Virus record (IMG/VR): IMGVR_UViG_3300047994_000600
Location: 1 to 31,514 of that record
Strand: one strand, 5' to 3'
Length of the DNA stretch: 31,514 nucleotides
DNA from: a virus
Part shown: piece after piece, positions 1-31,514 of the stretch
Numbering within the stretch: the stretch's first letter is position 1
Layout of the letters: each line of letters opens with the position of its first letter
Position numbers and translations under genes: made by a program
Notes under the pieces: model-generated
Database searches by the model: none
What the model saw: the letters and a program-made list of their open reading frames with translations, nothing else
What the model was told of the DNA's origin: nothing

Positions 1-333
1 TTAGCTTCGCGTGAGCCGGCGGGCAGTGAGGACGAGTAGGCGCCGATCCTCGGTCGAGCAGGCGCGGTAGAGGCGGACGAGGGCAAGCTCGTCCCCCTGG
101 AGGGAGCCGGCTTCTCCGGAGACCAGATAGCCGAGGGATGTGTTCAGGACCTTGGCGATCCGTTCCATATTGTCACGGACCTGGCCCGCGCGGTCAGTTT
201 CCCACTGCGCGATTGCTGAGCGGGAAACATTGAGTTTCGCGGCAAATTCGTCCTGCGTGAGGTTGGCGGCGAGGCGTAGCGCACGAATGCGGGCGCCGAC
301 GGATTCTGGGGGCGGTGATTTTTTTGTTGACAT
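1..333 (-). CDS. Small Xre/Cro-type HTH repressor
   Basis: A 110-residue DNA-binding protein made almost wholly of a lambda-repressor-like helix-turn-helix (about residues 13-68: RIRALR, LTQDEFAAKLNVSRSAIAQWE, then MERIAKVLNTSLGYL). It is transcribed leftward, away from the late genes, as expected of a prophage maintenance repressor. No C-terminal S24/LexA-like peptidase domain is present, so RecA-stimulated self-cleavage is not a likely induction route. The start ATG (complement of 331-333) abuts an intergenic region with repeated palindromic boxes that it probably binds. The ribosome site is weak (AGGG about 10 bases upstream on the minus strand). That it is a DNA-binding regulator is secure; the repressor role is inferred from size, orientation and position. 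Confidence 0.85.
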   Translation of the reverse strand: MSTKKSPPPESVGARIRALRLAANLTQDEFAAKLNVSRSAIAQWETDRAGQVRDNMERIAKVLNTSLGYLVSGEAGSLQGDELALVRLYRACSTEDRRLLVLTARRLTRS

Positions 334-369
334 AGTTGTACCCTAACATAACCCGCCGCGAAACGCCAC

Positions 370-409
370 GTTAGTATTTCTTGACATATATAGTTAGAAA
401 TACTAACAG
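370..409 (+). promoter_or_regulatory. Operator/promoter of the rightward early genes
   Basis: TTAGTATTTC (371-380) and GAAATACTAA (397-406) form a perfect 10-bp inverted repeat with 16 bases between. The right half lies in a 15-bp self-palindrome, GTTAG-AAATA-CTAAC (393-407), and the left half in a degenerate copy starting at 370. A consensus -35 box TTGACA (381-386) sits between the arms, with a poor -10 candidate (TAACAG, 404-409) 17 bases on. A repressor bound to both arms would cover this promoter. The symmetry is read directly; binding by the neighbouring HTH protein is inferred. Confidence 0.65.
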
Positions 410-434
410 TATGGCGAACGTGAAGGAGGGGGCC

Positions 435-740
435 ATGCCACAGGCGAGACAATGGACGGATACCGCCGATGAGGTGATACGCAGGATGCGGGCGGCGGGT
501 GAAACCTGGGCGGTGATTGGGCGCAGCCTTGGGTTGTCCCGCAATACCGTGATTGAGCGGGGGCGGCGGCTATGTGCCCATGCGCCGAAGCGGGTGGCGG
601 TGGCGCCACAGGCCAAGGATGTGTCCGATGATCCGAACCGGCCGGCGCTGCCGGCGGGCCACAAGCTGACCTGGGGGTTGCTGACGGATGCGGAGTTTCC
701 TGATGCAACAAAGAGGCTGCCGGAACTGCGTGCCGCATAG
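435..740 (+). CDS. Small HTH protein (GcrA-like/AsnC-like HTH)
   Basis: A 101-residue protein whose N-terminal half (about residues 8-45) reads as a helix-turn-helix: WTDTADEVIRRM, then TWAVIGRSLGLSRNTVIERG. The order resembles the N-terminus of GcrA-type regulators, but the rest of GcrA is absent. The C-terminal half holds a Pro-rich linker and a DPNRPALPAGHKLTWGLL segment. I chose ATG 435 because AAGGAGG (423-429) sits just upstream; the in-frame ATG at 411 has no such site and lies in the operator region. It is the first rightward gene after the operator and could be a Cro-like or early activator protein. Its target is unknown. Confidence 0.7.
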   Translation: MPQARQWTDTADEVIRRMRAAGETWAVIGRSLGLSRNTVIERGRRLCAHAPKRVAVAPQAKDVSDDPNRPALPAGHKLTWGLLTDAEFPDATKRLPELRAA

Positions 741-755
741 GTTAGAAATAATAAC
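741..755 (+). promoter_or_regulatory. Third copy of the 15-bp operator box
   Basis: GTTAGAAATAATAAC begins on the base after the stop codon of the upstream HTH gene. It matches the box at 393-407 (GTTAGAAATACTAAC) at 14 of 15 positions. It lies about 47 bases before the preferred start of the next gene, so it may let the same regulator act on that gene. The match is seen in sequence; the function is inferred. Confidence 0.55.
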
Positions 756-801
756 TTTCCAATAGAGCAAAGAATTCATGGACATGCCAAGGAGACATAA
801 T

Positions 802-1296
802 ATGACCGTTTCGATCCGTGCGATGCCGCAAAGCCAGGGTCTTGGTTCCGGTATACGTGGTGGCGCGGCCGCCAGCCGGGTGGTGGGCGCATTGGCGGGG
901 CCGGAGATTGTGGCGCGGCTGGAAGAGGCGGGGGCGACGCTGCTGGCGATGCCCGCCACCGGGTATTCAACGCGGATGCGGCAGATGCGATTTGATATTG
1001 TTCACACAGCCCTTGAGGCTTATGGCTGGGATGCGCCGCCATTGCGTGCCCCCGCACCTTCCGCTTTGGCCATTTCCCGGATGGATGAGGCGTTTGGGTG
1101 GCTGGCTTTGATTCCGGAAAGCAGGTTTGTGTTGCGGCGGATCTTGGGGGCACGCGCGTTGGTGCATCCGTTAACGGGGCGGTATCTGTTCCCATGGCGG
1201 CGGCTGGCCGGGGTGCTGGGGGCGGACCATAAATCCATCCAGCGCTGGCATGGCGAGGCGGTGAAGCTTTTGGTTGGCACGCTGGCTAAGCTTTAG
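802..1296 (+). CDS. DUF6362-like phage protein
   Basis: A 164-residue protein that I recognise as DUF6362-like, a family seen in prophages of Alphaproteobacteria. Visible hallmarks are an N-terminal VARLEEAGATLLAMPATG stretch, the central YGWDAPPLRAPAPSALAISRMDEAFGWL region, and a C-terminal HTH-like part (WRRLAGVLGADHKSIQRWHGEAVKLL). ATG 802 is preferred because AAGGAG (789-794) is well spaced from it; the ATG at 778 lacks a good site. In related prophages such genes sit shortly before the large terminase, so a small-terminase-like DNA-binding role is conceivable but unproven. Its 3' end overlaps the convergent gene by 11 bases. Confidence 0.7.
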   Translation: MTVSIRAMPQSQGLGSGIRGGAAASRVVGALAGPEIVARLEEAGATLLAMPATGYSTRMRQMRFDIVHTALEAYGWDAPPLRAPAPSALAISRMDEAFGWLALIPESRFVLRRILGARALVHPLTGRYLFPWRRLAGVLGADHKSIQRWHGEAVKLLVGTLAKL

Positions 1297-1771
1297 GCTT
1301 TTCAAGCAATGCCGCGAGGGCGGCGTGGAGGGGTTCCGGCGGGGTTTGCGGTTTGCCGAAACGCAGGACATAGCGGCCGGGGTTTGGGTAAGCCTCGGTT
1401 GTTTGGATGACGAGGGCGCGGGGAAGCAAATGCGCTGATTTGATGTCAGCCACCGCGAAATATTGCTCGGTGCCGGCTGCTGTGCCGGGGCGCAGCGTGA
1501 GGCCGGATTGGCTGATGCTGGCGCGGGCGCGGATGGCGCCATCCGCCCGGCGGCGGCGCTGGGCGGTGATGGCGCCGAGCATTGTGATGATGCCGGCCGT
1601 GGCGAGTGTCAGGATGATGATGCCGAACAGCGGGCTGGGGGCGCCGGCTTTCAAGAAAAGCACTGGGGCGGCGAGGCTGAGGGCGACGAGCAAAATGGCG
1701 ATGCCAAGCGGTGGGTTGGCGGCGGGCGGGCCGGCAATGAGATGGGTTTCAGTAGGCGGAAATTGGGGCAT
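1286..1771 (-). CDS. Two-helix membrane protein of unknown function
   Basis: A 161-residue protein with two hydrophobic helices (about residues 21-41 and 46-68), a basic QRRRR stop-transfer segment at about 71-75, and a C-terminal soluble half (RASISQSGLTLRPG, then YFAVADIKSAHLLPRALVIQTTE) that looks like a small beta-rich, PH-like domain. I do not recognise a named family. It runs against the phage late genes and overlaps the DUF6362-like gene end to end, and no strong ribosome site precedes its ATG. Opposite strand and position between early genes and the terminase suggest an accessory (moron) gene expressed from the lysogen. Confidence 0.6.
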   Translation of the reverse strand: MPQFPPTETHLIAGPPAANPPLGIAILLVALSLAAPVLFLKAGAPSPLFGIIILTLATAGIITMLGAITAQRRRRADGAIRARASISQSGLTLRPGTAAGTEQYFAVADIKSAHLLPRALVIQTTEAYPNPGRYVLRFGKPQTPPEPLHAALAALLEKPKA

Positions 1772-1940
1772 TGATTGATATTACGCCTTTGAAACGGATG
1801 TTGGGAAACTCACGGTCTCTTGGACTATTTAGACCGCAATTCATATATTTGAGAAAGCGCGGCAGCAGCCAGCGGCGCCAGTAATGTTGCGAAGTGTGAC
1901 ATTTTTACAATTTGCAGACGGCTTTGTTTTTGTTACGAAA

Positions 1941-1970
1941 ATCAAGGTTTTTCAGAAGTTTAACCTTGAT
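1941..1970. repeat. Inverted repeat upstream of the outer-membrane protein gene
   Basis: ATCAAGGTT (1941-1949) and AACCTTGAT (1962-1970) form a perfect 9-bp inverted repeat around a 12-base loop. It ends right before AGGA (1971-1974), the only ribosome-site candidate of the following gene. It could be a regulator-binding site or an mRNA leader hairpin controlling access to that site. The rest of the gap (1772-1940) shows AT-rich stretches that could hold a promoter, but no convincing -35/-10 pair. Confidence 0.5.
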
Positions 1971-1987
1971 AGGATTGTTGTTTTCTT

Positions 1988-2800
1988 ATGCGTTGCCGGG
2001 GCATCCTGCTTGTTGCGGTTTTGGCGGCCGGGCTTGGCCATGGGGCGCTTGCGGCGGACCCGGCGATTGTGGCGGCCGAGACATCAGTCCGGTTGGGGCT
2101 GACCGCGGGGTATGGGACTTATGAGGAGAATATTTCGCCGCAGGATACCGAAGCCGGGGCCTTGCTGGGGCTGACGGCCGGGGTTAGCGCGCTGACGCCA
2201 TCTGGCCTCGGGGCGTATGGGCTGCCGGATCTTTATACCGGCGTGGATTATAATTTTGCCGCCGGGTTTTTGAATTACCATGGCAATTTACAGAATGCGG
2301 CAAACACGCCGTACCAGACCCATGACAATGCATATTATAACATCGCGATCGTGCGGCTTGGGGTGGGCGCGCCCGTTGCCGGCGGTGCCGAGGTGATTCC
2401 CTATATCGCCGGCGGGTACCAGAACTGGTACCGCAATACCGGGGGCGCTTACGGGTTTGGAGAGTTTTACCAGGCCGGATTAATGGGCGGTGGCTTGCGG
2501 CTGGATGTGACGCGCGGCCGGAATTTGGTGCTGAGCGCGGCGGCCGAAGGGTTTGCGGTTTTTGGCGGCTCTGTTTCCGTGCCGTCGCAAAATTTTACCG
2601 GCAATTTCGGGACAAGTGCGGAGGAACGGGTTTCCCTGGATGCGGATTATCGGCTGAGCGGCACCTGGCATGCGTTTGCCGGGTTGGGGCTGACGCATTA
2701 TGGCTATACCGGTTCCAAGGCTGGCGCGCAGGGGCTGTATGAGCCGTTGAGCACGACATTTCAGGTGAATTCCATGTTCGGGGTGGCTTACGGATTCTAG
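1988..2800 (+). CDS. Secreted outer-membrane beta-barrel protein
   Basis: A 270-residue protein with a clear Sec signal peptide (MRCRG, then a hydrophobic LLVAVLAAGLG core, cleavage probably after ALA near residue 22). The mature part alternates hydrophobic and polar residues in many strands, rich in Gly, Tyr and Asn, and ends in a terminal Phe (VAYGF), the usual recognition signal of outer-membrane barrels. Known phage morons encode such proteins, which can change the lysogen surface and block superinfection; that role here is inference. It has its own upstream gap and a strong terminator hairpin that overlaps its stop codon, as expected of an independent accessory unit. Confidence 0.75.
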   Translation: MRCRGILLVAVLAAGLGHGALAADPAIVAAETSVRLGLTAGYGTYEENISPQDTEAGALLGLTAGVSALTPSGLGAYGLPDLYTGVDYNFAAGFLNYHGNLQNAANTPYQTHDNAYYNIAIVRLGVGAPVAGGAEVIPYIAGGYQNWYRNTGGAYGFGEFYQAGLMGGGLRLDVTRGRNLVLSAAAEGFAVFGGSVSVPSQNFTGNFGTSAEERVSLDADYRLSGTWHAFAGLGLTHYGYTGSKAGAQGLYEPLSTTFQVNSMFGVAYGF

Positions 2801-2830
2801 AGTGTGATGAGTTCTCACTCATCACACTCT
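2799..2830 (+). terminator. Rho-independent-type terminator after the barrel gene
   Basis: AGAGTGTGATGAGT (2799-2812) pairs perfectly with ACTCATCACACTCT (2817-2830) around a TCTC loop: a 14-bp stem with no mismatch. It starts within the stop codon of the barrel gene and is followed by a moderately T-rich run (ACCTTTGTTTT). The stem is not GC-rich and the U-tract is interrupted, so efficiency is uncertain. Confidence 0.7.
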
Positions 2831-2837
2831 ACCTTTG

Positions 2838-2911
2838 TTTTGGCGAGCAATTTCATGGCTCAGTTGAATCGCTTTGCGATTCAACTTCAAACCATATTGC
2901 TCTAGCCAAAA
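2838..2911. repeat. Long nested imperfect hairpin (MITE-like or terminator)
   Basis: Four arm pairs nest in order: TTTTGGC (2838-2844) with GCCAAAA (2905-2911), GAGCAAT (2845-2851) with ATTGCTC (2896-2902), ATGG (2855-2858) with CCAT (2892-2895), and AGTTGAATCGC (2862-2872) with GCGATTCAACT (2876-2886). The loop is TTT. That is about 29 pairs with small bulges, followed by an AT-rich T-run (to 2920). The form recalls small palindromic intergenic elements scattered in alphaproteobacterial genomes. It could also be a second terminator isolating the accessory block from the terminase. Confidence 0.6.
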
Positions 2912-3022
2912 ATATTTTTTCTAACGTAGTGTTTTTTATGCTTGCCCACATTCCCCAGTTTGGAATATAGGTTTTGGCATACTGGTTATCTTTAAGCGAA
3001 CAGAGAGACAAACGTAAATTTC

Positions 3023-4384
3023 ATGGCGGTAGAACCTGGTTTCATCGGGTTTGCCCGGCATGTCTTGGCGGAGCAGGACATCGCGCCGGCCCGGCACCAT
3101 AGGTTACTCATCTCGAAACTCGAAAATGTTCTGCAAGGGCGCACCGACCGGTTGATGGTGCAAATGCCGCCTGGCTCCGCGAAGTCCACCTACGCTTCGG
3201 TTTTGTTTCCGGCGTATTTTTTGGCGCGGCACAAGGGCGGCCAGATTATCGCGGCGGCGCATACGGCCTCGCTCGCGGACCATTTCGGCCGGCATGTGCG
3301 GCGGGTGGTTCTGGAATATGGCGAGAGGCTGGGCGTTGAGCTAGCGAAAGACAGCAAGGCGGCAGGAAGATTTTCTTTGGCCGATGGTGGAGCGTATTTT
3401 GCCGCCGGTGTGCGCGGGCCGATCACCGGCCGCCGGGCCGATTTGATCCTCATTGACGACCCCATAAAATCCTGGGCGGAAGCGGATAGTCTGGTGCACC
3501 GGGATGCGCTCTATGATTGGTACCGGGCGGAGCTGACGGCGCGGTTGAAGCCGGGCGGCCGGATTGTGCTGATTATGACCCGCTGGCATGAGGATGATCT
3601 GGCCGGTCGGCTGCTGCGCCAAGGCGGCGGGTGGGAGGCTTTGGTTCTGCCCGCACTGGCCGAGGAAAATGACGTTCTGCGCCGGGCACCTGGTGAGGCG
3701 CTGTGGCCGGAATGGGAAGATGCGGCGGCGATTAGCCGGCGCCGCAAGGATGTTGGTGAGCGGGCATTTTCCGCCCTCTACCAGCAAAACCCAAAACCGC
3801 CGGAACATGCCGTTTTTGATACGAAGGCGGTAAGGATTGTTGTGGAAATTCCGCCGCTGAAGCGCACCATTCGCGCCTGGGACCTGGCCGCAACCTTGCC
3901 GGCACCGGGGCGGGACCCGGATTATACGGTGGGGCTGAAGCTGGGTGTGACCGAGACGAACCAGATTATCGTACTGGATATAAAACGGTTTCGTGGAACA
4001 CCGGCGGATGTGGAGCGGGAAATTGCCATGGCCGCGAAGGCGGATGGCCCTGGCACAATGATCGCGTTGCCGAAGGACCCTGGGCAGGCCGGCGTGGCAC
4101 AGGTGGCGTATCTCACGCGCGGCTTGCTGGGATACAGGATTGAAGCAACGCCGGAGACCGGATCCAAGGTACAGCGTGCCGCGCCTGCGGCGGCGCAGAT
4201 GGGTGCCGGGAATGTTTTGTTACTGGCCGGGATTTGGAATTTTAGTTTTCTGCTGGAATTGAGTATGTTTCCGGATTCCGAAAAAGATGACCAGGTAGAT
4301 GCGTTCTCACGCGCGGTGAACACTCTGGCGACGACGAATGATACGTCGATCCGGCAGATGAATGTGCCCCATTTTGGGCGGTAA
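3023..4384 (+). CDS. Terminase large subunit (ATPase and nuclease)
   Basis: A 453-residue packaging motor. The N-terminal ATPase has a Walker A-like loop PPGSAKST (residues 49-56), Walker B LILIDDP (141-147) and a coupling motif IVLIMTRWHEDD (181-192). The C-terminal half is the RNase-H-like nuclease: first metal-binding Asp in RAWDLAAT (Asp286), a KDPGQAG stretch (351-357) and the last acidic cluster KDDQVDAF (421-428). It cuts concatemeric DNA and pumps it into the prohead through the portal encoded next. Length and motif order are normal for Terminase_6-type proteins. The ribosome site before ATG 3023 is weak. A small subunit is not obvious next to it; the DUF6362-like gene upstream is the only candidate. 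Confidence 0.95.
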   Translation: MAVEPGFIGFARHVLAEQDIAPARHHRLLISKLENVLQGRTDRLMVQMPPGSAKSTYASVLFPAYFLARHKGGQIIAAAHTASLADHFGRHVRRVVLEYGERLGVELAKDSKAAGRFSLADGGAYFAAGVRGPITGRRADLILIDDPIKSWAEADSLVHRDALYDWYRAELTARLKPGGRIVLIMTRWHEDDLAGRLLRQGGGWEALVLPALAEENDVLRRAPGEALWPEWEDAAAISRRRKDVGERAFSALYQQNPKPPEHAVFDTKAVRIVVEIPPLKRTIRAWDLAATLPAPGRDPDYTVGLKLGVTETNQIIVLDIKRFRGTPADVEREIAMAAKADGPGTMIALPKDPGQAGVAQVAYLTRGLLGYRIEATPETGSKVQRAAPAAAQMGAGNVLLLAGIWNFSFLLELSMFPDSEKDDQVDAFSRAVNTLATTNDTSIRQMNVPHFGR

Positions 4385-4398
4385 AACGAAGAGGCAGC

Positions 4399-5793
4399 AT
4401 GTTCGAAACAATTTGCGACACCATCCCGGCGGATGGCGGAATGCCGGCGCGCGTGCGGCGGCTGGATGTGCTGCGGCGCGTGTTGGATGGCACGATTTAT
4501 GATGGCTTGCCCTATCAGTTTCATGAAGAGCGAAATGGAGCGGGAGAGTATGTGCCGCTGCGAATGCGCCGGCCCTCCGTACGCTACGGGCTGTGCCGCG
4601 TGGTGGTTGAGGATTCCGTCGCACTGCTGTTCAGCAATGCGCATTTTCCCGCTGTGGAATGCGCGGATGCGGAACTGGCCGGCGTGCTGGCGCGCATTGT
4701 TGATGAGACGCGGCTGAATGAGGTGATGATCGACGCGGCCATCCGCGGTGCGGTTGGCTCGGTTGCCGTGTTGATGCGGGTGTTGAAGGGGCGGGTGTTT
4801 TTCTCGGTGCTGGAGAGCCTGTTTCTCACACCGCAATGGGATGTGACAGCGCCGGATACGCTTAGCAGCGTGACCGAAAAATACAAGGTGAGTGGCGCGG
4901 ATTTGCTGGCGCAGGGGTATCCGGATGTTGATCCCGGCACGATCTACTGGTTTCAACGAATCTGGGATGATGGAGCAGAAACCTGGTATTTGCCGTGGGG
5001 TGTAAATGACCCGCTGGGGATGCCGGTGGTGGATACGGCGCGCAGCGTTGCGCACGGGCTGGGGTTTGTGCCGGTTGTGTGGATACGGAATCTACCGGGC
5101 GGAGATGGCGTGGATGGCGCCTGCACATTCCGTGCCGCGATTGAAACGAATATCGAGATTGACTACCAGCTAAGCCAGGCGGGGCGGGGGCTGAAATATA
5201 GCTCCGACCCGACATTGCTGATCAAGGAACCGGCGGTCGGCGATTCGCAGATCGTGAAAGGTGCCGCCAATGCCTTAGTGGTTTCCGAGAAAGGCGATGC
5301 CAAGCTGCTGGAAATCGGCGGCACGGCGAGTGAGGCGGTGATATCCTATGTGCGCACCCTGCGGGAATTTGCGCTGGAGGCCGTGCATGGCAACCGCGCG
5401 AGTGCGGACCGTCTCACGGCCGCGCAATCCGGCCGGGCGCTGGAGCTGATGAACCAGGGGCTGATCTGGCTTGCGGATAATTTGCGCATTTCCTACGGCG
5501 ATGGCGGGGTGCTCGCGCTTTTGAAAATGGTCATACGCGCCTCGAATATTTATCCGCTGCTGGTGATGGGCGAGATTGTGGCGCCGATGGATACGGCGGC
5601 ACGGATTACGCTGCGCTGGCCGCGCTGGTACCCGCTTTCCGCCGATGACCGGTTGAAGGAGGCGCAGGCTGTCGCAACGCTCGCCAATGCCGGGCAGCTT
5701 TCGCGGGAAGCCGGCGTGAAGGTAACGGCGGCGGCCACGGGTGTTGAAGATGTGGCGGCCGAACTTGAGGCGATTGACCAGGAGTCTGCATGA
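4399..5793 (+). CDS. Portal protein
   Basis: A 464-residue protein directly after the terminase, with the length and composition of a head portal: an N-terminal region of helices, a mid region with PVVWIRNLPGG and ETNIEIDYQLSQAGRG, and a long helical segment SGRALELMNQGLIWLADNLRISYG of the kind lining the portal channel (stem region). SPP1 gp6-like portals share this layout. The dodecameric ring would sit at one head vertex, dock the terminase during packaging and the tail connector later. AAGAGG sits before the start. Its stop overlaps the next start (ATGA at 5790-5793), implying translational coupling. No single catalytic motif exists, so the call rests on position and overall pattern. Confidence 0.85.
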   Translation: MFETICDTIPADGGMPARVRRLDVLRRVLDGTIYDGLPYQFHEERNGAGEYVPLRMRRPSVRYGLCRVVVEDSVALLFSNAHFPAVECADAELAGVLARIVDETRLNEVMIDAAIRGAVGSVAVLMRVLKGRVFFSVLESLFLTPQWDVTAPDTLSSVTEKYKVSGADLLAQGYPDVDPGTIYWFQRIWDDGAETWYLPWGVNDPLGMPVVDTARSVAHGLGFVPVVWIRNLPGGDGVDGACTFRAAIETNIEIDYQLSQAGRGLKYSSDPTLLIKEPAVGDSQIVKGAANALVVSEKGDAKLLEIGGTASEAVISYVRTLREFALEAVHGNRASADRLTAAQSGRALELMNQGLIWLADNLRISYGDGGVLALLKMVIRASNIYPLLVMGEIVAPMDTAARITLRWPRWYPLSADDRLKEAQAVATLANAGQLSREAGVKVTAAATGVEDVAAELEAIDQESA

Positions 5794-6182
5794 CTGAAGA
5801 GACGAATGAACCGGGTGAAGACTGGCAGGCGCGAGCCGAACATGCTGAGGCGGCGCTGGCGGATGAGCAAACGCGGGCAAATGCCCGGCTGATTCGGGCG
5901 GAGTTGAAAGCGGAGGCGATTCGCGCAGGGATGGTTGACCTGGATGGGTTGAAGCTGCTGGACCTTGCGGATGTGAGCCTGAACCAGAATGGTGAAGTTG
6001 CTGATGCATCCGCGATACTGGCCAAATTGAAACGCACGAAGCCGTGGTTGTTTGGCAATGTTGCGTCTTCCTCCGTCGCGGCGAATCCGCCAAAGCCGGA
6101 GCCGCCGCGGATGCGGCACGCGAGTGAGCTGAGCCATGAGGAATGGCTCGTGGCGCGGGCCGCGCTACTGCGCCGGCGTTAG
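5790..6182 (+). CDS. Scaffold-like head protein
   Basis: A 130-residue, highly charged, mostly helical protein (EDWQARAEHAEAALADEQTR, then LIRAELKAEAIRAG, then ILAKLKRTKPWLF at about 76-88). Short, acidic, coiled-coil-like proteins between portal and capsid genes usually act as scaffolds that guide prohead assembly. The AILAKLKRTKPWLFG segment resembles the C-terminal part of gp20-type minor structural/scaffold proteins. The C-terminus adds a Pro-rich linker and another helix ending in RRR. It is translationally coupled to the portal gene by a four-base overlap. The role is inferred from position and composition. Confidence 0.65.
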   Translation: MTEETNEPGEDWQARAEHAEAALADEQTRANARLIRAELKAEAIRAGMVDLDGLKLLDLADVSLNQNGEVADASAILAKLKRTKPWLFGNVASSSVAANPPKPEPPRMRHASELSHEEWLVARAALLRRR

Positions 6183-6216
6183 TCGTTAGGTTTCAGAAAG
6201 TAAGTAAGGCGTGGAC

Positions 6217-6232
6217 GGCCGCTTTCGCGGCC
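6217..6232 (+). repeat. Short GC hairpin in the capsid gene leader
   Basis: GGCCGC (6217-6222) and GCGGCC (6227-6232) form a perfect 6-bp stem with a TTTC loop, inside the 92-base gap before the major capsid gene. No U-run follows, so it is a poor terminator. It may be an mRNA processing or stabilising element that separates the head-assembly genes from the strongly expressed capsid gene. Confidence 0.4.
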
Positions 6233-6274
6233 ATGACGAGTTTTGTGATCTTTAACAGTTGAAGGGTTTGGCTG

Positions 6275-7597
6275 ATGGGCATTCAGAATTTTCCGGCGGC
6301 GTTGCAGCCGATCATTCAACAGGGGTTTCTGGAACGTGAGTTCGAGATGTCTCTGAAATCACGTCTTGGGTATCGGCTGATCGCGGACCGGGAGGAGTTT
6401 TCCGTGGGGATCGGCGAGACGCTGACGAAGACACGGGCAGGTTTGAAGCCGAGTGTCACGGTACCGCTGGTGGCGGCGAGCAATACGAATCTCGACAATG
6501 GTTTGACCTCTACCAACTGGGGCGTTGAACAATATACGATTACATTGAATTTCTACGCGGCGACGCAGGATTTGAACATGGTGACGAGCCGTGTGGGCAT
6601 CGCCTCGCAGTTCTTGCAGAACGCGGCGACGAATGGTGAGCAGGCGGCGCGCAGCCTGGATGAGCTGGCGCGCAATGCGTTATTCGCGCCATATTTCGGT
6701 GGCAATACGCGGGTGATGACGACCCTGACCTCGGCGGGGCCGAGTGTTGAGGTTGATGACATTCGCGGATTCCAAACTGTGTTTGTAAATGGCGTGCAGC
6801 AGAGTGTTTCCAGCACCTATCCGCTGACGGTAACGGTTGGGGCGAATACCTATTCGGTTGTGGGCGTGACGCCGGATGCGACGAATTTTTCAACCGCACC
6901 TGGCGGCATCTCCGGCGCGTTGCTATTTTCCGGCAATGTGACGGTGCTGGATGCGACCGCCGGCAATGCGGTGCAGGCGGCAACCGCGAGCTCCATTGTC
7001 CGGCCGGCATCCCGAAACACAACCGCCGCGCTGCAGGCGACGGATACGCTGACGATGGGCAATCTGCTGGATGCGGTGGCGCTGTTGCGGCGCAACGCGG
7101 TGCCGCTGGTGGATGGCGTTTATAATTGCTATCTCGATCCGGTTTCCGCGCGGCAACTTTTTGCTGACCCGGATTTCAAGCAATTGTTCCAGGGCGCCAC
7201 ATCCTCCAACCCCGTGTTCCGGCAGGGGATGGTGAGTGATTTCCTCGGCCTGCGGTTTATTACGACAACGGAAGCATATGTGCAGTCGCACCCCACGGTT
7301 CCGGGGCTTTACGTGCGGCGGCCGATTGTGTGCGGGCAGGGCGCGCTGATCGAGGGTGATTTTGCCGGCATGGCGGCGGATGATGTGGCGCCGAAGGATA
7401 GTTTGGTGAACATCATCGACAATGTGGCGATGGTGACGCGCGAGCCGATTGACCGGCTGCAGCAGATTATCGCGCAAAGCTGGTACTGGATTGGCGGGTT
7501 TTGCGCGCCATCCGACACCACCACCACCTCCACCACCGTGCCCACTGCAACCAACGCGAATTACAAGCGCGCAGTGATGCTGGAGCATATTGGTTAA
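6275..7597 (+). CDS. Major capsid protein (HK97 fold, N4 gp56-like)
   Basis: A 440-residue capsid protein. The stretch from DTLTMGNLLDAVALLRRNAV (about 257-276) through YNCYLDPVSARQLFADPDF (283-301) to FRQGMVSDFLGLRFITTTEAYV (315-336) has the pattern of the N4 gp56-type HK97-fold shell proteins. Residues about 155-245 (beta-rich, from PSVEVDDIRGFQTVFVNG to the VRPASRN boundary) look like an inserted surface domain interrupting the shell fold. The C-terminus has a Thr-rich low-complexity stretch (DTTTTSTTVP, about 414-423) before a final helix-like tail. AAGGG (6262-6266) is well placed before ATG 6275. There is no separate protease gene nearby. Confidence 0.85.
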   Translation: MGIQNFPAALQPIIQQGFLEREFEMSLKSRLGYRLIADREEFSVGIGETLTKTRAGLKPSVTVPLVAASNTNLDNGLTSTNWGVEQYTITLNFYAATQDLNMVTSRVGIASQFLQNAATNGEQAARSLDELARNALFAPYFGGNTRVMTTLTSAGPSVEVDDIRGFQTVFVNGVQQSVSSTYPLTVTVGANTYSVVGVTPDATNFSTAPGGISGALLFSGNVTVLDATAGNAVQAATASSIVRPASRNTTAALQATDTLTMGNLLDAVALLRRNAVPLVDGVYNCYLDPVSARQLFADPDFKQLFQGATSSNPVFRQGMVSDFLGLRFITTTEAYVQSHPTVPGLYVRRPIVCGQGALIEGDFAGMAADDVAPKDSLVNIIDNVAMVTREPIDRLQQIIAQSWYWIGGFCAPSDTTTTSTTVPTATNANYKRAVMLEHIG

Positions 7598-7608
7598 GGA
7601 GCAAAAAC

Positions 7609-7917
7609 ATGGCGACAGGTTCAACGCAGCCGTTCCGGCCGGCCGGAACGATGACTTTGGCGGCGTCCACCAGCTCCGCCAACAAGGCGCTCGCCGGCGG
7701 CGGTAGTGCGGTGCTGGTTTACAATGCGGCATCCGCGACGGCGTTTTTTCGGCTGGGGGCAGCGTCCTCGCTGGCGGCGTCCGTGGCTGATACGCCGATC
7801 CCGCCGGGGCAAAGGATGCTGGTGGATGGTGGGCCGTTTGTGACCTATGCGGCGGCGATTCTCTCATCCGGCACGGGGAATGTCTATTTCACGCTTGGGT
7901 ATGGGGACACGTACTGA
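7609..7917 (+). CDS. Small head decoration-like protein
   Basis: A 102-residue protein rich in Ala, Ser, Gly and short beta strands (GSAVLVYNAASATAFFRLG, then NVYFTLGYGD at the end). AAGGA (7596-7600) precedes ATG 7609; the longer frame opening at 7501 lies inside the capsid gene and has no ribosome site. Small beta proteins straight after the major capsid gene often stabilise or decorate the shell. No diagnostic motif is visible, so a decoration role is an inference from position. Confidence 0.6.
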   Translation: MATGSTQPFRPAGTMTLAASTSSANKALAGGGSAVLVYNAASATAFFRLGAASSLAASVADTPIPPGQRMLVDGGPFVTYAAAILSSGTGNVYFTLGYGDTY

Positions 7918-7918
7918 A

Positions 7919-8302
7919 ATGTCCGGCTCGATAACCGACGCGCAGAAGGTGGATGTACGCAGGTTCTGCGGCTACCCGGCCTATGGCGCGGGGGCCGCGG
8001 GGTTTAACTCCTGGCGGTTCTTTCAGGCGTATGGGACGCTGGAATACCGGATAAATAATCTGGCGCCAGCGGAGGTTGCGGTGACGCTGCAATATATCTC
8101 GACGCTTGCGACGCTGGAGGCGGCGATTCCGCCGGCCTCCGCCAATCTGGATACCGAGAGTGCGGCCGCGTGGACGCATAACGAAAACGAAACGAAGGAC
8201 CGGATGGTGCTTTTTGATGCCTGGCGCCGGCGGTTGTGCGGGTTTTTGGGTGTGCCGCCGGGGCCGGCTTTGGCCGATGCCGGCGTGACGCTGGTGGTGT
8301 GA
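7919..8302 (+). CDS. Head-tail connector-like protein
   Basis: A 127-residue protein with a helical, Trp- and Tyr-containing body: DAQKVDVRRFCGYPAYG at the N-terminus, then YRINNLAPAEVAVTLQYI and ETKDRMVLFDAWRRRLCGFLG. ATG 7919 starts two bases after the previous stop; an in-frame ATG at 7901 would also be possible. It lies between capsid and tail genes where head-completion (adaptor) proteins are encoded. I do not recognise a specific family. Confidence 0.6.
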   Translation: MSGSITDAQKVDVRRFCGYPAYGAGAAGFNSWRFFQAYGTLEYRINNLAPAEVAVTLQYISTLATLEAAIPPASANLDTESAAAWTHNENETKDRMVLFDAWRRRLCGFLGVPPGPALADAGVTLVV

Positions 8303-8304
8303 GC

Positions 8305-8949
8305 ATGGATGGGGTGCGGCTGGCGGACCGGCTTGCCTATGGCGCGGGGTGCGCCGCGCGGCGGGTGGGGTTTTTGCATGACGCCTACCGGCCGGATGGG
8401 CCTGATGCGCCGGTGGAGTTGGGGAAGAGGTTTCTGCGGCTTGCGGTAGCGTTTGTGTTGCCGGGGGGCAGTGTGGGCGCGCCTAGCGGCTTTGGCGTGC
8501 CGTTCCGACAGGCTTGGGCGGATTGGAGCTATTTGCAGGTTGGGGATTATCTGGCGGGGCCGGAGGGCACGGTGTTCGTGGCGGCGATTGAGCCACCGAA
8601 GCCGATGCTGGTGGTGATGACGAATGCGGTGGTGAGCCTGTGGCGGCCGGCGGCACCCGTGCTGGCCGGGGTGAACCCGTATGGCACGGTGCTGCCAAGT
8701 ACGGAGACGGCCTTGGCCACGGGGTTTCCGGCAAGCCTGCTGGTAGGTGGTACGGGTGATAGAACGCGGGCGGGGCTGCCGGATGACACGCGGGTGCCGG
8801 GGTTTGTGGCGCTGCTGCCGGCAGTGCCCTGCGTGCAGCCGCGCGTTGCGGATATTCTCACCAATGACCGGGCGGAACGGTTTGTGGTGACGGCGGTGGA
8901 ACTGGTGAGCGGCGTGTGGCGGCTGACTTTGGTGCAGGCGGTGAGCTGA
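8305..8949 (+). CDS. Neck/head-completion protein, unknown family
   Basis: A 214-residue protein (MDGVRLADRLAYGAGCAARRVG at the N-terminus) with a beta-rich middle (LRLAVAFVLPGG, WSYLQVGDYLAGPEGTVFVA) and an ordered C-terminus (RFVVTAVELVSGVWRLTLVQ). The last part resembles small neck proteins that measure about 100 residues, so this may be a two-domain version. Its start lies two bases after the previous stop and its stop overlaps the next start (TGATG), marking a translationally coupled head-to-tail joining operon. The specific function cannot be assigned from sequence alone. Confidence 0.55.
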   Translation: MDGVRLADRLAYGAGCAARRVGFLHDAYRPDGPDAPVELGKRFLRLAVAFVLPGGSVGAPSGFGVPFRQAWADWSYLQVGDYLAGPEGTVFVAAIEPPKPMLVVMTNAVVSLWRPAAPVLAGVNPYGTVLPSTETALATGFPASLLVGGTGDRTRAGLPDDTRVPGFVALLPAVPCVQPRVADILTNDRAERFVVTAVELVSGVWRLTLVQAVS

Positions 8950-9776
8950 TGGCGGACCAGGCGGATGTTGAAACGGCGATCACCGCGATTGTTGCGAATG
9001 CATTGTATCCGGAGGGGACGGATGCGGCGAGCATCACGGGCAATGTGTGCCGGGTGTACCGTGGCTATCCCACCGCACCGGCGTTGGATGCGGATTTGGC
9101 GGCCGGCGTGCTGCATGTTTCCGTGGTGGCGGATGGTGTGATTAAAAATGTCACGCGTTATCCGCGCATCTGGCAAACTGTTGCTACGGTGGCGGCGAGC
9201 TTGACGGTGGAGGCGGGCGCGCAAAGTGCCAGTTTTGCCGGCACCTGCGCGGTAGGGCAACTGGCGGGTGTGGCGGTGGGCGGGGCGTTGTTTCCGTACG
9301 CCGTGCAGGCGAATGACACGCCGGCGACGGTGGCGAGCAATTTGGCGGCGTTGCTGCGGGCGGCGGGGTGGTTTGTGGATTATGCGGGCGCCACGATTAC
9401 CATTCCGGATGCGCGGCTATTTACGGCGCGGGTGGTGAACGGCGCGGGGGCGTTGCAGGAGATTAAGCGCCAGGAACAAGAGTTTAAGATTACATTGTGG
9501 TGCCCGGACCCGGCGAGCCGGGATGTGGCGGCGCCGGCGGTGGATGAGGCGCTGGCGGCCACGCAGTTTATTCCGCTGGCCGATGGGTCTTGCGCGCGGA
9601 TGATATTTCTGGGCAGTGACGTGGTGGATGAGGCGGCGGATGCGACGCTGTATAAACGGGATTTGCGTTACAGTGCGGAGTATCCAACGACGTTGGCGCA
9701 GCTAACGCCGGCCATGCTTTTTGGGACGGCGAATTTTACCGCCGATGCGGCATTTGTAGAAACTTTGAACGGCTGA
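8949..9776 (+). CDS. Tail terminator/completion-like protein
   Basis: A 275-residue protein starting in the TGATG overlap with the previous gene. The N-terminal part (ADVETAITAIVANALYPEG, then CRVYRGYPTAPALDADLAAGVLHVSV) and the C-terminal part (EQEFKITLWCPDPASRDVAAPAVDEAL, YKRDLRYSAEYPTTL) look like the two halves of a tail-terminator fold. Between them (about residues 80-165) is a Thr/Ala-rich insert that reads like a small beta domain. In Mu-like genomes the protein that caps the tail tube is encoded just before the sheath, as here. The assignment is by synteny and pattern, without a signature residue. Confidence 0.55.
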   Translation: MADQADVETAITAIVANALYPEGTDAASITGNVCRVYRGYPTAPALDADLAAGVLHVSVVADGVIKNVTRYPRIWQTVATVAASLTVEAGAQSASFAGTCAVGQLAGVAVGGALFPYAVQANDTPATVASNLAALLRAAGWFVDYAGATITIPDARLFTARVVNGAGALQEIKRQEQEFKITLWCPDPASRDVAAPAVDEALAATQFIPLADGSCARMIFLGSDVVDEAADATLYKRDLRYSAEYPTTLAQLTPAMLFGTANFTADAAFVETLNG

Positions 9777-9786
9777 AGGATTTTCC

Positions 9787-9927
9787 ATGATATTCCAGCT
9801 TGTGGTGCTGAAACCGTTTCAGGGTTTTGGCCGCGGTGACGTGATTACGGATACGGCAGTGATGAACAAAATCCTGGCCGGGCCGGAGGCTAGTTTTGTG
9901 GTGCGCGTAAGTGCTAAGGAGTCTTGA
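9787..9927 (+). CDS. 46-residue protein between tail terminator and sheath
   Basis: A very short gene (46 residues, MIFQLVVLKPFQGFGRGDVI at the start, ending VVRVSAKES) with a good ribosome site (GAAGGA, 9776-9781) before ATG 9787. It ends three bases before the sheath start codon and fills the gap exactly. Mu-like phages carry a similarly small gene (Mu gp38 position, DUF2635-type) in the same place, of unknown function. The LKPFQGFGRGDVITD core looks like a small beta hairpin. Existence is well supported by spacing, reading frame and codon use; function is unknown. Confidence 0.7.
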   Translation: MIFQLVVLKPFQGFGRGDVITDTAVMNKILAGPEASFVVRVSAKES

Positions 9928-9930
9928 GCC

Positions 9931-11481
9931 ATGCCGATTTTTGCAGAAGGCGCGTTGAACACGACGGCGCTGATTGTGCCGGATTTATATGTACAGATTG
10001 TGCCGCCGCAGAGCCTGCTGCTGAACGGCGTGCCGACGGATACGCTGGGTGTGGTGGGCACGGCGAGCTGGGGGCCGGTGGGTGAGCCAGTGATTATCGG
10101 GAATATGAGCGGTTATGCGGCCGCTTTTGGCCCGGTGATGGCGCGCAAATATGACATGGGCACCGCGGTGGCGGCTGCCGTGCAGCAGGGGGCCGCGAAT
10201 TTTCGCTGCGTTCGGGTGACGGACGGAAGTGATAGCGCCGCTTCACTTTCCATGCTTGGCGCGATTACGTTTACAGCTTTGTATACCGGCAGTTTGGGTA
10301 ACCAACTGACGCTGACGCTTTCGCCTGGCTCAGCCGCGAATTCCTGGCGGCTGGCGGTGGCGCTGCCGGGGCTGAGCCCGGAGGTGTTTGACAATATTAC
10401 CGGCACGGGGGCTGTGTTCTGGAGCAATCTGGCCCATGCGGTGAACAATGGGAATGGCGCGTTACGTGGGCCTTCCCAGCTTGTTGCGGCGACGACACTT
10501 TCCGCGAGTGCCACGCCGCTGGCGGGGACGTATCCGTTCTCCGCCGGTACGCCAGGGACGGATGGCGCTGGCGCGGTGACGGCGGCGACTTTGGTGGGCA
10601 GTGATACGCTGCCGCGCGCCGGCATGTACGCGCTGCGCGGGCAAGGCTGCGCGCTGGCGATGCTGGCGGATGCGGATGATGCGACGCAATGGAGCGTGCA
10701 GGCAGCGTTTGGACTTTCCGAGGCCGTGTATATGATTCTCACCGGCCCGGCGGGGGATACGATTGCCAATGCGGTGGCGGTGAAGGCCGCGGCGGGGATT
10801 GATACCTACGCCGTGAAGCTGATGTTTGGTGATTGGGTTTACTGGTATGACCAGGCGAATGCGCTGACCAGGCTGGTTTCCCCGCAGGGGTTTGTGGCGG
10901 GGCGGTTGGCGAATTTGTCGCCGGAACAGTCTTCACTGAACAAACCGCTTTACGGGGTGATTGGAACGCAGAAATCCGGCCAGCCGGGTGGTGGGACGGC
11001 GACGGCTTATGCCGCCGCGGATCTTTCCGTGCTGCTGTCAGCGGGGATTGACGTGATTGCGAACCCGCAGCCGGGTGGAACGTATTGGGGCGTACGGGGC
11101 GGGCATAATGCATCCTCCAACGCCGCTGTTCAGGGAGATAATTATACCAGGTTGACGAATTACATCGCGCGCACGCTTTCCGCCGGGATGGGGCAGTATG
11201 TGGGGCAGTTAGTGAATGCGACGCTGTTCCAGAATGTTCGTTCAACTCTGCTGGCATTTTTGAATGGGCTGCTGGGGCAGGGGATGTTAGGCAGCACGGA
11301 TGGGTCCCTGCCGTTCGCCGTGGTGTGCGACACGTCCAACAATCCCAGCACGCGGACCGGGCTTGGCTATGTGCAGGCGGATGTGCAGGTGCAGTATCAG
11401 GCGATTAACGAGAAATTCATTGTGAACGTGCAGGGCGGGCAGACGGTGCAGGTGAGCCAGCAGCTTGTGCCGAGCGCGTAA
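9931..11481 (+). CDS. Contractile tail sheath protein
   Basis: A 516-residue sheath subunit. The N-terminus has the typical sheath opening (LYVQIVPPQSLLLNGVPTD, then LGVVGTASWGPVGEPVIIG at about 39-57), the middle holds a surface domain, and the C-terminal core has NPQPGGTYWGVRGGHNASSN (about 377-396) and NYIARTLSAGMGQYVGQLVN (about 411-430) as in Mu gpL-like sheaths. AAGGAG sits before the ATG. Its presence defines the virion as a myovirus-type contractile particle, in which the sheath shortens to drive the tube and spike through the cell envelope. Length is normal for the family. Confidence 0.92.
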   Translation: MPIFAEGALNTTALIVPDLYVQIVPPQSLLLNGVPTDTLGVVGTASWGPVGEPVIIGNMSGYAAAFGPVMARKYDMGTAVAAAVQQGAANFRCVRVTDGSDSAASLSMLGAITFTALYTGSLGNQLTLTLSPGSAANSWRLAVALPGLSPEVFDNITGTGAVFWSNLAHAVNNGNGALRGPSQLVAATTLSASATPLAGTYPFSAGTPGTDGAGAVTAATLVGSDTLPRAGMYALRGQGCALAMLADADDATQWSVQAAFGLSEAVYMILTGPAGDTIANAVAVKAAAGIDTYAVKLMFGDWVYWYDQANALTRLVSPQGFVAGRLANLSPEQSSLNKPLYGVIGTQKSGQPGGGTATAYAAADLSVLLSAGIDVIANPQPGGTYWGVRGGHNASSNAAVQGDNYTRLTNYIARTLSAGMGQYVGQLVNATLFQNVRSTLLAFLNGLLGQGMLGSTDGSLPFAVVCDTSNNPSTRTGLGYVQADVQVQYQAINEKFIVNVQGGQTVQVSQQLVPSA

Positions 11482-11496
11482 GGAAGGAGCAGAAAC

Positions 11497-11925
11497 ATGC
11501 CGTATAACACGTTTTCCGTTGGCAGTGACTGCCAGCTTGTGGTGATGGGGCCGTTCGGCCGGGTGGATTTGGCGCATGTGACGGGGTTTGAGGCAGCGCA
11601 GGTAACGCAGGCGATCCGCGTGGACCGGCTGGATGGGGTTCAGCTAGGCGCCGAGCTGCCGAAGGGATGGCAGGGTGTGTTCACGCTGGACCGCGGGTCT
11701 TCCGCAGCGGATGATTTTATCGCGGCGATTGAGAAGGCTTATCTGGCTGGGCAGTCCATTGGCACGGGGACTTTGTACCAGTATGTAAACGAGCCGGATG
11801 GATCAACTTCCACCTATCAGTTCAGCGGGGCGGTGTTCAAGCTGGTATCTGCAGGCTCGTACCGGGGGGATGCGCCGGTGGCGCAGAAATTGCAGTTTTA
11901 CGCATCCAGCCGGGTGAGGGTGTGA
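11497..11925 (+). CDS. Tail tube protein
   Basis: A 142-residue protein following the sheath gene, the standard place for the inner tube subunit of contractile tails. It shows an alternating beta pattern (DCQLVVMGPFGRVDLAHVTG, WQGVFTLDRGSS, STYQFSGAVFKLVSAGSYRG) compatible with the two-sheet tube fold whose hexamers stack inside the sheath. A long AGGAAGGAG ribosome site (11481-11489) suggests high expression. Its stop overlaps the following chaperone start (TGATG). Assignment is by synteny, length and strand pattern. Confidence 0.85.
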   Translation: MPYNTFSVGSDCQLVVMGPFGRVDLAHVTGFEAAQVTQAIRVDRLDGVQLGAELPKGWQGVFTLDRGSSAADDFIAAIEKAYLAGQSIGTGTLYQYVNEPDGSTSTYQFSGAVFKLVSAGSYRGDAPVAQKLQFYASSRVRV

Positions 11926-12227
11926 TGGAGCGGGTGATAACGGACAAGGCGGGGCGCCGGCTGACGTTGCGGAAATTTGGAGTGCTGGAGATGTTGCGGC
12001 TGTTCAAAGCTGTGGGGCCGGAATTGTCTATCAACAGGCCTTATATGGGCGCGGCAATCGTAGCATCTTCCGTTGCGATGATTGACGATGTGCCGGTGCC
12101 TATGCCGGTAAATGAGGCCGGCGTTGAAGCCGTGATGGAAAGACTGGGCGATGATGGTGTGGCGGCCGTTAGCGCGGCCATCAAGCCAGCCTCGGTTGAA
12201 CAAGTGGTGGCCGCGGCGGGAAACTAA
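11925..12227 (+). CDS. Tail assembly chaperone, short form (gpG-like)
   Basis: A 100-residue protein (MERVITDKAGRRLTLRKFG at the start, ending EQVVAAAGN) in the place of the lambda G-type tail assembly chaperone, between tube gene and tape-measure position. Such chaperones coat the tape measure and bring tube subunits to it. The last sense codons, GGA AAC, belong to the slippery heptamer G-GGA-AAC and the next codon is TAA, so most ribosomes end here and a minority shift into the -1 frame. It begins in an overlap with the tube stop codon; ATG 11925 is preferred to the GTG three bases before it. Confidence 0.85.
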   Translation: MERVITDKAGRRLTLRKFGVLEMLRLFKAVGPELSINRPYMGAAIVASSVAMIDDVPVPMPVNEAGVEAVMERLGDDGVAAVSAAIKPASVEQVVAAAGN

Positions 12228-12394
12228 GCGGGCACCCGGCATTGAAGGATTGCTTATATCTGGTTAAGTGCGGGGTGCCATATAATGTGGCTTTTGAGAT
12301 GGATGATGACGAGCGAATGGCGCATGTTGTGGCTTTTGGCGTACTGGAGGGTATGACGTTTGATTGGAAAAAGCTGAAATGGAGTGGTGGATAG
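11925..12394 (+). CDS. Tail assembly chaperone, frameshifted long form (gpGT-like)
   Basis: The product of the -1 shift at 12218-12224: 100 residues of the short chaperone plus 56 residues read from 12224 to 12391, about 156 in all. The extension reads LSGHPALKDCLYLVKCGVPY, then NVAFEMDDDERMAHVVAFGV, then LEGMTFDWKKLKWSGG. This has the look of the T domain of GT-type chaperones, with a D-D-E-R-x-A core and a final F-D-W. Upstream, the -1 frame is open only back to 12200 and offers no start codon before 12299 (a GTG at 12272 excepted), so it is best explained as a frameshift extension. The T part normally binds tube subunits while the G part binds the tape measure. Confidence 0.82.
12218..12224 (+). 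promoter_or_regulatory. -1 ribosomal frameshift site GGGAAAC
   Basis: In the chaperone frame the sequence reads G-GGA-AAC-TAA, an exact X-XXY-YYZ slippery heptamer directly followed by the stop codon. Slipping back one base pairs the tRNAs with GGG and AAA and continues CTA-AGC-GGG-CAC in an open frame to the TAG at 12392-12394. Tail chaperones of many dsDNA phages, including lambda G/GT, use this arrangement. A strong downstream stem is not obvious; only short GC complementarity around 12228-12240 is seen. Confidence 0.85.
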
Positions 12395-12455
12395 CCTGAA
12401 ATGGTTGATTTACAATGATATTCCAGTATACGAAAATGCAATGATTTCCCAGTAA
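12387..12455 (+). pseudogene. Possible 5' stub of the lost tape-measure gene
   Basis: A GTG at 12387 overlaps the end of the chaperone extension and opens a 22-codon frame (VDSLKWLIYNDIP and on) that stops at TAA 12453-12455. Tape-measure proteins often begin with a short M-x-D-S-L-type sequence overlapping the chaperone stop. This may therefore be the first few codons of the original gene, running into foreign DNA. It is too short for proof and chance is a fair alternative. Confidence 0.25.
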
Positions 12456-12464
12456 GAGTTGGAA

Positions 12465-13220
12465 ATGTCAAAATTTTCCGTGATACTAGAGGCCGTTACA
12501 AAACTCCGTCGTCCAGCCCTTTGGATATTCCTCGCTTCGGGCCCACTAAGCTACTTTATAGATGATTTTTTTGATTGGTTTAATGAGACATATTTTTATC
12601 TAGTTGTCCTTTTTCTGATTTTTTACTATTTGGTCTTGGTCATCTTTTTTCTGAATAAACTGTTTAAAGAGAAACGATTTCATCGCCTAATTTTTTCATT
12701 TTTGCTATTATTCACCATTGTCCTTGACTCGAACATTCCCGACTATGTCTCCGGTTTGGGATTTAGGTGGTATGTTCATCCCGAGTCGAAATATGTGAAT
12801 GATCATTGCCACCCGATACACTTTAATCAAGACGGAAAAACCTATCTTTTGGGGCTTTGTGATCTGAAAATAGATGAAACCGGTCAATCTAACTTTACAT
12901 TTCTCTATGATACAAGTGGCGATGCCGCCCTGGATATCGACACACAAACCCAAAGCGGCCGGAGAGACAGAAAAGAGTGGGTTTCGGCAATAAGACAGAT
13001 TTTTAATGACGACCCTAATGAGACTTTCGAAATTGCGGATTTTTGGGTTTACCACATAGACGGGGATTTTTATTTTGTAAATTTTGACGATGCTGATGCC
13101 GAAGGATTTATAAGGGAGTACGGTTTGCCACCGCAAAATCCCAAGAATCCATACCCTAGTATATTTTATCCGGAGCCGGATCAAAAAAATGAGCACACCT
13201 CTCGTACCCGACGGCGATAG
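12465..13220 (+). CDS. Three-helix membrane protein, first gene of cassette
   Basis: A 251-residue protein with three hydrophobic helices near the N-terminus (about residues 17-34, 43-66 and 76-92) and a C-terminal soluble domain rich in Asp and aromatic residues (CHPIHFNQDGKTYLLGLCDL, ETFEIADFWVYHIDG, FYFVNFDDADAEGF). I do not recognise a family. TAAGAG (12453-12458) precedes ATG 12465. The gene is clearly AT-richer than its neighbours and uses different codons, as expected of DNA acquired separately. Its 3' end overlaps the next gene by 32 bases, so the two are probably made together. An immunity, receptor or export partner of the next protein is conceivable. Confidence 0.65.
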   Translation: MSKFSVILEAVTKLRRPALWIFLASGPLSYFIDDFFDWFNETYFYLVVLFLIFYYLVLVIFFLNKLFKEKRFHRLIFSFLLLFTIVLDSNIPDYVSGLGFRWYVHPESKYVNDHCHPIHFNQDGKTYLLGLCDLKIDETGQSNFTFLYDTSGDAALDIDTQTQSGRRDRKEWVSAIRQIFNDDPNETFEIADFWVYHIDGDFYFVNFDDADAEGFIREYGLPPQNPKNPYPSIFYPEPDQKNEHTSRTRRR

Positions 13221-14601
13221 TGTATTTTATTCATATCCGTTCAGTCCAAAAACGTATCAACCAGATCGCTCAAAAGCGGTTGCATCAAAGTATCTGCTGA
13301 TAAACGGTTCGAAAGTCGTTGATCCGGTCGTTGGGGGCTCTGACCACGTCAATCTCTATGGAAGTCTAAATCCCGATGGCTCAATAAACGAAAATAGTCG
13401 ATTTCAGAATGCGAATAACTATCTAATCGTACCTGCCAACTACGACCCATCGGAAGCGTCTGCATTTGCGGCCTCTGTAAACGCAGATATAAAATCCCAT
13501 TCTATCTTAGGTTTGGCTACCGGCCTACCGGCGGGGATCGCCGACATGACAAGAAATTTCTTGCCAGGTGGGGGCGAAGACTTACAGCGGGGAAGCGAGT
13601 GGGGCGTTCCTAAAGGCGAGGTGGAGCCAGCTTTCAAAGATTCAACGTCCTGGAATTTGGGATTTACGGTCGCGCAGACAATGATCCCGTATGTTTTTGC
13701 CGAAATAGGGGGCGGCGCACTCAACATTGGTGAATATGTTTTAAATATTAGGCATCATAAACTCCCGTCGCTCCAATTCGGTATGGACGGAGCGGACGTG
13801 AAAGATTTCCAGTCTGGCGTTCAAGCTGCCCATCCGGCCACTGGGGATGGCTTGGGAACGATTTACAAGAATGTGCTGGGAATCGGGCATTGGCTCCACG
13901 AATCCATTGCGCCCGTCAAAAGGCCGCCAGGTCGGTCATATGGGCCACTCCGGCCGGCGAACCACGTGAATAACAGTGAGTTGACAGCCCCCGAGTCGGC
14001 GACAACGGATTTTGCTCAAGCCCATCATTATATGGCCGAAGATGCGGGCGCTTTGGCGGATACTGTTGTGCCGCATGCGGCGCTTAGTTCCTTTCATCAG
14101 ATTGGCGGAGAAGCTCTCAGAATGGGTACGACAGGCACGCCGGCACGACGCGAAATCATGCCGGGCGATCTTGGATTCTCGGTATTGCAAGGTCCAGGCA
14201 CCGGTTTTGATCACATTTTGTCAAATTTTGCGCCATATCTTCGGGATTTCCACGGATTTATGGGACCGGGTTCTCCGGTTGGCGGGATATTTCAGAACGG
14301 CCCACGGCTCAGCCCATTTACGGACCGTGACGCGTTGCCCAGCATCGCGCCGGTAGGCAGGCGGGGGCGGGGTAATATCTCAGCTGAACAGTTTTCTTCA
14401 CATTTTCTCGATCCAGCCATGCCGCCGGAGAAGAATTATTCGGAACAGACGGTTGGGGCGGAGAAAAAGATTGATCCGCGGGCATTGCGCGGCGCGCTAC
14501 AAGAATTGTTGGAGCGGCAGGGGCGATTGCCGCCTTCGGGCGGGGCAGCGTTTGATGGACGGCTGACGCCAGCGTGGCCGGGGCTGCAAATTGCGAATTA
14601 A
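13189..14601 (+). CDS. 470-residue Gly/Pro-rich protein with a C-terminal domain shared with 16343-16612
   Basis: No known family is recognised. The N-terminal part has DGDSVFYSYPFSPKTYQPDR and a hydrophobic Gly/Ala stretch SILGLATGLPAGIADMTRNF (about residues 103-122), reminiscent of linker regions in secreted toxin-like proteins. The middle is low in helix, rich in Gly, Pro and His. The last ~88 residues (LPSIAPVGRRGRGNISAEQF, EKKIDPRALRGALQELL, GRLPPSGGAAFDGRLTPAWP) match the orphan fragment 16343-16612. It sits where a tape measure should be but lacks the long continuous helix, so I doubt it measures tail length. Its first ~1.1 kb is AT-richer than the C-terminal part, suggesting a chimera: foreign body joined to a phage C-terminus. 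Confidence 0.6.
   Translation: MSTPLVPDGDSVFYSYPFSPKTYQPDRSKAVASKYLLINGSKVVDPVVGGSDHVNLYGSLNPDGSINENSRFQNANNYLIVPANYDPSEASAFAASVNADIKSHSILGLATGLPAGIADMTRNFLPGGGEDLQRGSEWGVPKGEVEPAFKDSTSWNLGFTVAQTMIPYVFAEIGGGALNIGEYVLNIRHHKLPSLQFGMDGADVKDFQSGVQAAHPATGDGLGTIYKNVLGIGHWLHESIAPVKRPPGRSYGPLRPANHVNNSELTAPESATTDFAQAHHYMAEDAGALADTVVPHAALSSFHQIGGEALRMGTTGTPARREIMPGDLGFSVLQGPGTGFDHILSNFAPYLRDFHGFMGPGSPVGGIFQNGPRLSPFTDRDALPSIAPVGRRGRGNISAEQFSSHFLDPAMPPEKNYSEQTVGAEKKIDPRALRGALQELLERQGRLPPSGGAAFDGRLTPAWPGLQIAN
14335..14601 (+). repeat. Copy 1 of a diverged coding direct repeat
   Basis: The 3' end of the 470-residue gene. Its translation aligns without frame change to 16343-16612; shared blocks include LPS-APV-RR, AEKKID, LRGAL-ELL, QGRLPP, GGAAFD, RLTPAWPGLQ. 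At DNA level the last ~140 bases of both copies are similar but clearly not identical, so this is an old duplication or two alleles brought together, not a recent copy. Confidence 0.8.
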
Positions 14602-14706
14602 GGTTTGTAATTTATTACGAAAATGTGATGAATTTCGCTGCGCTGAACCCATTCTACGTCCTGCTGTTTAACCCTTATTGAATGAAGTGGTGCTAACGGG
14701 TTGGGC

Positions 14707-15669
14707 ATGAGGCGAGTTCTTGGTCTGGGCGTTGCATGTTTATTTTCTGCTCTGCTGGCGGTAGCGGCCGCGTTTTATTGCTATGACGGCATGTATGGCG
14801 TTAGCACCGTGTTGCACGGCGGGCCGACACGGTGGCTTACGATGCAGGCCGATGACAAGCGGCTGCCGCTTGAAATTCAGTGGGCGCTTGGCGGAACGCC
14901 GCCGGAAGCGACGCCTGGGCCATTTGCATGGCGGAAGATTGAGCCTGGGCTGGAGGTTGCGGAACTGCCGGCGATGGCCGGGGCGCGCCAAGTTGACAGC
15001 ATATTGCTGACGCGGATCGACACAGGTAAGTTTCGGTTTGTGTTGTGGAGCAGGGCCGCAGGCGATCGTGACCTTGCTGGTTGGATGCGCGCGTTAAAGC
15101 CGGTTGTGCTGATTAACGGCAGTTATTTTTCGCCGGGCGGGCGGCCGGATACGCCGTTTTTGAGTGATGGCCGGCTGATTTCATCGCGCAATGACACGCC
15201 GGCGCAGGGTGTTTTTGTGGCCGGGCAAAGCGGGGCGGCGGTTGAGGCACTGCCGGACGGCGATTGGGCGCGGGCTTTCCAGGGTGTTGAGACTGCGCTG
15301 GCGACGTACCCGCTACTGATTGGGCCGGATGGGTTCAATGCGGGTATTCATGAAAGCCATTGGGTAGCCAACCGGAGTTTCGTGGGGGAGGATGGCCAGG
15401 GCCGGATTATTCTGGGTACGACGACCGGGGCGTTTTTCTCTCTCACTCGATTTGCGGAATTTCTCTATTCGGCGCCGTTGGGGTTGAGGCTGGCGTTGAA
15501 TTTAGATGGCGGGCCGGTGGCGTGCCAGGCGGTGGATACGCCGGAATACCAGCGCCGGTTTTGCGGGGAATGGGAGATACGAGACCGCGGTGGAATGTTT
15601 AAAGTTTTGAAAATGTCGAAGGGGAGTTGGATACCGTTGCCTGTTGTGCTTACAGTGTATCTGAAGTGA
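14707..15669 (+). CDS. Phosphodiester glycosidase-like protein (NAGPA/DUF2233)
   Basis: A 320-residue protein with an N-terminal signal anchor (about residues 5-23) and a periplasmic or secreted domain. It has hallmarks of the NAGPA/DUF2233 family (phosphodiester alpha-GlcNAcase type): VLINGSYFSPGGRPDTPFLS with an asparagine and small residues before SYF, TYPLLIGPDG, the GRIILGTTTGAFFSLTRFAEFL core and ALNLDGGPVACQ with the conserved D-G-G. Members cleave sugar-phosphodiester bonds or bind glycans in the envelope. ATG 14707 is chosen; a TTG two codons earlier is also in frame. GC content resembles the host more than the preceding gene. As part of the block replacing the tape measure it is probably accessory cargo. 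Confidence 0.75.
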   Translation: MRRVLGLGVACLFSALLAVAAAFYCYDGMYGVSTVLHGGPTRWLTMQADDKRLPLEIQWALGGTPPEATPGPFAWRKIEPGLEVAELPAMAGARQVDSILLTRIDTGKFRFVLWSRAAGDRDLAGWMRALKPVVLINGSYFSPGGRPDTPFLSDGRLISSRNDTPAQGVFVAGQSGAAVEALPDGDWARAFQGVETALATYPLLIGPDGFNAGIHESHWVANRSFVGEDGQGRIILGTTTGAFFSLTRFAEFLYSAPLGLRLALNLDGGPVACQAVDTPEYQRRFCGEWEIRDRGGMFKVLKMSKGSWIPLPVVLTVYLK

Positions 15670-15692
15670 CGACGAGGTAGGCTGAGCCGGTT

Positions 15693-15881
15693 ATGTTTCC
15701 TTCACTAGATATAATAGACATTTTGACCTCATGGCCCATTTTGGCTATTCCGGAATTTTTGATTCTGTATGCTTTGTCCAGGTTTGTTGTGATGCTCGGC
15801 TTCAGAAAGTCTGGGCTATTCATGTTTCTTTATTTGCTCGATCAAATCGTCATCGTTACCGCTAATCAAGCGGCAGATTAG
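15693..15881 (+). CDS. Small membrane protein A (62 residues)
   Basis: A 62-residue hydrophobic protein with about two membrane segments (ILTSWPILAIPEFLILYALS at about 10-29 and FRKSGLFMFLYLLDQIVIVT at about 37-56). AT-rich, with no strong ribosome site. Its first segment resembles that of the next gene (ILAIPEFLILYALSR versus IFAIPVSLAFYLVFR), so the two look like tandem paralogues. No function recognised; the colicin-immunity-like appearance (tiny helix bundle after a putative effector gene) is only suggestive. Confidence 0.5.
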   Translation: MFPSLDIIDILTSWPILAIPEFLILYALSRFVVMLGFRKSGLFMFLYLLDQIVIVTANQAAD

Positions 15882-15897
15882 CTCAGATAGCGAAAAA

Positions 15898-16245
15898 ATG
15901 TTGCATTCCAACGCATTGCTCAATCTTGTCACTTTAGGGCCGATCTTTGCTATACCGGTTTCCCTGGCTTTCTATCTGGTTTTTCGGCATTCAATTGGGA
16001 AATCTGTACCAGGACTAGCTTTGTTATTTCTCGCTACTCCTGGCGTCTTGCTCGCTTATCTATGGTGGCTTATTTTAGATGATAGTTTTTTATACTATAT
16101 TTGTTTTAGTATCATTATAATTCCAACCAATGTCGCATCGCCATGTTTTGCGATTTACGCAGTTTTTTTGACTTGTAAAAAAAGCGACGTTGTAAAAATG
16201 TCAGACCTACAAAAAAAATACTTAAAATATCGATTGGATGCCTAG
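15898..16245 (+). CDS. Small membrane protein B (115 residues)
   Basis: A 115-residue protein with three or four hydrophobic segments (about residues 8-28, 36-58, 64-92) and a short basic cytosolic tail (KKSDVVKMSDLQKKYLKYRL). It is AT-rich and follows its likely paralogue after 16 bases. The shared first segment suggests a duplication followed by lengthening. Only a weak ribosome site (GCGAAAAA) is seen. Unknown function; it is the last complete gene of the cassette before the orphan tape-measure-type fragment. Confidence 0.55.
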   Translation: MLHSNALLNLVTLGPIFAIPVSLAFYLVFRHSIGKSVPGLALLFLATPGVLLAYLWWLILDDSFLYYICFSIIIIPTNVASPCFAIYAVFLTCKKSDVVKMSDLQKKYLKYRLDA

Positions 16246-16342
16246 GCATCTTTTATGTATATGATCAGATTGTTGTCTTTACACTAATCCAATCTTTGAG
16301 AGATTCTTAACATCACAGAGTGAGAAAACATGCAGCCGAGAT

Positions 16343-16612
16343 ATGTTGCCGAGTGTTGCGCCGGTAGCCCGGCGGGACGCAGCGGGGATTTCGACGGAAC
16401 AGTTGATTGCACACCATTCCAGCGCGTCAGTATCCGCTGGTCACCAGCATATGGCGCCGGTTTTGCCGGCCGAGAAAAAAATTGATCAGCGGCAGTTGCG
16501 TGGGGCGTTGGATGAGTTGCTGAGCCTGCAGGGGCGGTTGCCGCCTGCCGGTGGGGCGGCGTTTGATGCACGGCTAACGCCAGCGTGGCCTGGGCTGCAA
16601 CTGCCCGTTTGA
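16343..16612 (+). pseudogene. Orphan 3' fragment, probably of the tape-measure gene (repeat copy 2)
   Basis: An 89-codon frame beginning LPSVAPVARRDAAGISTEQL after the ATG and ending PAGGAAFDARLTPAWPGLQL. It matches the last ~88 residues of the 470-residue protein from its first residues on; just upstream (before about 16335) the similarity ends abruptly, and there is no ribosome site before ATG 16343. It stops eight bases before the first baseplate gene, exactly where the 3' end of a tape-measure gene is expected. Most simply it is the remnant of the original gene after its body was replaced. It might still be translated as a small protein, but nothing in the sequence argues for that. Confidence 0.6.
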
Positions 16613-16620
16613 GGGGTGAC

Positions 16621-17319
16621 ATGAGCCAAGTGATTTTGACCCTGGGTGGCGTGAAATTCCAGGATTTTGAAGTGCCGGAGCAGATCCGCTTCGGCGCCGG
16701 GCAGCGCCTGGCAGTGCATGAGCTGATCGGCGGCGGCCGGGTGGTGGATGCGTTGGGGGATGAGGCCGGCGAGGTGGTATTCTCCGGCATATTTTCGGGT
16801 GATGACGCGGCCACGCGGGCGCGGGTGCTGGATGCGGCGCGGGCACTGGGGGCGGCGATTCCGCTGGTGTGGGATGGGTTTTACTACACGGTGGTGATTG
16901 CGGAATTCGCCGCGGAATACAAGAAGCCTTGGTGGATTCCGTTTGTGCTGCGCTGCGTGGTGGTGGTGGACCCGGCACTAGCCCTGGAAACATTGCTGGC
17001 GCCTGTTGGTAATTTGATCAGCGATGATATTTCGGCGGCTGCCGGCTTGCTTTCCCTGGCCGGTTTGCCGGCGGGGAGTCTGGGGGCGGTGACGGCTTCC
17101 GGGCTTGCGGCGGCGCAGGCGGCGATCACCGCCGGCATTGCCGGCACCGGCGCGCTTCTGGATGAAAATGTTACGGTCTTGCAAGCGGCACCGGATGCGG
17201 TGACGGGCATTGCGGCGCTGGGCCAGGTGACTGCCAATGCAGGGCAACTGGCGGGGCTTGCCGGCATGTCCGGTTATGTAAATCGCGCGGCCACGAATCT
17301 GGTGGGTGAATTTTTATGA
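16621..17319 (+). CDS. Tail/baseplate protein after the tape-measure position
   Basis: A 232-residue protein with an N-terminal domain seen in P2 gpU-like and Mu gpN-like tail proteins: ILTLGGVKFQDFEVPEQIRF, then ALGDEAGEVVFSGIFSGDDA, ARALGAAIPLVWDGFYYTVV, and PWWIPFVLRCVVV. The C-terminal half (about 125-232) is Ala/Gly/Leu-rich helix, possibly an extension into the baseplate or a membrane-contact segment. GAGGGG lies before ATG 16621. It is the first gene of the baseplate operon and its stop overlaps the next start (ATGA, 17316-17319). Position matches the Mu gene right after the tape measure. Confidence 0.65.
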   Translation: MSQVILTLGGVKFQDFEVPEQIRFGAGQRLAVHELIGGGRVVDALGDEAGEVVFSGIFSGDDAATRARVLDAARALGAAIPLVWDGFYYTVVIAEFAAEYKKPWWIPFVLRCVVVVDPALALETLLAPVGNLISDDISAAAGLLSLAGLPAGSLGAVTASGLAAAQAAITAGIAGTGALLDENVTVLQAAPDAVTGIAALGQVTANAGQLAGLAGMSGYVNRAATNLVGEFL

Positions 17320-17504
17320 GCACGCAGGTGATCACCGTGGCTGGCGGCAATTTGTTCAAGCTGGCGGCGGTGTATTTGAATGACGCGACGCAATGGGTGC
17401 GGATTGCCCAGGCGAATGGGTTGAGCGACCCGGTGCTGAGCGGGCTGACCACGCTGGTGATTCCGCCGGTGAACCCCAATGCCGGAGGCGGCATTGCCGG
17501 TTAG
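17316..17504 (+). CDS. LysM-like small tail protein (gpX-like)
   Basis: A 62-residue protein with a single LysM-like module: VITVAGGNLFKLAAVYLNDA, then TQWVRIAQANGLSDPVLSG and a closing TTLVIPP. Small LysM proteins (P2 gpX type) sit next to the hub gene in contractile tails and are thought to join tube and baseplate hub, not to bind peptidoglycan. It overlaps the previous gene by four bases and the next by 26, which is tight coupling. The module is complete; the remainder is a Gly-rich tail. Confidence 0.75.
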   Translation: MSTQVITVAGGNLFKLAAVYLNDATQWVRIAQANGLSDPVLSGLTTLVIPPVNPNAGGGIAG

Positions 17505-18471
17505 CCTGCCGCGCGTTCAGGTGCTGGTTGGCAATGCGGTTTTGCCCGGCGCGGTGGCGGTTGAGATTGAGCAGGTGGGCTATTTCGCGGCTGACCGGTT
17601 TGCTCTCACCATGGCGCTGGATGAAGGGGGCGCCGCCTATTTTGCGTCACTTGGGCTACAGACGGTCAACATTGGCGTGGCGGTCAGCCCGGCTGGGTAT
17701 GTTGATATGCTGACGGGGCAGATTGACAATATTCGGATTGATCTGTGCGAGCGGATTGCGGTTTTGTGCGGGCGGGATTTGTCGGCACGGTTGATTGATA
17801 CAGAGATATCCGAGACATTCGCGAACCAGACCGCGAGCCAGATTGCGGCGGCGATTGCGGCGCGGCATGGGTTGACGCCGAATGTAACGCCAACATTAAC
17901 GCCGGTTGGGCAGTATTATGAGCTGGACCATGCACGCAATGCGCTGGCCGCGAACTCGCGCACCGGCACGGAATGGAAGATGCTTTCGTTCCTGGCGCAG
18001 GCCGAGAATTTTGTGCTTTCCGTAGTGGGGAGCACGCTGAATTTTGGCCCGGTGGTGGCTGGGGTTCCGGTGCTGCTGACGCCGGAGGCTTGCATTGCGC
18101 TGGATGTTGATATTGCAACGACCATACCGGCGCAAGCAACCGTGAAATCCTGGAACACCCGCAACAAGATGGTGGTGGCGGAGACGGCGGGGGCGGATAC
18201 GGGCGGGGCCACGACATTGGTTCGGCCGAACCTGACCAGCGCTCAGGCAAATGTTCTGGCAACGAATCATTTATCGGTTCTCATGCAACATGGAACAAGG
18301 TTGCGGGCGGTGATTCCGGGGGAAACGGCGCTGACACCCGCGGCGATGATTTTGTTGAGCGGGACGGAGTCAGCGCTGGACCAGGTATATGTGATTGACC
18401 GTATCCTCCGCTCGATTGATGCGCGGGAAGGGTTTGTCGAGAGTATTGAGGCTCATGCACTTGCCGGGTAA
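17479..18471 (+). CDS. Baseplate hub protein (gpD/Mu gpP-like)
   Basis: A 330-residue protein with the order of T4 gp27-like hubs: N-terminal beta domain (PRVQVLVGNAVLPGAVAVEI, EQVGYFAADRFALTMAL), a middle IDLCERIAVLCGRDLSARLI typical of gpD-type proteins, ETFANQTASQIAAAIAARHG, and a C-terminal beta domain (VYVIDRILRSIDAREGFVES). The hub is a trimer linking the tube to the spike encoded next. It starts within the LysM gene by a 26-base overlap. Length is close to P2 gpD and Mu gpP. Confidence 0.85.
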   Translation: MPEAALPVSLPRVQVLVGNAVLPGAVAVEIEQVGYFAADRFALTMALDEGGAAYFASLGLQTVNIGVAVSPAGYVDMLTGQIDNIRIDLCERIAVLCGRDLSARLIDTEISETFANQTASQIAAAIAARHGLTPNVTPTLTPVGQYYELDHARNALAANSRTGTEWKMLSFLAQAENFVLSVVGSTLNFGPVVAGVPVLLTPEACIALDVDIATTIPAQATVKSWNTRNKMVVAETAGADTGGATTLVRPNLTSAQANVLATNHLSVLMQHGTRLRAVIPGETALTPAAMILLSGTESALDQVYVIDRILRSIDAREGFVESIEAHALAG

Positions 18472-18482
18472 GGGATACGCTT

Positions 18483-19028
18483 TTGGATCGATTTTGGAAT
18501 GAGGTGAAGGCGCGGGCTGGCGGGCTGGATGGGCTGGCAGGTGTTGCGCGGTTTGGGCTGGTTTCCAGTTTTGATCCGGCGGCTTATGCGGCGCGGGTTT
18601 TGTTGCAGCCAGAGAATGTGTTGAGCGGCTGGTTGCCGGTTGTCTCGGCCTGGGTGGGCAATGGCTGGGGGCTGGCGGCGCCGTTAACGCCGGGGGACCA
18701 GGTGCTGGTGTTGGCGCAGGAGGCGGATGCCGAGCATGGCGTGGTGATGGGCTGCGTGTGGTCGGCGGTGGATAAGCCAGGTGGCGCGCCGAGCGGCGAG
18801 CTATGGCTGCAGCATCAATCAGGCAGTTTCATAAAACTGCATAATGACGGGACGATAGCGATGCAGGCGGGAACCGTGAATGTGACAGGCAATTTGGTGG
18901 TGAGCGGCAATATATCCGACCAGAACGGCGCGCATGGTACGCTGGCGGCACTGCGCAACGCGCATGACCAGCATATGCATGGGGATGCGCAAGGCGGCTT
19001 GACGGGCCTGCCATCGGTGACCGTGTGA
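18483..19028 (+). CDS. Baseplate spike protein (gpV/Mu gp45-like)
   Basis: A 181-residue membrane-piercing spike. Residues about 20-95 form the OB-like domain (FGLVSSFDPAAYAARVLL, GWGLAAPLTPGDQVLVLAQE, HGVVMGCVWS). The strand-rich following part (SGSFIKLHNDGTIAMQAG, VNVTGNLVVSGNIS) fits the triple-stranded beta needle, and the end carries HDQHMHGD, the HxH-type histidines that in P2 gpV and related spikes hold an iron ion at the tip. The start is a TTG at 18483; AAGGGA (18471-18476) is correctly spaced from it and no ATG fits. Confidence 0.85.
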   Translation: MDRFWNEVKARAGGLDGLAGVARFGLVSSFDPAAYAARVLLQPENVLSGWLPVVSAWVGNGWGLAAPLTPGDQVLVLAQEADAEHGVVMGCVWSAVDKPGGAPSGELWLQHQSGSFIKLHNDGTIAMQAGTVNVTGNLVVSGNISDQNGAHGTLAALRNAHDQHMHGDAQGGLTGLPSVTV

Positions 19029-19390
19029 TGGCCGATCTCGCGCTTCTGTTCGGCGGGGATTTATCCGTGGGGCCGACCGGGGATATTGCGCTGGCGGATG
19101 GGCCGAGTTTGACACAGCAACGCGTGTTGCGCCGGCTGCTGACCAATGCGGGCGATTATATCTGGCAATTAACGTATGGCGCGGGGCTTGGCCAGTTTGT
19201 GGGGCAGCCGGGCGCGACGGCGGCGATTCAAGCCGTGGCGCGCGCGCAAATGCTGCGGGAAACCGCGGTGGCGGCCAGCCCGGCGCCGGTGATCAGCGCC
19301 AGCGCGGGGAGTGACGGGACCGTTTCACTCTCGGTTCAATATGCGGATTCCGCGAGCCAGCAGACAAATTCATTGAATTTTTCAATATAG
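19028..19390 (+). CDS. Baseplate wedge protein (gp25/gpW-like, Mu gp46-like)
   Basis: A 120-residue protein starting in a TGATG overlap with the spike gene. It has the gp25-like pattern: LFGGDLSVGPTGDIALADGP, then QQRVLRRLLTNAGDYIWQLT and YGAGLGQFVG, with a helical middle and a C-terminal beta strand SVQYADSASQQTNSLNFSI. These proteins sit between hub and sheath and start sheath assembly. The gene order spike, gp25-like, J-like is that of Mu and P2. Confidence 0.8.
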   Translation: MADLALLFGGDLSVGPTGDIALADGPSLTQQRVLRRLLTNAGDYIWQLTYGAGLGQFVGQPGATAAIQAVARAQMLRETAVAASPAPVISASAGSDGTVSLSVQYADSASQQTNSLNFSI

Positions 19391-19396
19391 GGCATC

Positions 19397-20521
19397 ATGC
19401 AGTTATCGTTACAGAATTTCTCCACGCTGGTGGAGGGCATGGCGGCTGCCGTGCAGGGTGCGGCGAGCAGTCTGCTTGATCTTACGGTCGGCTCGGTGCT
19501 GCGGGCGATGCTGGAGGCGAATGCATCTCTGGCATTGTGGCTGCAATGGCTCATCGTGCAGGTGCTGGCGACCACCCGGCTGGCAACGAGCACGGGGCCG
19601 GATTGCGATAGTTTCGGCGCGGATTTCGGCTTTGCGCGGCTGCCGGCGGTGGCGGCGGTTGGCCAGGTGAGTTTTTCGCGGTTCACGCCCAGTGTCGCGG
19701 CGTTTATTCCGGTGGGCACTGTTGTTTCCATTGCCGCGAATGCGCGGAGCTTTGCCGTGACGGCGGATGCCACGAACCCGGCCTATGGCGCCACGCCGGC
19801 CGGTTACACTCTGGCGGCCGGCGTGGCGAGCGTGACGGTGCCGGTGGAAGCGAATCTTGCAGGCAGCGCCGGGAATGTTCAGCCCGGTGCGATTGCGGTG
19901 GTGGGCTCGGCACTGGCGGGGGTTGATACGGTGACAAATGCCCTGGCGTTGACCGGCGGGCTGGATGCGGAAAGTGACGCGGCGTTCCGGGCGCGGTTTG
20001 GCAATTATCTGGCAAGCCTATCTCGGGCGACGGATGTGGCGATTGGCGCCGCGGTGGCCGGGGTGCGCCAGGGGCTGAGCTTTGTGATCAGCGAGAATAT
20101 CGACCAGGCTGGTGCCGTGCAGATGGGGCATTTTGTGGTGACGGTGGATGATGGCTCCGGCACGCCGCCGGCTTCGCTGCTGGCTACCGTGTGGCAGGCG
20201 GTGGATGCCGTGCGGCCGGTTGGCTCCAGCTTCGCCGTGCAAGGTCCGGTGGTGGCACCGGCGAATATTTCCTTAACCGTAACAACATTGCCTGGTGTCT
20301 CGCATCAAACCGTGGTGGGCGTGGTGGCGGCGGCGATTGAGGGTTACATCGCGTCGCTCGGCGTTGCGGATACGTTGAACTACACGCGGTTGGCGCAGCT
20401 TGCCTATGCGGCCTCCGGTTCCGTGGGCAATGTTTCAACGGTTCTGCTGAATGGCGGCACGGCGGATCTGGTGCCGCCTTTGTTCGGCGTGGTGCGCGCC
20501 GGCACCGTAACGGTGTCCTGA
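19397..20521 (+). CDS. Baseplate wedge protein (gpJ/Mu gp47-like)
   Basis: A 374-residue Baseplate_J-type protein. The N-terminus is helical (LLDLTVGSVLRAMLEANASL, ALWLQWLIVQVLATTRLATS) followed by the marker GPDCDSFGADFGF (about 74-86), the strand-rich AGSAGNVQPGAIAVVGSALA region and GLDAESDAAFRARFGNYLAS (about 189-208). The C-terminus has ANISLTVTTLPGVSHQTVVG. Together with the gp25-like protein it builds the wedge that carries the tail fibres and triggers contraction. Length is normal for the family. Confidence 0.9.
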   Translation: MQLSLQNFSTLVEGMAAAVQGAASSLLDLTVGSVLRAMLEANASLALWLQWLIVQVLATTRLATSTGPDCDSFGADFGFARLPAVAAVGQVSFSRFTPSVAAFIPVGTVVSIAANARSFAVTADATNPAYGATPAGYTLAAGVASVTVPVEANLAGSAGNVQPGAIAVVGSALAGVDTVTNALALTGGLDAESDAAFRARFGNYLASLSRATDVAIGAAVAGVRQGLSFVISENIDQAGAVQMGHFVVTVDDGSGTPPASLLATVWQAVDAVRPVGSSFAVQGPVVAPANISLTVTTLPGVSHQTVVGVVAAAIEGYIASLGVADTLNYTRLAQLAYAASGSVGNVSTVLLNGGTADLVPPLFGVVRAGTVTVS

Positions 20522-20523
20522 CC

Positions 20524-21183
20524 ATGACAGGCGACGTGGCGGATCTGGTGGCGCGGTTCAAATCCGTGCTGCCGGCGCGTTGGTTTGGTGATACCACGCC
20601 CATTCTGGACGCGGTGGTGACGGGTCTGGCGACCGCATGGAGCAGCTTATATGGGCTATTGGCGGCTGTGAAGGCGCAGGCGCGCATCGCCACGGCATCG
20701 GGCAAATTTCTGGACATCACCGCGACGGATTATTTTGGCAACAGCCTGCCGCGCCGGGCGGGGGAGGCGGATGCCGCGTTCAGTGCCCGCATCCGCGCCA
20801 ACCTGGTTCTGCCGCGCGCGACGCGGGCGGGGCTGGCCTATGCGCTTGAAAACCTCACCGGCAGAACGCCGCTTGTTTTTGAGCCGCTAAACGCCAGCGA
20901 TACGGGGGGGTATAATGCGGGGTCGCTCGGCTATGGTGCCGCAGGCGCTTATGGCAGCCGCAACCTGCCGTTTCAGTTTTTTGTCACCGCCTACCGGCCG
21001 AACACCACGCCGGTAAGCAATGCCGGCGGCTATAATGCAGGCCCCGGCGGCTACAACACCGCGCCGATGTTTTACGCGGATACCGCGCAGGCGCCGGGCG
21101 CGGTTGATGACGCGGAAATTTACACGGCGGCGGCTTCGGTTCTGCCGGCGGCCAGCATCGCCTGGATGAATATTTCAAACTGA
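20524..21183 (+). CDS. Baseplate/tail-fibre connector protein (gpI-like)
   Basis: A 219-residue protein directly after the J-like gene, where P2 gpI or Mu gp48 is encoded. The N-terminal half is helical (VADLVARFKSVLPARWFGDT, ATAWSSLYGLLAAVKAQARI, then AGEADAAFSARIRANLVLPR). The C-terminal half has two similar Gly/Tyr/Asn-rich stretches, GGYNAGSLGYGAAGAYGSRN (about 129-148) and GGYNAGPGGYNTAP (about 169-182), which look like a small internal repeat. It probably joins the wedge to the fibres downstream. Family membership is by synteny. Confidence 0.7.
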   Translation: MTGDVADLVARFKSVLPARWFGDTTPILDAVVTGLATAWSSLYGLLAAVKAQARIATASGKFLDITATDYFGNSLPRRAGEADAAFSARIRANLVLPRATRAGLAYALENLTGRTPLVFEPLNASDTGGYNAGSLGYGAAGAYGSRNLPFQFFVTAYRPNTTPVSNAGGYNAGPGGYNTAPMFYADTAQAPGAVDDAEIYTAAASVLPAASIAWMNISN

Positions 21184-21192
21184 GGGTTAATC

Positions 21193-22446
21193 ATGGATCG
21201 TAGTATCGTCTATCCGGGGAGCATTCCTCTGGATACGGATATTCTTGGGCTGAATCGTAACGCGATGGTCGGCATCGGCGCGCTGACGGCCGCCGTGCTG
21301 GGCAGTAACGTGGTGGTGGATGGCTTGGCCTGCACGCCAACGTCACCAGCCTCGCTCACCGTGAACATCGGGCCGGGGAGCATCACGCAGCTTTCGCCGC
21401 TGGATGCCACAGCCTATGGCTCCCTGGCCGCGGATGTGGCGGATGAGCTGGTGAAAACCGGGATCAACCTGGCCTCCACCAGCTTCACGCTCTCGGCGCC
21501 GGCGAATTCCGGACAATCGGTCAATTACCTGGTCGAGGCGGCGTTTGATGAATCGGACACCTCGCCGGTGGTGCTGCCCTATGTGAATGCGGCCAACCCC
21601 GCCCAGCCTTATTCCGGGCCGGGGAATTCCGGCACCGCGCAGAACACGCAGCGCATTCAGCGCGTGCAGTTGCAGTTGAAGCCAGGGGCGGCGGCCAATG
21701 CGGGGGCGCAGAGCACGCCGGTGGTGGATGCAGGCTGGGTAGGGCTTTACGTCATCACCGTGAATTTTGGGCAGACGGCGATTACGGCATCCGAGATTAT
21801 TACGCTGCCGGGGGCACCGTTCCTGAATTATAAACTGCCCGCGCTGCGGCCTGGGTTTGCATCGATGCAGGCATTCACCTCCTCCGGTATTTTTGTGGTG
21901 CCGAATGGGGTGAGCATGGCGCGGGTGACGGTGATCGGCGGCGGCGGGTCCGGCGGGTACCACAGCACCATGCCCAGCGGCGGTGGCGGCGCTGGCGGCC
22001 AGGCGGTGGGCACGGTGACCGGGCTGACGCCGGGGCAGAGCATTGCGGTGACCGTGGGTGCCGGGGGTGCGGTGCCGGGCAGCCCGCAGCCGGGGAATAA
22101 CGGCGGTACGTCCAGCTTCGGGGCCTATATGTCCGCCACGGGCGGTACGGGTGGCAATGGCGGCACGGCCGCGCAATTCGCGCTGGCGGGTGGCGCCGGC
22201 GGCGTTGGCGTGGGCGGGCAGGTGAACCGCGGCGGCTCCTATGGCGGGGATTGCATCGTTGTGGCGTCCCGCGGTGGGGATGGCGGCGGGCCAGGCAATG
22301 GCCGCGCCTCCAGCGGGCCGATTCCGGGGTTGAACGCCATTGGCTATGGCGGCGGCGGCGGCGGCGGCGGGCTGAGCGTGGGCGGCACGGCCGTGGGCTA
22401 CCCCGGCGGGGCCGGAGCGCCAGGCATTGTGATTGTTGAATATTGA
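21193..22446 (+). CDS. Glycine-rich tail fibre/adhesin
   Basis: A 417-residue protein in two parts. Residues 1-225 are a phage-specific beta-rich domain (PGSIPLDTDILGLNRNAMVG, then LTVNIGPGSITQLSPLDAT) that probably attaches to the baseplate. From about 227 (FTSSGIFVVPNGVSMARVTV) a glycine-rich domain follows with GGGGSGG, GGGGAGGQAVG, TGGTGGNGGT, GGAGGVGVGG and a run of eight glycines near 391, ending GAPGIVIVEY. The pattern is like the polyglycine-II-type sandwich of T-even gp38-type adhesins, where exposed loops between glycine strands bind the receptor. Receptor binding here is inferred. Confidence 0.7.
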   Translation: MDRSIVYPGSIPLDTDILGLNRNAMVGIGALTAAVLGSNVVVDGLACTPTSPASLTVNIGPGSITQLSPLDATAYGSLAADVADELVKTGINLASTSFTLSAPANSGQSVNYLVEAAFDESDTSPVVLPYVNAANPAQPYSGPGNSGTAQNTQRIQRVQLQLKPGAAANAGAQSTPVVDAGWVGLYVITVNFGQTAITASEIITLPGAPFLNYKLPALRPGFASMQAFTSSGIFVVPNGVSMARVTVIGGGGSGGYHSTMPSGGGGAGGQAVGTVTGLTPGQSIAVTVGAGGAVPGSPQPGNNGGTSSFGAYMSATGGTGGNGGTAAQFALAGGAGGVGVGGQVNRGGSYGGDCIVVASRGGDGGGPGNGRASSGPIPGLNAIGYGGGGGGGGLSVGGTAVGYPGGAGAPGIVIVEY

Positions 22447-22459
22447 AGGGAGCGACGTT

Positions 22460-22942
22460 ATGACCACGCCTGTGAGCCATTTATGGCGCCCCTCCAACGC
22501 GCGCTATGTGCAGATTGACGGGTTTGTCCCCACCCCGCGCGGCCCGCAGATTCCGCCCGCCACGGCGCTGAAATGGCCGGCGAAAGACCCTGGCGACACG
22601 CTGGATTACGTGTTCGATGTTGCCCCCGCTTTCACGGCCAACCCGGGGGATTCGATTGCGACGCTGGATGTGGCGATCAGCCCCGGCAACCCGGGGGATG
22701 TCACGCTCGTATCGGCAAGCGCCGATGGCGCGCGGGCGGTGCTGTGGCTGACAGGCGGTCAGCCGCTGACAACCTATACTGTAAGCGTAACGATCACCAC
22801 GGCGGGCGGGCGCACGCTGGCGCGCAGCATCGCGCTGCCGGTTGTCGCACTTGCCAGCGTTCCCGCACCGGCCTCGGCCCTGACCACGCCGAGCGGCCAG
22901 GCGCTGACAGACCCCACAGGCACGCCACTGACGACAGATTGA
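22460..22942 (+). CDS. Fibre-tail adaptor-like protein
   Basis: A 160-residue protein. The pattern ALKWPAKDPGDTLDYVFDVA (about 34-53), GDSIATLDVAISPGNPGDVT and the ARAVLWLTGGQPLTTYTVSV, TITTAGGRTLARSI run is that of phage fibre-tail adaptor proteins, Ig-like modules that join a fibre or spike to the baseplate. The C-terminus has LTTPSGQALTDPTGTPLTTD, a short repeated tail. AAGGGA (22446-22451) precedes ATG 22460; the frame opening earlier overlaps the previous gene. Position between adhesin and tailspike supports the call. Confidence 0.7.
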   Translation: MTTPVSHLWRPSNARYVQIDGFVPTPRGPQIPPATALKWPAKDPGDTLDYVFDVAPAFTANPGDSIATLDVAISPGNPGDVTLVSASADGARAVLWLTGGQPLTTYTVSVTITTAGGRTLARSIALPVVALASVPAPASALTTPSGQALTDPTGTPLTTD

Positions 22943-22953
22943 GGTTTTAATCC

Positions 22954-25509
22954 ATGCCGACAATCGGACAATTACCGGCCGCGAACTCCGTGGCGGATAG
23001 CGATGAAGTGCCCATTTTCCAGAACGGGCAAACGCTGGCGGCAACGCGCGCGCAGGTGCTGGCGGGGCTGCAGACGGCGCTGAGCCTGCCGCAGAACACG
23101 CTGCTGGGTGGTGTGGGGCCGGGCACGGCGCCGCCGGTGCCGGTCACGATTGGCGCGAATCTTTCCATGGCCGGCGGCACGCTTTCCGCCAGCGCCGCGC
23201 CGTTTGAAATTCCGGCGCTGCCGGCGGGCACCACGCCGGGGAGTGCGGATATTGTTCCCATCGGCCAGGGTGGCGGCAATGCGGCGGTTAGCTATGCCAA
23301 TTTCATGGCGGGCATGGGCGGCATCTCCGGCCTGCCGGGCGGCGCGCTGACCGCCAAGGCAACGGGTGCCAGCACGGCGCGCACCCTTGCCGCGCTGGCG
23401 GCGAATGCGGTTTCCATCGAGGATTTCGGCGCTGTCGGGGATGGCGTGACGGATGACAGCGCGGCATTGCTCGCCGCCATGGCCGCCGGCAATCCGGTGC
23501 GGCTCGGCGCCAAAACCTACGCCATTGCCGGGGAATGCGATATTTCAGCCGCCGCCTGCACGCTGCTGGGTGTTCCCGGACTCACGGTGGTGACGCGCCC
23601 GGCACAGTCAAAACTCGGCACCGCCGCGACGGCGGCGTGGATCAGCATCTCATCCGCGACCGTTTTCATCGACGGGATTATATTCGATGCGAATGCCGCC
23701 ATCACCACGGATACCAATGCGGTTGCCATCCAGCCATCCTGCACGAAATCCATCCTCACGCGCTGCCTGTTCCGCAATGCCAAGGGGCCGAATAATGGCT
23801 CCGGCCTGATTTATATCGCGAGCGATCCGGCGACGACCCAGCACCATGTTGATGATTGCGAATTCACCGGCAATGCCGCGCACGGGATTTTCATTCAGGC
23901 GACGGATGCCTTCAGCATTACCAACAGCCGGGCGCATGACAATAGCGGCAACGGCATTCACGCGGATAGCCAGGACCCGGCCTTCGTGCTGAAAATCCGT
24001 GAGCTGCATGTTGTTGGCAACACCTGCTGGAACAATAATTGCGGCATTCTCGTTGGCAATTTCAACAGCACGAATAATGGCGCCTTCGTTTACGGCAACG
24101 CCAACCCGGATATTTTGGCGGCGGTCATTGCCGCGAACAATACATATTCCAACCGGGAATATGGTATTTTCATTTCCGGGCGGAACATATTGGTCAGCGG
24201 CAATCTCTGCACCAATAACAGCACCACGGGTGGCGGTGGTGCCGGCATTCTCTGCGATACCGGCTACTGCAAGGTCAGCGGCAATATGGTCAGCGGCGCC
24301 TCGGCCTTCGGGATTGACTGTGGCGGGTCGATTTATACCGAGGTCAGCAATAACTATGTGAACGGTGCCGCCTACGGGATTAACATCGGCGGTGGCCAGT
24401 ATTGCACGGCGCGGGATAATTTCGTTCAGGATTGCACGGTTATCGGGATCGATGTGCAGAATGTGGAATCCAACGGGCGCGGCAATGATTTTAACCTGGC
24501 CTGCAACGGGGTTTCAATCATCGGCAACTGGGTTTCCTATAGCGGTGAGGTGTTCGGGATTCTGGTGCGCGACGCGGCGCAGAATATTCTGATCGCCGAT
24601 AACGTGATTCTGGCGGAGCCGGGGGCGGATATGTCCCGCGCGATTTCCGCTTATACTGATACCGTGACGATCCGTGGCAACGTATTGAATTTCACCACGC
24701 GTTGGCTGGTGAACCCGACATTGGTGAACGGTGTTTACACGCTGGTGGTGCCGGATGCCGCGGATGCGGTGAGCATTTCGCAATCCACCGCACCCATTGC
24801 CAGCATCATCACATCACAGGCGCAGGCGGTGGCCGGCCAGATTGCCTATGTGAAGGTGGTGAACGGCGGCAGCGGATATACCACGGCATCCATCAGTTTT
24901 TCCGGCACCGGCTCCGGCTCCACGGCGCAGGTGTGGCTCTCCGGCGGTGCGGTGATCGGCGTGCAGATCACTGGCTGGGGCTCCGGCTACGGGCCTGGCA
25001 CCACGGCGACGATTTCCGGGAACGGCACCGGCGCGACCGTGAGCGTGCAGGTTGGCTTGCCGGTGTGGCAGCACAAGGAAATTGCGATTGACTGCATCGC
25101 CGCCGTGACCTTCGCGGCGGCGGGAAGTGCGCCCGCGCAATCCAACTGGACAGGCGCGCCGATCACGGTGCCGGCGGGTGCGAGCATCGACTGGATCGGC
25201 AATGCGGGCGGCTGGCGTGCCGCACGGTTTTCGCAGAGCGACTACGTGTCACCCAATGGTGACGGTAGCGTTACGTTACGAACACGCAGCGGTGATATTT
25301 CGCTGCATCCGGCGGGTAGCGGCGTGGTGCGGCTGTTGTCCGATGCTGAATCAACCGGTGCCGTGGAACTGATCGGGCGCGGCTCGCCGTTGAACAATGT
25401 CTCCGCCCCGCCGGGGTCCACCTACCGCAACCTCAATGGCGGGGTTGGCGGCACGTTCTGGGTGAAGCAGGCGGGTAGCGGGGCGGCCAACTGGGTTGCT
25501 GTAGCTTAA
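22954..25509 (+). CDS. Tailspike with pectate-lyase-like beta-helix
   Basis: An 851-residue spike. Residues 1-125 are an anchor containing two copies of a ~35-residue module (IGQLPAANSVADSDEVPIFQ and LPAGTTPGSADIVPIGQGGG). At about 153-178 the VSIEDFGAVGDGVTDDSAAL motif marks the start of a right-handed parallel beta-helix (Pectate_lyase_3 type), which runs to about 570 with rungs such as GNAAHGIFI, NSGNGIHAD, NNCGILVGN, NREYGIFIS and VSGNLCTNNS. Residues about 615-700 hold two GSGY-type repeats, and the end is a trimeric-looking head (YVSPNGDGSVTLRTRSGDIS). Such spikes usually depolymerise or bind surface polysaccharide; substrate and catalytic residues cannot be named. Confidence 0.85.
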   Translation: MPTIGQLPAANSVADSDEVPIFQNGQTLAATRAQVLAGLQTALSLPQNTLLGGVGPGTAPPVPVTIGANLSMAGGTLSASAAPFEIPALPAGTTPGSADIVPIGQGGGNAAVSYANFMAGMGGISGLPGGALTAKATGASTARTLAALAANAVSIEDFGAVGDGVTDDSAALLAAMAAGNPVRLGAKTYAIAGECDISAAACTLLGVPGLTVVTRPAQSKLGTAATAAWISISSATVFIDGIIFDANAAITTDTNAVAIQPSCTKSILTRCLFRNAKGPNNGSGLIYIASDPATTQHHVDDCEFTGNAAHGIFIQATDAFSITNSRAHDNSGNGIHADSQDPAFVLKIRELHVVGNTCWNNNCGILVGNFNSTNNGAFVYGNANPDILAAVIAANNTYSNREYGIFISGRNILVSGNLCTNNSTTGGGGAGILCDTGYCKVSGNMVSGASAFGIDCGGSIYTEVSNNYVNGAAYGINIGGGQYCTARDNFVQDCTVIGIDVQNVESNGRGNDFNLACNGVSIIGNWVSYSGEVFGILVRDAAQNILIADNVILAEPGADMSRAISAYTDTVTIRGNVLNFTTRWLVNPTLVNGVYTLVVPDAADAVSISQSTAPIASIITSQAQAVAGQIAYVKVVNGGSGYTTASISFSGTGSGSTAQVWLSGGAVIGVQITGWGSGYGPGTTATISGNGTGATVSVQVGLPVWQHKEIAIDCIAAVTFAAAGSAPAQSNWTGAPITVPAGASIDWIGNAGGWRAARFSQSDYVSPNGDGSVTLRTRSGDISLHPAGSGVVRLLSDAESTGAVELIGRGSPLNNVSAPPGSTYRNLNGGVGGTFWVKQAGSGAANWVAVA

Positions 25510-25521
25510 GGAGCAGTTAGC

Positions 25522-27678
25522 ATGACAACGATAGCCCAGCTTCCCGCCGCGGCGACGGTGGGGGCCAGTGATCTGCTGGCTTTATCGCAGGCCGGATTGC
25601 TGTATTCCGTGAGTGTTTCGCAGTTGACGGCCAATTTGCAGCCGCTGTTGACTGTGCCGACAGGTGATCTGCTGGGCCGCAACAGCGCCGGTGCGGGCGC
25701 GCCGGAGGCGGTGGCGCTTGGCGCCGGCCTTGCGCTGACAGCGGGCATTTTAAGCGCCGATGGCGCCGACCATGCCGGGTTTGCCGTGCAGACGGCGATG
25801 TCCCTTGGTGATGATCTGGTGATCAGCAGCGCCGGCGCGCCTGGCTTGCTGCCGGTGACGGCCCTGCGCGGGCTGTTCAGCGCCGGTAGCGGCGTTGCCA
25901 TCGATGCAAACGGGGTCGTGGCCGTCACCGCCTCCGCCATTGCCGGTCCGGCGGGTCCGCAAGGCCCTGCTGGCCCAACCGGCCCAGCCGGGCCGCAAGG
26001 CCCGGCCGGTGCCACCGGCGCCGGGCTTGTGGCCCCTGCCGCCGGCAACTCCGCAAGCTCGATCGGTGCGACGGATTACGTGGCCATCTGGCAGAATGGC
26101 GCCAATGCCTGGATGCCGTATGGGCAGTTTCTTGGCGGCCAGACCATCAACCAGCTTCCCGCCGCCGGCCCCGCCGCGGATAGTGATGAGCTGCTGGTGG
26201 CGCAGGGCTCCAACTCGCTCAGCGTGCAGAGTTTTGGCTCGGTATGGACCTACGTGCAGGCGAAGCTGCCGAGCTTCAAAGCCGGGGTTGTGGAGCTGAC
26301 AGGCAACACGGTGCTGGATGGCACCAGCCATAACAACCGGATTCTGGTCGCCAGCGCGCCGCTGACGCTGACCGCGAATTTCGCGAATATGGGCTCCGGG
26401 TTTGCCTGCACGCTGATCAATCTCAGCGCCGGTTCCATCACCATGGGGACCGGCATTTCCTCCGGCTCGGGCGGCACATCCCTGCCACCAGGTGCGGCGG
26501 CGGATCTTGTGGCGTTCAGCTATTCCGGCGGATCCCTGGTGTGGTGGAGCGGGATTATCCCGAATGCGCCGACGCTGACGGTCGGCTCAATTCCGGCGCC
26601 GGCGCCGAATACGGCGTTCAATGTTACTGGCGGCGTGTTCAATGATGCGCCGACGGCGCTGGATTATTCCACCGATGGCGGTGCCACCTGGCATGTGGCG
26701 AGCAGCCCGGTGATTACCGCCAACGCCTATAGCTTTACGCTGCCGGGCCTGGCGGGCGGTACGTATGCGGTGCGCGTGCGGGACCACGCCAACACGGCGG
26801 TTGTTGGTGTTTCCAACAGTTTCACCGTGGTGCCGCCCGCCGTTACCATTGACGCGCTGCCGGCGAGTGCCGTGCTGGGCGCCACGCTGGCGGTGAGCGG
26901 CACGGTTTCTCCCGGCAATGCGGCCGTGGTGGTTGGTATCTCCAACAGCGCAACGGTGGCGCCCGCAAGTTGGGTGAACGCGGCGGTGGCGAATGGCGCA
27001 TGGAGTGCGACTCTCACGCCAGGTGCCACCGGGACGATTTACATCTGGGCGGAACAATCCTCCGCCAGTTTGGTGCAGGCGGTTTCAGCCGCGCTCAGCG
27101 TGGTTGCGGCGTCCCTTGCCATTAGCGCGCCGGCCACCGGCACGGCGCAGACGGCGCTCACCATCTCCGGCGCCGTCAGCCCGGCGGCGGATGCGGTGAA
27201 TGTGCAGCTCAGCACGCAAAACACAACCGCGCCGTCTTCCGGCTGGTCCGTGGCGGTGACTACGGCGGGCAGCTATGCACTCTCCCTAACGCCGTCGGCG
27301 GCGGGAACGTATTACGCCTGGGCGCAGGACCCGGCGACCGGGCTGACGGCGGTTTCCGCCGCCATTACCATCGCGGCCGCGCCGGCATTGACGTACACCA
27401 TCAACAATCCCGGCGGGCCGTTCGTGCATGGCGCTGGGACAATTCTCATCAACGGCGGGCTTTCGGCCGGGCAGACGGCATCCACGCAGATCGCGCTTTC
27501 AACCTCCAACACAGTGGCGCCGGCATCAGGGTGGGAGACGGCGTATTCCTTCTCCAACAATACCGTCTGGGGGGTGTATTACACGATGCCGGCGGCGGCT
27601 GGTAATTACTACGTGTGGGTGGAGAGCACGACCGGGCTTGGCCAGACCGTGAGCAGCTTTACCATCACGGTGACTTAA
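25522..27678 (+). CDS. Tail fibre with collagen-like stretch and Ig-like repeats
   Basis: A 718-residue fibre. The first ~80 residues are similar to the tailspike N-terminus (TIAQLPAAATVGASDLLALS, then GAGLALTAGILSADG), a shared attachment region. At about 142-166 GPAGPQGPAGPTGPAGPQGP is the core of a collagen-like Gly-x-y stretch that probably forms a short triple helix. A module copy recurs at about 208-248 (TINQLPAAGPAADSDELLVA). From about 352 to the end lie four Ig-like repeats of roughly 85-95 residues, each closing with a SxxxTV or AAxxV strand. Ser, Thr, Ala and Gly dominate. It has no catalytic motif and is most likely an extended receptor-binding or spacer fibre. Confidence 0.7.
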   Translation: MTTIAQLPAAATVGASDLLALSQAGLLYSVSVSQLTANLQPLLTVPTGDLLGRNSAGAGAPEAVALGAGLALTAGILSADGADHAGFAVQTAMSLGDDLVISSAGAPGLLPVTALRGLFSAGSGVAIDANGVVAVTASAIAGPAGPQGPAGPTGPAGPQGPAGATGAGLVAPAAGNSASSIGATDYVAIWQNGANAWMPYGQFLGGQTINQLPAAGPAADSDELLVAQGSNSLSVQSFGSVWTYVQAKLPSFKAGVVELTGNTVLDGTSHNNRILVASAPLTLTANFANMGSGFACTLINLSAGSITMGTGISSGSGGTSLPPGAAADLVAFSYSGGSLVWWSGIIPNAPTLTVGSIPAPAPNTAFNVTGGVFNDAPTALDYSTDGGATWHVASSPVITANAYSFTLPGLAGGTYAVRVRDHANTAVVGVSNSFTVVPPAVTIDALPASAVLGATLAVSGTVSPGNAAVVVGISNSATVAPASWVNAAVANGAWSATLTPGATGTIYIWAEQSSASLVQAVSAALSVVAASLAISAPATGTAQTALTISGAVSPAADAVNVQLSTQNTTAPSSGWSVAVTTAGSYALSLTPSAAGTYYAWAQDPATGLTAVSAAITIAAAPALTYTINNPGGPFVHGAGTILINGGLSAGQTASTQIALSTSNTVAPASGWETAYSFSNNTVWGVYYTMPAAAGNYYVWVESTTGLGQTVSSFTITVT

Positions 27679-27679
27679 A

Positions 27680-29815
27680 ATGACGTTTCTGGTCACCACG
27701 CCTGGCGCGCCGCTGCTGATCGGCCAGAACGCGCGCGCGTTGATTGCGGCTTTGCCCGCCGGTGCCACGCCGCCCGCGGGCGTATTTTCCGGCCCGTATC
27801 CATCCGCGATTTCCGGGCTTTCCGGCTGGTGGGATGCCGGGCTGTTGAGCGGGCTGCTGGATGTGAATGGCGCGCCCGCGGTGGCGGCGAATGCGGTTGT
27901 CAGCGCCGTGGCTGACAAATCCGGCGGTGGCAAGACGCTGCTACCATACCACATCGCGGGGGATACATCCCCGGCGGCCAGTTTGGCCGTGCCGCGCGTG
28001 AATGGGTATTTGGGCGCCGTGGGCGCGCCGGATGCGAGCATTGTGACTTATGGGCCGAGCCTGGACCCGGATTGGGGCCTGGCGCATTCAGGTTTCGAGC
28101 TGGGGGCGAATGCGGCGTGGACGCGCTATTTGGTGTGGACGCGACCGAATTTACGGCAGGGCACGTATTACGTGAATGCGTCGCCGATTCCGCTGCTGCA
28201 TTGCGTGGCTTCCGGGACCACGATTCTGCAGGCGGATAGCGTTGGCGGGAACCTGACATTGTTTCCCGGCACGGCGAGCCAGATTGTGCTGTCAACAACC
28301 CTGGCGCGGCGGCATACCCATGCGGTGATTCTACGCAATACGCCAGGCGTGGGCGTGGATGTGTGGCTGGATGGCGCGCAGGTAGCGGGCGCAGTGGCGA
28401 ACCCGCTTGCCGCCAGCGCCAATGCGCAGGTTTTGTATTTGCATGACGGGTCGATTCAAGGTTCCGCGCAATGCTGGTTTCATGAGGCGGCGAATTGGGA
28501 GCGCGCGCTGAGTGCCGCCGATATTGCCACGCTGATTGCAGCCCAGGCGCGCTGGGTGCTCGGGGCGCGCAAGGGCGTGAGTCTTCTGGTGATGGGCCAG
28601 TCCAACGCCGCATGGTTTCTCAACGCCGGCGGGCTGTTGGCTATGTCCCAAGGTATTGCCTGGTACCTTGGGGCGGCGGCCTATTCGGTGACGGCGGCGC
28701 AGGCGGGCGGGTATCTTTCACCGTCGCGGTATTCGGTCATTTCCGGCCACCCGATTTCCAATTCCTCGCTCCCGCTATTTCCGCCGGGGGCTGGCAATGG
28801 CACGTTCCTCACCAACCCTGGCGACGGGTCGGACCCATCCACCTGGTCCGGCGGGCCGGATTTCGCGGCGCTGAGCGCTTACCTCACCGGTTCGTCGGAA
28901 GTCGTTTCGGCGGTGGATGAGGCGGATATTGCGTTTATCGTCTGGCCCTGGACCGAACAGGACAGCACGATGCCCTACGCCAACAAGGCGTTGTATAAAG
29001 GGACGGTTCTGCGGCTGCTATCACTCACGCGTGCCTTGCTCGGGCGTAGTGCGGCGTCCCTGCCGCTGCTGGCGTGGAATGCGATTCCATATGAGACGAA
29101 TGATGGGGTGCAGATGGTGCGGGAATCCATTGCTGACCTGGCCGCCGTTGCCGCAAACAACATCATCGTGTTTGCGGCGCAGACAGCGGATTCCAACCCG
29201 CTGAACTCGGCTTACGACCCCTCCACCGGCTTGTTTTCCGGCGGTGATCCGCAGCACCGGGACCAGCCGGATTTGCTGCGCTATGGCCGCATTGGCGCCC
29301 ATGCCGCCGGCCGCGCGGCGGTGGCTTTGGGGTTGAGCGATTCCATCCCCGCCACGGGCCTGCCGGCAACTGGCCTGCCGGTGCAAGGTGGCCCGCGAAT
29401 CACGCATGTGTACCGCGCCTCCAATACCAGCATTATTCTCACCATCGCGCATGATTCCGGGAATGATCTGCTGCTGCCGTTGCAGGCCGCGAATGGTGCT
29501 GGTTTTGCGGTGATGGATGGCGGCAGTGTTGCCGCACCCGGTAATATCATTGCCGCAACGACCGCAAGCCGGGTTGATGCGACACATGTTGCCGTCACGC
29601 TGGCTTCCGCCATCACCAGCCCATCCGCCAGCGCATTGTTTTTCTACCCCTATGGTAGCACGCAGATTGGCCGCGGTGATGCGGTGACGGATAACGCATC
29701 CCTCATCACCCCACCCACGAACTGGAACATCGGCAACGATCTCGGCAGCGCCTGGGCCATCAACATGCCGCTGCAAGCCACGGCTTACCCGATACCTCTT
29801 TCCGATAGCCCCTGA
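27680..29815 (+). CDS. Lectin-like/SGNH carbohydrate esterase tail protein
   Basis: A 711-residue protein in three parts. Residues about 45-295 read as a concanavalin/LamG-like domain (SGLSGWWDAGLLSG, CWFHEAANWERALSAADIAT). Residues about 300-555 are an SGNH-type esterase of sialate O-acetylesterase kind: VMGQSNAAW with the nucleophile Ser308, WTEQDS (424-429) in the place of the QGESD block, and GGDPQHRD with the Asp523/His526 pair. Residues about 575-711 form a beta tail (ITHVYRASNTSIILTIAHDS). It probably removes acetyl or similar groups from surface polysaccharide, complementing the tailspike. It follows the fibre gene after one base. Confidence 0.75.
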   Translation: MTFLVTTPGAPLLIGQNARALIAALPAGATPPAGVFSGPYPSAISGLSGWWDAGLLSGLLDVNGAPAVAANAVVSAVADKSGGGKTLLPYHIAGDTSPAASLAVPRVNGYLGAVGAPDASIVTYGPSLDPDWGLAHSGFELGANAAWTRYLVWTRPNLRQGTYYVNASPIPLLHCVASGTTILQADSVGGNLTLFPGTASQIVLSTTLARRHTHAVILRNTPGVGVDVWLDGAQVAGAVANPLAASANAQVLYLHDGSIQGSAQCWFHEAANWERALSAADIATLIAAQARWVLGARKGVSLLVMGQSNAAWFLNAGGLLAMSQGIAWYLGAAAYSVTAAQAGGYLSPSRYSVISGHPISNSSLPLFPPGAGNGTFLTNPGDGSDPSTWSGGPDFAALSAYLTGSSEVVSAVDEADIAFIVWPWTEQDSTMPYANKALYKGTVLRLLSLTRALLGRSAASLPLLAWNAIPYETNDGVQMVRESIADLAAVAANNIIVFAAQTADSNPLNSAYDPSTGLFSGGDPQHRDQPDLLRYGRIGAHAAGRAAVALGLSDSIPATGLPATGLPVQGGPRITHVYRASNTSIILTIAHDSGNDLLLPLQAANGAGFAVMDGGSVAAPGNIIAATTASRVDATHVAVTLASAITSPSASALFFYPYGSTQIGRGDAVTDNASLITPPTNWNIGNDLGSAWAINMPLQATAYPIPLSDSP

Positions 29816-29833
29816 TTGAAGAAAGGCTTGCTT

Positions 29834-30169
29834 ATGGATCAGGACTCCGTGGCCGTTCTGCGGGCGGACATTGCCGCTTTGCGCGGTGATTTTGCCGCTA
29901 TCCGCCAGGACCTTGGCGTGCTGGACGCCAGAACCGACGCGCTGGAAAACTGGCGCGAGCGATACCTGGCGCAGGATGACCAGGTAGTGAGCAAGTTGTT
30001 TACGAAAGTGGATGAGCTTGTCGCGGGTTTGAGCGAAATGCGGGCGGATTTATCGCGCATCCGCGGGGAGCGCGATGCCGAACGCCGCATGACGATCACC
30101 GTCGTCAGCCTGCTCTCCGCGTTATGCGGCGGCCTGGCGACGAATTTTTTGCATTTTCCGGGACATTAG
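29834..30169 (+). CDS. XhlA-like coiled-coil membrane protein
   Basis: A 111-residue protein with a long heptad-repeat helix (residues about 5-85: VAVLRADIAALRGDFAAIRQ, LGVLDARTDALENWRERYLA, VDELVAGLSEMRADLSRIRG) and one C-terminal membrane helix (ITVVSLLSALCGGLATNFL, about 88-106). The layout is that of haemolysin XhlA-type proteins that assist holins. AAGAAAGG (29819-29826) precedes ATG 29834; the frame extends upstream to a TTG without need. It opens the lysis cassette. Confidence 0.7.
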   Translation: MDQDSVAVLRADIAALRGDFAAIRQDLGVLDARTDALENWRERYLAQDDQVVSKLFTKVDELVAGLSEMRADLSRIRGERDAERRMTITVVSLLSALCGGLATNFLHFPGH

Positions 30170-30171
30170 CG

Positions 30172-30684
30172 ATGGATCATTTTGCGCGTTGCTTTGCCTT
30201 CACTTTGGGGGCGGAGGGCGGTTATTCGAACAACGCGGCCGACCCCGGCAACTGGACCGGCGGCGCGGTGGGCAATGGCGAATTGCGCGGCACCAAATTC
30301 GGCATCAGCGCGAGTGCCTATCCACAGCTCGATATTGCGAATCTAACGCAAGGTGAGGCCGAGGCGATTTACCGGCGCGATTACTGGGCGGCGTTGCGGG
30401 GCGATGATTTGCCGCTACCCATCGCCCTGGTGGCGTTTGACGCGGCGGTGAATGCAGGCGTGCGCCGCGCGGTTTCCTGGCTGCAACTCGCGGTGGGCGC
30501 GCTGGTTGACGGCGTGTTAGGACCGGAAACCCTGGCCGCGCTGAATGCCGGTGATGCGGCGGCACTGGCGCGTGAGGCGCTGGTGCGCCGGCTGGAATTT
30601 TCCACGCATCTTTCCACCTGGGCGAGCTTCAGCCTCGGCTGGTCGCGCCGGATTATCGCGCTGGCCGGTGAGATTTCCGCATGA
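30172..30684 (+). CDS. Endolysin, glycoside hydrolase 108 type
   Basis: A 170-residue muralytic enzyme. The N-terminus has the GH108 signature: TLGAEGGYSNNAADPGNWTG with the catalytic Glu15 in EGGY, then the short GTKFGIS element, followed by QGEAEAIYRRDYWAALRG and FDAAVNAGVRRAVSWLQLAV. The latter part also carries the peptidoglycan-binding-3-like VDGVLGPETLAALNAGDAAA. No signal peptide is present, so release depends on the holin. ATG 30172 lies two bases after the previous stop. Length and motif order are normal. Confidence 0.9.
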   Translation: MDHFARCFAFTLGAEGGYSNNAADPGNWTGGAVGNGELRGTKFGISASAYPQLDIANLTQGEAEAIYRRDYWAALRGDDLPLPIALVAFDAAVNAGVRRAVSWLQLAVGALVDGVLGPETLAALNAGDAAALAREALVRRLEFSTHLSTWASFSLGWSRRIIALAGEISA

Positions 30685-30932
30685 CCTGGCTTACGGGGTT
30701 GCTGAGCGATGGCCATGGCCAGCCCGATGAACAGGCGCTGATTTCACTGATTGGCGCCGTGGTTTTCTTTGGCCTTGAAATCTTTTCGGTGGTCGTTCAC
30801 GGCCAGAATTTTGACCCGCTCAGCTTCGGTGCCGGTGTCGGCACGCTGATGGGTGCCACTTCCGCCGGCTTTGGCCTGCGGACTCGTTTATCCAATGATC
30901 CAGGAGGCAATAATGCCGGCAATAATCCTTAA
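30681..30932 (+). CDS. Holin-like membrane protein
   Basis: An 83-residue protein with two hydrophobic segments (ALISLIGAVVFFGLEIFSVV, about 19-38, and LSFGAGVGTLMGATSAGFGL, about 47-66) and a short polar C-terminus. Size, two-helix layout and position after the endolysin (four-base ATGA overlap) fit a holin that forms lesions in the inner membrane and lets the endolysin out. It overlaps the start of the spanin gene by 20 bases. Confidence 0.75.
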   Translation: MTWLTGLLSDGHGQPDEQALISLIGAVVFFGLEIFSVVVHGQNFDPLSFGAGVGTLMGATSAGFGLRTRLSNDPGGNNAGNNP

Positions 30933-31281
30933 GTTTTTAACGCCGCTGGCGCCGTATCTGGCGGCGGCCGCCGTGCTGCTTGGCGGGTTTCTTTATGTCG
31001 AGCATCTGCGTAACGATCTGGCATACGCCAATGCCGCGAATGCGGCACTCGCCCAGACCAACCAGGCGAACGCGGCCGCCATCGTCAGCTACCAGGCGCA
31101 GCAGCAAAAATGGAATGCGGCGCTTGACGCGCTGGATGCGCAAAGCCTGCAAACCGCCAACGCCACCGGACAGATTCTCGGCAACATCGCGGCACAGCCC
31201 GCCAGCGCCGATGCGCCAGTGGCCCCCGTGCTTGCCGGCTCGCTCGCGGATATCGCCAAACTGCAAGGCCAGACCAAATGA
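30913..31281 (+). CDS. Inner-membrane spanin (Rz-like)
   Basis: A 122-residue protein with an N-terminal membrane helix (LTPLAPYLAAAAVLLGGFLY, about 9-28) and a long Ala/Gln-rich periplasmic helix (NDLAYANAANAALAQTNQAN, then QAQQQKWNAALDALDAQSLQ). This is the plan of i-spanins, which join with the outer-membrane lipoprotein encoded next to fuse the two membranes in the last step of lysis. AGGAGG (30902-30907) precedes ATG 30913. The longer upstream frame overlaps the holin gene and is not needed. Confidence 0.75.
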   Translation: MPAIILKFLTPLAPYLAAAAVLLGGFLYVEHLRNDLAYANAANAALAQTNQANAAAIVSYQAQQQKWNAALDALDAQSLQTANATGQILGNIAAQPASADAPVAPVLAGSLADIAKLQGQTK

Positions 31282-31514
31282 AATTTTTGCTTCTGTTCCT
31301 GCTGCTCGCCGGCTGCGCGGCGCCGGCGCCGGTGACGAAAATTGTCACGGTCACGCCAAGCCTTCCCAGCAGCCTGCTGCACTGCGCGCCGGCGCCCGAA
31401 GTGCCGGCCGCTGTCAGCCAATCCGTTGTCGCGAAATACATCGTCACCCTGTGGCAGGCCGGGGAGGATTGCCGTGCGCATGTTCAGGCCATCAGCCAGT
31501 TGTTCAACAAATAA
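31278..31514 (+). CDS. Outer-membrane spanin lipoprotein (Rz1-like)
   Basis: A 78-residue secreted lipoprotein: MKFLLLFLLLAGC gives a signal sequence with the lipobox LAGC and the lipid-carrying Cys13, followed by a Pro/Ala-rich mature part typical of Rz1 (APAPVTKIVTVTPSLPSSLL). It overlaps the Rz-like gene by four bases (ATGA) and is not nested inside it as in lambda. The stop codon is the last three bases of the window. It should pair with the inner-membrane spanin at its C-terminus. Confidence 0.8.
   Translation: MKFLLLFLLLAGCAAPAPVTKIVTVTPSLPSSLLHCAPAPEVPAAVSQSVVAKYIVTLWQAGEDCRAHVQAISQLFNK

Follow-up and report, generated by a model that had tools for sequence, protein, structure and literature searches.

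The window analyzed here, the whole of a 31.5-kb virus record, comes from a phage of acid-loving bacteria and carries terminase, capsid, sheath, tube and later tail genes in order; the features discussed below are all on the plus strand. The tail sheath protein (9931-11481; PHROG 23 tail sheath, E 4e-49) is directly followed by a 142-residue tail tube protein (11497-11925), whose homologs are 58-96% identical in 75 viral loci. The tube call rests on position, as the family matched by this protein, PHROG 12993 (E 4e-37), has no assigned function. Directly after the sheath and tube genes comes an open reading frame of 100 codons (11925-12227, stop included), the G form of a tail assembly chaperone. 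Its ATG start at 11925 overlaps the stop of the tube gene as TGATG, and its sole family match is PHROG 20383 (E 7e-19), listed as function unknown.

The 3' end of G reads GCG GCG GGA AAC TAA and contains the slippery heptamer GGGAAAC (12218-12224) in the register G GGA AAC, with the stop codon TAA (12225-12227) as the next codon. From 12200 onward, the -1 frame has no stop until the TAG at 12392-12394, and the part of it that follows the heptamer (12224-12394) encodes a T extension of 56 residues plus stop, LSGHPALKDCLYLVKCGVPYNVAFEMDDDERMAHVVAFGVLEGMTFDWKKLKWSGG. Products of 100 residues (G) and 156 residues (GT) are predicted. A first-pass annotation, made from the sequence of the window, had pointed to this heptamer with its adjoining stop and to a 56-codon continuation in the -1 frame, and both are there. 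Under a first-order Markov model, however, about 0.2 sites at which such a heptamer abuts a stop and the -1 frame stays open for at least 50 codons are expected per window by chance. The window alone is only mildly unusual in this respect, and the proof therefore rests on comparative conservation.

Conservation of the frameshift site and of the -1 frame

Relatives were gathered as viral contigs, by searches with the fused protein and the tube protein, and as prophages from a scan of bacterial genomes, mostly Acetobacteraceae such as Acidocella, Acidisoma and Acidisphaera. With identical copies removed, and with the window and Komagataeibacter phage phiKX1 (LC644975) counted in, 145 distinct loci hold both parts. 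The T part lies in the -1 frame in every one of them, and an in-register heptamer is present in 144 (GGGAAAC in 131, AAAAAAC in 10, and CCCAAAC, GGGAAAT and AAAAAAA in one each). The stop codon directly abuts the heptamer in 132 loci and comes 3 or 18 nt later in 12. Conservation of the heptamer in relatives had been proposed in the first-pass annotation as a check on its main claim, that a programmed -1 frameshift in the tail chaperone gene yields G and GT forms, and the comparison of the 145 loci supports that claim. At the one other locus, L156, T is in the -1 frame with no recognizable heptamer; a different shift site, decay or an assembly error are possible there.

A sequencing error or decay could be argued to underlie the frame break, or the -1 product could arise from transcriptional slippage, for which the ten loci with A_AAA_AAC offer six A in a row. 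However, the runs in GGGAAAC are just three bases long, too short for polymerase slippage, and the break is kept in 145 loci from many assemblies. We give these explanations almost no weight.

The extension itself is under purifying selection. When the arms of the hairpin described below are left out, dN/dS for T is 0.19-0.23 in its own frame versus 0.9-2.1 in the other two frames. Codon constraint was counted on a set of 119 sequences less than 92% identical to one another. In this set, the glycine codon of the heptamer is GGA in 108 of 108 cases and the asparagine codon is AAC in 117 of 118; outside the heptamer and hairpin, codons mostly have observed/expected values near 1, as codon usage predicts. 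The residues that the first-pass annotation had singled out in the extension fared unequally: F-D-W holds (F in 107, D in 109 and W in 95 of 119 sequences), but within D-D-E-R only R is invariant and E is common (88/119).

Alternatively, G and the extension could be two separate genes, the second independently started, with the heptamer being incidental. The deposited annotation of phiKX1 treats them in this way, giving G and T as two ORFs and two hypothetical proteins, and in doing so bears out the earlier expectation that normal gene calling would miss the extension. However, no ATG occurs in the window's T frame between the upstream stop (12197) and 12300, and the first start-type codon of that frame, TTG at 12242, lies beyond the conserved L-S-x-H-P. 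Independent starts would also leave the invariant GGA and AAC codons and their register unexplained, and we consider the existence of two genes highly improbable.

The predicted structure of G (pLDDT 92) is most similar to YqbN (3KLU, Z 5.7) and to the HK97 tail assembly chaperone (2OB9, Z 5.1). These fold matches are modest (Foldseek E 0.54; Z below 6; 5 of 98 chains reach Z 2). It is because the fold match combines with gene position and with the frameshift that we judge the identification of G as a tail assembly chaperone to be secure.

A conserved hairpin downstream of the slippery site

After a spacer of 6 nt, the heptamer is followed by a probable stimulatory hairpin (12231-12279) that was absent from the first-pass annotation. 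Its arms are GGCACCC (12231-12237) and GGGTGCC (12273-12279), and in the window it folds with -25.5 kcal/mol (z -3.2). In almost all loci, GGCACCC(CG) begins 6 nt past the heptamer, and its partner (CG)GGGTGCC lies about 40 nt further on. Across ten hairpin pairs in 52 sequences, 91% of cells are paired, a share that drops to 38-50% if the partner is shifted by 1-3 columns. Both arms are under synonymous constraint in the 119-sequence set, and in the 3' arm glycine is encoded by GGG in 117 of 119 sequences and valine by GTG in 119 of 119, a constraint without parallel elsewhere in T. Covariation is thin, consisting of one double change (L005, L036) plus wobble changes, because the arms hardly vary. 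Given this thin covariation, we strongly infer, short of proof, that the hairpin is a frameshift stimulator.

The pairing might instead reflect constraint on the encoded protein or some other RNA signal, either of which would be compatible with the frameshift itself. The H-P and G-V-P residues encoded by this region are conserved, and weak covariation would fit such a view. However, GGG and GTG are almost never swapped for synonyms, whereas glycine and valine codons elsewhere in T vary freely; the 5' arm begins at the same distance from the heptamer in nearly all loci; and both sides changed together in L005 and L036. As for another RNA signal, a search of Rfam returned no family at threshold and a single sub-threshold chance match. 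We therefore regard a role other than stimulation as unlikely. A pseudoknot was also considered and rejected, as constraint is not visibly raised in the hairpin loop.

In the relatives, the heptamer nearly always has AAC, not AAG, as its A-site codon. In bacteria A_AAC is a weaker slip codon than A_AAG, and AAG is favored in E. coli; this may be why the stimulator is kept.

The tape-measure slot and its anchor

The interval between T and the next conserved gene (16621-17319; 232 residues, phrog_21362, function not assigned), to which we refer as the tape-measure slot, differs in length among the relatives, between about 0 bp and several kb. In the window it holds a 470-residue protein (13189-14601) in the tape-measure position, between the chaperone and the next tail gene. 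This protein is composed of an N-terminal body, a disordered linker and a C-terminal anchor (14428-14595; anchor HMM E 1.6e-25). Its AlphaFold model is of low confidence (pLDDT 43), residues 216-430 are predicted to be disordered, and a comparison of this low-confidence model with the PDB gave no match with E below 0.001. Neither this protein nor the slot genes have a tape-measure family match in Pfam, PHROG or NCBIfam.

The slot proteins are alike at one end. The last 110 residues of 87 proteins form one cluster, and their N-terminal bodies fall into about 38. An anchor HMM (A6) was built on the last 58 residues, which carry the motif RLPPSGxTxFDPRLTPAWAG. Among the 94 loci with a filled slot, the anchor occurs inside the slot once in 91, twice in the window and not at all in phiKX1 and L173; the anchor of the window protein is thus common to 91 of 93 comparable relatives. 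The wider family includes 31 bodies with a common N-terminal segment, after which the ones measured have a Pro/Ala-rich stretch, and these may resemble a minimal ruler. The N-terminal motif of these bodies, DAYxIGIxLAL, looks similar by eye to the phiKX1 tape measure, but an HMM of this N-terminal part does not recover phiKX1, and we dismissed the homology. Slot bodies in the clade of the window are larger, mostly 456-512 residues, and are accompanied by companion genes.

The first-pass annotation had proposed that the tape measure was lost, and recently, from which it would follow that the frameshift is a relic. The window slot protein does lack a Pfam, NCBIfam or PHROG tape-measure match. 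However, the slot is filled, and by a gene that carries the anchor of the family, which speaks against the loss; and a recognizable long tape measure of known type is absent from the slots of all close relatives and not of this phage alone, which speaks against a recent date. Furthermore, GT is under the same purifying selection in loci where the slot is empty (dN/dS for T 0.21). The relic explanation is therefore very unlikely.

The empty slots are instructive in this regard. They occur in 18 loci, with about four changes of state on the tree, at least two of them on well-supported branches, and gene content within 10 kb revealed no slot substitute in the five empty-slot loci listed. Family-wide loss of the tape measure, which these 18 slots might suggest at a range of 10 kb, was set aside when whole-genome searches turned up the anchor gene at a greater distance downstream in every empty-slot assembly tested. 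In six of these (L110, L117, L109, L113, L099 and L118) coordinate subtraction places it 16-17 kb past the tube gene, with contig identity inferred from coordinates for L113, L099 and L118. Where its surroundings were read (L183:1263-2096 and L184:17793-18593), it sits after the lysis genes, at the right-hand end of the prophage. Thus, these lineages have not lost the anchor gene; it has relocated. Two short viral records, G011 and G012 (L078 and L075), are without an anchor gene and may be fragments.

A ribosomal protein L20-like gene occurs just beyond the anchor gene in L183 and in L186 (L186:12-488, at the contig start), which suggests a shared integration site.

Companion genes and a second cassette

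Upstream of the slot protein, the window has a companion gene (12459-13220) for a 253-residue protein with a hydrophobic N-terminal part. Its family, F2, accompanies slot proteins that have this type of body. A second cassette also seems to be present in the window; it comprises a phosphodiester glycosidase gene (14701-15669; Pfam NAGPA, E 1e-14) that is 84% identical to the copy in relative L007, two small hydrophobic proteins (15693-15881, family F3; and 15898-16245, of 115 residues versus 137 in L007), and an 89-residue remnant of a second slot protein with little beyond the C-terminal anchor (16343-16612; anchor HMM E 1.2e-24). In comparison with L007, about 1.3 kb, amounting to most of a 496-residue ORF, is absent from this cassette. 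The remnant seems to be the leftover of a cassette that is intact in L007. The glycosidase gene is also found in the tail modules of three relatives, beside small hydrophobic proteins.

Companion family matches body type: F2 occurs with the type of the window, F3 and the NAGPA glycosidase (F4) with the L003/L007 type, and F7 with a type that matches tail-lysozyme PHROG 27932; the counts are low, however, and the loci are relatives of one another. Slot proteins with the tail-lysozyme segment (shown for L033) occur at L033:2022-3455, L030:4656-6086 and L045:9435-10895, each paired with a small secreted-looking protein. In the account given in PMC13190303, the prophage membrane protein gp15 of HK97 targets the tape measure of an incoming phage and so blocks its entry. 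Given this precedent, it is reasonable to read the companion genes as possible cognate exclusion factors.

Discussion

We propose that the phage makes two forms of its tail assembly chaperone, G and GT, by a programmed -1 frameshift at G GGA AAC that is aided by the downstream hairpin. We put the probability of this reading, which draws on the comparison of genomes, at about 95%. In this scenario, most ribosomes would terminate at the TAA at 12225 and release the 100-residue G. A minority would pause at the hairpin 6 nt downstream of the heptamer, slip back one base (GGA to GGG and AAC to AAA), and read 56 more codons to produce the 156-residue GT fusion; the predicted ratio of G to GT would accordingly favor G. 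By analogy with lambda, G may coat a tape-measure-like protein, while the T part may recruit tail tube subunits. The anchored slot protein (13189-14601) would be among the protein partners, and we consider it a candidate ruler.

The system is a new member of the lambda G/GT-type frameshift chaperones, and the mechanism is already known. As described for lambda and HK97 (PMC5009743), the -1 slip is near the end of the gene following the tail tube gene, there are short G and long GT forms, and the arrangement is conserved across distant phages. Several differences set the present phages apart: the slip codon is A_AAC rather than A_AAG, a strongly conserved hairpin lies downstream of the slip site, the tail is contractile, and the client protein lacks a recognizable tape-measure identity. 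Haloarchaeal viruses HCTV-1 and HCTV-2 have g-t heptamers (G_GGA_AAC and A_AAA_AAC) identical to those found here (PMC5009743), but these are archaeal siphoviruses, and the comparison is by published heptamer alone. The distant relative phiKX1 shares the gene order up to the chaperone, and has the heptamer A_AAA_AAC followed by TGA, the same hairpin and the same start of the -1 extension. It differs in its 742-residue slot protein, which has weak tape-measure matches (PHROG 28) in place of the anchor. A literature search found no paper on this frameshift or on the tape measures of Acidocella phages.

From the perspective of tail evolution, one tentative possibility, which we regard as doubtful at present, is that the tape measure of Acetobacteraceae phages is modular. 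The 58-residue anchor would be constant, and the bodies (Pro/Ala-rich mini-ruler, tail-lysozyme-like and other types) would be swapped freely. The larger bodies would come with matching membrane or secreted partners, whose role would be cognate superinfection exclusion or immunity, and certain lineages would have relocated the gene to the prophage's far end. One unchanged frameshifting chaperone would serve all of these.

For phage annotation, the findings contribute a set of -1 frameshift sites that are well conserved and apparently not yet annotated. Two families now listed without a known function would be renamed, PHROG 20383 as tail chaperone and PHROG 12993 as tail tube. The role of the hairpin could be tested by silent mutations. 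What seemed to be a chaperone without a tape measure becomes a question of whether one chaperone may serve rulers that are alike only in a short C-terminal anchor, and raises the further question of what purpose the swapped bodies of the slot proteins serve.
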